Source: Bacteroidota bacterium (GTDB lineage Bacteria; Bacteroidota; Bacteroidia; Flavobacteriales; Schleiferiaceae). From it: a stretch of DNA of 64,000 bases. The notes beneath the pieces are model-generated. The model saw only the letters and a list, made by a program, of their open reading frames with translations. It had not been told where the DNA came from and searched no databases. Positions 1 through 64,000 of the stretch are shown piece after piece. The first letter of the stretch is position 1, and every line of letters starts with the position of its first letter. Location: assembly GCA_024742495.1 (NCBI GenBank), contig JANSYJ010000005.1:62001-126000 (forward strand). The letters run 5' to 3'. A program made the translations under genes and the position numbers.

Positions 1-426
1 GAGCTAAGCGAACTTGAGATTCTTCCACTAAAATCACCAGAATTAGGTGATACCATTTTAATTTTAGGCTACAGTGAAAATAGCCTCTTAAACGATTCTC
101 TAGCTCCGGCCACCACCAATCTTCAGCCTTGGTATAATGTTGTTTCTGCGGTTAATTTAGAAGGCAATTTGCATTTTGAATTTATAGATCGAGGTCAAGG
201 CAGCCTTAATGCTTTGCCCTTTGGGAGAATGACCTTTCCCGGTGATAGCGGTGGTCCTTCATTTTTATGGAAAGATGGGAGGTTTTACCTATGCGGAATT
301 CATGTGAGCTCGGTGAGAATGCTTCTCGACGCCAGTGGAAACACGCCGGAAGGTTTCAAGCCCTATTCTAGGGATTTTGATTTAATGCAAGTTGAAGCCT
401 GGTTTAATTCTATTGTGCGGCAATAA
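1..426 (+). CDS. Trypsin-like serine protease, 3' part only (cut by window edge)
   Basis: Frame 1 is open from the first base of the window to the TAA at 424-426, so this is the C-terminal 141 residues of a longer protein. The only in-window starts are weak (TTG at 169), so the real start lies outside. The stretch FPGDSGGPSF carries the GDSGGP motif of chymotrypsin/trypsin-fold (S1/S1B) proteases, in which the Ser is the nucleophile. It is followed by a short beta-rich tail ending the domain (residues YLCGIHVSS). The His and Asp of the triad would be upstream and cannot be seen. Target and location are unknown. Confidence 0.75.
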   Translation, partial: ELSELEILPLKSPELGDTILILGYSENSLLNDSLAPATTNLQPWYNVVSAVNLEGNLHFEFIDRGQGSLNALPFGRMTFPGDSGGPSFLWKDGRFYLCGIHVSSVRMLLDASGNTPEGFKPYSRDFDLMQVEAWFNSIVRQ

Positions 427-588
427 GGTTTTAAGAGCTGAGCGCGGCCGGCGATATACTCTTTCACCAACTTATTTGGTGTTAGCTGGGGAGCACACAA
501 ATAATTAATTTGAACCTTTAGAAGATCATTCGAAAAGACTCATTAATTTTCGGAAGGCGGAGGCCATAATCCTTTATACATAAGATTT

Positions 589-936
589 ATGAAAACGGCA
601 CGAAACCAAAAGGTTACAGATTATATTGGCAAGGCAGGTAATGGGAAGAGTGAGATTTTGGAATCCTTACGAGACTTGATTCATGATACAATCCCGGAAA
701 CCAGCGAGGATTTAAAATGGGGAATGCCGGTCTTCGCCAAGAAAAAGATTTTCACCTATTTAAAAAGTAATAAGCACCATATTAACCTCGGTTTTTACAA
801 TATCGAGAGAATAAGTGATCCCAATGGACTTCTGGAAGGATCAGGGAAAAACATGAGACATTTAAAAGTCAAAACGATGAATGATATAGATGCCGCTCAA
901 ATTAAGGAATGGTTGATGGCAAGCATCGATAAATAG
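589..936 (+). CDS. DUF1801 (YdhG-like) domain protein
   Basis: A 115-residue protein with the pattern of the DUF1801/YdhG fold: an N-terminal helix with YIGKAG, a central LKWGMPVF segment (the family's W-G-x-P signature), a beta segment INLGFYNI, and a C-terminal helix. These small proteins resemble the iron chaperone frataxin in fold, but their function is mostly unproven. ATG start at 589. The 162 bp upstream hold no gene or clear promoter that I can see. It sits 57 bp before the helicase gene and may be co-transcribed with it. Confidence 0.8.
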   Translation: MKTARNQKVTDYIGKAGNGKSEILESLRDLIHDTIPETSEDLKWGMPVFAKKKIFTYLKSNKHHINLGFYNIERISDPNGLLEGSGKNMRHLKVKTMNDIDAAQIKEWLMASIDK

Positions 937-993
937 CGCTAAGAACCAAGTATAGCAGGATAAGAAGAATCGACGAAGAGAGCCAAGATTTTG

Positions 994-3702
994 ATGCCTT
1001 ATAAGCCCAAGGACTTTTATAGTTATTTCAAGGAATGTTATAAGCTCGATTATAAGGAGTTTAGTATAAACAACATTTTCTCCCAACAATATCCACATAA
1101 GTGGTTTGTTTCTAGAGAGGAGGAATTGCTAAGTGATAATTTACCCTATATCCCCTATTTTCATAAGAAGGTTTCTGACCTTGAAAAGGATATTGAATTA
1201 TACAAATTAGAGAAAAAGTTATTTTACGCTTGCTTCTTTGTCTTAGGGAAGAATTTAAATCCCCTTGCAAAGGATAAGCGCATCTGCGCTCCACTGGTTT
1301 TATTCCCCGCCCGAATCGTAACTGTAGATGAGGAAAAATACCTTGAAATTGATCGAGAATCATGTGTCGTAAATCGATCTGTATTAAGCATGCTTGAATG
1401 CAAAGAAGCAAGTCTTAGCAAGGATTTGTTTGTACAAGAGTTTTCGGAGTTAATAGAAAATCATAGTAATAGCCTTCTTAGTTTAAGCGCTTTAATTGAT
1501 AAGTATTTTGTGAATCTTGAAGCTCAAGAGCTCTTATTTCACCCGAGGGTATGGTCGGCAACTAAAATCAGAAAATACTTAAGCAATACAAGTTTCGAGG
1601 AGGGGGAGTATAAAATTGTTCCAGCTGCGGGTAGCGTTTTTGTAAGCAAGTCGGAATCAAGCCTCAAAGTGTTAAATGACCTGAATGAAATTATTGGTCA
1701 GTACAGCTTTAACTCCAGCTTAGCGGAATTGCTGAAAAATGAAACATCGGAATTTGGTTTTAATGAAAGTTTATACAAATCTAGACTAAACTCAGATCAG
1801 GCTTCAGCTTTAGAAAATGCTTATCGATTTTCCAATTCCGTGATTGTTGGCCCTCCGGGCACCGGGAAAACCTATACTATTACCTCCATCGTTTCTGATC
1901 TTGTTGCTAATAATCAATCGGTATTAGTAGTCTCCAAAACACGACAAGCGGTAGAGGTTTTGAGGACAATGCTGCAAGATGACTTTAAACTAAAGGATTA
2001 CTTAATCCACACCACAGGAAATAAATACCGGATAAGTTTAATTGCCAAAATCAAGAAATACTTGAGCGGTATGTTGTCTAGGAATCTTGTCAAGCTGGAT
2101 GAGGAAGAGGTGTTCAAGCATCTCAAAGAATTACAGAGCCTTGAAACTAAGTTTGAGGGCTTAGTTGAGCGTGAATTGCAAAAGTCTGAGCTGAATTTTG
2201 CTGAAGAATTATCGCTGTTTGAAAAATGGAAAAAGCTGTACTTAAATAGCGGATTTTTCAATAACGATAAGCTTTGGGATGTATTTGAGGAAATTGGGCA
2301 GAAGCGAACAAAGCTGGATGCCGAAATCACCACTTTCTCAAAGCGCAAGATTGAATCTAATATTCAAGAAAACTCGAAAACTTATCGAAGAGATATTTCA
2401 CTGTTTCATGATGCCCTTGATGCAAAGAGTTTTTCTGAGTTCAAACAGAGTTTGACTAAAGTTAATCAAGCAAATATTTTAAAAGTCTTTCCTATCTGGT
2501 TGGCAAACCTTAGTGACCTAAATGCGGTTTTACCTCTGCAAAAGGACTTATTTGATGTGCTTATAATTGACGAAGCAACTCAATGCGATGTGGCCTTAGC
2601 ATTGCCGGCAATATTTCGGGCGAAACGGACGGTAATCGTTGGAGACCCAAATCAGCTTAGGCACTATTCCTTTGTTTCCAAGGTACAGCAAATGGGGCTT
2701 CAGAGGAAATTTAACTTGGCGAGTGATAAGATCTTTGATTATAGAAACAGGAGCATACTTGATTTGTACATCTCTAAAGTGGAGCGTCAAGAACAGGTGT
2801 CCTTTTTAAGGGAGCATTTCCGTTCAAGCCCATCATTGATCGAGTTTAGTAATCAGAAGTTTTATGAAGGCCGTTTAGAAGTTATAAAGTCCACCCCAAA
2901 GCATACAAACAACAGGCAGATAGCATTGATTGATGTAGGCGGAAGGAGAGATGAGAAGGGAGTAAATCAAATTGAGGCCGAAGCAGTAATTGCCAAAATG
3001 CTAGAGATTGTAGCAAGGCACGAAGAAAAAGGAGCTAAACCCAGTATCGGTATTATTTCGCCCTTCAATAGTCAGGTTAGCTACATTAACAAACTTCTAA
3101 AGGAAAACTTTGAGCTACATATCTTAAAAAGCTTCAAAGTGCTTTGCGGAACACCCTATAATTTTCAAGGTTCGGAGCGGGAGATAGTTTTATTGTCTTT
3201 TGGGGTCTGCGATAAAACTCATCCTTCGGCATTTATTCACGCCAACAAACCAGAAGTTTTAAATGTAGCCATAACTAGAGCCAAATCATTTCAATATGTC
3301 TTTAGGTCAGTGTCTGAAGAGTTCTGTAGAAAGGAAAGCTTGCTCTTTGACTATTTTAGATTTATAAAGAGCTTTTCGCATTCATCGGCGTCGGAGCCCG
3401 AAAAGGATGAATTTCAGAAAGAAGTTCTATGGGAATTAGAGAAAATGAATTTTGATGAAATAAAGTGTGGCTATCCAGTCGCTGGGAACCTACTTGATAT
3501 CTTGATTTGTCACAATAATCATAATTACTTCGTTGACTTAATAGGCTACCCTGGGATTTATAGGGAGGCCTTCTCTCTGGAGCGATATCAAACCTTAGGA
3601 AGAACGGGGATCAAATGTTTACCCCTGCATTACAGCTATTGGAATAAGAATAGGGAGTCGGCGGTTCAAAGGATACTCGACTTTGTGAGAGTTGATAACT
3701 AA
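994..3702 (+). CDS. UPF1/DNA2-like SF1 helicase with probable C-terminal PD-(D/E)xK nuclease domain
   Basis: Start taken as the ATG at 994; a TTG lies directly before it. The 902-residue protein has about 260 N-terminal residues of no clear family, then a superfamily 1 AAA_11/AAA_12 helicase. Walker A GPPGTGKT is at 286-293, Walker B DEATQ at 526-530, and GDPNQLRH (motif III region) at 550-557. The C-terminal helicase half includes NFQGSERE and VAITRAK, which match motifs V and VI. The last ~90 residues read like a DUF559/Vsr-type endonuclease core: LLDILI (D835), FVDLIGYPG (D848), then an Arg/Leu helix and a final Trp-containing strand. The helicase call is secure; the nuclease domain is inferred. 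The protein probably remodels nucleic acid, possibly in defence or repair. It converges on the YdeI-like gene with 15 bp between stops. Confidence 0.87.
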   Translation: MPYKPKDFYSYFKECYKLDYKEFSINNIFSQQYPHKWFVSREEELLSDNLPYIPYFHKKVSDLEKDIELYKLEKKLFYACFFVLGKNLNPLAKDKRICAPLVLFPARIVTVDEEKYLEIDRESCVVNRSVLSMLECKEASLSKDLFVQEFSELIENHSNSLLSLSALIDKYFVNLEAQELLFHPRVWSATKIRKYLSNTSFEEGEYKIVPAAGSVFVSKSESSLKVLNDLNEIIGQYSFNSSLAELLKNETSEFGFNESLYKSRLNSDQASALENAYRFSNSVIVGPPGTGKTYTITSIVSDLVANNQSVLVVSKTRQAVEVLRTMLQDDFKLKDYLIHTTGNKYRISLIAKIKKYLSGMLSRNLVKLDEEEVFKHLKELQSLETKFEGLVERELQKSELNFAEELSLFEKWKKLYLNSGFFNNDKLWDVFEEIGQKRTKLDAEITTFSKRKIESNIQENSKTYRRDISLFHDALDAKSFSEFKQSLTKVNQANILKVFPIWLANLSDLNAVLPLQKDLFDVLIIDEATQCDVALALPAIFRAKRTVIVGDPNQLRHYSFVSKVQQMGLQRKFNLASDKIFDYRNRSILDLYISKVERQEQVSFLREHFRSSPSLIEFSNQKFYEGRLEVIKSTPKHTNNRQIALIDVGGRRDEKGVNQIEAEAVIAKMLEIVARHEEKGAKPSIGIISPFNSQVSYINKLLKENFELHILKSFKVLCGTPYNFQGSEREIVLLSFGVCDKTHPSAFIHANKPEVLNVAITRAKSFQYVFRSVSEEFCRKESLLFDYFRFIKSFSHSSASEPEKDEFQKEVLWELEKMNFDEIKCGYPVAGNLLDILICHNNHNYFVDLIGYPGIYREAFSLERYQTLGRTGIKCLPLHYSYWNKNRESAVQRILDFVRVDN

Positions 3703-3717
3703 AAGGCTAAGTAGTTC

Positions 3718-4185
3718 TTAAACCCCTCCATGCAAAGTGCCCGTCCGTAATTTTTCCGCGAGTTCTAAAGCGCGTTTTATTCTTGAGGCTTCCGATTTTG
3801 CACCGCCAGCATAATAAAGCAAACCTCTTTTTCGTCCGTCATTTAACGCTTCAAAGGCTTCGGCGGCTTCGGGATCTTGCTCCAATACGATTTCAAATTC
3901 TTCCGGCATGGGCATGCCATATTTTGTGGTATCCGGCCTTATCTCTACGGTCACCTTATCACCTACTTCGCATTTCCACGCTTTAAGCACGGCTTTGCTC
4001 AACATGATTAGGGCGTAACCATCTTTGCGCAATTGCAGGGCTCTATGCAAATCTTCCTGATCTGGACCTCGCATAATTACCCTGCGAGAATGAGCTTCAA
4101 TAAAGGCCTTGGCGGCATCGTAATCGCAAACAATAAATGGGGCATAACCTTTTGGTGCCGACTCAATAAAGCTTTCAATTTTCAT
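3718..4185 (-). CDS. YdeI/OmpD-associated (DUF1905-type) family protein
   Basis: A 155-residue protein. Its middle (VGDKVTVEIRPD, then MPEEFEIVLEQDPEAAEAF) matches the DUF1905 plus YdeI/OmpD-associated pattern, with a helical tail containing SEASRIKRALELAEKL. Start chosen as the ATG at 4183-4185; the longer frame would use a TTG. This ATG lies inside the last codons of mfd in another frame (11 bp overlap), which suggests translational coupling. The family is loosely linked to resistance to peptides/bacteriocins in enterobacteria. No role in this organism can be read from sequence. Confidence 0.75.
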   Translation of the reverse strand: MKIESFIESAPKGYAPFIVCDYDAAKAFIEAHSRRVIMRGPDQEDLHRALQLRKDGYALIMLSKAVLKAWKCEVGDKVTVEIRPDTTKYGMPMPEEFEIVLEQDPEAAEAFEALNDGRKRGLLYYAGGAKSEASRIKRALELAEKLRTGTLHGGV

Positions 4186-7100
4186 CTTTGGCAAGTATGG
4201 GTTTTAATACTTCAAAGGCATCGTGTACGCTTAATACCTCCTGGAAGCTAAGGTATAATTTCTGATTGCGCTCTTTTAGTTGAGCTTGTGGCGCCGACTT
4301 TAAAAACAGGAGTACCTTTTGGAAGCGTTCACTCTGAAAGTAGGGCGAGTCTTGATCTGCTGTGAAATAACAAAGCAAACGCTCTTGCTTGAGAACTACT
4401 TTTTCAAAGCCAATTTTTTGTCCTAATCGCCTTAAACGAATCGAGTCAAATAACTCCTCAACCTCCCTCGGTATTGGACCAAAACGATCGCTTAGTTCCG
4501 AGGCGTATTGGTCAATCTCCAATTCAGATTTTAATTGATCTAGTTCCTGATATAGTTTAAGCCTTTCATCTACCTTGTTTACATAATTATCTGGAATCAA
4601 AATTTCAAGGTCCGTATCCAAAAGGGTATCGCTGATTTTTTCACTGTCCTTTAATTCTTCAGCGTAAAGCTCTTTAAACTCAGTCTCCTTAACCTCCTCT
4701 ATAGCTTCCGCCAATATTTTTTGAAAGGTTTCAAATCCAATATCATTTATAAACCCGCTTTGCTCCGCTCCCAAAAGGTCACCTGCGCCACGAATTTCAA
4801 GGTCGCGCATGGCAATATGAAAACCACTTCCCAAATCACTAAATTTCTCAATCGCCTGCATTCGCTTGCGTGCTTCATCGCTCATGGCGGAGAGGGGAGG
4901 CGTAATGAGTTTACAAAAGGCTTTTTTATTACTTCGGCCCACTCTTCCTCGCATTTGATGGAGGTCGCTAAGGCCGATGTTTTGGGCATTATTGATGATG
5001 ATGGTATTCGCATTCGGCACATCCAAACCGTTTTCAATAATAGAGGTCGCCACCAAAATATCAAACTCGCCATTGATGAATTGCAGCATCAGTTGCTCCA
5101 GTTTCTTCCCCTCCATTTGGCCGTGACCAATACCAATTTTAGCATCGGGCATTAAGCGCTGCAACATACCTGCAACTTCTTTAATATTCTCCACCCGGTT
5201 GTGGATGAAAAAGGCTTGTCCACCCCGACTTAGTTCATAGCCTAAACTATCGCGAATAATCTCCTCATTAAAGGGAATAAGTTGTGTTTCAATCGGATGT
5301 CGATTCGGTGGTGGCGTAGTCATCACACTTAAATCCCGCGCTTGCATTAAAGAGAATTGAAGCGTTCGTGGAATCGGTGTGGCAGTAAGGGTTAAGGTGT
5401 CTACATTAACCTTCATATTTTTAAGCTTGTCTTTAACGCTTACCCCAAATTTCTGCTCCTCATCAATCACTAAAAGGCCCAGGTCCTTAAACTTAATGTC
5501 CTTGCCTACTAAACGATGGGTGCCAATTATGATATCGACTTTCCCTTCTTCTAGATCTTTTAGAATAGCTGTTACCTCCTTGCGGCTGCGGAATCGGTTG
5601 AGGTATTCTACCCGACAAGGGAAATCCTCTAGTCGCTTACTAAATGTTTTATGATGTTGAAAGGCCAAAATGGTGGTTGGCACCAATACTGCGACCTGCT
5701 TATTATCGTTTACCGCCTTAAAAGCGGCGCGCACGGCAAGTTCGGTTTTTCCAAAACCTACATCTCCACAAATTAGCCGATCCATTGGCATGGCGGCCTC
5801 CATGTCTTTCTTTATGGCAGTGGTGGCCGTTTCTTGATCCGGCGTATCCTCATAAATAAAAGAAGCCTCTAATTCATGTTGTAAATAATTGTCGGGAGCA
5901 AATTGAAAACCCTTGGTGTTTTTCCGTTTCGCATAAAGTTTAATGAGGTCAAAGGCAACTTTCTTTACCCTTGTTTTGGCTTTGGATTTGGTTTTTTGCC
6001 AAGCCCCAGAGCCCAATTTATGTACGCTAGGAACGGTTCCTTCTTTACCATTGTAGCGACTTATTTTATGGAGGGAATGGATGCTCACATAAAGCACGTC
6101 ACCACCACTGTAAATGAGCTTTATGGCCTCCTGCTGTTTGCCGTTAACCTCAATTTTTTGGAGACCACCAAACTCGCCAATACCATGGTCGATATGGGTT
6201 ATATAATCACCTACTTGTAAGGAAGTGAGCTCCTTGAGGCTTACCGCTTGTCTTTTCTCATAGCCGGTACGTAGGCGAAACTTTTGATAGCGTTCAAAAA
6301 TTTGATGATCGGTATAAACTAAGGTTTGAGCCTCTTCGTCAATAAAGCCTTCATGCAAGGTATTTACAAGAGGCTGAAATTTCACTTCTTGCCCAATATC
6401 TTCAAAGATGGCATCGAAACGCTCAACCTGAGTTTGATTTAAACAGAGCAAATAGTTTTTAAAACCAGCTTCGCTATGCTTTTGAAGATCCTCCACTAAG
6501 AGCTCAAATTTTTTGTTGAAGCTCGGCTGAGGTTTGCTATTAAATGGAATTGTTAAACTGGCGCTTTGGTCTTTATCGCCTTGCCATTGCGCATTGTGGA
6601 AGCCAGGTAGTTCTTTTTTAAACTGTTGATCATTTATATATAGCTCGGCGGGTTCACTGCGACTTAAATCAGCGCTTATTTCACGAAAGGCTTCCACTGC
6701 TTTTTCATAAAGTCCTTGCAGCTTGGCGCTGATGATTTCAGCGTTTTGAGTGAAGATGACGGTGCTTGAGCCGATGTATTTGAGAAAGCTTTCCCGACTT
6801 TCCATCAATACTTTATTCTCCACATTCGGCACCAGCTGAATGCGTTTAACCTGGTCGATGCTTAACTGGGTTTCAATGTCGAAGATGCGAATGCTTTCAA
6901 TTTCATCATCAAAAAACTCAATTCTAAAGGGCTGGTCATGGGAGAAGGAATAAACATCTACAATACCACCGCGAACAGAAAATTGTCCGGGTTCGATCAC
7001 AAAGTCAACTCTTTCGAATTGATACTCAAACAGGGTTTCATTTAGGAAATCAATGCTCAATTGATCGCCTGCCTTTATGGTGAAGGTATGCGCGCTCAGG

Positions 7101-7531
7101 CTTTTCCGGGTCACCACTTTTTCAAAAAGTGCATCGGCATAGCTCACTAATAAAGCAGGCTTTTTTCGACTGTTTAATCGGTTTAGGACTTCCGCCCTAA
7201 GCAAGACATTAGCATTGTCGGTTTCCTCTGTATCATAGGGCCGACGGTAAGAGGCAGGGTAAAAAAGCACATCCTTTTCGCCGATGAGGCTTTCTAAATC
7301 ATTTAAAAAATAGGCCGCTTGCTCCTTGTCGTTTAAAACAATGAGATGGGGCTTCTCACTTTTTATAAAACTATGGGCTACCGTAATTGCGGTAAGCGAT
7401 CCACTTAAACCTTTGATATTTATAGCCTGCGGTGTGTTTTGCTGCCATTGTGCGCTGAGTCGCGCCATGCGCTGGTCCTTATCATAAGAGTCCAGAAGAA
7501 TTTTAGCCATAGCCCTAAATGCATTCGCCAT
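4175..7531 (-). CDS. mfd: Transcription-repair coupling factor Mfd
   Basis: An ATP-dependent DNA translocase that dislodges stalled RNA polymerase and recruits UvrA. The 1118 residues show the full Mfd order: a UvrB-like module (about 1-330), a CarD-type RNA-polymerase-interaction domain (about 436-500, beginning VGDYITHIDHGIGEF), and an SF2 motor with Walker A GDVGFGKTE near 588, VIDEEQ near 685 and RGRVGRS. A TRCF C-terminal domain follows. The longest frame would start with a TTG at 7564, but that TTG lies inside the -7 promoter box (7562-7569). The ATG at 7529-7531 (or the one at 7508-7510) is therefore the real start. It overlaps the downstream YdeI-like gene by 11 bp. Confidence 0.97.
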   Translation of the reverse strand: MANAFRAMAKILLDSYDKDQRMARLSAQWQQNTPQAINIKGLSGSLTAITVAHSFIKSEKPHLIVLNDKEQAAYFLNDLESLIGEKDVLFYPASYRRPYDTEETDNANVLLRAEVLNRLNSRKKPALLVSYADALFEKVVTRKSLSAHTFTIKAGDQLSIDFLNETLFEYQFERVDFVIEPGQFSVRGGIVDVYSFSHDQPFRIEFFDDEIESIRIFDIETQLSIDQVKRIQLVPNVENKVLMESRESFLKYIGSSTVIFTQNAEIISAKLQGLYEKAVEAFREISADLSRSEPAELYINDQQFKKELPGFHNAQWQGDKDQSASLTIPFNSKPQPSFNKKFELLVEDLQKHSEAGFKNYLLCLNQTQVERFDAIFEDIGQEVKFQPLVNTLHEGFIDEEAQTLVYTDHQIFERYQKFRLRTGYEKRQAVSLKELTSLQVGDYITHIDHGIGEFGGLQKIEVNGKQQEAIKLIYSGGDVLYVSIHSLHKISRYNGKEGTVPSVHKLGSGAWQKTKSKAKTRVKKVAFDLIKLYAKRKNTKGFQFAPDNYLQHELEASFIYEDTPDQETATTAIKKDMEAAMPMDRLICGDVGFGKTELAVRAAFKAVNDNKQVAVLVPTTILAFQHHKTFSKRLEDFPCRVEYLNRFRSRKEVTAILKDLEEGKVDIIIGTHRLVGKDIKFKDLGLLVIDEEQKFGVSVKDKLKNMKVNVDTLTLTATPIPRTLQFSLMQARDLSVMTTPPPNRHPIETQLIPFNEEIIRDSLGYELSRGGQAFFIHNRVENIKEVAGMLQRLMPDAKIGIGHGQMEGKKLEQLMLQFINGEFDILVATSIIENGLDVPNANTIIINNAQNIGLSDLHQMRGRVGRSNKKAFCKLITPPLSAMSDEARKRMQAIEKFSDLGSGFHIAMRDLEIRGAGDLLGAEQSGFINDIGFETFQKILAEAIEEVKETEFKELYAEELKDSEKISDTLLDTDLEILIPDNYVNKVDERLKLYQELDQLKSELEIDQYASELSDRFGPIPREVEELFDSIRLRRLGQKIGFEKVVLKQERLLCYFTADQDSPYFQSERFQKVLLFLKSAPQAQLKERNQKLYLSFQEVLSVHDAFEVLKPILAKDEN

Positions 7532-7561
7532 CCGCTCTTCCTTGAGGGATGGTATAGGTGG

Positions 7562-7569
7562 CAAAGTTA
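7562..7569 (-). promoter_or_regulatory. Bacteroidota -7 promoter box for mfd
   Basis: TAACTTTG on the minus strand fits the TAnnTTTG consensus of Bacteroidota sigma factor promoters and lies 31 bp before the mfd ATG. No convincing TTTG -33 box is seen at the usual spacing. It rules out the TTG at 7564 as start. Confidence 0.6.
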
Positions 7570-7692
7570 AAATTGTGGGGTAGATAATTTCCCTCTGGCA
7601 ATAAACAAATTCAATGAGGGCTTATAGTCTGTGCTTTATTTACAATAAGTCTAAAGGTGATTTATCTCTTGTTAGGAGCGCATATTTTTCTT

Positions 7693-7711
7693 TATCCTTG
7701 CAGCTTAAGCT
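7693..7711 (+). promoter_or_regulatory. Possible promoter of the TPR-LytTR gene with a 10-bp palindrome
   Basis: TATCCTTG (7693-7700) is one mismatch from TAnnTTTG. It is followed at 7702-7711 by the perfect palindrome AGCTTAAGCT, about where transcription would begin, 15 bp before the ATG. The palindrome could be an operator, but this is a guess. Confidence 0.35.
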
Positions 7712-7725
7712 TTGAATGAGAGTTG

Positions 7726-9456
7726 ATGCAGAATTTTAAATGGCGCTTAAGTATCCTTTTCCTGTTTTTGACAGGATCAATTATTGGGCAAAAAGAGGCT
7801 TTGGTCGAAGCCTCTCTTAAAGATGTTCGAAATCCGAGATTATTGGATTCCCTGGCGGCTGAAATGATGAATTACCCCGCCGATTCGGTTTTAATGGGTC
7901 GTGCTTTTTTTCTGAAAGGTTTAGCGGCTACTTATTCTGCAAATGCACCTTTGGCCCTCAGGAATTTTAAGGAGTCCTTACTTTACCTGGAGCCGGGCAT
8001 TGCCTATGATGAGCGTTTTAATTACGAGGTGGTTTTAAAGAACTTGGCAATCGCTTATCATCGCGTTGGAAATGCTAAATCTGGAGACAGTAGTTTTTTG
8101 CGCCTACAGGAATTGGCCCTAGCCCAAAATGACAGTTTAAAATATGCCTTAGCCATAAAGGGAAGGGCCAATGGTTTAATGAACCGTCAGTCCTTTGACT
8201 CGGCAGCGGTTTTAATGCGTGAAGCAACTTTAATTTTACAAAACCTCGAGTACCGCGGCATTGCCAGCTCTTATCTTAGTTTAGGTTCCATTTACGGTCG
8301 TATCTATCAAGAGGAAGAAGCCTTAAAATGGTTTAGAAAGGCCTTAGTGTCGAGCGATCTCTTGCCAGATAAACGCATGCGCGCTCGGGTGTATAATAAT
8401 ATGGCGGTGGCCTTAAGAGCTTTAAATGAATTCGATTCGGCCAATTATTATTTGCAGCAGGCCTTGGGTATTCAAGTTGAGCTGGGTTCCATATTTGATC
8501 AGGTGGAGATTTTAGCCAATTTGGCACGTAACCATGCTAAATTAGAGCAATGGGAGCAGGCTTCGGAACTGGTAAATCAGGCTTGGGCAAAAATGCCGCC
8601 GCCTTCACCACGCTCTGGTCGCACTCGTTCTAATCTTTGGCTGCTAAGTTTAGGGGTGTCCAATAATAATGGTGATACCGCCCTTGCTCGCGCTTACCTC
8701 GATTCCCTCCAAAGTCAATTGCCTTATCAGCAAAGGCTGCAAGATCCTGACTTGTTAAATGCTTTCGCCGATTACTACGAGAAACAAGCACAGTCTGATT
8801 CTGCTCTTAAATATCTTCATTTGGCCAAGGATCGTGAAAAGGAGCTGCAAGCAAGGCGAAATGCGGCAGAAATAAAAGCGGCCGCTAATGATTTGGAAAT
8901 AGCCGCCCTTCGCAAGCAAAAAGAGGGACAGCTAAAGGCCTATCAATTGGCGATTATCGCAGTACTCAGTTTCGTGCTTATTGGAGGATTATGGCTTCGG
9001 AAAAGTCGTAAAGTAGCCGCTCGAACTCTACAGGAAAAAGCAGCCCTTAAGGATGCTAAGCAGGAAACGGCTCCCAAGGATTTTGAATTAATAGAAGCAC
9101 CTTTAAATCTTTCGGAACAGGTCTTAAGTCCAGTCAGCGAACTGAATATAAAATTGAAGTCCAAGGTAATTATTAGGTCTAAGGATTTGGTTTATTTAGA
9201 GTCCGACGGACATTATGTAAATCTCTTCCTAACCAGCCAGAAAAACCCTGAGATAGAAAGAACCAGCATGAAAGCCATGGAGGAAAGGTTAAAGGGGCAG
9301 GACTTCGTGCGTATTCATCGCAGCTACTTAGTGAACATCGATTTTCTAAAAGCAGTTTACGCCTCTAAGGTCTTATTGCACAATGGTACGGAGCTGCCAT
9401 TATCCAGAACTTATAAGGAAGAGCTCAAGCAGCGATTTGAGGAGCGGCCCAAATAA
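7726..9456 (+). CDS. Membrane-anchored TPR protein with C-terminal LytTR DNA-binding domain
   Basis: The ATG at 7726 is preferred over the TTG just before it; the protein has 576 residues. It has an N-terminal signal-like hydrophobic stretch (SILFLFLTGSIIG), then about 330 residues of TPR-like helical pairs with many Ala/Leu/Tyr. A charged coiled segment follows, then one transmembrane helix (about 404-422, LAIIAVLSFVLIGGLWL) and a cytoplasmic LytTR domain (about 474-570). The LytTR hallmarks are visible: YLESDGHYVNL, FVRIHRSYLVN and ELPLSRTYKEEL. This is a one-component layout: periplasmic TPR sensing linked directly to DNA binding. Target genes are unknown. It ends before a bidirectional terminator shared with fbp. 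Confidence 0.88.
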   Translation: MQNFKWRLSILFLFLTGSIIGQKEALVEASLKDVRNPRLLDSLAAEMMNYPADSVLMGRAFFLKGLAATYSANAPLALRNFKESLLYLEPGIAYDERFNYEVVLKNLAIAYHRVGNAKSGDSSFLRLQELALAQNDSLKYALAIKGRANGLMNRQSFDSAAVLMREATLILQNLEYRGIASSYLSLGSIYGRIYQEEEALKWFRKALVSSDLLPDKRMRARVYNNMAVALRALNEFDSANYYLQQALGIQVELGSIFDQVEILANLARNHAKLEQWEQASELVNQAWAKMPPPSPRSGRTRSNLWLLSLGVSNNNGDTALARAYLDSLQSQLPYQQRLQDPDLLNAFADYYEKQAQSDSALKYLHLAKDREKELQARRNAAEIKAAANDLEIAALRKQKEGQLKAYQLAIIAVLSFVLIGGLWLRKSRKVAARTLQEKAALKDAKQETAPKDFELIEAPLNLSEQVLSPVSELNIKLKSKVIIRSKDLVYLESDGHYVNLFLTSQKNPEIERTSMKAMEERLKGQDFVRIHRSYLVNIDFLKAVYASKVLLHNGTELPLSRTYKEELKQRFEERPK

Positions 9457-9568
9457 GTCATTCGTGACGGAATACCGGTTATTAATGCCAATTCCTTGAG
9501 TAATGCATGAACTTGTGCGACTTTAGCCTGCGTTGTGATAGCAACGTATTTATTCCTTCCCCCTCTAT

Positions 9569-9604
9569 AAAAAAAGCGAGACTTTCGGGCCTCGCTTTTT
9601 TTTT
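9569..9604. terminator. Bidirectional intrinsic terminator between convergent genes
   Basis: An A-tract plus GCGAG (9569-9580), a 10-nt spacer and CTCGC plus a run of T (9591-9604) form a hairpin whose A/T tracts give a U-tail on either strand. It serves the TPR-LytTR gene (plus) and fbp (minus, stop at 9619). Confidence 0.85.
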
Positions 9605-9618
9605 GTCTTTTCGATTTA

Positions 9619-10632
9619 TTAATCGCTGGGATATTCTTTCAAAAACCATTCTGCCTTATCAACCATTTCAGAGCTTCCGCAGAAGAAGGGTACTCTTTGA
9701 TGTAACTCGGTAGGATCTATGTCCATTATTCGAGTTTTGCCATCACTGGCCTTTCCACCAGCCTGTTCAATAAGGTAGGCCATAGGATTGCATTCATATA
9801 ACAAACGGAGTTTGCCATTGGGTGCAGTAGTACCTTGAGGGTAGATGTAAATTCCACCCTTTAGCAAGTTGCGATGAAAGTCGGCCACCAAAGATCCAAT
9901 ATAGCGGGAGGTTAATGGTCGGTTGGTTGCGGGATCTAACTCCTGACACCATTTGATATAGCGTTTCACACCCTCGGGCATGTGCACGTAATTTCCTTCA
10001 TTAATGGAATATATTTTTCCATTTTCCTTAACCTTCATATTGGGATGCGATAAAAAGAAACTACCGATTCCCGGATCGTAAGTGAAGGCATTCACTCCAT
10101 TTCCGGTGGTGTAAACTAGCATGGTTGAGGTGCCATATACCAAGTAACCTGCTGCTATTTGTTTATTTCCAGGTTGTAAAAAGTCTTCTAAAGTAGCTGG
10201 ACTACCCGGTTCGCTTACCCTGCGGTAAATGCTAAAGATTGTTCCCACTGAAACATTTACGTCAATATTGCTACTGCCATCTAAGGGGTCAATCAGCACA
10301 ACATATTTCGCATCGGAATGAATGGCATCGTCAAAAACGATATGGTCTTCCATTTCTTCACTGGCCAAGCCACAGATCTCTCCGCGTTTTCTAAGGGTGC
10401 TGATAAACATGTCATTAGCAATAACATCCAGCTTTTGCTGATCCTCGCCTTGCACATTCTCGCCGCCAGCGGCTCCAACAATCTCTGCCAGTCCGGCCTT
10501 GTTAATTCCTTGGTTTACCATTTTCCCAGCCAAACGGATGGAACTTAAGAGGGCGCTAAGTTCTCCCTTTGCATAAGGGAAGTCTTTTTGATTTTCGATG
10601 ATAAACTCACCTAGGGTAATATGTCTTTTCAT
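9619..10632 (-). CDS. fbp: Fructose-1,6-bisphosphatase, class I
   Basis: Hydrolyses fructose 1,6-bisphosphate to fructose 6-phosphate in gluconeogenesis. The 337-residue length is normal for class I FBPase. The metal- and phosphate-binding signature DPLDGSSN is at 115-122, preceded by a GLASEE acidic metal site near 88-93. The sugar-binding region is present ([20 protein letters not shown], then LIEQAGG). ATG start at 10632 with a TAACTTTG -7 box 20 bp upstream. It is monocistronic, with a terminator after the stop. Confidence 0.97.
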
Positions 10633-10651
10633 GTTTTTGAGTGGTGTGCTA

Positions 10652-10659
10652 CAAAGTTA
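10652..10659 (-). promoter_or_regulatory. -7 promoter box for fbp
   Basis: TAACTTTG on the minus strand, identical to the box before mfd, in the 34-bp gap upstream of the fbp ATG. It implies that fbp is transcribed separately from the PH-like gene behind it. Confidence 0.55.
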
Positions 10660-10666
10660 GAACTAA

Positions 10667-11149
10667 TCAGGCTTTCAGCTTTTTAATTAGTCGTAAAAAT
10701 TCTTGTAATTCCTTTTTACGCCGGGTGGAGATCAAGATTTTGGCGCCATTTTTAAGTTCAACTAACAATCCTTCTTTAGCTCCAGCATTGTAAACCGTGC
10801 CGTATTTCTGATGCTGCCGTTTGCCGTAGCCTAAGCGAGGAAGCTTAATGATTTTAAGACTTTTTATTTCGTTCCATTTAAGGCTTAAAGCGCCTAATGG
10901 TCCAAAAGTCAAATGAAGTTGCTCCGAATCTAAATCGAGAATGAGTTGGGTTCTAGCTAATGCTACCGTAAGGACGGCAGTGAAAATAACCCCAACAATT
11001 AAGGCCCAATTGGGCATGGGATTAGAGCCAATGGCTAAGCCAAAAACAATTTGTGATAAACTGGCAAAAGTGAAAAAGAGGAGAAGCCCAATGAGGATTA
11101 TCCACAATAACCAATTTCTTAAACTTTGAACTTCGTAATAGCGCTTCAT
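10667..11149 (-). CDS. Small membrane protein with PH-like C-terminal domain
   Basis: The 160-residue form starts at the ATG at 11147-11149 (MKRYYEVQSL). The longer open frame runs into the divergent lysA promoter region and has an unconvincing N-terminus. Two transmembrane helices (about 12-35 and 48-68) are followed by a beta-rich domain of about 90 residues (LHLTFGPLGALSLKWNEIKSL) that resembles bacterial PH-like domains. The function is not known. It is divergent from lysA with a 43-bp gap. Confidence 0.65.
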   Translation of the reverse strand: MKRYYEVQSLRNWLLWIILIGLLLFFTFASLSQIVFGLAIGSNPMPNWALIVGVIFTAVLTVALARTQLILDLDSEQLHLTFGPLGALSLKWNEIKSLKIIKLPRLGYGKRQHQKYGTVYNAGAKEGLLVELKNGAKILISTRRKKELQEFLRLIKKLKA

Positions 11150-11166
11150 AGGCTGAATGGGTTGCT

Positions 11167-11174
11167 TACCTTTG
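11167..11174 (+). promoter_or_regulatory. -7 promoter box for lysA operon
   Basis: TACCTTTG fits TAnnTTTG and lies 18 bp before the lysA ATG at 11193. Because the box is downstream of the longer frame's start (11157), it supports the shorter LysA. Confidence 0.6.
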
Positions 11175-11192
11175 GCCGCAATAATACTCATA

Positions 11193-12431
11193 ATGCTTAA
11201 ACTTAAGGACAATCGATTCGAAATCGGGGGGCTCGAGCTGAGCCAGATTTGTGCTGAATACGGCACGCCCCTTTATATTTATGACACTGCCAAAATGGAA
11301 GAGCAGTACAAACGCTTGGAAAAGGCATTCAAGGGATCGAAAATTAAGATAAACTACGCCTGCAAGGCCCTGAGTAATATTAATGTCCTACGTTTCTTTA
11401 AATCTTTGGGAGCAGGATTAGACACCGTTTCAATTCAAGAAGTGGAGCTGGGACTAAAAGCTGGTTTTGAGGCCAAGGAAATTATCTTCACCCCTAATGG
11501 TGTTTCCTTAAATGAAATTGAAAGAGCGGTAGAATACGGGGTGCGTATTAATATCGATAACCTCAGTATATTAGAGCAGTTTGGAGCAAAATACGGGGGT
11601 TCTTATCCCGTCTGCGTACGCATGAATCCGCATATCATGGCCGGTGGAAACGCGAAAATATCAGTAGGTCACATTGATTCGAAATTTGGAATAAGTATTC
11701 ACCAACGCCGCCATTTAGAGCGTTTGGTGAAAAGCCTCGGACTTAAAGTAAACGGGGTGCACATGCATACCGGAAGTGATATCCTAGACGTGGATACCTT
11801 TTTGGTAGGAGCGGAGCTTTTATTCGATGTAGCCCATGATTTTCCCGACCTGAGCTATATAGATTTTGGTAGCGGTTTTAAAGTGTCCTACCGGGAAGGC
11901 GATATCGAAACCAATATTGAAGAGTTGGGCGCAAAAATGTCATCTCTTTTTCAATCCTTTTGCAAGGATTATGGAAGGGAACTGGAAATTGAGTTTGAGC
12001 CCGGGAAGTTTCTAGTTTCGGAAGCGGGAACTTTTTGTTGCACCGTAAATGGATTAAAGCAAACCACCGCCACCGTTTTCGCTCAAGTGGATACGGGAAT
12101 GAATCACTTTATTCGTCCGATGTTTTACGATGCTTATCATCATATCGAGAATGTTTCAAATCCAAAGGCTTCCCCTCGGGTATATACCGTGGTGGGCTAT
12201 ATCTGCGAAACCGACACCTTTGCTAGCGACCGGCAGATTTCAGAGATCCGTCAAGGGGATTTACTCGCGTTTAAGAATGCGGGCGCATATTGTTTTACTA
12301 TGGCTAATAACTACAATAGCCGCTTTAAACCGGCGGAAGTATTGGTGCATAAGGGAAAGGCGCACTTGATTTCTAAAAGGCAAACTATTGAAGACATTCT
12401 TCACAATCAAATTGAACTAGCATGGGAGTAG
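11193..12431 (+). CDS. lysA: Diaminopimelate decarboxylase
   Basis: PLP enzyme that converts meso-diaminopimelate to L-lysine, the last step of lysine synthesis. The 412 residues show the fold III decarboxylase pattern: NYACKALSN (Lys that binds PLP), HMHTGSDI, IDFGSGFKVSY (phosphate-binding Gly-rich loop), FEPGKFLVSEAG, and near the C-terminus ICETDTFA (the catalytic Cys of the second active-site half) and KNAGAYCFTMANNYNSR. The ATG at 11193 is chosen because a promoter box lies between it and the longer start. The end overlaps the GNAT gene by 10 bp. The terminal segment supports lysA rather than a carboxynorspermidine decarboxylase. Confidence 0.93.
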   Translation: MLKLKDNRFEIGGLELSQICAEYGTPLYIYDTAKMEEQYKRLEKAFKGSKIKINYACKALSNINVLRFFKSLGAGLDTVSIQEVELGLKAGFEAKEIIFTPNGVSLNEIERAVEYGVRINIDNLSILEQFGAKYGGSYPVCVRMNPHIMAGGNAKISVGHIDSKFGISIHQRRHLERLVKSLGLKVNGVHMHTGSDILDVDTFLVGAELLFDVAHDFPDLSYIDFGSGFKVSYREGDIETNIEELGAKMSSLFQSFCKDYGRELEIEFEPGKFLVSEAGTFCCTVNGLKQTTATVFAQVDTGMNHFIRPMFYDAYHHIENVSNPKASPRVYTVVGYICETDTFASDRQISEIRQGDLLAFKNAGAYCFTMANNYNSRFKPAEVLVHKGKAHLISKRQTIEDILHNQIELAWE

Positions 12432-12880
12432 TAATAAAACAGGGAGCTGAAGGCGAGATCCATGATCTAATGGACCTAATAAAGGACTTAGCTCTTTTTG
12501 AAAAAGCACCAGAAGAAGTAATTACCGATGCCAATGAGCTATTGGCCGACCTTAAAGCAAAGCGCTTTGAGTATCTAGTATTAGAGCATGAGCAAGATGG
12601 GATTATCGGCATATCCCTTTATTACCCGCGCTACTCCACCTGGAAAGGTTTCTGTTATTATTTGGAAGATCTTTATGTTAAGCCAAATTACCGAGGGCAT
12701 GGCTATGGTAAGTTATTATTGGAGGCCACGGCGGATAAAGCAAGGGAAGCTGGCGCTAAGCGAATGGACTGGCAGGTTTTAGATTGGAATGAGTCGGCCG
12801 TAAAGTTCTATGAAAAACTCGGTGCCAACATTGAAAAGGAATGGTGGAACTGCAAATGGTGGTTAAAACCTAATTCTTGA
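12422..12880 (+). CDS. GNAT family N-acetyltransferase
   Basis: A 152-residue GNAT. The acetyl-CoA loop is seen as NYRGHGYGKLLLEA (the Q/R-x-x-G-x-G/A pattern), preceded by the beta4 strand YLEDLYVKP and followed by the WNESAVKFYEKLGA helix that is typical of spermidine/diamine acetyltransferases of the Ats/SAT type. Its ATG overlaps the end of lysA and its TGA overlaps the next start (TTGA), so three genes are translationally coupled. The substrate is unknown; the lysA linkage makes an amine plausible. Confidence 0.85.
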   Translation: MGVVIKQGAEGEIHDLMDLIKDLALFEKAPEEVITDANELLADLKAKRFEYLVLEHEQDGIIGISLYYPRYSTWKGFCYYLEDLYVKPNYRGHGYGKLLLEATADKAREAGAKRMDWQVLDWNESAVKFYEKLGANIEKEWWNCKWWLKPNS

Positions 12881-14091
12881 AACGCAGAATAGCCATAGTA
12901 GGGGCAGGGGCGGCTGGTTTTTTTACCGCTATACATGCCGCATCTGAAAATACCGAAGTGCAGCTCTTTGAAAAAAGTAATAAAGTGCTGGCGAAAGTTC
13001 GCATAAGTGGTGGCGGACGTTGTAACTTATTGCATCATTGTCCTTATCCTAATGAATTAATCAAGGCCTACCCTCGTGGGGGAAAATCTTTAAAAAAAGC
13101 TTTTGGGCAATTTGCCTATCAAGAATCACGGTCCTGGTTTGAAGCCAAGGGACTAGCACTTAAAGTGGAAGAGGATGAACGTGTTTTTCCGCAAAGTAAT
13201 TCCAGTCAGTCGGTCATTGATGTATTAGAAAAAGCAGCGGCGGAAGCTCAGGTTAAGGTGATCTTACAAAAGGAGCTCAAGCGCTTGGAGGTATTAGAAG
13301 AAGGCTATCGCTTGCATTTTCGTGGTGATGAAAGCGAAAACTTCGATGCGGTGGTATTGGCTTTAGGAGGGCAGGCTAAACTGAAAGGCTTTGATTTTTT
13401 GAAAGACTTAAACTTGAAGATTGTTCCTCCCGTACCCTCCTTATTTACCTTTAATGTTCCAGATTCACCATTAAAGGAGCTGCAAGGTTTATCGGTTCCT
13501 TCTGCCAGAGTTCAAATCCCAGGCAGCAATTGGAAGCAAGAAGGTCCTTTACTTATAACACATTGGGGTTTTTCTGGGCCAGCAGTGCTAAAGCTTAGCG
13601 CTTGGCAGGCTCGCGATTTCCATGAAATGGATTATAAATTCCCCATCCTTATCAACTGGCTAAATCGCTCAGAAGAAGAAGTGCGTGGGGCTTTAAATGA
13701 ACACCTTGATTCCCAACCGGCTCGAACCGTTGCGAACAGCCGTTGCTTTGACCTAGCCACTCGTTTGTGGCGCGCCTTGCTCCACTTAGCCCAAATTCCG
13801 GGGGATAAGCACAATCGAGATTTATCTAAAAAAGAGCGCAATCGATTAATCGAATATTTGGTGCGCTCCCCTTTTCAGGTAAACGGTAAAACCACCTTTA
13901 AGGAAGAGTTTGTTACCGCTGGCGGCATCGACTTGCAAGAAATAGATCTAAGTAGCTATCAGCTGAAATCCTATCCCAAGCTATTTGCGGTTGGTGAAAT
14001 GGTAAATGTTGATGGAATTACCGGTGGCTATAACTTTCAACATGCGTGGACCAGTGCTTATTTAGCCGGGAAAGCCATCACCGAAAGGTGA
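12877..14091 (+). CDS. HI0933/BaiN-like FAD-dependent oxidoreductase
   Basis: A 404-residue flavoprotein of the HI0933 (YhiN/BaiN) family. The start is a TTG, which is accepted because the dinucleotide-binding motif IVGAGAAGFFTAIHAA begins only six residues later and no ATG exists before it. Family marks follow: SGGGRCNL near 45-52, the FAD-contacting VVLALGGQA, LTHWGFSGPAVL, TAGGIDLQEID, and the C-terminal GEMVNVDGITGGYNFQHAW. The family reduces or hydrates unknown cellular substrates. It is the last gene of the lysA operon, with 4 bp overlap to the GNAT gene. About 119 bp of non-coding sequence follows. Confidence 0.9.
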   Translation: MKRRIAIVGAGAAGFFTAIHAASENTEVQLFEKSNKVLAKVRISGGGRCNLLHHCPYPNELIKAYPRGGKSLKKAFGQFAYQESRSWFEAKGLALKVEEDERVFPQSNSSQSVIDVLEKAAAEAQVKVILQKELKRLEVLEEGYRLHFRGDESENFDAVVLALGGQAKLKGFDFLKDLNLKIVPPVPSLFTFNVPDSPLKELQGLSVPSARVQIPGSNWKQEGPLLITHWGFSGPAVLKLSAWQARDFHEMDYKFPILINWLNRSEEEVRGALNEHLDSQPARTVANSRCFDLATRLWRALLHLAQIPGDKHNRDLSKKERNRLIEYLVRSPFQVNGKTTFKEEFVTAGGIDLQEIDLSSYQLKSYPKLFAVGEMVNVDGITGGYNFQHAWTSAYLAGKAITER

Positions 14092-14146
14092 TTTCCCAAT
14101 AGGAACAAGGCTTTGGCCTGAGCGGTAGAAAAATTTTAGCGAAAAG

Positions 14147-14178
14147 TTTTACCATTATAAAAACTAGATATACTTTTG
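14147..14178 (+). promoter_or_regulatory. Promoter of the TetR-icd-sbtAB operon
   Basis: TTTT at 14147-14150 (weak -33), 20-bp spacer, then TACTTTTG at 14171-14178 (TAnnTTTG). The TetR ATG is 33 bp downstream, so any operator of the TetR protein would overlap this stretch. No clear palindrome is visible in it. Confidence 0.6.
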
Positions 14179-14210
14179 CCGAGTATAGTAAAGCTATATT
14201 TTGTAACAGT

Positions 14211-14900
14211 ATGTCCAGGTATTCATTTAGTCTAAGCAGTGATCTTTACCTACGGGATCCCCTCAGCTCCGATAAGGGCAAGGCCATCCTCAGGGAGGGG
14301 GCACCTTTGATTTTAAGCGCCGGACTCGAAGCTTTCACCGCTAAAAAGTTGGCCGAGGCGGCGGGTCTTACCGAAGCTACTGTCTATAAATACTTCGCCA
14401 ACAAGCAGAAATTGCTGCAATACTATTTTCAGCTTTATTGGACCTGGTTGGAGCAACAAATAAAAGTTTTTACCGCGGTTGAAGACGATCCCTACCAGCG
14501 ACTAATTAAAGCGGTCCGCATTCTATCGGAAATGCCAGAAGTGGCCGCTGATCCCGGTTTGGTAAGCAAAGATGTACTCCGTAAGCTATTGGTTCAAGAA
14601 GGGGCTAAAGCCTACCATCATGCTGAGGTAGATGCCGATAATGATAAAAAACTATTTGCGGCTTATAAAAGCGTGGCCAAGGTATTAGGGGAAATGATTT
14701 TGGAAGTAGATCCAAAACATCCCTACCCTTTATCACTAGCAACCACCTTACTCGAAATGTCGCATTCGCTCGAGTTTTACCGAGACCATTTACCATCCCT
14801 AACCGACTTTCCTGGAGACTTCAATCAATCGAAGTTAACCGGATTTTTAATGCACATTGTAAATAGTTCTCTTACAAATAAACCTAGAAATGACAAGTAA
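14211..14900 (+). CDS. TetR/AcrR family transcriptional regulator
   Basis: The 229-residue protein has an N-terminal TetR HTH at about 22-70: AILREGAPLILSAG, then FTAKKLAEAAGLTEATVYKY with the typical YKYF end of the recognition helix. A helical ligand-binding domain without an obvious signature follows. The stop overlaps the icd start by 11 bp, so regulator and isocitrate dehydrogenase are made from one message. Regulation of the operon in response to a metabolite is likely but the ligand is unknown. Confidence 0.88.
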   Translation: MSRYSFSLSSDLYLRDPLSSDKGKAILREGAPLILSAGLEAFTAKKLAEAAGLTEATVYKYFANKQKLLQYYFQLYWTWLEQQIKVFTAVEDDPYQRLIKAVRILSEMPEVAADPGLVSKDVLRKLLVQEGAKAYHHAEVDADNDKKLFAAYKSVAKVLGEMILEVDPKHPYPLSLATTLLEMSHSLEFYRDHLPSLTDFPGDFNQSKLTGFLMHIVNSSLTNKPRNDK

Positions 14901-16359
14901 ACCACGCATTGCCGTTGCTAAGGGCGACGGAATCGGACCAGAAATCATGGATGCTACTCTGCGCATCATGGAAGCGGCAGGAGCCGAACTGGAGTATGAT
15001 TTTATTGATATCGGCGAAAAGGTATACCTCGATGGAAATACCGCTGGAATTACCAATGAATCTTGGGATATTCTTCGTCGCAATAAAATTTTCTTCAAGG
15101 CCCCCATTACTACCCCACAAGGTGGTGGTTATAAAAGCTTAAACGTTACCATTCGCAAGTCTTTAGGCCTATACGCCAATGTGCGTCCTTGCAAGAGCTA
15201 CACGCCTTACGTGGAAAGTAAGCACCCCGAAATGGATGTGGTTATTATTCGCGAGAATGAAGAAGATTTATACGCTGGTATCGAGCATCGTCAAACTACC
15301 GATGTTTACCAATGCCTAAAGCTAATTACCACTCCCGGTACCGAGAAAATCGTTCGCCATGCCTTTGAGTATGCGCGCAACTTCAATCGCAAAAAGGTAA
15401 CCTGTATGGTAAAGGACAATATCATGAAGGTAACCGATGGGCTTTTTGCTCAGGTTTTTCGGGACATCGCTACCGAGTATCCAGATATTGAAAGCGACCT
15501 TCGAATTATAGATATAGGCGCAGCTCTTTTAGCTGATCGACCAGAGGATTTCGACGTGATTGTTACCCTAAATCTTTATGGAGATATCGTTAGCGATATT
15601 GCTGCCCAAATAACAGGCTCGGTGGGCCTAGGTGGATCCAGTAACCTCGGGAAGGACTTCGCTATGTTTGAAGCGGTGCACGGTTCGGCGCCAGATATTT
15701 CTGGAAAGGATATGGCCAACCCAAGTGGATTGATTTCTGCTGCGGTAATGATGATGGAACACCTCGGACAGCTAAGTGTGGCGGAAAAAATCGCCAATGC
15801 TTGGTCGCGTACTCTCGAAGATGGAATCCATACTGGTGATATTTTCAGAGAAGGTGTTTCCAAACATAAAGTGGGCACCAAAGCTTTCGCTGATGCGGTA
15901 ATCGAAAGAATGGGACAAGTACCTATAAATTTACCGGTTCTTAAATTGGATCAAGATTCCTTTAAACCGATTATCATTCCAGAATACAATCGTAAGCCAG
16001 CCCAAAAAGACTTGGTAGGGGTTGATATTTTTATTGATGATAGCGTGAAAAATGCCGATGAACTTGGAGCTCAACTATTAGGCCTCGCCAAAGGAGCCCT
16101 CAAGTTAAAGATGATTACCAATCGTGGCGTAAAGGTATTCCCTGATGGATTACCCGAAACCTTCTGCACCGATCACTGGCGTTGTCGCTTTGTAAATAGC
16201 GAGAATTCTAAAGATGTAAACCAAATGCAGAATGTTTCCAAGGAAGATTTACTGGAGCTACTTAGCGTTTTAACTCGCGCCAATGTAGATGTGGTTAAAA
16301 CTGAGAACCTTTACTATTTCGATGGTAAAATTGCTTTCTCCTTAGGACAAGGCGAATAA
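14890..16359 (+). CDS. icd: NADP-dependent isocitrate dehydrogenase, Thermus-type with C-terminal extension
   Basis: Oxidative decarboxylation of isocitrate to 2-oxoglutarate in the TCA cycle. The N-terminal ~330 residues are the beta-decarboxylating dehydrogenase core: VAKGDGIGPEIMDATL, the substrate loop SLNVTIRKSLGLYANVRPCK, RENEEDLYAGIEHRQT, and the metal-binding NLYGDIVSDIAA with the cofactor region FEAVHGSAPDI. About 150 further residues form an extra C-terminal domain, as in the 496-residue enzyme of Thermus thermophilus. NADP rather than NAD use is assumed from the family. It starts inside the end of the TetR gene and is followed 7 bp later by sbtA. Confidence 0.92.
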   Translation: MTSKPRIAVAKGDGIGPEIMDATLRIMEAAGAELEYDFIDIGEKVYLDGNTAGITNESWDILRRNKIFFKAPITTPQGGGYKSLNVTIRKSLGLYANVRPCKSYTPYVESKHPEMDVVIIRENEEDLYAGIEHRQTTDVYQCLKLITTPGTEKIVRHAFEYARNFNRKKVTCMVKDNIMKVTDGLFAQVFRDIATEYPDIESDLRIIDIGAALLADRPEDFDVIVTLNLYGDIVSDIAAQITGSVGLGGSSNLGKDFAMFEAVHGSAPDISGKDMANPSGLISAAVMMMEHLGQLSVAEKIANAWSRTLEDGIHTGDIFREGVSKHKVGTKAFADAVIERMGQVPINLPVLKLDQDSFKPIIIPEYNRKPAQKDLVGVDIFIDDSVKNADELGAQLLGLAKGALKLKMITNRGVKVFPDGLPETFCTDHWRCRFVNSENSKDVNQMQNVSKEDLLELLSVLTRANVDVVKTENLYYFDGKIAFSLGQGE

Positions 16360-16366
16360 TATAATT

Positions 16367-17335
16367 ATGGATTTAGATCTGATCCTGCATAATCTATTTA
16401 GCCCCCCGATCCTGTTTTTCCTCGGGGGGCTATTAGCCGTAGCAGTTCGTTCCGACCTGGAGATCCCGCGGGATGTGGCGAAATTCCTTTCTCTTTTTCT
16501 GCTGTTTTCAATCGGCCTAAAAGGAGGAATGGAGCTTGGTCATGGTGGTGACTTTGCGGTAATGATTAAGCCGCTAATTTTTGCGGTATTGCTAGCCGTG
16601 CTGGTGCCATTATACACTTTCGTGATTTTAAAACGAAAGCTCGATGTGTATAACGCCGGTGCCGTGGCTGCGACTTATGGATCAGTAAGTGCCGTTACTT
16701 TTGTTACGGCGGTTTCCTTTTTAGAAGGGGCCGATATTGCCTATGGCGGACATATGATTGCCGCCTTAGCCATTATGGAATCGCCAGCTATTATTGTCGG
16801 GGTAATTCTAATAGGTCGATTTTCGGGCGCGGTGCAAAAGGGGAATAGAATGCGCAAGGTTTTGCATGAGGCCTTTACTAATGGTTCGGTATTTATCATT
16901 CTCTTAAGTCTGGTTATAGGTTTAGTGATTGCCGATGACCAGTATGAAGCGGTAGCGCCCTTTAGTGAAAACCTCTTTAAGGGTATTCTTACTTTGTTTA
17001 TGCTGGATATGGGCTTGCTTGCCGGGAAACGTATTTCTGGATTGCGAACCAAAGGGGGCTTCTTGGTGCTCTTTGGCATTTTAGTGCCCTTTTTTAATGC
17101 CGGAGTAACCATGCTTTTATGTCCGCTATTTGGCATAAGCCTAGGTAACGCCTTTTTGTTAACTATTCTGGCAGCCAGTGCCAGTTATATAGCCGTACCC
17201 GCAGCGATGCGAATGGCAGTGCCAAAGGCCAATCCCGGTATATATGTACCCCTTTCTTTAGGTATAACCTTTCCCATAAATATCATCGTGGGAATTCCAG
17301 TGTATTATATGATCTTGCAATACCTATACGCGTGA
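16367..17335 (+). CDS. sbtA: SbtA-type sodium-dependent bicarbonate permease
   Basis: A 322-residue, about ten-helix inner-membrane protein. The N-terminus reads LFSPPILFFLGGLLAVAVRSDLEIP and LFSIGLKGG, and a second half-repeat contains GLLAGKRISGL and ASYIAVPAAMR, as in the SbtA family. In cyanobacteria SbtA takes up bicarbonate with sodium. In marine Flavobacteriia SbtA homologues feed anaplerotic carboxylation. Position between icd and a PII-like gene supports a role in carbon balance. Start ATG at 16367, 7 bp after the icd stop. Confidence 0.9.
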   Translation: MDLDLILHNLFSPPILFFLGGLLAVAVRSDLEIPRDVAKFLSLFLLFSIGLKGGMELGHGGDFAVMIKPLIFAVLLAVLVPLYTFVILKRKLDVYNAGAVAATYGSVSAVTFVTAVSFLEGADIAYGGHMIAALAIMESPAIIVGVILIGRFSGAVQKGNRMRKVLHEAFTNGSVFIILLSLVIGLVIADDQYEAVAPFSENLFKGILTLFMLDMGLLAGKRISGLRTKGGFLVLFGILVPFFNAGVTMLLCPLFGISLGNAFLLTILAASASYIAVPAAMRMAVPKANPGIYVPLSLGITFPINIIVGIPVYYMILQYLYA

Positions 17336-17336
17336 T

Positions 17337-17630
17337 ATGGAAAATATTAAGAGAGTAGAAATTATTGTACCCAGTCCGGAGCTAGAGCGGGTATTGGATC
17401 TTTTTCAAGAGAAAAAGGTAGAAGGTTATACTTTAATCGAAAAGGTGAGAGGTATGGGACATCGCGGTATTCAAGATGGTTTAGGTCTTACCGATGCCTT
17501 TACCAATAGCATGCTTATATGGTACTGCAAGCCAGCGAAATTCGATTCCCTGCGCGAGCAAATGCGCGACCTACTAGAGGAGTGCGGAGGAATTTGTGCT
17601 GTTTCTGACGCACAATGGTTGATGCACTAA
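17337..17630 (+). CDS. SbtB-like PII-family signalling protein
   Basis: A 97-residue protein with the ferredoxin-like PII pattern: strand KRVEIIVPS, helix ERVLDLF, strand GYTLIEKVRGMGHRG (start of the T-loop) and a final helix/strand. It begins 1 bp after the sbtA stop, the same arrangement as cyanobacterial sbtA-sbtB, where SbtB binds adenine nucleotides and inhibits SbtA. The cysteine-containing C-terminal loop of cyanobacterial SbtB is not obvious here (two Cys near 82 and 86 only), so redox control may differ. Confidence 0.82.
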   Translation: MENIKRVEIIVPSPELERVLDLFQEKKVEGYTLIEKVRGMGHRGIQDGLGLTDAFTNSMLIWYCKPAKFDSLREQMRDLLEECGGICAVSDAQWLMH

Positions 17631-17651
17631 ATAGAGAGCCATCAACATTCG

Positions 17652-17659
17652 TATTTTTG
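17652..17659 (+). promoter_or_regulatory. -7 promoter box for aspartate kinase
   Basis: TATTTTTG matches TAnnTTTG and lies 16 bp before the ATG at 17676, implying a very short leader. No clear -33 box was found. Confidence 0.55.
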
Positions 17660-17675
17660 CCAGAGATACACCGCT

Positions 17676-18941
17676 ATGCGCATATTTAAGTTTGGAGGGG
17701 CTAGTGTAAAAGATGCCGCTGGCGTTCAACGGGTTTCCTCCATAGTAAAGCATTTTTCAAAAGACGATATACTCATCGTGGTTTCGGCCATGGGAAAAAC
17801 CACCAATGCCTTGGAATTGTTGGTTCAGTATTTTCTCGATAAAAATGAAGAGGCTTGTCGGAAGCAATTTAGCCTGATAAGAGATCAGCACTTAGACTTG
17901 GTTGAGCTGCTTTTTAAATCAAGCAAAGCAGATGATTACCGAGCCATTAAGGCTGAGGTTGAGGAACAGTTTCAACACTTAGAAAGCATTTTGGAAACCC
18001 CTGCCGTAGGCGGCTTCAATCGGGTTTATGATCAAATCGTTTCTTTCGGAGAAATTATTTCCACTAAAATTATTAGCGCTTACCTCAATCACGATGGTTT
18101 TGAGAACCAATGGTTAGATGCTCGGCGTTTAATTCGCACCGATCAGAATTACCGGGCGGCTAGAGTCGATTGGAATTACTCAAGTCGATTAGTGGAAGAG
18201 GCCATACAAACTGGCAGGTCTTTCGTTATTCAGGGCTTTATAGCATCCGATGATCATTACAATGCTACAACCTTGGGACGAGAAGGCTCCGATTATACCG
18301 CTTCGGTATTGGCTTATATCCTTAAGGCGAAAGAGCTGAGTATTTGGAAAGATGTTCCTGGCGTTTTAAACGGAGATCCAAAGGTGTTTGAAGATACCCA
18401 GTTGCTCCAAAAAATCAGCTTCCGCGAGGCCATAGAATTAGCCTTTTATGGTGCCTCAGTAATTCACCCCAAAACCATTCAGCCTTTACAAGAGCGTGGT
18501 ATTCCTTTAAGAGTACGTTCATTCGCCGATTTAAAGGAGGAGGGAACTTTAATTTCAGAAGGTGTGGCTTTAGAGCCCTTCATGCCTTGTTTCATCCGAA
18601 AGGAAAATCAGCAATTGATTACAATTTCCACCCGAGATCTGGCTTTCATCGCGGAAGATCACCTTTCCATGATTTATAAACTATTCCACCGTTACGGCTT
18701 GCGGGTAAATTTGTCTCAGCATTCGGCAACGCGTTCAGCTTTTTGTGTAAATAACGACCCCATAGCTGGCCCTCCCTTAATTGAGGAGCTAAAGCAAAAT
18801 TTCGATTTAAGTGTTGATGGGCAATTGGAGCTATATACCGTCCGCCATTATAACGATGCGGCATTAGCCGAAATCCGAAAACGTGGACATATTCTGCTAG
18901 AGCAGCTTAGTGCAGATACCTACCAAATTGTTATCCGTTAG
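17676..18941 (+). CDS. Aspartate kinase (monofunctional)
   Basis: Phosphorylates L-aspartate, the first step toward lysine, threonine, methionine and diaminopimelate. The 421-residue enzyme starts with KFGGAS (family KFGGxS), then VVSAMGKTTNAL, the QGFIASD and TTLGREGSDYTAS active-site segment, and the WKDVPGVLNGDP nucleotide region. The C-terminal ~130 residues form ACT-like domains (LISEGVALEP onward). No homoserine dehydrogenase is fused. It has its own promoter box, and lysA lies in the same window but in a different operon. Confidence 0.93.
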   Translation: MRIFKFGGASVKDAAGVQRVSSIVKHFSKDDILIVVSAMGKTTNALELLVQYFLDKNEEACRKQFSLIRDQHLDLVELLFKSSKADDYRAIKAEVEEQFQHLESILETPAVGGFNRVYDQIVSFGEIISTKIISAYLNHDGFENQWLDARRLIRTDQNYRAARVDWNYSSRLVEEAIQTGRSFVIQGFIASDDHYNATTLGREGSDYTASVLAYILKAKELSIWKDVPGVLNGDPKVFEDTQLLQKISFREAIELAFYGASVIHPKTIQPLQERGIPLRVRSFADLKEEGTLISEGVALEPFMPCFIRKENQQLITISTRDLAFIAEDHLSMIYKLFHRYGLRVNLSQHSATRSAFCVNNDPIAGPPLIEELKQNFDLSVDGQLELYTVRHYNDAALAEIRKRGHILLEQLSADTYQIVIR

Positions 18942-19007
18942 AATTCAGGCTCGTTCTGACTAATAACACGAAACATTTGTTGTAACTTACCTTAGCTAAG
19001 TACCCAC

Positions 19008-21638
19008 ATGCCAACCAAACTACAATCCGCCATTCAAGGCTTTCTAAACAGGTCCACCAATTACCTGGAGGTAGATAAATCTGCGCCCTATGGTTTTTGG
19101 TTATTAAACCCTCGAGATCAGGAGGTCTTTCTTAGTAATTCCTTTAAACAAGTTTTAAAACTTAATGCCAGTGGTGAGCGACATTTTTTGGCGAATACCC
19201 TTGGTAAACATCAGCTTCAACTCGTGTTAGAAACAAAAGGAAATGAAGTAGAAACGGCTAATTTCATCTACCCCAGTGAAAATGGCCTAATTGTATTAAG
19301 TGGCCAAATAGAGCGGCTACAGTCGGATGATGACATAATCTTAGTGAGGAATATAGAGGAAGGGATTAGTCCCTTTAGCCCCAGTCCATTGTCCTTTACC
19401 TATCTCACCAAGATTGATGAATTGGGGAATTATGGCTTTGTAAATACCGCCTATCAATCGGCTTTTTGTGCAGAAGACCAGCCATTCTCCCGGCCATTTG
19501 GATGTGGCAGAATTGACGTAAATAGCAAGGAGGCATACTATTCATCTCTTGAGCTGGCATTTGCTAAACCGGGCACCGTGCTAAGTACTCAATTGGATAT
19601 TCGTGGCCCTAAAGATTTAATCCAGTCCACGGCTTGGGAATTTGTATGCCTTCTGGAAGCAGGTAGCCACCCGGTGGTTTATGCCAGAGGCTATGATGTA
19701 ACGGCCCTGAGGTGGGCGGAGAAAATGATAAGCTTGGATCAACGTGAGTTAGATGTGTTTATCAACAATCAACTCAATGCGGTATTTTTTATGATGCTGC
19801 CGGAGCCGCTCAATCTAAAGCTCTTTAGCAGTCAAGCTGAAGCGATGGACTATGCCGTTGAGAACATGCGTATTACCAAGGCCAATCGAAATTTTGCGGA
19901 GCTATATGAAATGAGCCAGGAAAGTGACTACCTCGGCTTGCGCATTGATGATTTTATGATTGATGACCCTGAGGGGCGCTGGCAAATGGTGCAAGCCTTG
20001 TTTAATGATGGTCGACTGCATGCATTTACTTCCGTGCACAAAAGAAATGGCAGCCCAATGATTTTGGAAGGGGATTATAAGCTGTTACATGATGGAGTCG
20101 AACAAATACTAGGGATAATTGGCATTCAGCAGGATGTTACCGAAAGCAAAAGACAGCGGGAACAGGTAAAATCTAGCATTCTTCAACTGCAGAAATTAAC
20201 CGAAAAGATACCGGGCATTGTTTTTCAGGTAGACGTTTCTCCAGAGGATGAGATTGAATTGAAATTTTTAAGTGAATCTTACCAATCAAAGCAGTTCGGT
20301 GTAGATCGCGAGCAGCTCATGGAGCATCCCATGCTTGTAATTGACCAGGTGAGTCCTAAGGATTACTCAACCGTTTTGGGATCTATAATTTATGCGTCCC
20401 GAAATAATACCGAACTGGATGTGGAGTTTCGGGTGCAGAATAAAATGGGAGAGGAGTTTTGGTATCGAGCCAAGGCAAAATCGGAAGATAAACCCGACAA
20501 AGGAGGCAAAACTTGGTTTGGCATTTTAGATTCTGTTGATGCCCAAAAGAACTATGAAAAACAGCAGTTTAAGTTGGCGCAAATTGCAAGGAGTACCTCC
20601 GATCTTATTTTGGTGTTAAATGAGAATGGCTCGCTAAACTGGGTGAATAAGGCCGGTGCCGAGTTCTTTAATTGGAATTTAAGGGAGGTTATTGAGCGGC
20701 CTATTCAACAACTGCTGCAGGCCGAAGAAAAATCGGGAGAGCTGTCATTGCTACTTCAAGCGATTGAGCGGCAAAGGAATTATGAAGCCAAAATGCAGCT
20801 ACGAACGCATGATGATTTATGCTGGCTTCAAATTCGAAACAAACCAATTTGGAACAGTAATGGGGAGTTTCTTTTTAGCTTGATTGTGATGAAGGATATT
20901 GATCAAGAAGAAATGAAGAATATTCAAATGGAGTCCTTGCTTAATTTAAGTTCAGACCAGAATAATCGCTTACAGAATTTCACCCATATCATTTCCCATA
21001 ATATTCGATCACATTCTGCAAGTTTTCAAGGTCTTATCGATACCATAGAAGCCTCAAAGGATCCAAAGGAAAAAGAGGAACTTTGGTCTTATCTCAAGGA
21101 AGTGAGCAAAGGCTTGGAATCAACAATTAGGCATCTAAATGAGATTATAGTATTTAATCAAAGCTTAAATCGAAACAAGCAAAACCTAAATTTAAAGACC
21201 GAAATTAATAGGGTCCTAAAGATAGTTGCGCGAGATTTGGATGCTAATAAGGCTGAATTGACTTTTGACTTTGAGCCCGATCAGCAGGTTATGGCCGTAA
21301 AGGCCTATTTGGAGAGTATTATTATGAATTTGATCACGAATGCTCTACGATATCGCCACCCCGAGCGTGATCCTCATATTAGCGTTAGCTGTGAGCTAAA
21401 AGATGAAAAAGTTTTTATCCACTTTAGGGATAATGGACAAGGTATTGATTTGGAAAAATATGGTTCAAAGCTATTTCAGTTATATCAAACCTTTCACAAT
21501 CACCCTCAGTCCCGCGGATTAGGTTTGTACATGCTTAAAAGTCAGGTGGAAGCTATGGGAGGAGAGATTGGCGTAGAGAGTACCGTAGGTGAGGGCACAT
21601 GCTTTTATTTTAGTTTACCGCTTAGCTCAGAAGAATAG
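19008..21638 (+). CDS. Multi-PAS sensor histidine kinase, orphan
   Basis: An 876-residue kinase with no transmembrane helix visible. The first ~640 residues contain several PAS-like modules (for example the LRIDDFMI/IIGIQQDVTESK block near 310-385 and LGSLNW-type block near 530-640). The dimerisation box has THIISHNIRSHSASF with the phospho-acceptor His at residue 664. The ATPase domain follows: N box NLITNALRY near 774, G1 DNGQGID near 807, G2 RGLGLYML near 836. No receiver or response regulator gene is beside it, so its partner is elsewhere. Its 3' end overlaps the convergent deacetylase gene by 12 bp. Confidence 0.92.
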   Translation: MPTKLQSAIQGFLNRSTNYLEVDKSAPYGFWLLNPRDQEVFLSNSFKQVLKLNASGERHFLANTLGKHQLQLVLETKGNEVETANFIYPSENGLIVLSGQIERLQSDDDIILVRNIEEGISPFSPSPLSFTYLTKIDELGNYGFVNTAYQSAFCAEDQPFSRPFGCGRIDVNSKEAYYSSLELAFAKPGTVLSTQLDIRGPKDLIQSTAWEFVCLLEAGSHPVVYARGYDVTALRWAEKMISLDQRELDVFINNQLNAVFFMMLPEPLNLKLFSSQAEAMDYAVENMRITKANRNFAELYEMSQESDYLGLRIDDFMIDDPEGRWQMVQALFNDGRLHAFTSVHKRNGSPMILEGDYKLLHDGVEQILGIIGIQQDVTESKRQREQVKSSILQLQKLTEKIPGIVFQVDVSPEDEIELKFLSESYQSKQFGVDREQLMEHPMLVIDQVSPKDYSTVLGSIIYASRNNTELDVEFRVQNKMGEEFWYRAKAKSEDKPDKGGKTWFGILDSVDAQKNYEKQQFKLAQIARSTSDLILVLNENGSLNWVNKAGAEFFNWNLREVIERPIQQLLQAEEKSGELSLLLQAIERQRNYEAKMQLRTHDDLCWLQIRNKPIWNSNGEFLFSLIVMKDIDQEEMKNIQMESLLNLSSDQNNRLQNFTHIISHNIRSHSASFQGLIDTIEASKDPKEKEELWSYLKEVSKGLESTIRHLNEIIVFNQSLNRNKQNLNLKTEINRVLKIVARDLDANKAELTFDFEPDQQVMAVKAYLESIIMNLITNALRYRHPERDPHISVSCELKDEKVFIHFRDNGQGIDLEKYGSKLFQLYQTFHNHPQSRGLGLYMLKSQVEAMGGEIGVESTVGEGTCFYFSLPLSSEE

Positions 21639-22529
21639 ATCCTGCGCAAGCCGATAAGTATTTGCATGCGCTTCAATAATATCCACAAGCTTTTCACTGT
21701 AACCACCTCCCATACAGGCCATTATTGGGATTTGATAATCTTTAGCCACTTGAAAAACCATTTTATCTCGCACTTTCGCGCCTTCCATGCTCAGTCCCAA
21801 ACGACCTAATTTATCAGTGGCGAGCACATCAACCCCGCTTTGAAAGAAAATAAAATCAGGTTCTAGCTGATCGACCAACTGCTTTAAATTACGATCTAAA
21901 ACTTTGTGATAGGCCGAATCCTGGATGCCATCAGGTAGGGCAATATCCAAATCACTTCTTTCTTTATGAAGAGGATAATTGTTAGCGCCATGCATGGAGA
22001 AGGTAAATACTGAGCTTTCCTTGCGCATGATTTCGGCGGTGCCATTTCCTTGATGTACATCGAGATCAACCACCAATATTTGACTGACCCGATTGGTATC
22101 GAGCAGGTAATGGGAAGCAATGGCAATATCGTTTAATAGACAAAAGCCTTCACCATGATCGCTAAAGGCGTGGTGGGTGCCCCCAGCAATATTTAAGGCT
22201 ACCTTATGTTCTAAGGCGAAAAGCGCCGCTTCAATACTACCTTGATTTATCCTGCGCTCCCTTTCCACCAATTGCGCTGATAGCGGAAAACCCGTCCTTC
22301 GTTCTTCGGACTTGCTCAGCGCTAAAGACTTAAGTTTTTGCCAATAGGCTTCCTTATGGGTTCTTAGTATTTGTTGCTCGCTTAAAAGGCCGGGACTAAA
22401 GAAATTCGCTTCGGTGCAGGTGCCTTCGTAAATCAATTGCTCCGGTAAAAGGCTGTATTTAGCCATAGGAAACCGATGTCCATCCGGAAGGGGATGGTGA
22501 TAAATCGGATCAAAGGCAATTTTTAACAT
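21627..22529 (-). CDS. Histone deacetylase-like (acetoin utilisation/HDAC family) protein
   Basis: A 300-residue zinc deacetylase of the arginase/HDAC fold. The core GGTHHAFSDHGEGFCLLNDIA (tandem His and the GFCxxND box), LVVDLDVHQGNGTAEI (Zn ligands Asp and His) and QSGVDVLATDKLGRLGLS are all present, so it should be active. Bacterial members act on acetyl-lysine or acetyl-polyamines; the substrate here is unknown. The gene starts 7 bp after the pheT stop and so is probably in the pheT transcript. Confidence 0.9.
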   Translation of the reverse strand: MLKIAFDPIYHHPLPDGHRFPMAKYSLLPEQLIYEGTCTEANFFSPGLLSEQQILRTHKEAYWQKLKSLALSKSEERRTGFPLSAQLVERERRINQGSIEAALFALEHKVALNIAGGTHHAFSDHGEGFCLLNDIAIASHYLLDTNRVSQILVVDLDVHQGNGTAEIMRKESSVFTFSMHGANNYPLHKERSDLDIALPDGIQDSAYHKVLDRNLKQLVDQLEPDFIFFQSGVDVLATDKLGRLGLSMEGAKVRDKMVFQVAKDYQIPIMACMGGGYSEKLVDIIEAHANTYRLAQDLFF

Positions 22530-22535
22530 GCCGCT

Positions 22536-24959
22536 CTAACGCAGGCTAGCGCCACATTGTTTTTCTAAATTGGCCAATATCTTAGCCATTAGTTTTTCAA
22601 TCTCCTTATCGTTAAGGGTTTTTTCCGCGTGGGCAAAGGTGAAACTTAGGGCATAAGACTTTTTACCTGCCGGTAAATTTTTGCCTTCATACACATCAAA
22701 AAGATTCACGGCCTTTAAAATTTTACCGCCAGATCTTAGAGCTGCTTTTTCTAAATCTGCGTATAAAATGCTACTGTCTACAAGAAGGGCTAAATCGCGT
22801 CTCACTTCAGGGAAGCGTGGTAGATCTTCCATGGCGATTTGCTTTTTGCGTCCGGCTTTTACCAGTTCCGACCAATTAAGTTCGGCATAGTAAACCGGTA
22901 CTTTTAAATCAAATTCTTTTAAAATGGATTTAGATACCATTCCCAATTGGGCAATTGTTTTCGGACCGCGATGCCAATGCAGGCCTTCACTAAAAATAGG
23001 ATCACTAGTTGCAGACTCTTGGGCCGGGCCCATTCCTAAGCGATCGAAGCAAAGAGTTAGAGCATTTTTAATTTCGTAAAAACTGGAAGGCCTGGCGCCG
23101 TCTCTCCAATTTTCTTCTTCCGATAAACCACTCAACCAAAGGCTCAGTTTTTCGCTTTCGCCATAAGCATTTTCAGCTTGCTTATACACTCTTCCGAATT
23201 CGTAAAACTTTAAATTGGGTCTTTGTCTTTTGCTGTTGTACTCGAGGGCCTCTAAGCCGCCAAACAGCATGGATTGGCGCAGTACTCCTAAATCCTGACT
23301 AAGTGGATTAAGCATAGCAACACTGACCTCACTATTAAAGCCATGTTTCTCATAATAGGCGCTTTTAGTCAGGGAGTTATTCATCATTTCATGATAACCC
23401 TTAGCGCTTAATAAACTAGAAATTAATTCGCGTTCAATTGCATCGTCGGAAGGATCTTTAGAGGCAACAGCAATCCGCATGGGGCCATCATAGGGTATGG
23501 CATTAAAGCCATAAATCCTTAATACCTCCTCCACAATATCCGCTTCGCGAGTAACATCTTGGCGGTAAGCTGGAACCTCCAAATGAAGGTTGCGTCCCGC
23601 TTCGGCTTTAATCCGAATATCGAGGGAAGCCAAAATGCTTCGTACTTCTTCGGTGGCAATGTCGGCGCCAATTAGCGTTTTCATCCGATCCAAATTCATG
23701 GTCACCTCATGGTTGCCAAGCTTTATAGGATGCTCATCGGCAAGAGCCATAGAAACTTCGCCACCGGCTAATTCTTGAATAAGGGTTACCGCTCTTTTTA
23801 AGGCATATTCGGTCATAGCAGGATCTACACCGCGTTCATAGCGGAAGCTAGAATCGGTATTTAAGCCATGACGTTTGGCACTTTTACGGATATGCACGGG
23901 GTCGAAATAGGCTACTTCAAGGAAAATATTGGTGGTTTCGCTCGATACGCCAGAATTTAAACCTCCATAAACGCCGGCCAGAACTAAGGGCTTTTCGGCA
24001 TCCCAAATCATAAGATCTTTATCGCTTAGTTCAAGCTCTGATCCATCGAGGGTAGTAAATTTTTGACCAGGCTCCGCGTTTTTGATCACAATGCTGCCTC
24101 CTGCTATTTTGTCCGCATCAAAAGCGTGCATCGGATGACCGGTTTCATGCAATACATAATTCCCAATATCCACGATAGTGTTTACCGGATTGAGGCCGAT
24201 GGCCCTTAAGCGATTTTGCATCCATGCTGGAGATTCCCCAACTTTTACCCCACTTAGGGAGATGCCCATATAGCGGTAACAAGCTTCGGTATTTTCAATA
24301 TTAACCGAAATTGGTCGGTCCAGATTTTGCTCTTGATAGCTAGAAACCGAAGGAAGGTTAAGGTCGATATTTGACGCTCCAAAACGCAATAATGCCGCGC
24401 GTAAATCGCGAGCAACGCCATAATGACTCATGGCATCGGTGCGGTTTGGGGTAAGACCGATTTCAATAACATAGTCGGACTCGATACCAAAATGTTCCGC
24501 TGCTGCTCGGCCCACTTCCGCCGAAGATTCTAAAATCATAATACCATCATGGCCCGAGCCTAAACCAAGCTCATCTTCGGCACATATCATTCCCTCGCTC
24601 GTTTCGCCTCTAAGTTTACTTTTCTTAATGGTGAAGGATCCGTCCTCGGTATAAATTTCAGTGCCAACTGTGGCTACCAATACCTTTTGGCCGGCACCTA
24701 CATTTGGCGCACCACAAACAATTTGTACCGGCTCCGCGCTGCCGATATTTACTTCGGTCACTTTTAAACGGTCCGCGTTCGGATGTTGCTTGCAGCTTAG
24801 GACTTCGCCAATTACTACTCCGCGTAATCCTCCTTTTATGGTGTCGATTTGTTCTAAACCTTCAACCTCCAATCCTGTGTCGGTAAGGTATTCTGATGCC
24901 TTCTCTGGACTAAGGTCGATATTGATGTATTCCTTGAGCCAGCTGTATGAAATCTTCAT
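22536..24959 (-). CDS. pheT: Phenylalanine-tRNA ligase beta subunit
   Basis: The 807-residue length is normal for bacterial PheT. Seen in order are the tRNA-binding OB domain (about 40-150, VIGEVLSCKQHPNADRLKVTEV), the B3/B4 editing region, the B5 region (about 400-475), the catalytic-like B6-B7 region, and the ferredoxin-fold anticodon-binding domain (about 710-807, DLPRFPEVRRDLALLVD). It pairs with PheS, which is not in this window. ATG at 24959 with a TAACTTTG -7 box 20 bp upstream. HDAC-like gene follows by 6 bp. Confidence 0.97.
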   Translation of the reverse strand: MKISYSWLKEYINIDLSPEKASEYLTDTGLEVEGLEQIDTIKGGLRGVVIGEVLSCKQHPNADRLKVTEVNIGSAEPVQIVCGAPNVGAGQKVLVATVGTEIYTEDGSFTIKKSKLRGETSEGMICAEDELGLGSGHDGIMILESSAEVGRAAAEHFGIESDYVIEIGLTPNRTDAMSHYGVARDLRAALLRFGASNIDLNLPSVSSYQEQNLDRPISVNIENTEACYRYMGISLSGVKVGESPAWMQNRLRAIGLNPVNTIVDIGNYVLHETGHPMHAFDADKIAGGSIVIKNAEPGQKFTTLDGSELELSDKDLMIWDAEKPLVLAGVYGGLNSGVSSETTNIFLEVAYFDPVHIRKSAKRHGLNTDSSFRYERGVDPAMTEYALKRAVTLIQELAGGEVSMALADEHPIKLGNHEVTMNLDRMKTLIGADIATEEVRSILASLDIRIKAEAGRNLHLEVPAYRQDVTREADIVEEVLRIYGFNAIPYDGPMRIAVASKDPSDDAIERELISSLLSAKGYHEMMNNSLTKSAYYEKHGFNSEVSVAMLNPLSQDLGVLRQSMLFGGLEALEYNSKRQRPNLKFYEFGRVYKQAENAYGESEKLSLWLSGLSEEENWRDGARPSSFYEIKNALTLCFDRLGMGPAQESATSDPIFSEGLHWHRGPKTIAQLGMVSKSILKEFDLKVPVYYAELNWSELVKAGRKKQIAMEDLPRFPEVRRDLALLVDSSILYADLEKAALRSGGKILKAVNLFDVYEGKNLPAGKKSYALSFTFAHAEKTLNDKEIEKLMAKILANLEKQCGASLR

Positions 24960-24978
24960 GCGGAAATTTTGAAAAGCG

Positions 24979-24986
24979 CAAAGTTA
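24979..24986 (-). promoter_or_regulatory. -7 promoter box for pheT
   Basis: TAACTTTG on the minus strand, the same octamer as upstream of mfd and fbp, 19 bp before the pheT start codon. Confidence 0.55.
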
Positions 24987-25041
24987 AACTAAATGACGGG
25001 CTTAGTCCTAGGCTTTTCGGGCTCAAAGTTCAAAGCTTTTC

Positions 25042-25560
25042 TTATTGGGAAATAAGGAGCTGATAGTTCTTTTTATACTGCTCAAAAGGTTGATCTTTAT
25101 AGTGATCCCCAGCTAGATAGGTAATCACCTGCTCAAAGGACTCGGGATCCATATATCCTGGCACCGGCTGTATCACTTGAAGATTTTCATCGAGGTAAAC
25201 GATGGTAGGGTAGGAAAGCTTACCATTTGCCAAAACCGCCGCCAGTTCATTATAGCCTTTGCGGCCTTGAGCCACATATTTAAATTCACCACCCAAGAAG
25301 TTAATGGTATCCTTGCTTTCGGCATTAAACTTTACTGCATAGTAGTTCTCATTTACATAGGCCACAATTCCTGGATGTTGAAAAGTAGCTTTATCCATGC
25401 GCTTGCACCAGCCACACCAATCGGTGTATAAGTCAACAAATACCTTACGTGGTTCCTTAGACTGCGCTTCCTCGAGTTCTTCAATAGTTAACCAGTTTAT
25501 TTTGTCTTGAGCTATAACTGGGCTCGAGAAGAGGATGAATAAGAACACTACTTTTTTCAT
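25042..25560 (-). CDS. Exported thioredoxin-like protein (CGWC)
   Basis: A 172-residue thioredoxin-fold protein with signal peptide (MKKVVFLFILFSSPVIAQ) and active site CGWC at 49-52 within DLYTDWCGWCKRMD. The cis-Pro strand LSYPTIVYLDEN is present. It resembles the DUF255/thioredoxin_7 type of periplasmic reductase. Its ATG overlaps the stop of the NusG-like gene (ATGA), so the two are coupled. The redox target is unknown. Confidence 0.88.
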   Translation of the reverse strand: MKKVVFLFILFSSPVIAQDKINWLTIEELEEAQSKEPRKVFVDLYTDWCGWCKRMDKATFQHPGIVAYVNENYYAVKFNAESKDTINFLGGEFKYVAQGRKGYNELAAVLANGKLSYPTIVYLDENLQVIQPVPGYMDPESFEQVITYLAGDHYKDQPFEQYKKNYQLLISQ

Positions 25561-26069
25561 AAATCTGTTTTTTCAACCTGACTTTTAGGAACTTCGGCGT
25601 ACAGGGCCATGCCTAATTTTTCAATTTCGAGTAAAACACGATGTTTGCTTTGGCGAACAACCGTGCCGTAAGAGTCTTCTAAATTACCGTGTTTTATTCG
25701 CAGCCTTTCGCCGCGAGCTAAGTCGAAACTTTCAATTTTAACCCCTTGATAACGTTCAAGGAAATCTCGAATAGCTTCAATTTCTTCAGCTTTAATTTTA
25801 GCGGCCTTCCCCAACCACTTTACTTCCGCAACTACGCCGGGTGTGTTTAATACCTCAAAGCGTTGCGAATTTTCAAACTGAACGAATACATAACTTTTAA
25901 AAAACGGTTCTTTCACTTCCTTCTTACGGTCGCTCCATTGCTTTATTTTAGTCTCCAATGGGGCGTAAACCTGACAGCCTTTTGCCAATAGGCGTTCGGC
26001 TACTTTTTTTTCCGAACGCGGTTTGGTGTATAAAGCATGCCAGTCGTTGGGGGAGCTTTCGTTTTGCAT
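25557..26069 (-). CDS. NusG-family (UpxY/RfaH-like) transcription antitermination protein
   Basis: 170 residues, starting at the ATG at 26067-26069 (MQNESSPNDWHALYTKP). The longer frame starts upstream of a promoter box and is rejected. The N-terminal NGN domain shows WHALYTKPRSEKKVAERL and SYVFVQF; the C-terminal KOW motif is LRIKHGNLEDSYGTVV. In Bacteroides, UpxY paralogues allow transcription through long polysaccharide operons. Here no polysaccharide cluster is nearby, and the only partner is the overlapping thioredoxin gene. Confidence 0.87.
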   Translation of the reverse strand: MQNESSPNDWHALYTKPRSEKKVAERLLAKGCQVYAPLETKIKQWSDRKKEVKEPFFKSYVFVQFENSQRFEVLNTPGVVAEVKWLGKAAKIKAEEIEAIRDFLERYQGVKIESFDLARGERLRIKHGNLEDSYGTVVRQSKHRVLLEIEKLGMALYAEVPKSQVEKTDL

Positions 26070-26101
26070 GAAACAAATTTGTTGCCCTTTATCGGGATTA
26101 G

Positions 26102-26109
26102 CAAACTTA
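26102..26109 (-). promoter_or_regulatory. -7 promoter box for the nusG-like/thioredoxin operon
   Basis: TAAGTTTG on the minus strand (TAnnTTTG), 32 bp before the ATG at 26069. It lies downstream of the longest-frame ATG at 26132 and so fixes the shorter start. Confidence 0.55.
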
Positions 26110-26154
26110 TGCGACTGAATCTTTAATATCATTGATGCAACTTATCTTGGCCGC

Positions 26155-26784
26155 GTGAATTGGGATCTATATCTAGCTTTTATTTCTGCCGCCGTGGCCC
26201 TTACTTTAATGCCGGGGCCTGATAATATTTTCGTCTTAACGGAAAGTATCAGCCGCGGCGCAAAACGTGGGGTGAGTTTGTCGGCTGGCCTAGCTTCTGG
26301 TGTAATGGTGCACACCTTTTTAGCCGCTACCGGCATTGCCCTATTACTTTATGAGTTTCCTCAAATAGCAGTGGCCATAAGAGCGGCAGGTACATTGTAT
26401 CTCGTATACATCGCTTATTTAGTTTGGCAAGATCGGGCCAATGTAAAAGCGATTAACACCTCGAAAGATCCTTTAAAGCAGCCCAATTTTTGGAAGTCTT
26501 TTGGCAAGGGCTTTTTAATGAATGTCTTAAACCCCAAGGTAACCCTGTTTTTTCTAGCCCTTCTGCCTCAATTTGTAGATCCCGATGCCGCAGGTTCTAG
26601 CTTTATGCAGATGTTTATTATGGGCCTTAGCTTTATGCTACAGGCCTTTGTGCTTTTTTCGGTGATCGCCCTGCTAGCTGGTCGCTTACATAGTTTTTTA
26701 TCTGCTCCAAAGTTTTGGCTCTACACCGCTTGGATGCAAATTGTGGTTTTGCTGCTTATTGCTGGTGGCTTGTGGTTTGTATAG
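26155..26784 (+). CDS. LysE/RhtB family exporter
   Basis: A 209-residue, six-helix LysE-superfamily exporter of amino acids or related metabolites. The family signature LMPGPDNIFVLTESI lies in the first helix, followed by SAGLASGVMVHTFLAATG and the FGKGFLMNVLNPKVTLFFLALLPQF block typical of the family. The start is a GTG at 26155; the next Met is inside the first helix. A near-consensus -7 box (TATCTTGG, 26143-26150) almost touches the start, which suggests a leaderless or very short-leader message. Confidence 0.9.
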   Translation: MNWDLYLAFISAAVALTLMPGPDNIFVLTESISRGAKRGVSLSAGLASGVMVHTFLAATGIALLLYEFPQIAVAIRAAGTLYLVYIAYLVWQDRANVKAINTSKDPLKQPNFWKSFGKGFLMNVLNPKVTLFFLALLPQFVDPDAAGSSFMQMFIMGLSFMLQAFVLFSVIALLAGRLHSFLSAPKFWLYTAWMQIVVLLLIAGGLWFV

Positions 26785-26788
26785 CCCG

Positions 26789-27448
26789 CTACTCATCAAT
26801 AAAATAGCTAAGCGATAAAGCGAGACTCCAACCGCTCAAAAGCTCCCAATCTTCACCGGAACTCATATTATAACTAAACGGTAGCCCTAATCGGGTGGCA
26901 CCCCAAACCACGGTGGGCGCCAAATGGAATTGATAAACACTTAGAATACCAACACTGGCATTCTGAAGATCATCAACATCTTGGTTATTTGCTTGGGCAT
27001 CCCGTGCTAAGGTGTATGCATTTAAAGGGAGCTTAAAGTTAAAGCCAGTCTCCAATGCGAAAATTGAACTGCTGCCTTCATAAAGGTTAAAGCTGTATAA
27101 TGGGCTAAAATTTAAATAGATACGTCGAGTACTAATAGGGCGCAATTCCTGAACATCACCATTATTGTCGGTAAAGCCCGTTTCGCTGTAGCCAAAAGCC
27201 AGTCGCGAAACGCTCAATTTTAAGCCCCATTGTTGCTTAGAGCCAGCATTCTTCCGAAAAGCAAAACCGGCCCCCGCTTCAAAAGGTAGTTCTGCCCAGT
27301 CTTTTATTCCCTCATATTGATAGGCACTACCAAAACTATTTATTGCAGAACTGGCACCACCGTACATTTCGAGGCTAAACCCTTCTTTAGATTGGGCCAT
27401 GGCACTGCAGGTAAATAATGCTAATAGCAAAGCGATTCTATTTCTCAT
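26789..27448 (-). CDS. Secreted outer-membrane beta-barrel-like protein
   Basis: 219 residues with a signal peptide ending at SAMAQ. The rest alternates polar and aromatic residues (SLEMYGGASSAIN, FEAGAGFAFRKN, YLNFSPLYSFNLYEG) and ends with a strand LALSLSYFIDE, a layout typical of small outer-membrane barrels (OmpW/porin-like size). No specific family is recognised. It lies 3 bp downstream of the pirin gene on the same strand and converges on LysE. Confidence 0.7.
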   Translation of the reverse strand: MRNRIALLLALFTCSAMAQSKEGFSLEMYGGASSAINSFGSAYQYEGIKDWAELPFEAGAGFAFRKNAGSKQQWGLKLSVSRLAFGYSETGFTDNNGDVQELRPISTRRIYLNFSPLYSFNLYEGSSSIFALETGFNFKLPLNAYTLARDAQANNQDVDDLQNASVGILSVYQFHLAPTVVWGATRLGLPFSYNMSSGEDWELLSGWSLALSLSYFIDE

Positions 27449-27451
27449 GAT

Positions 27452-28333
27452 TTAGGTTTTCGATCCGGGTAAAGGTACATAGCTGGAATCGCCCGCTACT
27501 TTGGGCCAGTTCCAATTTTCCCAAGCTTCTTTGGCTTCTTCAATTTTCGTAGCGCTACTGGATACGAAATTCCAGTAAATGTGGCGCTTTTCCGCAAATG
27601 CTTGGCCGCCAAAAAATAATATGTGGCTATTGGCTTCCACTTCTAAATCGCAAACATTTTCCTCCTTCGATACAAGTAGCTCTCCTGCTTTAACATGATG
27701 TTCGCAGGCTTTAACGGAGCCCTTTACAATGCAAATGCCAACTTCACCTTTAATTTGACCTTGAAGATTAATGCGGTTTGTTTCGCTGCACTTAAGCTCT
27801 AGCATAAAGAGTGGCGAATGCACCGGAACTGGCGATTCTTTGCCAAAAGCAGAGCCCGCTACTAATTTCCATTGATTAGGTCCTACATTCCATTGTGGTA
27901 ATTGAGACTCATCAAAATGATGAAAAGAAGGAGCGATACTTTCTTTCTCTTTTGGCAAAGCCACCCAGATTTGGTAGCCATGAACCCTGCAGATTTGGCC
28001 ATTGCGAATGGCTTGTGGCGTGCGTTCAGTATGACTAACCCCCGCGCCGGCAACCATCCAGTTCACGGAACCGGGCTTAATCACTTGTTTAGTTCCCAAG
28101 CTATCGCAATGTTCAATTTCTCCCTCCAAGAGAAAGGTTAAGGTTGTCAGCCCTATATGTGGATGCTGGTCTACATCCATATAATGATCTGGACCTAAGC
28201 TAGTCGGCCCCATGTGATCGATAAATATAAAAGGCCCCACCATTCTCTTTTTTCGAAAGGGAAGAAGGCGCCCCACTAAAAAGTCGCCTATATCGCGCGG
28301 ACGTTCCGGAATGATAAGATCGGTATTTGACAT
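27452..28333 (-). CDS. Pirin family protein
   Basis: A 293-residue bicupin. The pirin N-terminal domain has the metal-site pattern HPHIGLTTLTFLLEGEIEH (two His, then His/Glu) and GAGVSHTER; the pirin C-terminal cupin follows from about residue 165. Many bacterial pirins are quercetinase-like dioxygenases or redox sensors; which one this is cannot be told. ATG at 28333. It is followed by the barrel protein gene. Confidence 0.92.
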   Translation of the reverse strand: MSNTDLIIPERPRDIGDFLVGRLLPFRKKRMVGPFIFIDHMGPTSLGPDHYMDVDQHPHIGLTTLTFLLEGEIEHCDSLGTKQVIKPGSVNWMVAGAGVSHTERTPQAIRNGQICRVHGYQIWVALPKEKESIAPSFHHFDESQLPQWNVGPNQWKLVAGSAFGKESPVPVHSPLFMLELKCSETNRINLQGQIKGEVGICIVKGSVKACEHHVKAGELLVSKEENVCDLEVEANSHILFFGGQAFAEKRHIYWNFVSSSATKIEEAKEAWENWNWPKVAGDSSYVPLPGSKT

Positions 28334-28403
28334 GCTAATTATTTTTTAAGCGCCAATTGGGCCCTTTTGATTTCACTAAATTGGCTCCCAATTTGGCGAA
28401 AAA

Positions 28404-28880
28404 ATGAAAGCACTTTTAGTCCTACTCTTTAGTTTTTCCATGGCCATGCACGATTTTCATGTAAGCATCGCGCAAGTGGATTTTAAAGAAGAGGAATTGC
28501 AATGCACCTTGCGCTTGTTTACCGACGACCTCGAACGGCGCTTGGAACTCGATCATCAAGTGAAATTAAATTTAGGAGGGGCCAATCAACATCCAAAGGC
28601 GGACGAGTTCATAGCAGCCTTTTTAAAAGAGAATTTTAAAATTGAGCAAGGCGATTCAAGCTTGCAACAAGTGTATCTAGGTATTGAAGTGGAATATGAG
28701 CTTGTTTACCTTTATTTCTATTATCCTTGTCCAAACCCTCCACAGCAATTGGGTATTTCCAATAGGGTCTTTTTTGATAGCTTTGATGATCAAAGTAATA
28801 TCGTGAATGTAAAGGTTGGGGAAAAGCTCCGATCGGCATTTTTAAATTCTTCGTCAACGGAGCAAATCTTACAATTTTAG
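28404..28880 (+). CDS. DUF6702 family exported protein
   Basis: 158 residues with a short signal peptide (MKALLVLLFSFSMAMHD). The mature part starts FHVSIAQVDFKEEELQCTLRLFTDDLE, the pattern I associate with DUF6702, a periplasmic beta-rich family common in Flavobacteriales. It is separated by only 1 bp from the HupE-like gene, so the two proteins probably work together. The function is not known. Confidence 0.8.
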   Translation: MKALLVLLFSFSMAMHDFHVSIAQVDFKEEELQCTLRLFTDDLERRLELDHQVKLNLGGANQHPKADEFIAAFLKENFKIEQGDSSLQQVYLGIEVEYELVYLYFYYPCPNPPQQLGISNRVFFDSFDDQSNIVNVKVGEKLRSAFLNSSSTEQILQF

Positions 28881-28881
28881 A

Positions 28882-29457
28882 ATGCAGACTTTTTCCAATT
28901 ACTTACGCCTCGGCTATGAACATATTATCAGTTTCGAAGCCCTGGATCATATTCTATTTGTAGTCGTTTTAATGGCTGTTTACGAAGTTCGAAATTGGCT
29001 TAAGGTTGTAACGGCGGTTACCTTTTTTACCATTGGTCATTCTATCACCCTGAGCCTTGGAGCCCTTAATGCAATTAGTGTGGATAAGGCCTTTATTGAG
29101 TTTTTAATTCCGCTTACGATACTCTTAACCGCGATGTTTAATATTACTAAACGCGGCCAAAATCAAAAGAATAAAAGCAAGGCTTGGATTGCAGGTGTTT
29201 TCGGCCTCATCCATGGCTTGGGCTTTTCCAATTACTACGATATGTTGGTGATGGGAGATACCAATTATTGGCAGGCCCTTTTGCCCTTTAATCTTGGGAT
29301 AGAGTTAGCGCAACTACTCCTGGTGTTGATCCTTTTAGCGCTAATGGGCGTGTACAATTTCTTGCTTAATCGCAAAATCCGCGACTGGAATTTCTTTATT
29401 TCCGGAGCTGGCTTTGGTCTGGCCTTTATTATGTGCTTAGAAAATTGGCCCTTTTAG
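28882..29457 (+). CDS. HupE/UreJ-like membrane protein
   Basis: 191 residues with about six transmembrane helices. The family signature is in the first helices: GYEHIISFEALDHILFV (His and Asp in the helix) and FTIGHSITLSLGAL, then GLIHGLGFSNYY in the second half. The conserved His residues suggest metal handling; HupE/UreJ members are nickel/cobalt or related transporters linked to hydrogenase or urease, neither of which is nearby. The stop shares 4 bp (TTAG) with the convergent DUF1015 gene. Confidence 0.87.
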   Translation: MQTFSNYLRLGYEHIISFEALDHILFVVVLMAVYEVRNWLKVVTAVTFFTIGHSITLSLGALNAISVDKAFIEFLIPLTILLTAMFNITKRGQNQKNKSKAWIAGVFGLIHGLGFSNYYDMLVMGDTNYWQALLPFNLGIELAQLLLVLILLALMGVYNFLLNRKIRDWNFFISGAGFGLAFIMCLENWPF

Positions 29458-30686
29458 TGATCCTGAATTGGGTAGATAGTTAGTCCGCTGCGCAACTTAG
29501 GTTCGATATAGGTGCTTTTAGGAGGCATGCTCTTACCGGCATCACTCACTTGCTTTATCTGCTCTATGCTAACCGGGAATAAGCTGAAGGCCAGCTGATA
29601 TTTGCCCTGATCTACTGCCTGTTCTAAATATTCCAAGCCATTGGTGCCCGGCACAAAATCTACGCGATTATCCGATTTAAGGTCGAGGATATTAAATATT
29701 GGGCCTAGTATATTTCGACTTAAGATTTCCGCATCTAAATGCCCTACTGCATCGCCGGGGTCGAAGCTTCCCATTTTCGGACTTAATTTATACCATTCCT
29801 TTTCGAAGTACATTCCCATTTCATGAATTTTTTGGGGATGAAAGGTCTCTTCATGCTTGGGCTCGATATGGAAGCAACGCTCCAGTTCTTTAAAAATCGC
29901 TTCCTTTTTCTTTCCAGTATTATTAATCACCAAACGGTTGAAATCATAAATTTTCATTTGCTCCTCTCCAATTAGAAAGGCCATGAAATAATTATGGGCA
30001 CCACTTTCTTGTCCTGCTTGGGCCATGCGGTCCTTAAGCTTGGCGGAGCTGGCACTGCGGTGATGACCGTCCGCGATATAGAGCTGCTCTTGCTGGGCAA
30101 AAACATCAGTAATCAACTTTAAATCCTTGGCCTCACTAATTGGCCAAAGCTGATGATAAACCTTATCCGTTGAGGTGAACTCGTATTCGGCCCGCGTCTC
30201 TATATAGCGTGCGAAAAGTTGGTTTAAGGAAAACTCATCATGGTAAATTAAAAGGACAGGCTCGGCATTAAAGCCTGTTTCTTCCAAGTAATCGGTGAAC
30301 ATTTCTTCTCGGGCACTGAGGGTGTTTTCATGTTTTTTAATCCTACCTTCTTGGTAATCATTCACGCTTACGCCCGCAATGATGCCGATGTACTCATTCC
30401 CATCTTTAACCTGGCTATACAGATAGTAAGAAGGTTCCGAATCTTGTATGAAAATCCCTTCTTCAAGCCATAGCTTAAAACCATCTCTTACAATTTGATA
30501 TTTCTCCTTTCCGAAAGGCATTTTTCGACCTTCCTTTGGGTTTATCACATGCATAAAGGAATAAGGATTATTCCGTAATTTATCGTCGAGCTCCTCCTCA
30601 TTATAGCTTAAATAGGAACGCGTGGCCACCAAATAAGCTTTATCGCGAGGTGGACGAATGGCTTTGAAAGGTTTGATCGTGATCAT
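29454..30686 (-). CDS. DUF1015 family protein (SerC-neighbour type)
   Basis: 410 residues matching the DUF1015 pattern: N-terminal IKPFKAIRPPRDKAYLVATRSYLSY, NPYSFMHVINPKEG, then the central LYIADGHHRSASSAKL and NYFMAFLIGEEQMKIYDFNRLV. The family is widespread and is often found near serC/serA in Bacteroidota and clostridia; I saw no ser gene here. The HHR cluster looks like a catalytic or ligand site. Role unknown. Confidence 0.9.
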   Translation of the reverse strand: MITIKPFKAIRPPRDKAYLVATRSYLSYNEEELDDKLRNNPYSFMHVINPKEGRKMPFGKEKYQIVRDGFKLWLEEGIFIQDSEPSYYLYSQVKDGNEYIGIIAGVSVNDYQEGRIKKHENTLSAREEMFTDYLEETGFNAEPVLLIYHDEFSLNQLFARYIETRAEYEFTSTDKVYHQLWPISEAKDLKLITDVFAQQEQLYIADGHHRSASSAKLKDRMAQAGQESGAHNYFMAFLIGEEQMKIYDFNRLVINNTGKKKEAIFKELERCFHIEPKHEETFHPQKIHEMGMYFEKEWYKLSPKMGSFDPGDAVGHLDAEILSRNILGPIFNILDLKSDNRVDFVPGTNGLEYLEQAVDQGKYQLAFSLFPVSIEQIKQVSDAGKSMPPKSTYIEPKLRSGLTIYPIQDH

Positions 30687-30720
30687 TTTACGAAATTAGG
30701 GATTCACGCGGCTTTATGGC

Positions 30721-30728
30721 TACTTTTG
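30721..30728 (+). promoter_or_regulatory. -7 promoter box for O-methyltransferase gene
   Basis: TACTTTTG (TAnnTTTG) 15 bp before the ATG at 30744. Confidence 0.5.
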
Positions 30729-30743
30729 ACTGAATTCTAGTTT

Positions 30744-31385
30744 ATGCATTTTCTCGACTCTCAATTAGAAGATTATTTGAGTGCTCACCACGATTCGGAG
30801 CCAGAATTATTGGCAAAGCTTAATCGGGAGACTCACCTTAAAGTATTGCAGCCCCGAATGTTAAGTGGTCCATTGCAAGGCAGGTATTTGGCTTTTTTAT
30901 CCAAACTCATGCGCCCTAAGTATATTTTGGAAATAGGAACTTATACCGGTTATTCCGCTCTTTGCCTTGCCGAAGGTTTAAGAGAGGAAGGTGAATTGCA
31001 CACCTTGGAGCTAAATGATGAATTGGAATCTATGGCTCTAAAGTATTTCGGAGCTTCAAATTACGGTCAACAAATTCACCTTCATATTGGAGATGCTGCA
31101 TTGAGTTTAAAAAGCTTGGACCGACCATGGGACTTGGTGTTTATTGACGCCGATAAGCCCAATTACCTAAATTATTACCAAAGCTTAATTCCTAACCTTA
31201 AGCCAGGTGCCCTTATTTTAGCTGATAATGTCCTCTGGAGCGGCAAGGTCTTGGAAGAGCCCGATCCGCAGGATGAAAGCACCATTGCTTTATTGGAATT
31301 CAATACATTCGTACAGAAGGATGAGCGGGTGGAAAATTTGCTGCTTCCTCTTAGAGATGGTTTGATGTGTATTCGAAAAAAATGA
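30744..31385 (+). CDS. Class I SAM-dependent O-methyltransferase (CCoAOMT-like)
   Basis: 213 residues of the Methyltransf_3 (caffeoyl-CoA/catechol O-methyltransferase) type. SAM motif I is ILEIGTYTGYSALCLAEGL; the acidic metal site LVFIDADKPNYLNYY and the later ADNVLWSGKV are the family marks of metal-dependent enzymes. Substrate unknown. Its TGA overlaps the ATG of the next gene (ATGA at 31382-31385). Confidence 0.92.
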   Translation: MHFLDSQLEDYLSAHHDSEPELLAKLNRETHLKVLQPRMLSGPLQGRYLAFLSKLMRPKYILEIGTYTGYSALCLAEGLREEGELHTLELNDELESMALKYFGASNYGQQIHLHIGDAALSLKSLDRPWDLVFIDADKPNYLNYYQSLIPNLKPGALILADNVLWSGKVLEEPDPQDESTIALLEFNTFVQKDERVENLLLPLRDGLMCIRKK

Positions 31386-32644
31386 AAAATTTAGTATTCC
31401 TTTTCCTGGCCACTATTAGCATGCAGGCCCAAACAGTTCTTATCGCCGATGGCAATTTTATTGGTGGCCGAGGATATTGCGAACCAAGCATTAGCATAAA
31501 CCCGAAAAACCCAGATAATATTGTAGCGGGAGCAGTTTTGAATGGCTTTTTCTATTCTGAAGATGGCGGAGCAACTTGGTATGCTGATACCCTTGTTTCT
31601 TCCTTTGGCGTTTGGGGCGATCCCGTTTTAATATCGGATACCGCTGGTCATCATTATTATTTGCATCTATCCGATCCTACCGGTGAAAATTGGTCGAGCA
31701 CGGAAATTTTAGATCGCATTGTAATTCAGAAAAGTGAAGATGGCGGTAAAACTTGGAGCAATGGCTCTTATACGGGAATGGCTCATCCAAAAGATCAGGA
31801 TAAACATTGGGCGGTGGTAGATCCAAACTCGAATGCGATTTATATTACTTGGACGCAGTTTGATAAATACGGCAGTGAGATTATTGAGGATGAGAGTAAT
31901 ATTATGTTCTCCAAATCTGTGGATGGCGGTGAAAGCTGGTCGGAGGCTATTCGCATCAATGAAATTGCAGGAAACTGTTTGGATGGAGATAGCACCACCG
32001 AGGGGGCTGTTCCAGCAGTAGGTCCAGATGGAACCATCTACGTTACTTGGGCTAATCAGTCGAAATTATTTTTTGATAAAAGCACCGATGGTGGTGAAAC
32101 CTGGATGGATCAAGATCAGGTGATTGCAGAGCAGAGTGGCGGTTGGGATATTGAAATTCCCGGCGTACAACGCGCTAATGGCATGCCCGTAACGGTTTGC
32201 GATACCGCTGGCAATCTCTTTGTAAACTGGGTTGATGATCGCAATGGGAATTACGATGTTTGGTACATCCGCTCTACAGATGGTGGAGCGAATTGGTCGG
32301 AAGCCAAGCGGATTAATAGCGACACTGGCAAGGCCGATCAGTTTTTTACCTGGATGTGCGTGGACCCAGTAAGCAATTACCTCTATGCCGTTTTTTACGA
32401 TCGCCGTGGATTGGAGGGTAATAATACCCATGTTTATATGGCGCGCAGCACCGACTCCGGCGAAACTTGGGAAGACTTTCAAATTACGGAGGATAGCTTT
32501 CGAACCAATCCAATGGTTTTCTTCGGCGACTATAATCATATTTCGGCTTATGGCGGAAGGGTTCGGCCAATCTTCACCCTAATAAGAAGGTTTAGAATGG
32601 GAGTTTATACCCATCTATATGAAGAACAAGACCAAGAAAACTAA
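31382..32644 (+). CDS. Exported sialidase-like protein with BNR/Asp-box repeats
   Basis: 420 residues from the ATG at 31382; the 5 residues before it in the longer frame are not needed. The signal peptide ends near SMQAQ. At least six Asp-box repeats of the form S-x-D-x-G-x-T-W are visible (SEDGGATW, SEDGGKTW, SVDGGESW, STDGGETW, STDGGANW, STDSGETW), which define a six-bladed propeller. No catalytic lectin-type or T9SS sorting tail is seen. Whether it hydrolyses sialic acid or another sugar, or only binds, cannot be read from the repeats. Confidence 0.87.
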   Translation: MKNLVFLFLATISMQAQTVLIADGNFIGGRGYCEPSISINPKNPDNIVAGAVLNGFFYSEDGGATWYADTLVSSFGVWGDPVLISDTAGHHYYLHLSDPTGENWSSTEILDRIVIQKSEDGGKTWSNGSYTGMAHPKDQDKHWAVVDPNSNAIYITWTQFDKYGSEIIEDESNIMFSKSVDGGESWSEAIRINEIAGNCLDGDSTTEGAVPAVGPDGTIYVTWANQSKLFFDKSTDGGETWMDQDQVIAEQSGGWDIEIPGVQRANGMPVTVCDTAGNLFVNWVDDRNGNYDVWYIRSTDGGANWSEAKRINSDTGKADQFFTWMCVDPVSNYLYAVFYDRRGLEGNNTHVYMARSTDSGETWEDFQITEDSFRTNPMVFFGDYNHISAYGGRVRPIFTLIRRFRMGVYTHLYEEQDQEN

Positions 32645-32686
32645 GCTTCCATTTTCTACAAAATTTTTAAAAGCAGAGCAATTTCA

Positions 32687-33418
32687 ATGATAAAAGCCTA
32701 CTATTCTGATCAGTCTAAAGTTTTAATGATTTCAACCTCCAAGATTCATGGTTCCGACTATATGGAATACCTCTTAGATGAGCTGGAGGATTTTTTAGAT
32801 GGACACAAGGAATTGTTGTTTATTCCCTATGCTCGGCCCGGAGGCATAAGCTATGATGAGTATACCGAGTATCCAGCGAAAGCTTTAAAAAGCAAGGGTA
32901 TAAATGTGACGGGTATTCATGAGTATGAGGATCCCGATTTAGCTATAAAAAATGCCGCTGCCATTTTCGTGGGAGGAGGAAATACCTTTTTACTTACAAA
33001 AACCTTATACGAGCTAGGGCTTATTGATACTCTTAGAGAAGCGGTAGTAGCCGGGACTCCATATATGGGTAGCAGCGCAGGTAGCAATATTACTGGCTTA
33101 AGCATTGGAACTACCAATGACATGCCTATCGTGTATCCGCCAAGTTTTGAGGCTTTGAGTTTGGTGCCTTTTAATATTAATCCCCATTACCTAGACCCCG
33201 ATCCTGATAGCAAGCATCAAGGGGAAACCCGCGCTACCCGGATTAACGAGTTTCACTTTCAAAATAAACAGGCGGTTATTGGCTTAAGGGAAGCTTCGTG
33301 GTTGCGTTTAGAAGGAGGAAAGCTCGAGCTAAAAGGGCCCCATACCGCCCCTTTGTTTGAGGCGGGCAAGGCTATGCGGGAGTTGGAACAAGGAGATGTT
33401 TCCTTTTTACTCTCATGA
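32687..33418 (+). CDS. pepE: Alpha-aspartyl dipeptidase, peptidase S51
   Basis: 243-residue S51 peptidase that cleaves N-terminal Asp-X dipeptides. The nucleophile motif GSSAGSN is at 128-134, with Ser130 as the likely nucleophile (family GxSAG). Also present are FVGGGNTFLL near 86-96 and the family segment PFNINPHYLDPDPDSKHQGETRATRINEF with the His. The ATG follows the BNR gene by 42 bp. Its stop overlaps the next gene (ATGA). Confidence 0.92.
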   Translation: MIKAYYSDQSKVLMISTSKIHGSDYMEYLLDELEDFLDGHKELLFIPYARPGGISYDEYTEYPAKALKSKGINVTGIHEYEDPDLAIKNAAAIFVGGGNTFLLTKTLYELGLIDTLREAVVAGTPYMGSSAGSNITGLSIGTTNDMPIVYPPSFEALSLVPFNINPHYLDPDPDSKHQGETRATRINEFHFQNKQAVIGLREASWLRLEGGKLELKGPHTAPLFEAGKAMRELEQGDVSFLLS

Positions 33419-34134
33419 GTTTAAAAAGCACAAGTTTTATAAATGGTTTAAACGATTTAGCCGATCAAGCTCATCGCGCCAAATTGCTTAATTATGGCAT
33501 TCCCAATGAACATGCCCTAGGGGTGAGAATGCCGGTATTGCGAGATTATGCGAAAAAATTTCGTGGTGATCGAGACCTAGCCCTGGAATTGTTTGAAAGC
33601 GACTATCACGAAGCTAAATTGGCCGCAGGACTTATTTTTCCAGCTAAAGAACTAAGCATGGATGAAGCGGATCATTTTATGGTTGGACTCTATTCTTGGG
33701 ATCTGGTGGATCAATTTTGCGGTTCACTTTTTCAAAAGGCAGACTTCGCTAAAGATCTACCCTATTTATGGTCGCCATTGCCGGGAGAGTTTCAAAGACG
33801 CTCCGGATTAGTAATGATCTTAGCATTGAGCATTCATCATAAAAAAATGCCCGATCAGGAATTACTGCCCTATCTATCTCTCGTGAAGGAGTATATTTTT
33901 GATGAACGAAATTTTGTGAAAAAGGCCCATTCTTGGGTACTTCGAACTTTGGGTAAACGCAGTCCTTGGCTAAATGCCCAACTGCGCGCTTTTATTGAAG
34001 ATGAATGGCAAATTGAAAGCGGGAAGTTCCAATATTGGGCTGCTTCGGACGCTTATCGCGAACTAGTAGACCCTAAGATAGTAACGCGTATTGAAAAGCA
34101 AGCTGCAAGGCGTGATGCTAAAAAATCCCAGTAA
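33415..34134 (+). CDS. AlkD-like DNA alkylation repair protein
   Basis: 239-residue HEAT-repeat DNA glycosylase of the AlkC/AlkD superfamily. The AlkD active-site pair is present as YSWDLVDQ (Trp95 and Asp99, four apart as in the Bacillus enzyme), and the following WVLRTLGK helix carries a matching Arg. Such enzymes excise positively charged alkylated purines. The gene overlaps pepE by 4 bp. 121 bp with no clear signal follow the stop. Confidence 0.88.
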   Translation: MSLKSTSFINGLNDLADQAHRAKLLNYGIPNEHALGVRMPVLRDYAKKFRGDRDLALELFESDYHEAKLAAGLIFPAKELSMDEADHFMVGLYSWDLVDQFCGSLFQKADFAKDLPYLWSPLPGEFQRRSGLVMILALSIHHKKMPDQELLPYLSLVKEYIFDERNFVKKAHSWVLRTLGKRSPWLNAQLRAFIEDEWQIESGKFQYWAASDAYRELVDPKIVTRIEKQAARRDAKKSQ

Positions 34135-34255
34135 GAATCCCTTTTATACCGACTCTAAATCTTGGCTTATATCGCCAGGCTTAGGTCTCCAAATTTTATT
34201 GCGCCCTCTTTTTCCTTAAATTCGAAAAGAGAATAATAATCCTTAAAAGATTTCT

Positions 34256-34939
34256 ATGAATATTGCTGTTCTCCTTCATGGTTCTGGAGTTTATGATGGA
34301 ACCGAAATTCAAGAAGCGGTATTTTCTTTACTAGCCATTGCTGAGGCGGGAGCTTCCTATCAATGCATAGCTCCAAATGTAAATCAGCATCATGTAATCA
34401 ATCATTTGGATGGTTCTGAAATGGAGGAAATTCGAAATGTTTTAATTGAATCGGCGCGAATTGCCAGAGGTGATGTTTTAGATCTTGCCGGGATTTCGGT
34501 TGATGATTATGATGCCTTAGTGATGCCCGGAGGTTTCGGTACCGCTAAGAATATCAGCAAATGGGCCTTTGAAGGTCCGGATGGCCCTATACTGCCTGAA
34601 GTGCAAGATTTAATTCGAGAATTTGTAAAGCAGGGCAAGCCAATCGCCGCTCTATGCATGAGCCCCACTACTGTTGCTAAAGCCTTGCAAGGAAGTGGAT
34701 TTGCCGCCAAATTATCGGTAGGCTCCACGGTAGAAGCCTCTCCCTATGATATTGCTGCGATCTCCACGGGCATGGAAAGCATAGGTATGCAAGCAGAATC
34801 TAAAACCGTAGCTGAGCTGAGCATTGACCAAGAATTGAAGATTATTTGCGCTCCTTGTTATATGATGGAAGCCAGTATTTTAGAGGTGCAAGCGAATATT
34901 AAACAAGCAGTGAATGCGATGGTGTCGCTAATGCGCTAA
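34256..34939 (+). CDS. elbB: ElbB (DJ-1/PfpI family glyoxalase-like)
   Basis: 227-residue DJ-1/PfpI superfamily protein of the ElbB type: MNIAVLLHGSGVYDGTEIQEA, VMPGGFGTAKNISKWA, and the nucleophile elbow AALCMSPTTVAKAL with the conserved Cys near residue 138. The family was linked in E. coli to isoprenoid supply and has glyoxalase activity in vitro. ATG at 34256. It is a single gene with its own leader. A short hairpin straddles its stop but lacks a U-tract. Confidence 0.92.
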   Translation: MNIAVLLHGSGVYDGTEIQEAVFSLLAIAEAGASYQCIAPNVNQHHVINHLDGSEMEEIRNVLIESARIARGDVLDLAGISVDDYDALVMPGGFGTAKNISKWAFEGPDGPILPEVQDLIREFVKQGKPIAALCMSPTTVAKALQGSGFAAKLSVGSTVEASPYDIAAISTGMESIGMQAESKTVAELSIDQELKIICAPCYMMEASILEVQANIKQAVNAMVSLMR

Positions 34940-35037
34940 ATTCTAGCGCGCAAAGGAATCTGAGAAATTAGTGTCGCATTTTTGGGAAGCCCTTAAGATG
35001 CCTTTTGAATATATGATGCTACCATCTTGCAAATCCT

Positions 35038-35045
35038 TAATTTTG
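35038..35045 (+). promoter_or_regulatory. -7 promoter box for gpmI operon
   Basis: TAATTTTG (TAnnTTTG), 17 bp before the gpmI ATG at 35063. No clear -33 box. Confidence 0.5.
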
Positions 35046-35062
35046 CCGCCTAATAAGCAAAC

Positions 35063-36580
35063 ATGAGCAATCATCCCAAAGCAGCCCTGATCATTTTAGA
35101 TGGATGGGGAATTGCTAGAAATTCAGCCGTTTCGGCGATTGATAAAGCCCAAACACCTTTTGTTGATTCCTTGTATAACCAGTATCCAAATTGCCGGCTA
35201 GAGGCATCTGGATTGGCAGTTGGTTTACCCGAAGGTCAGATGGGTAACAGTGAGGTGGGCCACATGAATTTAGGAGCAGGCCGCGTTGTTTATCAGGATT
35301 TGGTAAAAATAAATATGGCTGTTGCCGATGAAAGCATAGCCCAAGAGGAGGTTCTTGTAAAAGCCTTTGATTACGCTAAATCAAAATCTAAAAAAGTACA
35401 CTTTATCGGCCTTCTCTCGGATGGTGGTGTTCATGCGCACATCAAGCATCTAAAGGGATTGATTAAGGCCGCACATGATCAATCGGTGCAAGATATTTAC
35501 ATTCATGCTTTTATGGATGGTCGCGATACCGACCCCAAAGGTGGTTTAGCTTATATGGCCGATTTAGAAACGCATCTGGATCAATATTCCGGTAAAGTGG
35601 CCTCCCTTGTTGGGCGATATTATGCCATGGATCGCGATAAGCGCTGGGAACGCGTGAAGAAGGCTTATGACCTTATGGTGCATGGCAAAGGAGAAGAATT
35701 TCCATCTGCGCAAGCATGCTTAGAGAAGAACTACGCCGCAGGAATTACCGATGAATTTATAGAGCCGGGAATAATTGACGCCCAAGGGAGTATTGAGGCC
35801 GGCGATGTGGTGATGTGCTTTAACTTCCGCACCGATCGTGGCCGCCAAATTACTACCGCTTTAAGTCAGCAGGATTTCCCCGATTTTGGCATGAAAACTT
35901 TGCCGCTTCATTTTGTAACCATGACCCGCTACGATGATACCTTTAAGGGTATCGAAGTGATTTATGAAAAAGATAATTTAAGCGATACATTGGGCGAGGT
36001 TCTCAGTAGAAATGGTCGCAGCCAAGTGCGCATAGCCGAAACCGAAAAGTATCCTCATGTGACCTTCTTTTTCTCTGGTGGTAGAGAGGAGGAGTTTGAA
36101 GGCGAACATCGTTTGATGGTGAATTCTCCCAAAGTGGCCACCTACGATTTGCAGCCCGAGATGAGCGCTTACGAGGTTAGAGATGCCATTATAAAAGATA
36201 TTAAAGAACAGACTCCCGACTTCATTTGTTTGAATTTTGCTAATCCTGACATGGTTGGGCATACGGGTGTTATGGAGGCGGCCATTAAAGCCTGCGAAAC
36301 GGTAGATGCCTGCGCGGAAGCAGTGGTTAAAGCCGGCCTTGAAAAGGGCTATCGCTTTATTATTTTAGCCGATCACGGTAATGCAGATTGCATGACTAAT
36401 GCCGATGGCAGTCCCAATACGGCTCATACCACCCAGCCGGTTCCTTGCTTTTTGGTAGGAGACGACTTGGGAACTACAAGTATGAGGGATGGAGTTTTAG
36501 GTGATGTTGCACCGAGCATATTGGAATTGATGAATGTTGAACAGCCAGACGCCATGTCGGGCAAATCCTTATTAAAATGA
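35063..36580 (+). CDS. gpmI: 2,3-bisphosphoglycerate-independent phosphoglycerate mutase
   Basis: Interconverts 3- and 2-phosphoglycerate in glycolysis/gluconeogenesis. The 505-residue length is normal for the Mn-dependent enzyme. The metal-site start LIILDGWG, the nucleophile motif MGNSEVGHMNLGAGR with Ser63, MDGRDTDPKG, FNFRTDRGRQ, FANPDMVGHTG and ILADHGNADCM are all present. It opens a tight four-gene run (35063-38552); its stop overlaps the next ATG (ATGA). Confidence 0.97.
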   Translation: MSNHPKAALIILDGWGIARNSAVSAIDKAQTPFVDSLYNQYPNCRLEASGLAVGLPEGQMGNSEVGHMNLGAGRVVYQDLVKINMAVADESIAQEEVLVKAFDYAKSKSKKVHFIGLLSDGGVHAHIKHLKGLIKAAHDQSVQDIYIHAFMDGRDTDPKGGLAYMADLETHLDQYSGKVASLVGRYYAMDRDKRWERVKKAYDLMVHGKGEEFPSAQACLEKNYAAGITDEFIEPGIIDAQGSIEAGDVVMCFNFRTDRGRQITTALSQQDFPDFGMKTLPLHFVTMTRYDDTFKGIEVIYEKDNLSDTLGEVLSRNGRSQVRIAETEKYPHVTFFFSGGREEEFEGEHRLMVNSPKVATYDLQPEMSAYEVRDAIIKDIKEQTPDFICLNFANPDMVGHTGVMEAAIKACETVDACAEAVVKAGLEKGYRFIILADHGNADCMTNADGSPNTAHTTQPVPCFLVGDDLGTTSMRDGVLGDVAPSILELMNVEQPDAMSGKSLLK

Positions 36581-36996
36581 ATCCTTTAGACGCCAAGATT
36601 ATTGCGGTGGATTTTGATGGTACCATAGTGGAGGATGCCTATCCCGCTATTGGCAAACCAATGCCTTTTGTTTTTGAAACTTTAAAGATGCTTCAAAAGG
36701 ATGGCCATCGATTAGTTCTCTGGACTTATAGATCGGGCCGCCGTCTTAGAGATGCAGTGGAGTTTTGCAAAGAAAATGATATTGAGTTTTACGCAGTGAA
36801 CAGCAGTTTCCCAGAAGAAAAATTTAATGAGAAGGAGGCGAGTCGGAAGATAAATGCAGACTTGTTTATTGATGATCGAAATTTCGGAGGTTTCCCGGGA
36901 TGGGGTGAAATATATCATTCAATAGCCGGTGAACAGCCACAGCCTCAAAAGAAAAAAGCACGTAAAGCCTCTCGAAAAGGCTTCTTTAGATTTTAG
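36577..36996 (+). CDS. BT0820-like HAD-superfamily hydrolase
   Basis: A 139-residue single-domain HAD protein. Motif I is VDFDGTIVED (two Asp), motif II LVLWTYRSGR, and motif III/IV IDDRNFGGFPGWG, which is the pattern of the Bacteroidota BT0820 family. The basic tail (QKKKARKASRKG) is unusual and could bind nucleic acid or membrane. Substrate unknown. It overlaps gpmI by 4 bp and precedes map by 3 bp. Confidence 0.88.
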   Translation: MNPLDAKIIAVDFDGTIVEDAYPAIGKPMPFVFETLKMLQKDGHRLVLWTYRSGRRLRDAVEFCKENDIEFYAVNSSFPEEKFNEKEASRKINADLFIDDRNFGGFPGWGEIYHSIAGEQPQPQKKKARKASRKGFFRF

Positions 36997-36999
36997 TAA

Positions 37000-37779
37000 A
37001 TGATAAATATTAGAAGGCCAGACGAAATTGAAAAACTGCGGGCCGCGGCCTTAGTTGTGAGCCGCACCCTCGGCATGATTGCCAAGGAGATAAAGCCTGG
37101 AGCCAAACCGGTTGACTTAGATCGTAAGGCGGAGGAGTTTATAATTTCTCAAGGTGCCAAACCGGGTTTTAAAGGATTATATGGCTGCCCCAGTACCTTG
37201 TTGATTTCGAAGAATGAAACAGTAGTACATGGATTGCCTACCGATATTCCTCTTAAGGAGGGCGATGTGGTAAGTGTTGACTGCGGATCAATTTTAGATG
37301 GTTACTACGGCGACCATGCCTATACCTTTGAGGTGGGCGAGGTGGATCCCAAGGTGAAGAAGATGTTGGATGTTACCAAGGAATCGCTTTACCTAGGTAT
37401 TGCCGAGTTTAAGAAGGGCAATAGACTGGGCGATATTGGCTTTGCAATACAAAAACATGCTGAGGATCACGGCTATGGCGTTGTGCGCGAATTAGTTGGT
37501 CACGGTATAGGGACCAAATTACACGAGGATCCTCAAGTGCCAAACTTTGGAAAACGCGGTCGTGGGAAAGCTTTAAAGGACGGAATGGTACTGGCGATTG
37601 AACCTATGATTACGATGGGGACCTATCGCGTGAAGCAGCTATCTGATGGTTGGACTATAAATACCGTAGATGGAAAAGCGGCAGCGCATTTTGAGCATGA
37701 TGTAGCGATGGTAAACGGTGAGCCGGAAATTTTATCCACCTTCGATTATATTTACGAAGCCTTGGGCATAAACCCTTAA
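37000..37779 (+). CDS. map: Methionine aminopeptidase, type I
   Basis: Removes the initiator Met from new proteins. The 259 residues have the pita-bread metal ligands: VSVDCGSILDGYYGDHAYTF (two Asp), ELVGHGIGTKLHEDPQVPNFG (His) and AIEPMI (Glu), plus FEHDVAMV (final Glu/His segment). No N-terminal zinc finger, so type I. It lies within the gpmI operon. Confidence 0.96.
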   Translation: MINIRRPDEIEKLRAAALVVSRTLGMIAKEIKPGAKPVDLDRKAEEFIISQGAKPGFKGLYGCPSTLLISKNETVVHGLPTDIPLKEGDVVSVDCGSILDGYYGDHAYTFEVGEVDPKVKKMLDVTKESLYLGIAEFKKGNRLGDIGFAIQKHAEDHGYGVVRELVGHGIGTKLHEDPQVPNFGKRGRGKALKDGMVLAIEPMITMGTYRVKQLSDGWTINTVDGKAAAHFEHDVAMVNGEPEILSTFDYIYEALGINP

Positions 37780-37781
37780 AC

Positions 37782-38552
37782 ATGATTAAGTCACTATTTA
37801 AATTCGCCCTCAATACTATTCCGCGACCCATGTTAATACGATTATCGTACATGGCGGCGCCTATTTTGGCTCTCTTTTATCGAGGTAATAATTTCGAGGA
37901 CCCCATAGATGGGCGGAAGTATAGAAAACTGCTGCCTTATGGTTATAAGGGTCGTCAGCGCGAAAATGCCTTGGCACCAGCATCTTTATCCTTGGAACGC
38001 CATCGGTTGCTCTGGTTGTACCTTAAGAACCAAAGTTCCTTTTTTAAGGAAAAGCAAAATATATTGCATGTCGCGCCTGAGCAGTGTTTTTATGGTCGCT
38101 TTCGCAAGATGAAAAATTTAGATTACCTAACCGCTGATCTAGATTCCCCCATTGCAGACGTTAAAATGGACATCCATAATATTCAGTATGAGGATCATCA
38201 TTTTGATGTGATTTTATGCAATCATGTTTTAGAACATGTTATTGACGACCGCCAATGTATGCGGGAATTATGCCGGGTTTTAAAACCAGGTGGTTTGGCG
38301 ATAATGCAAGTGCCATTTAAGGCTGGAGTGGATGTAACTGATGAAGATCCAAGTATTACCGATCCCGAAGAGCGTATTAGACGCTTTGGACAGTATGATC
38401 ATGTTCGCCAGTATGGAAGTGACTACCCAGATCGTTTAAAAGAAGAAGGCTTTAAGGTGGAGCGATTCGCTGTTAATGAAGCCTTTAGTGCAGACGAGAT
38501 TAAACGCTATAGCTTGATGAAAGGCGAAGTGCTTTACGTTTGTTCCAAATAG
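37782..38552 (+). CDS. SAM-dependent methyltransferase
   Basis: A 256-residue class I methyltransferase. The first ~90 residues are hydrophobic/basic and may associate with membrane. The SAM fold then shows ILHVAPEQCFYGRF in place of the usual glycine-rich motif I, a LDYLTADLDS strand, the FDVILCNHVLEHV motif and CRVLKPGGLAIMQVP. Family: Methyltransf_11-like. Target unknown. Start 3 bp after map; last gene of the run. Confidence 0.87.
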   Translation: MIKSLFKFALNTIPRPMLIRLSYMAAPILALFYRGNNFEDPIDGRKYRKLLPYGYKGRQRENALAPASLSLERHRLLWLYLKNQSSFFKEKQNILHVAPEQCFYGRFRKMKNLDYLTADLDSPIADVKMDIHNIQYEDHHFDVILCNHVLEHVIDDRQCMRELCRVLKPGGLAIMQVPFKAGVDVTDEDPSITDPEERIRRFGQYDHVRQYGSDYPDRLKEEGFKVERFAVNEAFSADEIKRYSLMKGEVLYVCSK

Positions 38553-38560
38553 CAGAATAC

Positions 38561-38929
38561 TTATTTGGAGAAACCTTTGAAATAATCATTGCGCTGGCTG
38601 GTGGGGCTTGCCCTAAGCTTTCGTAAGGAAAGATAGATCAGAACAAAGACCAACAAACCTATTTTAAGGTAACCTAGAGCAGCCATTAGCATTACACCTA
38701 ATAGGGCTAAAACCATTAAAGTATACCACAGGTAGTTTGGGGATTTAGTTTTAGGTTCAGGTCGAGCTTCCTTTAGCTCCAATAAAAATTGATTATCGGC
38801 TTCGGAGATTATTTCTAATCTGCTTTGGGCATCAAGGGAATGGCTTTTTAAAAAGTCTTTCAGGTCCGATCTCTCTTGACCCTCCCGTAACATATCCAAA
38901 CAGCTTTCCACCAGAATTTTCTTAGTCAT
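38561..38929 (-). CDS. Small membrane protein, unknown
   Basis: 122 residues. The N-terminal half is helical and charged (KKILVESCLDMLREGQERSDLKDFL); the second half has two hydrophobic helices (about 68-90 and 91-108). I do not recognise a family. The start ATG overlaps the stop of the S41 peptidase gene upstream (ATGA), so it is its translational partner, perhaps in the same membrane step. Confidence 0.65.
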   Translation of the reverse strand: MTKKILVESCLDMLREGQERSDLKDFLKSHSLDAQSRLEIISEADNQFLLELKEARPEPKTKSPNYLWYTLMVLALLGVMLMAALGYLKIGLLVFVLIYLSLRKLRASPTSQRNDYFKGFSK

Positions 38930-40359
38930 CTTGAGATATGATTTTCAAAGAGATATTCTAGTTCTTTATCCTTTGCCGCTAGCCGTTCATCGGGCTGGTA
39001 GTCGATAATAATGTCTGGGATAAGCCCTCTGCCTTCAAGTTCGGGTTCTACTTTATGATCTAAAAAGTAATAAGGAATCCGCATCCGAATTCCGCTTGAA
39101 GGCAGAACCAAGTTATACATTAGAACCGCATTGGATCCATCTTCACCACCACCGGTTTCACTGCCTAGGATGAGGCATTCACGGTGATGTTTAAGTTTTG
39201 TCGCCACCAAGCTTCCAAGGGAAAAAGTTCCTCCATCGGTAAGTACATAGAGTTTGCCTCGATAGGCATGCTTTTTTTTGGGCCGGTAGTTTAATTGGTA
39301 GTTGCGATCAGGGTCTTCCTTATTAGCGTCGGGTTTTAAATTAAAAAGGAAACGTGTAATGCGGCTCCCTATGGGCATTTTTAATTGATCGGATTCGCTT
39401 ACTTCCTTTTTTGGTCGACTAAAGTCTGTGCTAAAGTCATCTTCTAAAAGATAGCTTAAAAGGCGGTTGCCATTTGGAAAATAGCCGCCACCATTTCCGC
39501 GTAAATCGAGAATTAAGTTTTGAATGTCTCTCTTTTCTAACTCTTTAAAGACACGGCGATAGAACTTCTTATAGGAGCGGGTTTTAAAACCATTGTGATC
39601 GAGAATAGCCCAGTTAGGCTGATCTTCAAACTGGAATAATGCCGCCGCATCCATACTTACTAAAGCTTCTCCGTAAAGGGCATTGGTCGGTCTTTTTGAA
39701 GGGCCATACTTTCCTCCTTCAAGTTTAAGGCTTTGCTTCTGCTGGAGGCTATCCAAATAACTTAGCTCATAAACATCACTTCGTCCGTAAAGAAAGAGAT
39801 GGTAAGTACCAAAGAGTTTCAAAATCCGATTATTGGCATAGGCTTCGCTAATGCCGTCAACCTCTTGAATAGCCCGCATCTCTCTTAATAGGCTTGAGGC
39901 CGAACGACCATTAATGCTTAAAATCTCCAATCCCGGTTTGAGCAGGCTATCTTGATCAAAAGCTTGCTTTACGAAAAGCTGATCCTTCTCATTAAAATAA
40001 ACGGTAAGAGGGAGAATTTTCGAATCTTCTCTTTGCTTTTTATACCAGCTTAGGGAAGGTTGGGCAGTGGTGTGTCCGCAGCCAATAGTATGAATGAAGC
40101 GTCTAATTTCTCGATGCAGCTCTAGTTCAGAAACAGAATCGTTAAAAGAATTTAAAACTGCCGCTTCTCTACGTTTAAAATCCGCTTCAGATTGAAATTT
40201 GAAAATCGTGGGATGGACCTCCAAAAGACTATTTACCAGTATTTTAAAATCGTTTTTTGCCGCTTGTGCCGAAATGTTCGCGCCAAATTCGGCTTTGGAT
40301 TGAGCCGATAAAAAGTAAGTGGAGACTATTAAAATTAAAAGGGAGCTTAATCTTTTCAT
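38926..40359 (-). CDS. Exported S41 (C-terminal processing) family peptidase
   Basis: 477 residues with a signal peptide ending near FLSAQ. After an N-terminal helical region, a PDZ-like segment (KQAFDQDSLLKPGLEILSING) is followed by the S41 core: LILDLRGNGGGYFPNG, the nucleophile region LTDGGTFSLGSLVATKL (Ser in G-x-F-S), and GSETGGGEDGSN. A periplasmic or surface protease; substrate unknown. It is followed by the small membrane protein with 4 bp overlap. Confidence 0.87.
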   Translation of the reverse strand: MKRLSSLLILIVSTYFLSAQSKAEFGANISAQAAKNDFKILVNSLLEVHPTIFKFQSEADFKRREAAVLNSFNDSVSELELHREIRRFIHTIGCGHTTAQPSLSWYKKQREDSKILPLTVYFNEKDQLFVKQAFDQDSLLKPGLEILSINGRSASSLLREMRAIQEVDGISEAYANNRILKLFGTYHLFLYGRSDVYELSYLDSLQQKQSLKLEGGKYGPSKRPTNALYGEALVSMDAAALFQFEDQPNWAILDHNGFKTRSYKKFYRRVFKELEKRDIQNLILDLRGNGGGYFPNGNRLLSYLLEDDFSTDFSRPKKEVSESDQLKMPIGSRITRFLFNLKPDANKEDPDRNYQLNYRPKKKHAYRGKLYVLTDGGTFSLGSLVATKLKHHRECLILGSETGGGEDGSNAVLMYNLVLPSSGIRMRIPYYFLDHKVEPELEGRGLIPDIIIDYQPDERLAAKDKELEYLFENHISR

Positions 40360-40466
40360 GGCCTGTTTAAGGCTCTAAATTAAACAATAGCTTCAATCCA
40401 AACTGATGTTTATCATAGTATTAAGGATGAATATTGAAGAATTTAGATAGTCTTAAAGCGATCGTC

Positions 40467-40901
40467 ATGAAAAATGTAATTGTATCAGTTGATTTCGGTC
40501 CAGGGGTAGAGCAGCTTTTAGAGAAAGCATCAGAATGGGCCAAAGCCTTTGAAGTTAAAATATGGGTCCTGCATATTGCGGCTCCCCATCCAGAGTATAT
40601 TGGTTATGCTGTTGGTCCAGAATATATTCGCGACATCAGGGCTCAAGAATTAAAGGAAGAACATCGATTATTGGATTCCTATGCCAAATCGCTTCAAGCT
40701 AAAGGATTAGTAGCCGAAGCACTTTTGGTAAAGGGCGCCACCAAGGATATGATTGTTGAAGAAGCACAGAAATTGGATGCCGATTTAATTATCTGTGGAC
40801 ACCACGAGCATAACTTCATTTATAAAGCGATTCTTGGAAGTTTTTCTGAAAGCTTGATTCAAGAGTCAAAGATTCCCGTATTACTTATTCCGCTTGGCTA
40901 G
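40467..40901 (+). CDS. Universal stress protein, UspA family
   Basis: 144 residues from the ATG at 40467 (MKNVIVSVDFG), which is the usual UspA N-terminus; the longer frame uses a TTG. The C-terminal ATP-binding pattern appears as the strand DLIICGHHEHNF and then LGSFSESLIQESKIPVLLIP, which fits G-2x-G-9x-G(S/T) loosely (KAILGSFSES), so nucleotide binding is possible. The stop shares CTAG with the convergent transporter gene. Confidence 0.87.
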   Translation: MKNVIVSVDFGPGVEQLLEKASEWAKAFEVKIWVLHIAAPHPEYIGYAVGPEYIRDIRAQELKEEHRLLDSYAKSLQAKGLVAEALLVKGATKDMIVEEAQKLDADLIICGHHEHNFIYKAILGSFSESLIQESKIPVLLIPLG

Positions 40902-41689
40902 GCTAATTTGAGAATTCGCCTTGCGCCTTTAATGACCAAGGCAAAAACCAAGCTACCGATGAGGAGATCGGGCAGAGGGCTTTGAAATATAAAGACCAAT
41001 ATTCCAGCTAGAATTACGCCGGCATTAATGATGATGTCATTTGAGGTGAAAATCATGCTGGCCTGCATATGCGCTTCTTCCTTGGATTTACTTCTTTGAA
41101 GTAAAACCAAACACCAAGCATTGGCAATTAAGGCCAAAATTGAAATGATTATCATGCTTTCGAACTGCGGGAGATCGTTACCGAAAAGGAATCGTTTAAG
41201 AACGGCAGCAAAACCGAGAATGGCTAAGCCAATTTGCAAATAGCCCGCCCATTTACTCACCATTTTCTTTCGCAGATAATCACCACTAACTGCCCAAAGG
41301 CTTAAGCCGTAAACCAAGGCATCTGCTAGCATATCTAAACTATCGGCAATAAGCCCAAGGGATTTTGCAAAAAGACCCATTCCCAACTCAATGGCAAAAA
41401 AAGCAGCATTAATGATTAATACCTTAATAAGTAAACTTCGCTGCCCTTTTGATTTGGAGCTAGGCTTAAAATCTGATTTTGTAGTACCGAGCAATTTTGA
41501 TCCCAAGTCTAAGCTTTCTAGGGCTTGACTGATAGGCATGGTCTCCAAGTCGTGGTAAACAAATAGCTGTCGATTTTTAAGGTCGAATTTTAAATCATGG
41601 ATATTTTTCAGCGAATCCAATTTCATCCGAATTAGATTTTCTTCGGAGGGGCAGTCCATTTTTGGAATTTGGTAATGCGATTCGAACAT
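40898..41689 (-). CDS. Cation diffusion facilitator with N-terminal HMA-like domain
   Basis: 263 residues. The first ~70 residues form a heavy-metal-associated-like ferredoxin fold with a MDCPSEENLIRMKL motif (one Cys, not CxxC). Then come five or six transmembrane helices with CDF ligands: IADSLDMLADALVYGL in one helix and SNDIIINAGVI in a later one. No cytoplasmic C-terminal CDF domain is present, so the N-terminal domain may replace it. It probably exports a divalent metal (Zn, Fe or Co). A TACCTTTG promoter box lies 22 bp upstream. Confidence 0.87.
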   Translation of the reverse strand: MFESHYQIPKMDCPSEENLIRMKLDSLKNIHDLKFDLKNRQLFVYHDLETMPISQALESLDLGSKLLGTTKSDFKPSSKSKGQRSLLIKVLIINAAFFAIELGMGLFAKSLGLIADSLDMLADALVYGLSLWAVSGDYLRKKMVSKWAGYLQIGLAILGFAAVLKRFLFGNDLPQFESMIIISILALIANAWCLVLLQRSKSKEEAHMQASMIFTSNDIIINAGVILAGILVFIFQSPLPDLLIGSLVFALVIKGARRILKLA

Positions 41690-41711
41690 TTACTAGGCGG
41701 CTGAAAAGCAG

Positions 41712-41719
41712 CAAAGGTA
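41712..41719 (-). promoter_or_regulatory. -7 promoter box for CDF transporter
   Basis: TACCTTTG on the minus strand, 22 bp before the ATG at 41689. Confidence 0.55.
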
Positions 41720-41771
41720 TGAACCGATAAATAATCCTAATGGAAGCGCTTATTGCGGATTGTTGATAAGG

Positions 41772-42374
41772 CTAATTGAATTTTTCCTGCAGATTTTGAA
41801 GGGTCTCAAATGGATTATCAACTACCTCGGAATTGGCTAGCCAAGCGGGTATGGAGCCCCCCGGATCGGCATGCACTTGATAGGTCACTGCGCTTTGTCC
41901 ATTTCCTAAATCTTTAAAATACCAAAAGCCTTTAACCATGGTCATGCGCACTGCATCTTCTTTTTGCGGCCCATATTCCGGAAGCGCTTCTATAGTAACC
42001 CTGCGATCTTTGCCTTTTGTTTCGGTCACATAGCGGTAAAAACTATCACGATCTGAAACTGGGAAAGGTGCCTCCATGCGCGTATAGTGGATTTGCTGAT
42101 TTTTGTTTTGGTCCAACAATTTAGCCTCTATACAACTTGGAACCCATTCGGTAAAGGACTTTACTTTCGTTACGAGCTCCACTAAGGTTTGAGGGCTAGC
42201 ATTTAGGGTGCAGGTTCCTTTAAATTCATCCAGATCTGAACCGGGCACAGAGCGGGTATAAATTTTTATTCCGGATTCATTTTTTCGCAGCTGCCAAGTT
42301 TCGGCTCCTTGAGGATTGGGATTTACAAGGCTAAAAGAGAGAATAGTAAAGAGGCTAGCAAATAAGGCTTTCAT
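41772..42374 (-). CDS. Exported START-domain (lipid-binding) protein
   Basis: 200 residues with a signal peptide (MKALFASLFTILSFSLVNP). The mature part matches a StAR-related lipid-transfer domain: WQLRKNESGIKIYTRSVPGSDLDEFKG, WVPSCIEAKLL, PFPVSDRDSFYRYV, and DPGGSIPAWLANSEVVDNP near the C-terminal helix. Such proteins carry lipids or polyketide-like ligands. The ligand is unknown. The gap to the CDF gene is 82 bp and holds that gene's promoter. Confidence 0.85.
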   Translation of the reverse strand: MKALFASLFTILSFSLVNPNPQGAETWQLRKNESGIKIYTRSVPGSDLDEFKGTCTLNASPQTLVELVTKVKSFTEWVPSCIEAKLLDQNKNQQIHYTRMEAPFPVSDRDSFYRYVTETKGKDRRVTIEALPEYGPQKEDAVRMTMVKGFWYFKDLGNGQSAVTYQVHADPGGSIPAWLANSEVVDNPFETLQNLQEKFN

Positions 42375-42438
42375 AGGTCTTAAGCACTGATGGTTAGTTT
42401 ATTTTAACGTGGGCTCGAATGATTGGTTCGCTGCCAAT

Positions 42439-43056
42439 TTAGGCCACTGGGAAGAAAAAGCCCTTTAATCCCGAAAGGATACTTTGCATGGCATAGGAGG
42501 CAAGGATAAGCCCCATGATTTTACTAATTACGGTAATACCGTATTCCCCAATTCGCTTTTGTACAATATTGGCCCCTAGGAGCAGGAGCATGGTTAAGAT
42601 TACCACAACAAAAACTAAAAAGGTAGTAAAGGCTTGATCTTGTAAGGTGTAGATGTGGTTGTCGGTAGCAATTACTACCGCCATAATTGCCCCAGGACTG
42701 GCGATTGATGGAATTGCAACTGGGAAAATGGTAACGTGTTTATAGTCTTTGATGAGGTGCTTTTCCGTTTCGGGTTTTCCTTCTCCGAAAATCATGGTTA
42801 AAGCAAATAAGAAGAGGATTAGTCCACCTGATATTTGAAAGGCATTTAAGGAGATCGACATTCCTTCCAGAATAATCTGGCCCAGTAAAATGAAGAATAA
42901 AAGAATACCAAAAGCGAAGAAGGAGGCTCGTATAGCCACACGCCTTTTGTCTACGGCATTAAACTGCTTAGTTGCCTCCAGGTAAACAGGAACCGAACCT
43001 AGTGGGTCGATAACCGCAATGAGGAAAAGTATTTTGGTGATAATAGCCGTAAGCAT
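42439..43056 (-). CDS. MarC family integral membrane protein
   Basis: 205 residues, six transmembrane helices. The first helix ends with the family motif FLIAVIDPLGSVPVYLEATK, and the second half repeats it as PVAIPSIASPGAIMAVVI. Family members were once tied to antibiotic resistance but the function is unknown. The start at 43056 follows an 84-bp upstream gap in which a near-consensus -7 box (TACTTTTC, 43131-43138) is seen. Confidence 0.92.
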   Translation of the reverse strand: MLTAIITKILFLIAVIDPLGSVPVYLEATKQFNAVDKRRVAIRASFFAFGILLFFILLGQIILEGMSISLNAFQISGGLILFLFALTMIFGEGKPETEKHLIKDYKHVTIFPVAIPSIASPGAIMAVVIATDNHIYTLQDQAFTTFLVFVVVILTMLLLLGANIVQKRIGEYGITVISKIMGLILASYAMQSILSGLKGFFFPVA

Positions 43057-43140
43057 CTAATAAAAACCCTTGGGGGTAGATTAAGTTCTGTTTTAGCTAA
43101 ATGCTAAAAAGGTCGCTGATTTCTCTGCCGAAAAGTACAA

Positions 43141-43590
43141 CTAAGATAGTATTTGTTTCATGTGATAAAGATCAAATCCTTTGGCCCAAAAATTAGCTTT
43201 GGTCTCAACTAATTGAAAGCCCATTTTCCGATAAAAGTCCGCAGCTAATTGCGATGTACGAACTTCCACCTGATTGATGCTTTTGGATCTTAGGACTTGC
43301 AAGCGATGTTCGCACAGTTGTCGGCCGTATCCCTTTCCATGGTAAGCTGGATGCAGGAAGTCCCAGGAGAAGAAAGCCATTTGGGAGGCTTTATGATAGT
43401 TAATTCCACCGGCGCCAATGAGTCTATTTTTAAGTTCTAGTAGGAAGTATTCTTCAAGCTCTGATTGCAAATAGGTTCTAAAGTCTTCCAATTCGCTTTC
43501 TGCAAAATATCTTGGAATATTTGCTTCAAGTAAAGTGAGAACAGGCTCGAAATCTGAAGGCCTAATTTTTCGGATGATCAAATCTTTCAT
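43141..43590 (-). CDS. GNAT family N-acetyltransferase
   Basis: 149 residues from the ATG at 43588-43590 (MKDLIIRKIRPSD). The longer frame adds 10 residues that do not fit the family's N-terminus. The acetyl-CoA loop is HGKGYGRQLCEHRL and the final segment FYRKMGFQLVETKANFW is typical. Ribosomal or small-molecule target unknown. Confidence 0.82.
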   Translation of the reverse strand: MKDLIIRKIRPSDFEPVLTLLEANIPRYFAESELEDFRTYLQSELEEYFLLELKNRLIGAGGINYHKASQMAFFSWDFLHPAYHGKGYGRQLCEHRLQVLRSKSINQVEVRTSQLAADFYRKMGFQLVETKANFWAKGFDLYHMKQILS

Positions 43591-43673
43591 TCCTTTCGTA
43601 AAAAGCCCCCGTTTTTCCATTAGCTAAAAGCGCAACAATAGAACTAGGCCAAGGCTTATTTAGTTTAATCGAT

Positions 43674-44645
43674 TCAGTTTTCAATTTTTAGTAATTTATA
43701 TTGGCTGTTCTTCCCACTAGCAAATTGTAGTTGTAGAAAATAAACGCCCCCTGGCAGCTCCTTTGTGTTGAATATTTCAAAACCTTCTTTTCCACTGGCA
43801 AGCACTTGGCCTTTTGCGCTTACAAGCTGGTAGGAAAAATCAGTGGTTTTGGACTTTATGCGGAGTTCATCCTGAAAGGGGTTTGGGAACACTTGAATTT
43901 CAGGGATCTGAATAGTGGCTTGTCCTAATAGCTGATTTCCGCTGCTGCCGAGGTACTCCACGCGGCAATCCCAAAAAACGCGGAATTTCCATGTTCTATG
44001 GTAGATGCAGCCTGCCGGGCAATCGCCCCAGCCATAGTAAAATTCAAGTTCAATAAAATTCGCATAAATAGAATCATAGATGTTTTTATTGCCTCCAAAA
44101 AAAGAGTTTGGATAGGCCTCTTGAACTCCAGTGATATTTTTAAATGCACGGGAAAGGGCAAAGGTGTTCAGGGGATAGGAGGTTTTAAAATCAACAAAGT
44201 CGGTACTAAAGCCAGAAAAATAATAGTGGAAAATGATTTGGTATTTCTGCATCAGACTGTCCACCTCATTTTGCCCTACAGGAAGCTGGTTAGCGGCAAA
44301 GTTTTGCATCCAGGGGAGGTTTCCATCTGCCATTAGGCTAAACATTTCTAGATCAGGACTGCTCATTGCTTGGATGTCTAGTTGTTTAAAAACCGTATCA
44401 CTTGCCGCCAGGTTTGCATTGTAAACAGCGATTAATGCTCGGAGCAGAGTGTCGCTATAGGCAAGGGGAATGTTAATACTATCTGCTGCCGGACTCTGGC
44501 GACTTTCAAGATTTTGCACCGTTAATACCTGAGCACTCCTTTCAAAGCGATCGCGGACGCTATCTGGAGCTTCGCAGGAGGACTGTATAATTTGCGCCTT
44601 GGAAATTAGGGGTAGGATTAATAGTAATAGCAGAGCGTAGCGCAT
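43674..44645 (-). CDS. Secreted protein with type IX secretion C-terminal sorting domain
   Basis: 323 residues starting at the ATG at 44643-44645, supported by a clean signal peptide (YALLLLLILPLISKA) and by a promoter box upstream of it but downstream of the longer start. The central part has no family that I recognise and contains several Cys and aromatic residues near GWGDCPAGCIYHRTW. The C-terminal ~75 residues are a T9SS type A sorting domain (IQVFPNPFQDELRI ... LPGGVYFLQL ... YKLLKIEN). It is therefore a surface or secreted cargo. Confidence 0.87.
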   Translation of the reverse strand: MRYALLLLLILPLISKAQIIQSSCEAPDSVRDRFERSAQVLTVQNLESRQSPAADSINIPLAYSDTLLRALIAVYNANLAASDTVFKQLDIQAMSSPDLEMFSLMADGNLPWMQNFAANQLPVGQNEVDSLMQKYQIIFHYYFSGFSTDFVDFKTSYPLNTFALSRAFKNITGVQEAYPNSFFGGNKNIYDSIYANFIELEFYYGWGDCPAGCIYHRTWKFRVFWDCRVEYLGSSGNQLLGQATIQIPEIQVFPNPFQDELRIKSKTTDFSYQLVSAKGQVLASGKEGFEIFNTKELPGGVYFLQLQFASGKNSQYKLLKIEN

Positions 44646-44681
44646 GGTACTTAAGTAAAATTGAAATAATAGGCTAAAACT

Positions 44682-44689
44682 CAAAAATA
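44682..44689 (-). promoter_or_regulatory. -7 promoter box for the T9SS cargo gene
   Basis: TATTTTTG on the minus strand, 36 bp before the chosen start at 44645 and about level with the rejected start at 44684. Confidence 0.5.
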
Positions 44690-44805
44690 GCGGAAAAATT
44701 AGCTTTAGGTGCTTGAATTTTAGCGGTTTTAGATTTGAACCTACAGTTATATGTATTTCTAAAAACTTTAAGTCTCCTTATATTTTTTTGAGACGCTTCC
44801 ATTAG

Positions 44806-44892
44806 GCATTGGCCAGAGACTTTCGAGAATTAGCATTTTTTTGCGAAGCAGCCCCTCAGGAGCATTTTAGTATTGAAGAATTTTTAGAGTAG
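44806..44892 (+). pseudogene. Short coding-like 3' remnant next to the toxin gene
   Basis: After a TAG at 44803-44805, a 28-codon frame reads through a protein-like sequence with RDFRELAFFCEAAPQEHF and SIEEFLE before a TAG at 44890-44892. A TTG at 44809 could start it, but it looks like the tail of a longer gene whose beginning is gone. It overlaps the last 9 bp of the toxin gene on the other strand. Possibly a scar left when the toxin-antitoxin module arrived. Low confidence. Confidence 0.25.
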
Positions 44893-45447
44893 AGCGTGGA
44901 TGTAGTTTGCAGTATCCTTAAGTCCATTTTTTCTGAGCCTATCTAATACTTCATATTCATCTAGATCTGGATTTGCCCTATTTAAGACTAGAGATCTAAA
45001 GGCTTCTGTAGCCAAATTGTTATTAAGGTCAATAGTATCTGTAAGAAAGTCATCTGCGGATTTGGCGGTTAGTCCAAAGCGTGATAGATAGTTATTTGGG
45101 AAGTCTTTTATATTATTTGTTACAACAACATTAGCATTGGTTTTAATAGCTGCGGCAAGCACATGCCGATCTTTTTCATCAGGAAGTTTTAGAGACTCAA
45201 GTAAGGACTCATAGTTTTTCACCAAGGCATCTGGAAAAGCATCATTCGCCTTAGCCAGCCTTTTCTCAATCTCAACAGTAGAAACCCCTTTTCGCTCCAT
45301 TACACTTGCCCATTCGCTGAAAATATGCTTGCTCCATTTTGGGGTGTAAAGATCAAATGAGGCAAACCAAAATAGAAGATCCCTTACATCAATGGGATAG
45401 ATAACATTCGTGTCAAGAACACAGGTAAACCGAATGCTATGAATCAT
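44884..45447 (-). CDS. PIN-domain protein, probable toxin (VapC-like RNase)
   Basis: 187 residues of PIN fold: VLDTNVIYPIDV with Asp12, IFSEWASVM with Glu45, LPDEKDRHVLAAAI with Asp90/Asp93, and VVTNNIKDFPNNYL with Asp115, giving the acidic cluster of Mg-dependent ribonucleases. The start ATG overlaps the end of the antitoxin gene by 11 bp. Type II toxin of the PIN_3 kind, which is likely to cut RNA when its partner is lost. No sign of damage. Confidence 0.85.
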   Translation of the reverse strand: MIHSIRFTCVLDTNVIYPIDVRDLLFWFASFDLYTPKWSKHIFSEWASVMERKGVSTVEIEKRLAKANDAFPDALVKNYESLLESLKLPDEKDRHVLAAAIKTNANVVVTNNIKDFPNNYLSRFGLTAKSADDFLTDTIDLNNNLATEAFRSLVLNRANPDLDEYEVLDRLRKNGLKDTANYIHALL

Positions 45448-45892
45448 ATAAGCCAGATTCTTCGTCAGCCTTCATGATTTCAATTAAGAGCTTCCTCTGT
45501 TTTGCCTTTACATCTTTTTGGTACTCTAGCACATCTTGATACTTGATTCGTCGATGCTTACCAATTTTGGTGTATGCGATTTCTCCATTTTCCAACAACT
45601 TGATTAGATGTGGCCTAGAGCAACCGATAAGCTCCGCTGCTGCCTGAGTAGTAATCTCTGTGGCAACTGGAACAATGGTAATTGGTTTACCCCTGCTAGT
45701 TTCTTTCAGTATTTCAGCTAGCAGTTTTAAGACTTTTCGCGGAATTTTAATTTTCTGATTGGTCTCTTCAATTTCTATTTCAGGAGAATCGGAATGAATA
45801 TGCTCAAGCGCTGATGCAATGGCATTATAGGATTCCAAAGCTGTTTTTTGCTCTTCCTTACTTGGTCGCATTATTGGCTCAAAGTTTTTCAT
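45437..45892 (-). CDS. HTH antitoxin with excisionase-type DNA-binding domain
   Basis: 151 residues. The N-terminal ~75 residues are helical (LLAEILKETSRGKP). An excisionase/MerR-like HTH follows at about 79-125: TTQAAAELIGCSRPHLIKLLENGEI and GKHRRIKYQDVLEYQKD. The HTH domain likely binds its own promoter; the short acidic tail (ADEESGLYDS) may contact the PIN toxin. Start ATG at 45890-45892; a second Met at residue 8 is possible. Overlaps toxin by 11 bp. Confidence 0.82.
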   Translation of the reverse strand: MKNFEPIMRPSKEEQKTALESYNAIASALEHIHSDSPEIEIEETNQKIKIPRKVLKLLAEILKETSRGKPITIVPVATEITTQAAAELIGCSRPHLIKLLENGEIAYTKIGKHRRIKYQDVLEYQKDVKAKQRKLLIEIMKADEESGLYDS

Positions 45893-45913
45893 TTAATAGA
45901 ATTTACCTAATGC

Positions 45914-45931
45914 AAATAAACGAAATAAACG
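45914..45931. repeat. Tandem 9-bp repeat in the toxin-antitoxin promoter region
   Basis: AAATAAACG occurs twice in tandem (45914-45922, 45923-45931), followed by AATAGCG, a diverged third start. It lies 22-39 bp upstream of the antitoxin ATG, where an autoregulatory HTH antitoxin would bind. The minus strand here also carries TTATTTG, a partial -7 box. Confidence 0.5.
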
Positions 45932-45995
45932 AATAGCGTTTCGATTATTGCGTATAAATATCGATGTGTCCTGTATATTCAGAATATGATCGTAG

Positions 45996-46244
45996 GAGAT
46001 ATCCTGTTCAATTTACCTTCATCAGAACTTTATTCAGGAAGCTAAGATTTGGAGGAGGCTTAATCAAAGCCTGGAATCAAGGCTTTCAGCTATTGAAATG
46101 AAGGCTAGACCACAAAGGCTTGTGAAGAATCTAATAATTAGCGATTTAAGGCTTGGCGCGAAGGGAGTTTTAAAAGGATTGCAGATTAGAATGTCACTAT
46201 TTCTTGTCAAAAAAATCAACCAAAAGAAAAAGGCGAATAGCTGA
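45996..46244 (+). pseudogene. Open reading-frame remnant without a start, in the 419-bp gap upstream of the toxin-antitoxin genes
   Basis: The gap 45893-46311 has no full gene. Within it a plus-strand frame stays open for 82 codons after a TAG (45993-45995) to TGA at 46242-46244. The translation is basic and helical (EAKIWRRLNQSLESRL, then LVKNLIISDLRLG and LVKKINQKKK). The first ATG is only at 46098, giving at most 48 residues. I do not recognise the family. It may be a decayed gene or chance; the rest of the gap shows only the tandem repeats. Confidence 0.3.
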
Positions 46245-46311
46245 AAATTGAATGGTCTTGTGAAAATATCGAGGTGTAATTTTCTTTAAAAAACAGCGGG
46301 TGTTTTATGGC

Positions 46312-46809
46312 TCATTCCTGCTGCAACCAATGAAATTCCCCGTCCATCCAATACACGTAACCGCCGCCACAGGCTTCGGCTAGATGCATGTAGAGGGCAT
46401 CATATTTTAAAATCAGTTTTTCCGAATCTGGGACGCTATCAAAAGACCGATAGTCGTCGGTGTAATTTGCCCATAATACTTCACCAGCTTCGGCTTTTTT
46501 AAAAACTTGAGCCCAGCTGTAGTCCTCCAAATTGAAGGGGTCTTCTTGGCCACCTAAAAATCTGATCTCGCGTTTTGGACCTTCATCCATAAAAACGATA
46601 TGTACCCGTCCCAAACTGTCCTTTGCCTGGAAGGCCCAGTCTGAAATGCCATCATCAAAAAAATCGCCTTGAAGAACACGAGGCTCCTTAGCAGAGTAAA
46701 GACTAAAGCCAGCTAGGTCTTTTTCCTTAGAGAAATCAGTGGCCCAAAGACTTAAGAAATCCGAGGGTATAGCTACAAAAAGAAAAAGCGCGAATAGGTG
46801 ATATAACAT
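46312..46809 (-). CDS. Secreted protein of unknown family
   Basis: 165 residues with a hydrophobic N-terminal signal (MLYHLFALFLFVAIPS). The mature part starts with QGDFFDDGISDWAFQAKDS and later FDSVPDSEKLILKYD, features seen in VCBS/FG-GAP-like or DUF proteins, but no family is secure. It ends with aromatic WMDGEFHWLQ. No neighbour shows a role; the gene is single between the toxin-antitoxin gap and the PD40 gene. Confidence 0.6.
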   Translation of the reverse strand: MLYHLFALFLFVAIPSDFLSLWATDFSKEKDLAGFSLYSAKEPRVLQGDFFDDGISDWAFQAKDSLGRVHIVFMDEGPKREIRFLGGQEDPFNLEDYSWAQVFKKAEAGEVLWANYTDDYRSFDSVPDSEKLILKYDALYMHLAEACGGGYVYWMDGEFHWLQQE

Positions 46810-46892
46810 AAGAACTGAAAGGTAAGTAATTCTACCGTCCAGTTCCTAAACCTTTTTCTTGAGGCCTTAAAGCTTTCAGGACCTTAATGCGT

Positions 46893-48020
46893 TTATTCTA
46901 CCCAGTCGGCAATAAACAAATTGGTATTGCGCGTTCCGCCATTATTGCGGTTCGAGGAAAAGATCAGTTTGCTTCCATCAGGACTAAACATCGGGAAAGC
47001 ATCAAATTGCTCATCATAAGTAATTTGTTCTAGGCCACTACCATCTACATTAATCATAAAGAGATTAAAAGGGTAGCCGCGCTTCGATTTATGATTGGAG
47101 CTGAAGATAATTTTCTCTCCACTTGGGTGAAAAAATGGTGCCCAGTTAGCATTGCCCAATGCGGTTACCTGCTGTAAATCGCTGCCATCCACATTACAAA
47201 CATAAAGCTCCATATCCGAAGGTTTTACTAAACCACGATCCAATAAGGCTTGGTATTCGGCTTTGGCTTCTTCGGTTTGAGGGCGAGAAGCACGAAATAC
47301 TAGTTTAGTACCATCTGGTGAAAAGAAAGCTCCGCCATCATAGCCTAAACCAGAGGTTACTTGCTTTTGATCCGAACCATCTAAATTCATAGTCCAAAGT
47401 TCTAAATCGCCCGAGCGGGTAGAAGTAAATACAATTAAATCGCCATTGGGCGATACGGTGGGCTCAGCATCATAGCCGGGACTATTGGTAAGGGTGTCTA
47501 AAATATTTCCTTCCAAGTCTGCTACAAAAATGTCGAAGTCTTCATAAATCGGCCATACATAGCCTTCTTCGCGACCTGGCTCTGGCGGACAAGCAGAATC
47601 ACCCAAATGGGTAGAGGAATAAATAATGGTAGTATCACCAGGCAGGAAATAAGAGCAGGTAGTGCGGCCTAGTCCGGTAGAAATCATTTTAGGACGATTA
47701 TTTATCAAATCATCTTCTGCAATATTGAAGTAAAAAATTTGATCACATTCTACTTTCCAATCGGCATGATTACTTTGAAAAACGGCCATGCTATTATCGA
47801 AACTAAAATAGGCTTCGGCATTGTCACCCCCATCGGTAAGCTGACGAATATTGGCCAAGTGATTTTCGCCATCATAAGCTAACTTCACTTCGGGTTCCAT
47901 TTCACCAACTGCGGTGCTATCGCTTACTGCTGTTTCGCTTTCGCTTGATGGTTGAGCGTTTTGACAGGCGCTAATAAGCACCAAAATAAAAAGAATACTA
48001 CTGAGGGCTTTTACTCTCAT
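46893..48020 (-). CDS. TolB-like PD40/WD40 propeller lipoprotein
   Basis: 375 residues starting at the ATG at 48018-48020. The lipobox LILVLISAC gives a lipidated Cys in the first 20 residues. The propeller shows repeats of the PD40 type: [65 protein letters not shown] and [18 protein letters not shown] TolB-like surface or periplasmic protein; the ligand is unknown. Its 5' end overlaps yidD by 23 bp. Confidence 0.88.
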
Positions 48021-48267
48021 TATGGTTGTTTTTAGTGGGAACCGGGTCATAGCCCGAACTTCCCCATGGATGACATTTTGATAATCGTTTTAATCCCAGC
48101 CAGCTGCCTTTTAGCGGTCCCCAAATTCGAATGGCCTGCAGGGCATATTCTGAACAGGTAGGACTATGTCGGCAAGTACCTGGACTTAGCGGCGAAATTA
48201 CATATTGATAAATGCGAACCAAAAGAATAAAGGGCGCATTTATTATCTGTTTTACAGTAAAACTCAC
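47998..48267 (-). CDS. yidD: Membrane protein insertion efficiency factor YidD
   Basis: 89 residues. The YidD pattern is clear: an N-terminal amphipathic helix, then [23 protein letters not shown] with three Cys, and [20 protein letters not shown]. It assists YidC in inserting membrane proteins. The start is a GTG at 48265-48267. It precedes and overlaps the PD40 lipoprotein gene and follows cysS by 10 bp, so the three likely form one transcript. Confidence 0.95.
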
Positions 48268-48277
48268 CGCCTTTATT

Positions 48278-49762
48278 TTAGGCTTGAAGACTATAGGAAG
48301 TACCTTCCTTGCCGTCTTTTAGTTCTACGCCCTTTGCCGCGAGTTGATCTCTAATGGTATCGCTTAGGGCAAAATCGCGATCGGCACGAGCCTGAGCGCG
48401 CAAACCAATTAATATTTGAATCACTTCATCCAGCTTATCGGAGCTCTCATCTAAATGAGAGATATCTTCCAAGCCTAAAACCTCAAAGATGAAGGCTTGC
48501 ATGCTTTCCATCAATAAAGTTAAATCATCGGCTGAAAGCCCACTATCTCCTTCAGATCGGGCATTGATGAATTTAGCCGCCTCAAAAAGCTGAGAAATAA
48601 GAATCGGAGTGTTAAAGTCGTCGTTCATGGCGGCATAGCAAGCACTTCGCCATTCACTAACATTAAAGCTAGCGCCTGTTCCTGCTCTTAGGTTTTGCAG
48701 TTTTTGCCAAGCCCCCATTAGGCGCAAGTATCCTTTCTCTGAAGCCAATAGAGCCTCCGAGCTAAAGTCTAATTGAGAACTGTAGTGCGCTTGCATCATG
48801 AAAAAACGCGCTACGGTGGGGTGAAAGCCTTTGTCTAGTTTATCCGTTTCACCAGTAATAAGCTCCACGGGCGAAAGGGTATTCCCGGTGCTTTTGCTCA
48901 TTTTTTGACCATTAAGGGTAAGCATATTTCCATGCATCCAGTAACGTGGACCTTTGTGGCCAGTGCCGGCTTTATTTTGGGCAATTTCGCATTCGTGATG
49001 TGGGAATTTTAAATCCATGCCGCCACCGTGAATGTCAAATTCTTCGCCGAGGTATTTGGTGCTCATTACTGAGCATTCTAGGTGCCATCCTGGGAAGCCT
49101 TCACCCCAAGGGGAATTCCAACGCATAATATGGGCTGGACTGGCTTTTTTCCAAATGGCAAAGTCTAAAGGGTTGTTCTTTTCGCTCTGGGCATCAAGTT
49201 CTCGAGTACCGCTTAAAAGCTCATCGATTTTACGTCCGCTTAGCTCTCCGTAATCATCGGTTTCGCTGTATTTATTGACATCAAAGTACACCGAGCCATT
49301 TTTCTCGTAGGCCAGTCCCGCTTCAATTATTTTTTGGATCATATCAATTTGCTCAACGATATGTCCGGTTGCGGTTGGCTCTATGCTGGGTGGAAAGGTG
49401 TTGAACTTTTCCATCACATCATGGAAGTTGAGCGTATAGGTTTGCACAATTTCCATGGGCTCTAATTGCTCTAAGCGCGCTCTTTTGCTAATCTTATCTT
49501 CCCCTTCATCAGCGTCATTTTCAAGGTGACCGGCATCGGTAATATTGCGCACATAACGCACCTTATAGCCCAGGTGTTTTAGGTAACGATGAACCATATC
49601 AAAGGAAATAAAGGTGCGACAATTACCTAGGTGAACCTCGCTGTAAACGGTTGGTCCACAAACGTATAAGCCAATGTTAGGGGCGTTTAATGCACTAAAT
49701 TTCTCCTTTTTACGACTAAGGGAATTGTATATTAATAAGTCGTTTTCCTGGTATAAGGCCAT
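48278..49762 (-). CDS. cysS: Cysteine-tRNA ligase
   Basis: The 494-residue class I synthetase is of normal length. The HIGH-type motif is VHLGNCRTF, Zn-site Cys appear in [17 protein letters not shown] and HHECEIAQ, and KMSKSTGN is the KMSKS loop. The C-terminal helical DALR-like domain follows ([18 protein letters not shown]). Start ATG at 49762, 10 bp after the folE stop, so it is probably transcribed with folE. Confidence 0.97.
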
Positions 49763-49772
49763 CTTAAAAAGT

Positions 49773-50465
49773 TTAGGCTCCGAAATGGGTGTCTAAGTTA
49801 ATATAGTCTAGAAAATCTCTTTTCTTTTCCTCGTCTTTAAAGGATCCGCCAAATTCGGCGGTTACTGTGCTGCTGTCAATATCTCTAATACCTCGAGAAT
49901 TAACACAGAGGTGTTTAGCATCAATAACGCAAGCGACATCATCGGTGCCAAGTGCTTCCTGCAAGGCTGCTACAATTTGCTTGGTCATGCGCTCTTGTAC
50001 TTGAGGACGTTTGGCATAATAATCAACAATGCGATTCATTTTGCTAAGTCCTATTACTCGACCTTTAGAAATATAAGCCACATGCGCTCTTCCTACTATT
50101 GGCAGGAAGTGGTGCTCGCAAGTTGAATAAACCACAATGTTTTTTTCAACCAGCATTTCACCGTAATTGTACTTATTATCAAAAGTACTAGCCGAAGGTT
50201 TGCGATCGGGATGCAAGCCTCCAAATACTTCTTGTACAAACATTTTTGCTACCCTCTTTGGAGTTCCTTTTAATGAATCATCTTCAAGGTCCAAACCAAG
50301 GGTGTCCATGATTTTTTCAAAATGCCCTTGAATGATTTTAATCTTTTCGGAATCATCCATTTCAAAGGCATTGGCCTTTAGGGGTGTTGCGATATTCGCA
50401 TTGGAGATATGTAGGTCTCCCTGTTCGTCGGGAGTATCTATTTTGCTGTCAGTGTTCACCGTCAA
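49773..50465 (-). CDS. folE: GTP cyclohydrolase I
   Basis: 230 residues; makes dihydroneopterin triphosphate from GTP, the first step of folate/pterin synthesis. The type I signature is complete: [19 protein letters not shown] (Zn Cys and His), [23 protein letters not shown], and [11 protein letters not shown] (third Zn Cys). The start is a TTG at 50463-50465, with a GTG at 50457-50459 as an alternative. A TACCTTTG box lies 38 bp upstream. No ATG exists before the catalytic core except at residue 36. Confidence 0.96.
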
Positions 50466-50502
50466 TATATTAGCGTACGCCGGGCGTAGTCAATTGAGCC
50501 GG

Positions 50503-50510
50503 CAAAGGTA
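50503..50510 (-). promoter_or_regulatory. -7 promoter box for folE-cysS
   Basis: TACCTTTG on the minus strand, 38 bp before the first possible folE start, consistent with TAnnTTTG. Confidence 0.55.
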
Positions 50511-50540
50511 ATACAATTAGTGCGGCTGTTTGGTTTATTG

Positions 50541-50562
50541 ATTCATTAGCTATTTAATGAAT
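50541..50562. promoter_or_regulatory. AT-rich inverted repeat upstream of folE
   Basis: ATTCATTA (50541-50548), a 6-nt spacer and TAATGAAT (50555-50562) form a perfect 8-bp palindrome 31 bp upstream of the folE -7 box, about where an activator or repressor would bind. It has no U-tail, so it is not a terminator. Confidence 0.4.
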
Positions 50563-50640
50563 TGCGCAAGTGATTTTTGGTGCGGCGCCCTAGCATGTTT
50601 GGCTTAACTACTCTTTTTTTGGTCCCCTAAATTTCAAAGA

Positions 50641-50675
50641 AAAGGTCGCAATGACCATTTGCCATTGCGACCTTC
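50641..50675 (-). terminator. Intrinsic terminator after the VPS10/BNR gene
   Basis: AAGGTCGCAATG (50642-50653), a 9-nt loop and CATTGCGACCTT (50663-50674) form a perfect 12-bp stem. Read on the minus strand it is followed by TTTCTTTG, a U-rich tail. It lies 27 bp after the stop of the gene at 50702. Confidence 0.85.
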
Positions 50676-50701
50676 TTCAATATTACTGATCTGGATTTAG
50701 C

Positions 50702-53700
50702 TTAGTCCATTTCACCATCAAGGTATGGCGCTCCACTGTTAAGTAGTATGCTGTAGAAATTGTCCAGTTCCTTTTGAATCCTTTTAATTTCAGTTTCCAT
50801 AGGTAAACGCTCCTGAAGAATGATCCTCAAGTTTTTACGCTGTTCGCCTGTAGGGGCTGAGGTAGTAGAATAAGAGTTCCAAACAGCAGAATTAAGTCGA
50901 TCTGATAAAGAGGGCTTACTTTCAAAGAAGTACTTCGCTCTTATGCCATCACCATTTATTTCAAGGTCTAAGCTGTTTAAATCGTCTTCGAGTTTTTGCA
51001 AGTCATTTAAGATAGTTAATGGGGCCCCAGGGGTATTTCGAGCTAATGCTTTCAGCTGGGTGCTTCTGGTTTTTAGCTTTGAGTGGAGTTCCCGAAGGGC
51101 AACAAAGTCTCGACGTGCATTTTCTAAGCTATCCTGAAAGGCAATAAGCTTGGCGTGATCTTTTGTCCCGAAGCTGTTATTATTCATCCAGTTTAAGCGA
51201 AATTCCTCTTTTACATTTAAGGGTCGGAGGGTTCCGTTTTCGGAAATAAAGACTTCTACTTGGTACTTTCCAGGGGCGGCTAAATTGGCCGATGATGCAG
51301 TGGTAAATGGCTCGCCTCGAGTTCCAGCATAACTGCGATTTCCGAGACTTCCATCCCAGTAATAGCGATTAATTCCTTTAGAAGGACGAGCAGTAAAACG
51401 ACGAATTTCTTTGTCGTCCTCATCTTGAATGATAAAGAGTAAATAAGTGGATTCTTCCTGCTCTTCCGCTCTTAAACGCTCAATACTTGGGTAAACAATA
51501 TCGGAGCCATTCTTTTTGGCTTTGGCCTCTACTTTCTTTCTTTTACTCTTTAATCCTTTTGGCAGATCTTTGATGTAAAGACTAAAACTTACGTCATTCT
51601 TAGCGTTGGGAGCGGCGTAGTAACTAGCGCCCATAAAGCCATTTCGGCCATAGCCAAGAGGCGAGGCTTCAAAAAATAGATTGGCATCTTTAATCGGGAA
51701 TAAGTGGGCTTCATTTTGAAGTTGCTCCGCTTTTAAATGGCGTAAAGGAGTATAATCATCTAGGACATAAAAGCCTCTACCGAAGGTGGCAAGAACAAGG
51801 TCATTTTCGCGACGTTGAATTTCGAGGTCTCTAACGGCGATGGTTGGTAAACCGGCTCCTAGTTGTCGCCAGTTCTGGCCGCCATCTACACTAGTGTGAA
51901 CACCAAATTCGGTTCCAATAAAAAATAGATTTTTATTTACATGATCTTGTCGCATGGCAAACACCGAGCCACGCTCGGGTAAATTGCTGCTTATATTAGA
52001 CCAGGTTTTACCCTTGTCGCTACTCTTGAGAACATAAGGTTTAAAATCTCCATTTTTATGATTATTGAATAGAGCGTAAACTACATTCTCATCAAATAAA
52101 TCTGCCAGCACCTGGTTTACATAGGTGTTAGCGGGTACGCCTGGGAAATCACTTTCCTTACGCCAATTGGCACCGCCATCTTCACTTATCTGAATTAAGC
52201 CATCATCGGTTCCAATGTAAAGTAATCCTTCTTTTAATGGTGATTCATCTAGAGCAACAATATTTCCATAAATGGATGTGGATTTATCGTAAGCAATGGC
52301 ATCAACCGATTGAATTTTGCCCATTACTTTAAGGCCATGTCGGTCTATCTGCTGACTTAAATCGGGAGAAATTACTTTCCAGTTATTACCGCGATCATCG
52401 CTCCGGAAAACTTTATTTGCAGCAAAGTATAGGCGCTTGTGGTTATGCGGTGAGATTAAAAGCGGTGCGTCCCAGTTCCAACGATAGGCTTCTTCATCTT
52501 TATCTGGTGATGGTTTAATGCCAACGCTTTCACCACTCACTTTATCAAATCGCACTAGCCAACCGTACTGAGCTTGAGCGTAAACGATATTAGGGTCTTT
52601 GGGATCAATTTGCGACTCAAAACCATCACCGGTATTGGTTACAAACCAATCTGAGTTTACGATGCCACGCGAGTTAATGGTTTGTGATGGCCCACCAAGG
52701 GAGAAGTTATCCTGAGTTCCGCCATAAACATTGTAGAAGGGCTCTGCATTGTCAACCGCTACACGGTAAAACTGAGTCACTGGTAAATTTGGCTTATAGT
52801 GCCAGTTTGAGGCGCCGTCCCAAGTTTCGTATAAACCTCCATCGCAACCAGCAATCATATTAGTGGGATCATTCGGATTAATCCATAGGCAGTGGTTATC
52901 TACATGCTTATTAGCTTCTGGAACGCGATTCCAAGATTTGCCACCATCTTTACTCACATGCATGTAAGTATCCATAGAATATACGGTGTTGGCATCTGTT
53001 GGATCTACTACCAGCTCTACATAGTAGTTTCCACTGGTGTTGTAATTATCTAATTTATTAAAGGAAGCTCCACGATCGTCGCTGCGGTAAAAGCCATGTC
53101 CTTCCACCATCGCATAAACTAAATTGGGGTTTAGTTTACTTAAACCAAGAGCAATTCTTCCTTTGTCAGAGGGTAGGCCTTTCTTAAGTTCTTTCCAGGT
53201 TTTTCCACCGTCCGTACTTTTGTAAATCCCACTTTCTGGTCCACCACTAACATAAGTCCAAACATGTCTGCGTCGCTGATGCGCAGCTGCATAAAGTACC
53301 TCCGAATTATTTGGGTCGAAGTGGATTTCGTTAAATCCAGTGTTTTCCGATACCTCCAAAACTTGATCCCAGGTAGCACCTCCGTCTTCTGTAAGGTAAA
53401 TCCCTCTTTCACCCCCGGCAGACCATAATGGTCCATAAGCGGCTACAAAAACGCGATTGCTATTATTGGGATCGATGGCGATCATTCCAATGTGTTCGGA
53501 TGTTTTTAGACCTACATTCTTCCACGATTTCCCGCCATCCTCGCTTTTATAAAGACCATCGCCAAATGGTACCGAACGCTGGTTGTTGTTTTCTCCAGAA
53601 CCTACCCAAACGACATTTGTATTATTTGGGTCAATGCTAACACAACCGATGGAGTAGGAGCTTTGGCCATCGAAAATTGGATTAAAGGTGGTACCATGGT

Positions 53701-53920
53701 TATTGGTTTTCCATAATCCGCCGCTGGCCACACCAACGTAATATTCGCTAAAGTTATTGGGGTTAACCGCTATATCTGCGATCCTGCCCGAAGTTAGGGC
53801 TGGGCCAATTTCCCGGAATTTTAATCCGTTAAGGCCAACTTTGTTTAATAGAGAGTCTTGTGCTTGTGCTCCTAGTCCTAAGATAAGGCCAAGGATAACT
53901 ATTTTCATTCGGTGCATCAT
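50702..53920 (-). CDS. Exported VPS10/sortilin-like BNR propeller protein
   Basis: 1072 residues from the ATG at 53918-53920. The next two Met codons (53915-53917, 53906-53908) are alternatives; all precede the signal peptide ILGLILGLGAQAQ. At least nine Asp-box repeats (SEDGGKSW, TEDGGATW, STDGGKTW, SKDGGKSW, SDDRGNNW, SEDGGANW, SSDKGKTW, SVDGGQNW and similar) make two large propellers over residues ~30-720. The last ~300 residues form a separate beta/coil region with a helical end. Such proteins are common in Bacteroidota and often called glycosyl hydrolases, but hydrolase activity is unproven. No T9SS tail is seen. Confidence 0.88.
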   Translation of the reverse strand: MMHRMKIVILGLILGLGAQAQDSLLNKVGLNGLKFREIGPALTSGRIADIAVNPNNFSEYYVGVASGGLWKTNNHGTTFNPIFDGQSSYSIGCVSIDPNNTNVVWVGSGENNNQRSVPFGDGLYKSEDGGKSWKNVGLKTSEHIGMIAIDPNNSNRVFVAAYGPLWSAGGERGIYLTEDGGATWDQVLEVSENTGFNEIHFDPNNSEVLYAAAHQRRRHVWTYVSGGPESGIYKSTDGGKTWKELKKGLPSDKGRIALGLSKLNPNLVYAMVEGHGFYRSDDRGASFNKLDNYNTSGNYYVELVVDPTDANTVYSMDTYMHVSKDGGKSWNRVPEANKHVDNHCLWINPNDPTNMIAGCDGGLYETWDGASNWHYKPNLPVTQFYRVAVDNAEPFYNVYGGTQDNFSLGGPSQTINSRGIVNSDWFVTNTGDGFESQIDPKDPNIVYAQAQYGWLVRFDKVSGESVGIKPSPDKDEEAYRWNWDAPLLISPHNHKRLYFAANKVFRSDDRGNNWKVISPDLSQQIDRHGLKVMGKIQSVDAIAYDKSTSIYGNIVALDESPLKEGLLYIGTDDGLIQISEDGGANWRKESDFPGVPANTYVNQVLADLFDENVVYALFNNHKNGDFKPYVLKSSDKGKTWSNISSNLPERGSVFAMRQDHVNKNLFFIGTEFGVHTSVDGGQNWRQLGAGLPTIAVRDLEIQRRENDLVLATFGRGFYVLDDYTPLRHLKAEQLQNEAHLFPIKDANLFFEASPLGYGRNGFMGASYYAAPNAKNDVSFSLYIKDLPKGLKSKRKKVEAKAKKNGSDIVYPSIERLRAEEQEESTYLLFIIQDEDDKEIRRFTARPSKGINRYYWDGSLGNRSYAGTRGEPFTTASSANLAAPGKYQVEVFISENGTLRPLNVKEEFRLNWMNNNSFGTKDHAKLIAFQDSLENARRDFVALRELHSKLKTRSTQLKALARNTPGAPLTILNDLQKLEDDLNSLDLEINGDGIRAKYFFESKPSLSDRLNSAVWNSYSTTSAPTGEQRKNLRIILQERLPMETEIKRIQKELDNFYSILLNSGAPYLDGEMD

Positions 53921-53961
53921 AGATGGTTTGTTTGCTTCTAAAAGAGGCCCGAATTTAAACA

Positions 53962-53993
53962 AAAAGAAGGCCGACACTAAAGAGGTCGGCCTT
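53962..53993 (-). terminator. Intrinsic terminator after the FadL-type porin gene
   Basis: AAGGCCGAC (53967-53975), a 9-nt loop and GTCGGCCTT (53985-53993) form a 9-bp stem. On the minus strand it continues into CTTTTTGTTT, a U-rich tail. It starts 4 bp after the porin stop and lies within the longest-frame 5' end of the VPS10 gene, which argues for that gene's shorter start. Confidence 0.8.
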
Positions 53994-53997
53994 ATCC

Positions 53998-55533
53998 TTA
54001 AAATTTGACGCTTACGCCAGCGATAATATTGTTAGTGACTTCTTGCATTCTCAGATCATCTAGAACCTCAAAGGCTTCATTATTAGGATCGAGGCCCCTG
54101 TACAAGGCATAGTTGCGGTCACGTTGCGAGTTAACTAGGGAAAGATCAAAGGTCCAAGGCCCTCGTCGGTAGCCAATTCCTCCGCTTATGGCTTGTAAAC
54201 CTCCAGCGGTGGTGTTAACAAATTCATCTCTATAAATAGATTCATCTTGACGGTATCCTCCTCGAATAAAGAAATTATTCAACTTCACTTCCAAGCCGGC
54301 GGATAGCGTATGGCGGCTAGTCCGGTACATGGTGTTCAAGGCAGGTTGGTATTCGCTTTGTAGGAAGGATTCATCAATGCCAATGCTGTTATTGTTGGTA
54401 TATAACCTTTGATTGCTTTGGTTTTGGAATTGATAATCTACACTAAGAATTAAGAACTTCCCAATTACACTGGCGATGCCTGCACGATATATGGCCGGCG
54501 TTCTTAAACGATAGGAATAGTTACCGGTGGTTATTGTAGATCCTTCAACGAAGGTTCCAACGCCAGGTTCTGGTTCTTGATTAAAGCTGGTGCTTACGTC
54601 AACTTCATAGTTTTGATTAACCGTGTACCAGCTTGGACTCTGATAGGAGGCGGCAATCCTGATTTCATCAATAGGCTTATAAATAAAACCGAGTTTTAAA
54701 TTGAAGCCGGAGGCATTGATGTCGTTTAATCGGCGATAAGTATACTCGCGTGCACTGTAGGTTGGATCATTGGAAAAGGGAAGATTATATTCCGTTATAA
54801 ATTCCTCTCTCCTAAAGTTTAAAGTTGGTATTCCGAAAGATAGGCCATAGTACCATTTATGACCTTTGTCTAAAGCTAAAACAATGTTAGTTTCGTTTAA
54901 AGAGCCATCTTGATTGGCGACATAGCGTAAAGTACTATTGGCAACAAGTTGGTTGTTTACTACCTCGCCGTAGGCAAAACCATCGGGTATGATGGCTCCG
55001 GTTGAATCCGAAACTAGCAGGTAGGAGTCCCAGGCAGCGAAGGCATCATCGCTAATAAAGTCCGTGTTTACATTTTCAAAGCGATCGGCCCAATATTCGC
55101 CTAAGGTATATTCATTAAAAACCCCGTCGATATTGAAATTACGATTAAAGTCGGCCAGTTTGGTAGTGGTAATGGCAAGCGAAAAGCGATCTTCACCATC
55201 CTTATTCATCATGAGATTAATGCCGAAGTTTTCAAAGAGTACATTGAAATTGGCCTGAGTTCCTTCGGTATTGTAGAATTGGCTGTAATTCCCGCGATAG
55301 TCGTTAAAGCCTAGGCTAAAGCTTAAGGCGCTGTGTCTGTTAACCGCAGCTCCTGCGGGGTTAATGGCATAAGAGGCAGGGTCATTTCCCAGGGCAGTAA
55401 AAGCGCCCCCCATTGCGCTAAACCGGGGGGAGCCGTGTAAGTTTCTATTTTGGAAGAGTCCAACATCATCCACAGTTTGTCCTTGCAATAAGGCAGCGCA
55501 TAAGATGAAGAGGGCACTGATTTGTTTTTTCAT
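53998..55533 (-). CDS. OmpP1/FadL-family outer-membrane transport protein
   Basis: 511 residues with signal peptide (MKKQISALFILCAALLQG). The N-terminus of the mature protein reads GSPRFSAMGGAFTALGNDPASYAINPAG, the hatch motif of the FadL/OmpP1 family with NPAG. The rest alternates as a 14-strand beta-barrel would, ending with a terminal aromatic-type strand NIIAGVSVKF. It likely takes up hydrophobic molecules across the outer membrane. It lies 26 bp downstream of the Ser/Arg-rich lipoprotein gene on the same strand and probably shares its transcript. Confidence 0.9.
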   Translation of the reverse strand: MKKQISALFILCAALLQGQTVDDVGLFQNRNLHGSPRFSAMGGAFTALGNDPASYAINPAGAAVNRHSALSFSLGFNDYRGNYSQFYNTEGTQANFNVLFENFGINLMMNKDGEDRFSLAITTTKLADFNRNFNIDGVFNEYTLGEYWADRFENVNTDFISDDAFAAWDSYLLVSDSTGAIIPDGFAYGEVVNNQLVANSTLRYVANQDGSLNETNIVLALDKGHKWYYGLSFGIPTLNFRREEFITEYNLPFSNDPTYSAREYTYRRLNDINASGFNLKLGFIYKPIDEIRIAASYQSPSWYTVNQNYEVDVSTSFNQEPEPGVGTFVEGSTITTGNYSYRLRTPAIYRAGIASVIGKFLILSVDYQFQNQSNQRLYTNNNSIGIDESFLQSEYQPALNTMYRTSRHTLSAGLEVKLNNFFIRGGYRQDESIYRDEFVNTTAGGLQAISGGIGYRRGPWTFDLSLVNSQRDRNYALYRGLDPNNEAFEVLDDLRMQEVTNNIIAGVSVKF

Positions 55534-55559
55534 TTTAATTCGTTTTTCGTTTTCGTCAA

Positions 55560-57017
55560 TTAACGTCCGCGTCCTGAACGGCTAGAGCTTGAAGAGCGAC
55601 TTGAGCCTGAAGAACGACTGGAACCTGAAGAGCGACTTCCGCTGCTACTTCTAGCTGATGATCCTGAAGAGCGGCTGGCACCAGAGCTTCTCGAAGAGCG
55701 TGAAGATCTTGCCGAAGAACCACTGCTTCTATTAGAGCTAGAAGGGCTGTAAGATCTGCTATTGCTAGAGCTGCCAGAACGTGCATTGCTGCGACTTGAT
55801 CCGCTTCGGCTGGAAGGGCTGTAGGTTCTATTACTGCTATTAGAACGGGCGTTTCCGTTTGAACCACTGCTAGAGCTATTGCCGCGTTGTTGGAAAGTTT
55901 GGCTGCGTTCCGTACGGCTGCGGTAATTGCTGTTATTCCGACTGCTGCTTGAATTTTGGTTCGCCGCTCTATTCGAAGTATTTGTTCTTGAAGTCGCACT
56001 GCGATTGCTATTTGATCTATTGGTACTTGCACGGTTAGTGGAAGTTCTTCCATTAGTATTAGCTGAAGAAGTTCTTCCGCTGCTGCGATTTGTGTTTACC
56101 GCACTTCTGCTAGAGCTTCTGCCCGAGCTTGCACTATATCGGTTACTGCGTTCTACATTACTTGCGTATCTGCTGGTGCGAACCGTGTTTGCGGTGCGAC
56201 CGCTGCTAACACGACCAGTGCTACTGCTTGCTCTGCGATTTAGATTTGCGCTATTGAAACGGCTGCTTCTAACATTGCTGCGATTTACGCGACCAGCAGT
56301 GGTTTTTCCTCTACCACTTCTTCCATTAGAGTAGGCTGTTCTTCGGCTAACTAAGCCTCGAGAATTGAGGTTGTATGAACCAGCTCTTCCAAAGCGCCCG
56401 CGAGGGCCACCGTAGATGCGGTTACGTCCGTAAAATCCGTCGTTTATTCCGGCGTGGTATCCTTGGTTGAATCCATTCCAGTAGGCATTTCCTCTGTTCC
56501 AGCCCCAGCCAGGTCCCCAGCCAGCGTTCCATCCCCATCCGGAGTTCCAACCCCATCCAGCTCTTCCCCAGCCTGCATTCCATCCAAAGCCAGCGTTCCA
56601 TCCCCAGCCTGGTCCCCAAGCACCGCAGTACCAAGGATCGAAGAAGGGGTCGTAATAAAAGTTATTGAAAGCCCAGTTGTTGTAGCCCCAGTTGTCCCAG
56701 TATCCCACTCTCATTCGTGGATTGCTAAACATTGGGTCGTAGTAATTATTAACTACAGTGGTTCCGCCACCTCCAGCGAGTGCTTGGTTACTAGCAGAAT
56801 TATCGTTTGGGTCGAAATAGTTTAGATCTTGACTTTGATCGCTATTTGGATCAACTTCGTTTAGGTTGAAGTCATCGCCATTTGCCGCGGTTTGCTGTTG
56901 AGCAACTGGCTCAGAATAGAGTCCGTCCTCGTAATAGTTGTTTACAGTAGTTGATTTAGATCCGCAAGCAGCGAGGAGGAAGAGGCTTGCGATTAAACTG
57001 ACAATTGGCTTTTTCAT
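55560..57017 (-). CDS. Lipoprotein with Trp/Gly-rich repeats and long Ser/Arg-rich tail, unknown function
   Basis: 485 residues. The lipoprotein signal ends LFLLAACG with the lipidated Cys18. Residues ~19-100 are acidic/polar with two VNNYY segments (near 25-29 and 89-93). Residues ~103-180 hold repeats of the form GWGWNAGW/GWGWNSGW, extremely rich in Trp, Gly and Asn. Residues ~198-485 are almost entirely Ser, Arg, Asn, Gly and Thr (RSSGSSRSS-type repeats), very basic and probably disordered. I know no family with a proven role. The cationic tail could bind polyanions such as LPS, DNA or polysaccharide. It lies in a tandem with the FadL-type porin gene. Low complexity makes shadow frames appear on both strands. 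Confidence 0.8.
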   Translation of the reverse strand: MKKPIVSLIASLFLLAACGSKSTTVNNYYEDGLYSEPVAQQQTAANGDDFNLNEVDPNSDQSQDLNYFDPNDNSASNQALAGGGGTTVVNNYYDPMFSNPRMRVGYWDNWGYNNWAFNNFYYDPFFDPWYCGAWGPGWGWNAGFGWNAGWGRAGWGWNSGWGWNAGWGPGWGWNRGNAYWNGFNQGYHAGINDGFYGRNRIYGGPRGRFGRAGSYNLNSRGLVSRRTAYSNGRSGRGKTTAGRVNRSNVRSSRFNSANLNRRASSSTGRVSSGRTANTVRTSRYASNVERSNRYSASSGRSSSRSAVNTNRSSGRTSSANTNGRTSTNRASTNRSNSNRSATSRTNTSNRAANQNSSSSRNNSNYRSRTERSQTFQQRGNSSSSGSNGNARSNSSNRTYSPSSRSGSSRSNARSGSSSNSRSYSPSSSNRSSGSSARSSRSSRSSGASRSSGSSARSSSGSRSSGSSRSSGSSRSSSSSRSGRGR

Positions 57018-57047
57018 GATTTCAATTTTAGGGATTCGTTAAATACT

Positions 57048-57055
57048 TAGCTTTG
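57048..57055 (+). promoter_or_regulatory. -7 promoter box for proS
   Basis: TAGCTTTG (TAnnTTTG), with an AT-rich TTTT (57026-57029) 18 bp before it as a weak -33. The proS ATG is 42 bp downstream. Confidence 0.55.
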
Positions 57056-57096
57056 CTGAATAGAATAAAACAAACTCCATACCAAGTTACAAATTA

Positions 57097-58572
57097 ATGG
57101 CTCAGAAGTTGACAAAACGATCCGATGACTATTCTAAATGGTATAATGAACTAGTTGTTCGCGCAGACCTCGCAGAAAATAGTGCAGTACGTGGATCAAT
57201 GGTAATCAAACCCTATGGTTATGCCATCTGGGAAAAAATGCAGGCAGAACTGGATCGAATGTTTAAGGAAACGGGTCATGAGAATGCTTATTTCCCTCTT
57301 TTTATTCCCAAGTCTTTTTTCTCTAAAGAAGCAAGCCACGTGGATGGTTTTGCCAAGGAATGCGCGGTGGTAACTCACTACCGTTTAAAGAATGATCCAG
57401 ATGGCAATGGGGTTGTAGTGGATGAGAATGCCCGTTTGGAAGAAGAGCTAATAGTGCGACCAACTTCTGAAACCATAATTTGGGACACCTTTAAAAATTG
57501 GGTGCAGAGCTACAGGGATTTACCGCTAAAGATAAATCAGTGGGCGAATGTTGTTCGCTGGGAAATGCGCACCCGATTGTTTTTACGTACCGCGGAGTTT
57601 TTATGGCAAGAAGGTCATACAGCACATGCAACACGTGATGAGGCGGTAGAAGAAGCAGAGACCATGCTGAATATTTACGCTGACTTTGCTGAGAACTTCA
57701 TGGCTATTCCAGTGATTAAGGGAATTAAAACTGAAAGCGAACGCTTTGCTGGCGCAGAAGAGACCTACTGTATTGAGGCGATGATGCAAGATGGTAAAGC
57801 TTTACAAGCTGGTACAAGCCATTTCTTAGGTCAAAATTTCGCTAAAGCATTTGAGGTGAAGTATGCCTCAAAGGAAGGCAAGGAAGAATATGTTTGGGCT
57901 ACCTCATGGGGGGTTTCTACCCGATTGATGGGGGCCTTGGTGATGACTCATTCCGATGATCAAGGATTGGTGCTGCCTCCCAACTTAGCTCCCTATCAAG
58001 TAGTGATTGTTCCTATATATAAGGGGCAGGATCAACTGGATCAAATCTCCGAGAAGGCTTTGGAAATTCAAAAGCGTTTAAGAGCCAAGGGAATTAGTGT
58101 GAAGTTTGATAATCGCGATACGCATAAACCTGGTTGGAAGTTCGCCGAGTATGAACTAAAAGGAGTACCATTGAGAATTGCCATGGGACCGCGCGATTTG
58201 GCTAATAACACCGTGGAGCTTGCTCGCAGAGATACCCTTTCCAAAGAATCAATTAGTCTGGATGAGAATCTGGAAAGCCTCATTGAAAAAACCTTGGCTG
58301 AAATTCAAACGAACTTGTATGCTAAAGCCCTTAAATTCCGAGAGGAGCACAGCCATGTTTCCGATTCATGGGAAGACTTTAAGGTGCAAATCGAAGCAGG
58401 AGGATTTGTTTGGGCACATTGGGATGGAACTTCAGAAACTGAAGACAAGATTAAAAAGGAAACCAAAGCAACTATTCGCTGCATAGCCTTAGATCAAAAA
58501 GAAGAAGATGGAAGCTGCATTTACAGCGGTGCTCCGAGTAAAGGCAGGGTGATTTTCGCAAAAGCCTATTAA
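57097..58572 (+). CDS. proS: Proline-tRNA ligase, archaeal/eukaryal-type short form
   Basis: 491 residues, the compact class II ProRS type found in archaea, eukaryotes and many Bacteroidota (no bacterial editing insertion). Motif 2 region [20 protein letters not shown] is diagnostic of this type. Other marks are [17 protein letters not shown] and [22 protein letters not shown] (motif 3), then the anticodon-binding domain ([26 protein letters not shown]) and the C-terminal zinc-domain-like segment with CIYSGAPS. Start ATG at 57097. Confidence 0.97.
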
Positions 58573-58641
58573 ATTGAATATGCTGATTATCAGTAATTTG
58601 TTTAGAAGGCTAAAAAAAGTTTAATTTTTTTCTAAAGTAGG

Positions 58642-58672
58642 TTTGTAGAATTGGGAAATGCCCTTACATTTG
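58642..58672 (+). promoter_or_regulatory. Canonical Bacteroidota promoter of tRNA-Glu
   Basis: TTTG at 58642-58645 (-33), 19-bp spacer, then TACATTTG at 58665-58672 (-7). Both boxes and the spacer fit the Bacteroidota consensus TTTG-N19/20-TAnnTTTG. The tRNA starts 28 bp after the -7 box. Confidence 0.8.
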
Positions 58673-58699
58673 CAAACCCAAATTTAACGGGACACCCAA

Positions 58700-58771
58700 G
58701 GCCCCTTCGTCTATCGGCTAGGACGCCAGGTTTTCATCCTGGAAAGAGGAGTTCGATTCTCCTAGGGGCTG
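58700..58771 (+). tRNA. tRNA-Glu (anticodon TTC)
   Basis: Cloverleaf: acceptor GGCCCCT (58700-58706) pairs with AGGGGCT (58764-58770), with a G-U pair at position 1-72. The D arm contains GGCTAGGACG, the anticodon stem CCAGG/CCTGG encloses TTTTCAT with anticodon TTC, and the T arm is GAGGAGTTCGATTCTCC. The discriminator base is G58771; CCA is not encoded, as usual in Bacteroidota. It lies 13 bp before the rpsT ATG, so both are likely on one primary transcript. Confidence 0.93.
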
Positions 58772-58784
58772 CAAGAAAATTGTT

Positions 58785-59039
58785 ATGGCAAATCATAAGT
58801 CTGCATTAAAAAGAGTACGCGCAAACGAAAAAAAGCGTTTGTTGAACCGTTATCAGTTTAAAACTGCTCGTAATGCCGTTCGTGCATTAAGAGCTGAAAC
58901 GGATAAGAAGGCCGCTGAAGAGCGTCTTCCTTTGGTTCATGCGATGGTGGATAAGTTAGCAAAGAAGAATATTATTCATTCTAAGAAAGCGGCTAACTTG
59001 AAGTCAAGTTTAGCTAACCATGTGAATGGCCTAGCTTAA
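58785..59039 (+). CDS. rpsT: 30S ribosomal protein S20
   Basis: 84 residues, helical and strongly basic: ANHKSALKRVRANEKKRLLNR at the start and the KKNIIHSKKAANLKSSLANHV end match S20. It binds 16S rRNA early in 30S assembly. ATG at 58785. The tRNA-Glu gene sits 13 bp upstream and supplies the promoter; a strong terminator follows. Confidence 0.95.
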   Translation: MANHKSALKRVRANEKKRLLNRYQFKTARNAVRALRAETDKKAAEERLPLVHAMVDKLAKKNIIHSKKAANLKSSLANHVNGLA

Positions 59040-59060
59040 TTGCCTACAAAATTTGGTATG

Positions 59061-59095
59061 AGCCCTTCAACTTTAGAGTTGAGGGGCTTTTTTTA
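59061..59095 (+). terminator. Intrinsic terminator after rpsT
   Basis: AGCCCTTCAACT (59061-59072), a TTAG loop and AGTTGAGGGGCT (59077-59088) form a 12-bp stem with one G-U pair, then a run of T (59089-59095). It ends the tRNA-Glu-rpsT unit, 14 bp before yggS. Confidence 0.9.
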
Positions 59096-59109
59096 TTTAA
59101 TCTTGTCCC

Positions 59110-59772
59110 ATGTCTATATCAGAAAACCTAAAATCACTAAAAGCAGAGCTGCCTAAAGATGTATGTCTTGTGGCCGTATCTAAAACCAAACCTGTAGAAG
59201 CTTTGGAAGAAGCTTATGCTCAAGGACAGCGAATCTTTGGGGAGAACAGGATTCAGGAGATGCAGGAAAAGGCTAAGGTATTACCAAAAGACATCCAATG
59301 GCACATGATAGGGCATGTGCAAGACAATAAAATAAAGTACATGGCGGACTTCGTAAGTTTGGTCCATGGGATGGATAAGCCGAAGCGTTTAAAAGCTTTG
59401 AATAAGGAAGCCGCCAAAGTAAATCGTGTTATCGATTGCTTAGTGCAGGTGCACATTGCGGAGGAAGAAAGCAAATTTGGATTCGATTATCAGGAAGCAG
59501 AAGCCCTATTTAAAAGTGAAATTGAATCACTTTACCCCAATATTCGAATTTGTGGCTTAATGGGTATGGCCACCTTTACAGATGATAAAGAGCAAGTTGA
59601 ACGCGAGTTCGCAGGTTTAAAGTCATTTTATGACAAAATTAAAGCCCAGCTTTATAACGCAGATCACTTTAATATCCTCAGCATGGGGATGAGCGGTGAT
59701 TTTAAACTTGCTATAAAGCAGGGCTCTAATATGGTTCGCATTGGCTCCAGTATTTTTGGAGCTCGAAATTAA
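59110..59772 (+). CDS. yggS: PLP homeostasis protein YggS
   Basis: 220 residues of the YggS/PROSC family: LVAVSKTKPVEAL with PLP-Lys25, GENRIQEMQEKA, WHMIGHVQDNKIKYM, LVQVHIAEEESKFGF, RICGLMGMATFT, and LSMGMSGDFKLAIKQGSNMVRIGSSIFG. It binds pyridoxal 5'-phosphate and buffers its level without a known catalytic reaction. ATG at 59110, 14 bp after the rpsT terminator; the stop shares TTAA with the convergent gene. Confidence 0.95.
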   Translation: MSISENLKSLKAELPKDVCLVAVSKTKPVEALEEAYAQGQRIFGENRIQEMQEKAKVLPKDIQWHMIGHVQDNKIKYMADFVSLVHGMDKPKRLKALNKEAAKVNRVIDCLVQVHIAEEESKFGFDYQEAEALFKSEIESLYPNIRICGLMGMATFTDDKEQVEREFAGLKSFYDKIKAQLYNADHFNILSMGMSGDFKLAIKQGSNMVRIGSSIFGARN

Positions 59773-60443
59773 TTGGACCTCGTTAAGCCAAGTACTAGGC
59801 CTAAAACTGGCCTTAGCCCGCTATCATATTCATAGCCTGGTCCATTAAATTCTAGACTGTAACTATCTCCTTTATATTCCGGTGCCAGTAGGTCGGACCT
59901 GTTTTGAATAAACTCATAGGTCACACCAAAATAGACTTCGAAAAAGAAAGCGCCATAATTATCTTGCCAGCCTATGAGTGCCTCATAGCCTAGGCTGATT
60001 GGTCTGTCGCTGAGGCTCACATCTCGATACTCCATAAAAGTATTGCCAAAGCGTTCATAGGACTCCCAAATGGTAGCGTCGAAAGCAAGTTCTGCGGCGC
60101 CAAAACGCAGTCCATGCCGAAAGGTTAAAATGTCCTTTTCGCTGAGGGGGAAAAATATTTTATGATAAAGCCCTCCTTTAACTGCCCAATTAGTGCGCTG
60201 ATAAAGATCTCCTTCGTAAAAGGATTGGTAAAATGGATTGGAAAGCCTTAAACCGATGTGATGGCGATCCTTAAGCTGAAAGCTAGCATCAATGGTTAAG
60301 GCGGGAACTATTACATCGGTAGCCACCAGGCCTACTTGCCATTTAGGAAGTCGTTTCGTGTAATCAAAAGGACTGTCCTGTTCTTGCGCCAAGAGTAATT
60401 GTCCGCCAAGAAATAGGAGGAGGGTAAATGTGAAAACTCTCAT
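59769..60443 (-). CDS. Exported beta-barrel-like protein, unknown
   Basis: 224 residues with signal peptide (MRVFTFTLLLFLGGQLLLAQ). Alternating strands (VGLVATDVIVPALTID, HHIGLRLSNPFYQSFYEG, TFRHGLRFGAAELAFD, GAFFFEVYFGVTYEF, RPVLGLVLGLTRS) suggest an outer-membrane barrel. No specific family is seen. It overlaps the previous gene by one base (TAATG), and its stop overlaps yggS by 4 bp. It is the last gene of the DUF5686-LVIVD operon. Confidence 0.7.
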   Translation of the reverse strand: MRVFTFTLLLFLGGQLLLAQEQDSPFDYTKRLPKWQVGLVATDVIVPALTIDASFQLKDRHHIGLRLSNPFYQSFYEGDLYQRTNWAVKGGLYHKIFFPLSEKDILTFRHGLRFGAAELAFDATIWESYERFGNTFMEYRDVSLSDRPISLGYEALIGWQDNYGAFFFEVYFGVTYEFIQNRSDLLAPEYKGDSYSLEFNGPGYEYDSGLRPVLGLVLGLTRSN

Positions 60444-61180
60444 TATAATTCACTTAATAAATTCAACTTTCCATTTACAAAGCGATACTGGCTTAAACCT
60501 TCACTCGAAACGGCGATTATTAAATCCCCATAGGGTATTAAATCAAAGGCATCAAAGTCTTCATCTACATCTAATAGTTCTAAGGAAAGTGGATCAGAGA
60601 CATCAAATACCTTCAAGCCTCGATCACAAACCAACAAAGTATCTGCATAAAGTCCTAAGCCTCTCGGGTTAACCATTGGGAAGGAACTGATCAATTTTGG
60701 ATTGCGAAGATCTCGGATGTCCAGGATGTCTAACTGATTTACACTGCGCCAACAGAAATTATTATTTTGCTCGCTGCGCAAGGTTACATAGGCGTAGTTC
60801 TCATTGGCCACTACCGGATCGCAGGCAACCACATGTTGATAGGAGCTCAGTCGCTCGATATTTGGGGCATTGCTCACATCATAAATAAACATACCAGAGG
60901 TACTGCCTATGAAAATGGTATTGGTGTCTCTTGCGAAGATGGTTTCTACGGTAGTAAAAAGAGAATGCTTACTAAGGTAGATGGCATTGGCCGGGTTGGC
61001 AATGTTAAAAACATTAAGATCATTCCCGTTTACGGCATATAAGTGATCATTGGCAATTGTAAATCGGGCCATACTTCCACCCTGGCCACTGGCTGGGGCA
61101 GAGGCTATATCGGAAGAGCTATCTTGTCCGCATGAAGCGAGCAGAACTATTACACTTAGGTAGCTGAGTAATTTTTTCAT
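60443..61180 (-). CDS. LVIVD-repeat propeller lipoprotein
   Basis: 245 residues from the ATG at 61178-61180 (MKKLLSYLSVIVLLASCG), with a lipobox ending at Cys17. The rest is a beta-propeller of LVIVD-type repeats: LNVFNIANPANAIYL, MFIYDVSNAPNIERL, LDILDIRDLRNPKLI, LKVFDVSDPLSLELL. Such proteins are surface/outer-membrane lipoproteins of unknown role. The ATG overlaps the stop of the upstream gene (ATGA). Confidence 0.85.
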   Translation of the reverse strand: MKKLLSYLSVIVLLASCGQDSSSDIASAPASGQGGSMARFTIANDHLYAVNGNDLNVFNIANPANAIYLSKHSLFTTVETIFARDTNTIFIGSTSGMFIYDVSNAPNIERLSSYQHVVACDPVVANENYAYVTLRSEQNNNFCWRSVNQLDILDIRDLRNPKLISSFPMVNPRGLGLYADTLLVCDRGLKVFDVSDPLSLELLDVDEDFDAFDLIPYGDLIIAVSSEGLSQYRFVNGKLNLLSEL

Positions 61181-61677
61181 ATTTCTTTCCATTTTACAAT
61201 GATGCTGTTCTCAGGTCTGTTGTTTAAATCACTGCTGTAATAACCGTCAGGAGCAGCTAATTCGGGGAATACATCCCGATTGCGATCTACCACTTGAACC
61301 TTTTGGCCATCGTAGGAAATCACTATTAAGTCCACAGCATTATCAGCGTAGATATAACCATCCTTCATGGCGATGTCAATATTTCCAGGAATGGTAATGA
61401 AACCAATGTTTACGGGGTTTGAGGGGTCGGCATTGTTAATAATGTGAATGCCTTCATAGACCTCATTGATGAAGAGCAGATCTCCAAACCGATAGATTTT
61501 CCCAAAATTGTTGATGCTTTGGGGGTCAATCAACTTTACAGAATTTTCGAGGGCGCTCCGCTCCATAATGATGGGTTTATAAGCGGATTGATTGTAGTAA
61601 TAGCTATCTCTTTCATCGGGCCAACAGGAGGCCATCACAAATAGGGATAATAGGACCGGAATAATACGGTAATTCAT
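61177..61677 (-). CDS. Small LVIVD-like lipoprotein
   Basis: 166 residues with a lipobox (LSLFVMASCW, Cys at 18). The mature protein carries one or two LVIVD-like units (GIHIINNADPSNPVNIGFI, VDLIVISYDGQKVQVV) and ends with DLNNRPENSIIVKW. It looks like a partial propeller companion of the next gene, to which it is coupled by ATGA. It starts 57 bp after the DUF5686 gene. Confidence 0.75.
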   Translation of the reverse strand: MNYRIIPVLLSLFVMASCWPDERDSYYYNQSAYKPIIMERSALENSVKLIDPQSINNFGKIYRFGDLLFINEVYEGIHIINNADPSNPVNIGFITIPGNIDIAMKDGYIYADNAVDLIVISYDGQKVQVVDRNRDVFPELAAPDGYYSSDLNNRPENSIIVKWKEI

Positions 61678-61733
61678 GATTCCATTTTTACCTTTAGATG
61701 CACCTTGAGCACCAAAGGTTGGAAGACTTTAAA

Positions 61734-63962
61734 TTATCGTCGATTTCTTTTGTAATAGTCGTAGCGAAAGTCGAATCCGAGCCGCAGGGAAGGCCGAAGT
61801 CGCTGGAAATTATCAAGGCCACCGGCAAATTCTACCCGTAGTATTTTAAAGATATTATCGAAACCAAAAAACACCTCAATAAAGTCGGCTTCATTTTGAA
61901 TATGAAGGCTGTTAAAACCAATGAGGCTATGGATTTTATAACGCCTGGTTAAATTAATATTGGAGAGAAGGGCGCCATCAAAATTATGCTCATAGTGCAG
62001 CTCTAAATAGTTATTGGTGGTGCTATAAGTATAATAGGGTAAAGTACTAAACTGCTTAATGAGGGCCGAACGATCGGTACTTGGCTGTAGGAAGAAAATC
62101 TGAACACCATCAAAATGCCGAAAGTCAACAAAGGGCACATTGGCCTTTCTTAAGAACTGACCACCGCTAATGTCAAATTGAGAAAGCCCAATATTTCCCC
62201 AGCGGAATTGATGCTGGATGCCAAGGCTATGAAAGATGAAATCGGTTTGAGCATCTAAATAAGGCAGGCCAAGTTTAAGGTCGTAATAGATCTTGGGTGC
62301 GCGCACCACCAAATTTTGTCTTCCCTTTAATACGTCTTGAAAACGCTGCTTATAACGCAGTTCATAGCGATCTTGAAATTGATAGGTTAAGTTAATATCC
62401 AATCCTAAGGATCGATGACTGGGGAAGCCACCGGGGTTTATATTAGGCGCAAAACCCAGGTTGTTGAAATTATAACTAGCATCGGGATTAAAAAGGTTGA
62501 AATTGGTTTTGTTGAAAACGGGGTAGCGCCAAGCGTATTCTGCCTCTAAGCCCAGAGTTAGTCCGCTAATCGACTCACCTTGATACTTTATCTTAAAGTA
62601 ATCCTTCCCATACAAATTGATGTAATTTTCAGCCAAAGCAAGGTTGAAGAAGGTATTTAATACTGGAAGTATGGGTTCTTCTTCATTGAGTTGCTTGTAA
62701 TCGGTTCCGCCTTCAATTGAGATGTTTAAGGGAAATGTTGAATTGGATTGCCAATTGAGTTCCGCTACTGGTTTAAATCTTTGGTCTGCCGTTCCTATGC
62801 GTCCCTGAAGCCGCAAATTTAATTCACGAGATCCCGAGTTATAACCAAAAAGCGTTTGTCCGCGCCAGTATAATCCTTCCACGGGGTTAAATCCTAAACC
62901 CCTATAAATGGGCGGTAAATCCCAGTAAAATTGTCCTTTGCGACGGGTATATCCGCGGTAAAAGTTTTTATAGAAAATATAGGGACCCGGATCAAGTCGG
63001 CTGGAGCCGAAGCTTCGAAATTGATTTTCGCGATTATCATTTATTTCTAAGCTGGACATATAAGCGGAGTCGAGGGGACTTCGTTCCCAAGCATCCCAAT
63101 AAGTACTGTCTGCATTAAAATTTTCCTTTTGCTGTTCATAAACCAATTTATCAAACTCCGACTTTTCCCAGAATTCACGATATCGAAAGCTTTGATATAC
63201 CTGTTGAACTTGGTAGTAACCACGGTAATTGAATAAATTCAAATGAAGCTCTATTACCTGATCAACAGCTTTATAGATGCCATTTTCAAGCTTAAAATTT
63301 TGTTTAACCGAAATACTATCTAATAACTCTAATTGATTATTTGCAGAAATACTAAACTCAGCATGAAGGGGTAAGCCACTATTTTTATCCAAGTCAATAA
63401 AGCCGGTCATGGCTGGGAATTTTTCTTTCCGCGCCCGAAAGCTTATACGAAGCTTAGTGCTGTCGCCCTTTGGCGGAGGATGAAGTTTAAAATCGTACAT
63501 CTTCGCTCCTTCTTCGCTTAGCGGGCTAACAAAACCACGGTCGAAAACCTCATTTAGGTAAATGCGCTGCTGAAGTAGATTGAAATCGTAGGAGGGAAGA
63601 TGCTGCCAATTGGGGATGGGCAATTTCCCTGACTCCCTTTTTAAAACCACCTTCTGATAGTAATGCTTTGGGTCGCCATACTCCGCCAAGATTAATGCCT
63701 CGCTATAATAAGCCATGCCCGAATCGCTTTTTGCGGGAATGAAAATCCCCGAAAAGGGCCATATATCGTAGGGAACTTCAAGCACTTGAGCCTTGCAGGT
63801 TTCCAAAACCCTCGCTTTATAGCTGTAATACTTTTGAAGATTTTGGGCTCTTTGCCCACGAACTTTGACTAAAACAGAATCAAGATTATCCTGCCCCGGT
63901 AAGGGGATTGTAAAGGCAAGGCAAAGGCAGAGCAGGATATTTGAGGTTTTAAACAAGTTCAT
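61734..63962 (-). CDS. DUF5686 family outer-membrane protein, without N-terminal carboxypeptidase-regulatory domain
   Basis: 742 residues from the ATG at 63960-63962 (the longer frame adds 7 residues before the signal peptide NILLCLCLAFTIPLPG). The sequence follows the DUF5686 type: long N-terminal region with YYSYKARVLETCKAQVLEVPYDIWPFSGIF, then YIFYKNFYRGYTRRKGQFYWDLPPIYRGLGFNPVEG and many barrel strands (RIGTADQRFKPVAELNWQ, LSQFDISGGQF), ending RPSLRLGFDFRYDYYKR. Typical relatives carry a carboxypeptidase-regulatory-like domain first; it is missing. First gene of a four-gene envelope operon. Its start is 38 bp from the window edge. Confidence 0.87.
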   Translation of the reverse strand: MNLFKTSNILLCLCLAFTIPLPGQDNLDSVLVKVRGQRAQNLQKYYSYKARVLETCKAQVLEVPYDIWPFSGIFIPAKSDSGMAYYSEALILAEYGDPKHYYQKVVLKRESGKLPIPNWQHLPSYDFNLLQQRIYLNEVFDRGFVSPLSEEGAKMYDFKLHPPPKGDSTKLRISFRARKEKFPAMTGFIDLDKNSGLPLHAEFSISANNQLELLDSISVKQNFKLENGIYKAVDQVIELHLNLFNYRGYYQVQQVYQSFRYREFWEKSEFDKLVYEQQKENFNADSTYWDAWERSPLDSAYMSSLEINDNRENQFRSFGSSRLDPGPYIFYKNFYRGYTRRKGQFYWDLPPIYRGLGFNPVEGLYWRGQTLFGYNSGSRELNLRLQGRIGTADQRFKPVAELNWQSNSTFPLNISIEGGTDYKQLNEEEPILPVLNTFFNLALAENYINLYGKDYFKIKYQGESISGLTLGLEAEYAWRYPVFNKTNFNLFNPDASYNFNNLGFAPNINPGGFPSHRSLGLDINLTYQFQDRYELRYKQRFQDVLKGRQNLVVRAPKIYYDLKLGLPYLDAQTDFIFHSLGIQHQFRWGNIGLSQFDISGGQFLRKANVPFVDFRHFDGVQIFFLQPSTDRSALIKQFSTLPYYTYSTTNNYLELHYEHNFDGALLSNINLTRRYKIHSLIGFNSLHIQNEADFIEVFFGFDNIFKILRVEFAGGLDNFQRLRPSLRLGFDFRYDYYKRNRR

Positions 63963-64000
63963 CCGAACACAAAGAAAATACATATGCGCCGCACAGACCT

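Follow-up and report, generated by a model that had tools for sequence, protein, structure and literature searches.

A predicted disordered, polycationic lipoprotein paired with a FadL-family barrel in Bacteroidota

The lipoprotein gene and its neighbours

The window, that is, the whole stretch of 64,000 nucleotides analysed here, carries a lipoprotein gene placed between the gene of a FadL-family outer-membrane barrel and a divergent proS, with the following features:

55560..57017, minus strand: lipoprotein ORF (P0001), 485 aa, ATG start; signal peptide, Cys18, motif, linker, middle and tail
56964..57017, minus strand: signal peptide and lipobox (MKKPIVSLIASLFLLAAC), residues 1-17; lipobox FLLAAC, Cys18
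56907..56942, minus strand: post-anchor motif NNYYEDGLYSEP, residues 26-37, a D-D-G-I-Y-type element common to relatives within the class
56484..56618, minus strand: W/G/N repeats, about residues 134-178
55563..56363, minus strand: basic Ser/Arg tail, residues 219-485, charge +49
53998..55533, minus strand: FadL-family outer-membrane barrel (P0002), the partner gene, 511 aa; 26-bp gap to the lipoprotein ORF
57018..57096: intergenic region of 79 bp from which the lipoprotein gene and proS diverge, one TAnnTTTG match
57097..58572, plus strand: proS, divergent neighbour; frequent, though the pair occurs without proS too

Behind the signal peptide with its lipobox, P0001 has Cys18, from which the sequence reads CGSKSTT, and then CGSKSTTVNNYYEDGLYSEP, the NYFDPND-containing acidic linker, the W/G/N-rich segment and the basic tail. 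The tail, i.e., the 267 aa after residue 218, consists to 84% of S, R, T, N, P and G (S 0.37, R 0.19) with 0.7% acidic residues, and has a net charge of +49, compared with -6 for the part from the Cys to residue 218. The layout given in a preliminary description of this DNA (lipobox, W/G/N part, Ser/Arg tail and a 26-bp gap to a porin gene) agrees with the ORF coordinates and composition, as does its statement that the protein is very positively charged. The structure model of P0001 has a mean pLDDT of 44.8, with 404 of the 485 residues below 50; accordingly, the protein is predicted to be almost wholly disordered, and the same model does not show the folded, elongated two-domain surface lipoprotein of the BamH type. 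A search of P0001 against its own 3.6-Mb genome at E<=1 returned itself as the single match.

P0001 is covered by neither a Pfam nor an NCBIfam family, and the same holds for ten further diverse members, while the 33 other A2 members have compositional Pfam matches only; this is in line with the earlier remark that nothing like the protein is functionally described. The NCBIfam matches of P0001 (E 0.004-0.2) involve the signal-peptide end only and lie far under the cut-offs. The lipoprotein profile also matched mL77 and CWF21, and these matches, like those to KRTAP/DUF5585, were taken as compositional. Genes for such lipoproteins may be annotated under the name 'vitellogenin II precursor'.

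As for the surroundings, the 79 bp that separate proS from the lipoprotein gene hold one TAnnTTTG sequence on the plus strand (57048) and none on the minus strand of 57018..57096. On its downstream side, the barrel gene is followed after 20 bp by a 1091-aa Sortilin-Vps10/BNR-repeat ORF (50702-53977, minus strand). Beyond proS, 59769-61192 (minus strand) holds a 224-aa ORF with a signal-like start, without a Pfam match at E<=1, and a 249-aa lipoprotein-like ORF, the two overlapping by one base.

The barrel and the recurrence of the pair

The FadL-type porin of the preliminary description holds as regards fold. The barrel model (pLDDT 90.7) matched FadL (3dwo, E 1.6e-16) and BamG (9hiv_F, E 1.7e-16) in Foldseek at 10-13% identity, and VIA-align gave Z values of 30-33 for FadL, CymD, TbuX and TodX (about 33 for CymD and FadL) and about 31 for BamG, the identity to CymD, FadL and BamG being 13-17%, and a Z of 25 for PorV. 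The barrel thus resembles the FadL/TodX/TbuX/CymD channels in fold and in its NPA motif, but differs from them in scoring below the Toluene_X cut-off (Pfam PF03349, 17.3 bits vs. a gathering threshold of 29.7), in its longer N-terminus and in having a dedicated lipoprotein partner.

The NPA-bearing N-terminus is the best-conserved portion of the barrel, residues 19-60 holding 13 of the 28 columns that are invariant or close to it. Alignments to the model start at residue 21 for the three BamG chains and at residues 27-30 for the FadL-type ranks 1-16; the exceptions, TodX 3brz (residue 25) and the PorV chains (residue 24), are intermediate, so no absolute line divides FadL-type from BamG-type N-termini. 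The stretch that leads from the presumed cleavage site up to NPA measures 39 residues in the barrel and 43 in this genome's BamG, compared with 32 in FadL of E. coli (N33 in the mature numbering), a value that agrees with mutant names. On the model, the N-terminus of the barrel is lengthened relative to FadL and BamG-like, and this makes it less certain that the barrel is a plain hydrocarbon channel. According to the portions consulted of the published reports, the BamG extension threads through the lateral opening to BamA and contacts the N-terminus of BamH (PMC12611786, PMC12578637), and both BamG and PorV are FadL-family barrels of assembly or secretion machines, not fatty-acid channels (PMC12578637).

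The possibility that the barrel is itself BamG, suspected from part of PMC12611786, was rejected since BamG is another gene. The BamG chains have no sequence match at E<=1 to P0002, to the barrel profile A1 or to two Flavobacteriaceae homologues, and all three are matched at 1e-40 to 3e-21 by the locus L137, where the ORF at 951-2252 (G000:C19) is this genome's BamG (best match 9n2d_B, the BamG of F. johnsoniae, at E 1.2e-40). Another same-strand ORF follows it there.

Because the lipoprotein is of low complexity, the barrel served as the search anchor, with a profile of 32 barrels (A3) and a threshold of E<=1e-15. The barrel is present in 154 of the 196 genomes of the order and in 167 of the 247 of the phylum; 42 genomes of the order have no match, and among 20 of these that were listed, 18 are reduced genomes of 0.3-0.6 Mb. 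Homologues also occur in Schleiferia thermophila, Thermaurantimonas aggregans and Phaeocystidibacter luteus. The N-terminal 221 aa of P0001, used as a direct query, found matches in 20 of 59 genomes including its own (E<=1e-3), and in all 20 the match adjoins a barrel gene (coordinates compared by eye).

To the locus described here we added 123 barrel loci, comprising the 39 from all other barrel-positive genomes of the family, 80 hand-picked among the barrel positives of the order and phylum for genus and family spread, and four from 36 named-collection barrel loci (many of the remaining 32 being the same genomes); the sample is non-random, and every locus was selected for carrying the barrel. 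The upstream gene was defined as the longest same-strand ORF ending between 150 bases inside and 700 before the barrel ORF, and a tail was scored when the second half had a charge of at least +8 and at least 20% S+R. By these definitions, the upstream gene carries such a tail in 112 of the 123 loci, whereas among the 400 other ORFs in these loci with a length of 200 aa or more, 3 have one (L257, L262 and L265). A weaker tail was found in seven loci (L214, L226, L236, L238, L244, L262 and L265), in three (L058, L067 and L074) the partner is interrupted by a run of Ns, by a stop in its frame or by an over-called start of the barrel, and one (L235) has no upstream partner. The rule may choose the wrong ORF, as in L268, where the pick is without an aromatic first half, and L265, where the tail charge of the pick is +1; in L262 and L265 a better candidate lies nearby. 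These two loci hold extra ORFs with basic, S/R-rich ends (L262:2593-3435 and L265:2406-3494), which may be the true partners or tandem copies. In L067, from a one-contig genome, the lipoprotein gene has one in-frame stop and the barrel is open, the result of either recent loss or sequencing error.

proS was found in 106 of the 123 loci, divergent in all 106, with a median gap of 101 bp. Among the 17 loci without a match, two end at a contig edge (L086 and L271) and the other 15 have room for proS to be seen; in these 15, 12 partners have the full tail, two a weaker one (L262 and L265) and one locus has none (L235). Since the partner is kept in most proS-less loci, the lipoprotein is tied to the barrel and not merely to proS. 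Hence, the linkage to a FadL-type barrel and proS anticipated in the preliminary description extends to other genomes, where a loss of linkage would have counted against it, and relatives with the same three-part layout stand beside the barrel there. It is important to note that gene adjacency alone proves neither contact nor joint function; nonetheless, the recurrence of the pair in nearly all sampled barrel loci points to an undescribed outer-membrane unit instead of a curiosity of one genome. In 24 of the 39 family loci (L053-L091), the barrel is followed within 600 bp, on its own strand, by a Sortilin-Vps10/BNR homologue, which may be a third operon member in this family.

Shared features of the relatives and the orientation of the tail

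Motifs and charges were counted in 111 relatives with an assigned signal, 103 of them scored as lipidated and eight as non-lipidated, with P0001 itself excluded. Also excluded were the broken, gapped, mis-called or missing partners (L058, L067, L074 and L235) and those to which the rule gave no signal (L070, L205, L220, L223, L248, L256, L268 and L271), several of which visibly carry a lipobox and the motif. Two of the 103 are doubtful, the Cys of L240 being due to a false start call and L237 resembling a signal-peptidase-I protein.

The post-anchor motif (D-D-G-I-Y, D-G-V-Y, D-D-V-Y and the like; a loose pattern of D/E, optional residues, I/V/L/M/W and Y) occurs within 45 residues in 87 of the 111 relatives vs. 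a fraction of 0.13 of shuffles. It is found in 35/35 relatives of the family, 31/37 of the rest of the order sample, 16/18 of the class and 4/4 further records, compared with 1/17 outside the class, where CYTQL-like starts predominate; within the order, one family shows SDPNYL-like starts in six loci. Judged from these sequences, the D-D-G-I-Y-like motif is a feature of the class, and outside the class, as well as in the family with SDPNYL starts, the relatedness of the upstream gene is carried by place and composition alone. All eight relatives of the signal-peptidase-I type, which lack a lipobox, retain the motif, some of them at the extreme N-terminus (e.g., QFDDLYFDP). Y-[DNS]-P-[FWY] occurs in 92/111 (vs. 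0.08 of shuffles), and two other elements are not treated as defining: an NNYY-type motif (30/111 vs. 0.013 of shuffles) and a Y-S-S-R-I-R-R-F-like (SRIRRF-like) element, seen in 17 of the 111 (L221, L222, L225-L228, L230-L233, L237, L241, L243, L245, L247, L250 and L251) but absent from all 35 loci scored in the own family.

Charge and aromatic content are distributed along the protein in much the same way throughout. The second half is positive in all 111 relatives (+2 to +50, median +24) and the first half negative in 91, in 110 the aromatic residues fall mostly in the first half, and 106 have R or K among their last four residues. On this comparison, the tail is conserved in kind, that is, in charge, and not in sequence.

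The tail is also under purifying selection as protein. Its dN/dS is 0.08 (dN 0.02, dS 0.25) in the unsaturated same-genus pair L054/L055, and 0.15 for both P0001/L053 and P0001/L054, where dS is saturated (2.3 and 3.1); for P0001/L056 no ratio was computable. In the six genomes compared, stop codons in the tail region number 3-5 when it is read in frame +1 and 29-47 in frame +2. Its Ser codons are spread over AGC (40), AGT (17), TCT (20), TCA (15), TCG (4) and TCC (3), the use of both Ser codon sets indicating that the tail is not a DNA microsatellite. Low dN/dS, stops in the other frames and Ser codon diversity, taken together, show that the composition is kept via selection on the protein; the codon-level signal of purifying selection thus argues that the tail is made. 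A frame error, or functionless drift of low-complexity DNA, might be suspected from the low complexity itself and from the two short tandem arrays (period 18) that Tandem Repeats Finder reported, but such an artefact is contradicted by the dN/dS values, the codon diversity, the stop pattern and the recurrence across the phylum, and we regard its probability as negligible.

With respect to the side of the membrane, the surface-export signal of Bacteroidota lipoproteins requires an acidic pair just after the lipidated Cys, as stated in the portions consulted of PMC5080379 and PMC12578637. Two acidic residues within six positions after the Cys were found in none of the 103 lipidated relatives, nor in P0001, and thus the tail is probably in the periplasm, as far as the sequences tell. 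A missing export signal predicts, and does not prove, the periplasmic side, and another export route is possible. The surface anchoring proposed in the preliminary description is not supported by this count, to which the eight relatives scored as non-lipidated can be added.

Possible roles of the pair

One of the closest described arrangements is BamG-BamH, likewise a FadL-family barrel with a lipoprotein partner, in which the conserved N-terminus of BamH binds the barrel, and the N-terminus of our barrel aligns with that of BamG. Our partner differs in being predicted disordered and without the acidic export signal, whereas BamH is described, in the parts of the reports consulted, as a folded canopy with that signal. 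BamG2/BamH2 form a putative operon in B. thetaiotaomicron, and a lipoprotein such as ours was not found among the BAM subunits of F. johnsoniae and B. thetaiotaomicron in the consulted portions of the same reports (PMC12611786, PMC12578637).

A further comparison is with LptM and its barrel LptD, a different barrel from ours. The Pfam LptM model (PF13627) matched P0001 at E 0.024 (14.9 bits vs. 27.3), over residues 6-21 only, i.e., the signal and CGSK. LptM is short, and we know of no basic tail in it. Its first post-Cys residues sit in the gate of the LptD barrel while the remainder is dynamic, and the truncations named end at residue 67 (PMC12644819, consulted in part).

Overall, we tentatively favor, with rather less than even confidence, the hypothesis that the lipoprotein is a periplasmic disordered partner whose N-terminus docks on the FadL-family barrel and whose basic tail holds envelope polyanions. 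Within this hypothesis, the pairing and the orientation are held more strongly than the ligand of the tail; the orientation, the docking, the ligand and the role of the unit are all what we infer. More specifically, both genes would give rise to one outer-membrane unit of Bacteroidota, with the lipoprotein anchored in the inner leaflet of the outer membrane and its conserved post-anchor segment (D-D-G-I-Y-like in the class) docking on the barrel, by analogy with LptM on LptD and BamH on BamG. The aromatic, acidic middle would hang under the mouth of the barrel, and the Arg-rich tail, of a length to span the periplasm, may grip polyanions such as peptidoglycan, LPS in transit or inner-membrane lipid. 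Such a unit could position, gate or stabilise the barrel.

Alternatively, the polycationic tail might tie the outer membrane to peptidoglycan or the inner membrane, with the barrel serving mainly as a footing. The tail is indeed long and basic, it is conserved in charge and not in sequence, with a basic end in 106 of 111 relatives, and the export signal is absent; a tether does not obviously require a dedicated FadL-family partner, however, and we consider this reading unlikely, albeit one that merits some weight. Somewhat less probable, in our view, is the capture at the cell surface suggested in the preliminary description, in which an external tail would take LPS, DNA, polysaccharide or hydrophobic particles and feed the FadL channel. 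Basic tails bind polyanions, and the FadL fold and the tight gene linkage are in line with such capture, but the export signal is missing from all 103 lipidated relatives, eight more are scored non-lipidated, and the N-terminus of the barrel is BamG-like. It is also conceivable, although we think it very unlikely, that the lipoprotein is a biogenesis factor only, aiding BAM in folding or stabilising its own barrel and having no later role. This possibility draws on the conserved N-terminal motif and on LptM, which joins LptD during folding at BAM (PMC12644819, consulted in part), yet it leaves a conserved basic tail of about 200 residues unexplained.

The boldest alternative, and quite an improbable one, is that the aromatic first half and the Arg tail attract each other between molecules and yield a gel beneath the outer membrane, which would gate or cluster the barrel. 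Aromatics and arginines are segregated in nearly all relatives, and the protein is predicted to be disordered, as such a condensate would have it. To our knowledge, CsgF has no arginine tail. It nevertheless provides a precedent in curli secretion, phase-separating via aromatic residues and modulating secretion through an outer-membrane machine (PMC10133297, consulted in part). Its place is the cell surface, in contrast to the layer considered here. One correlation run spoke against the simplest form of this alternative: across the 111 relatives, and with kinship ignored, the aromatic fraction against that of R+K gave rho -0.24 (p 0.012) and the corresponding counts rho 0.13 (p 0.17). Sticker stoichiometry was thus rejected, the positive correlation between aromatics and R+K being absent.

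Returning to the docked periplasmic partner that we favor, the combination of a lipoprotein with a FadL-family barrel is already known. What was not found described in the literature searched is a dedicated, disordered (as predicted) and polycationic partner that recurs over much of the phylum; likewise, no functional account of the pair was found in the open-access literature searched (including the consulted part of PMC1887533). The phylum-wide recurrence, the frequent translation-gene neighbour and a low-complexity partner without a named family make a basic role in the Bacteroidota envelope likely. A more far-reaching picture, in which the tethered aromatic/Arg disordered protein of a phylum-wide unit with a FadL-family barrel would form a condensate-like periplasmic layer, through which the barrel is controlled or linked to the cell wall, is a long shot. 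If the pairing proposed here is true, the barrel would be the third FadL-family barrel, besides BamG and PorV, to extend the non-channel pattern, here with a dedicated disordered partner, and what conserved disorder does in the outer membrane could then be tested directly.
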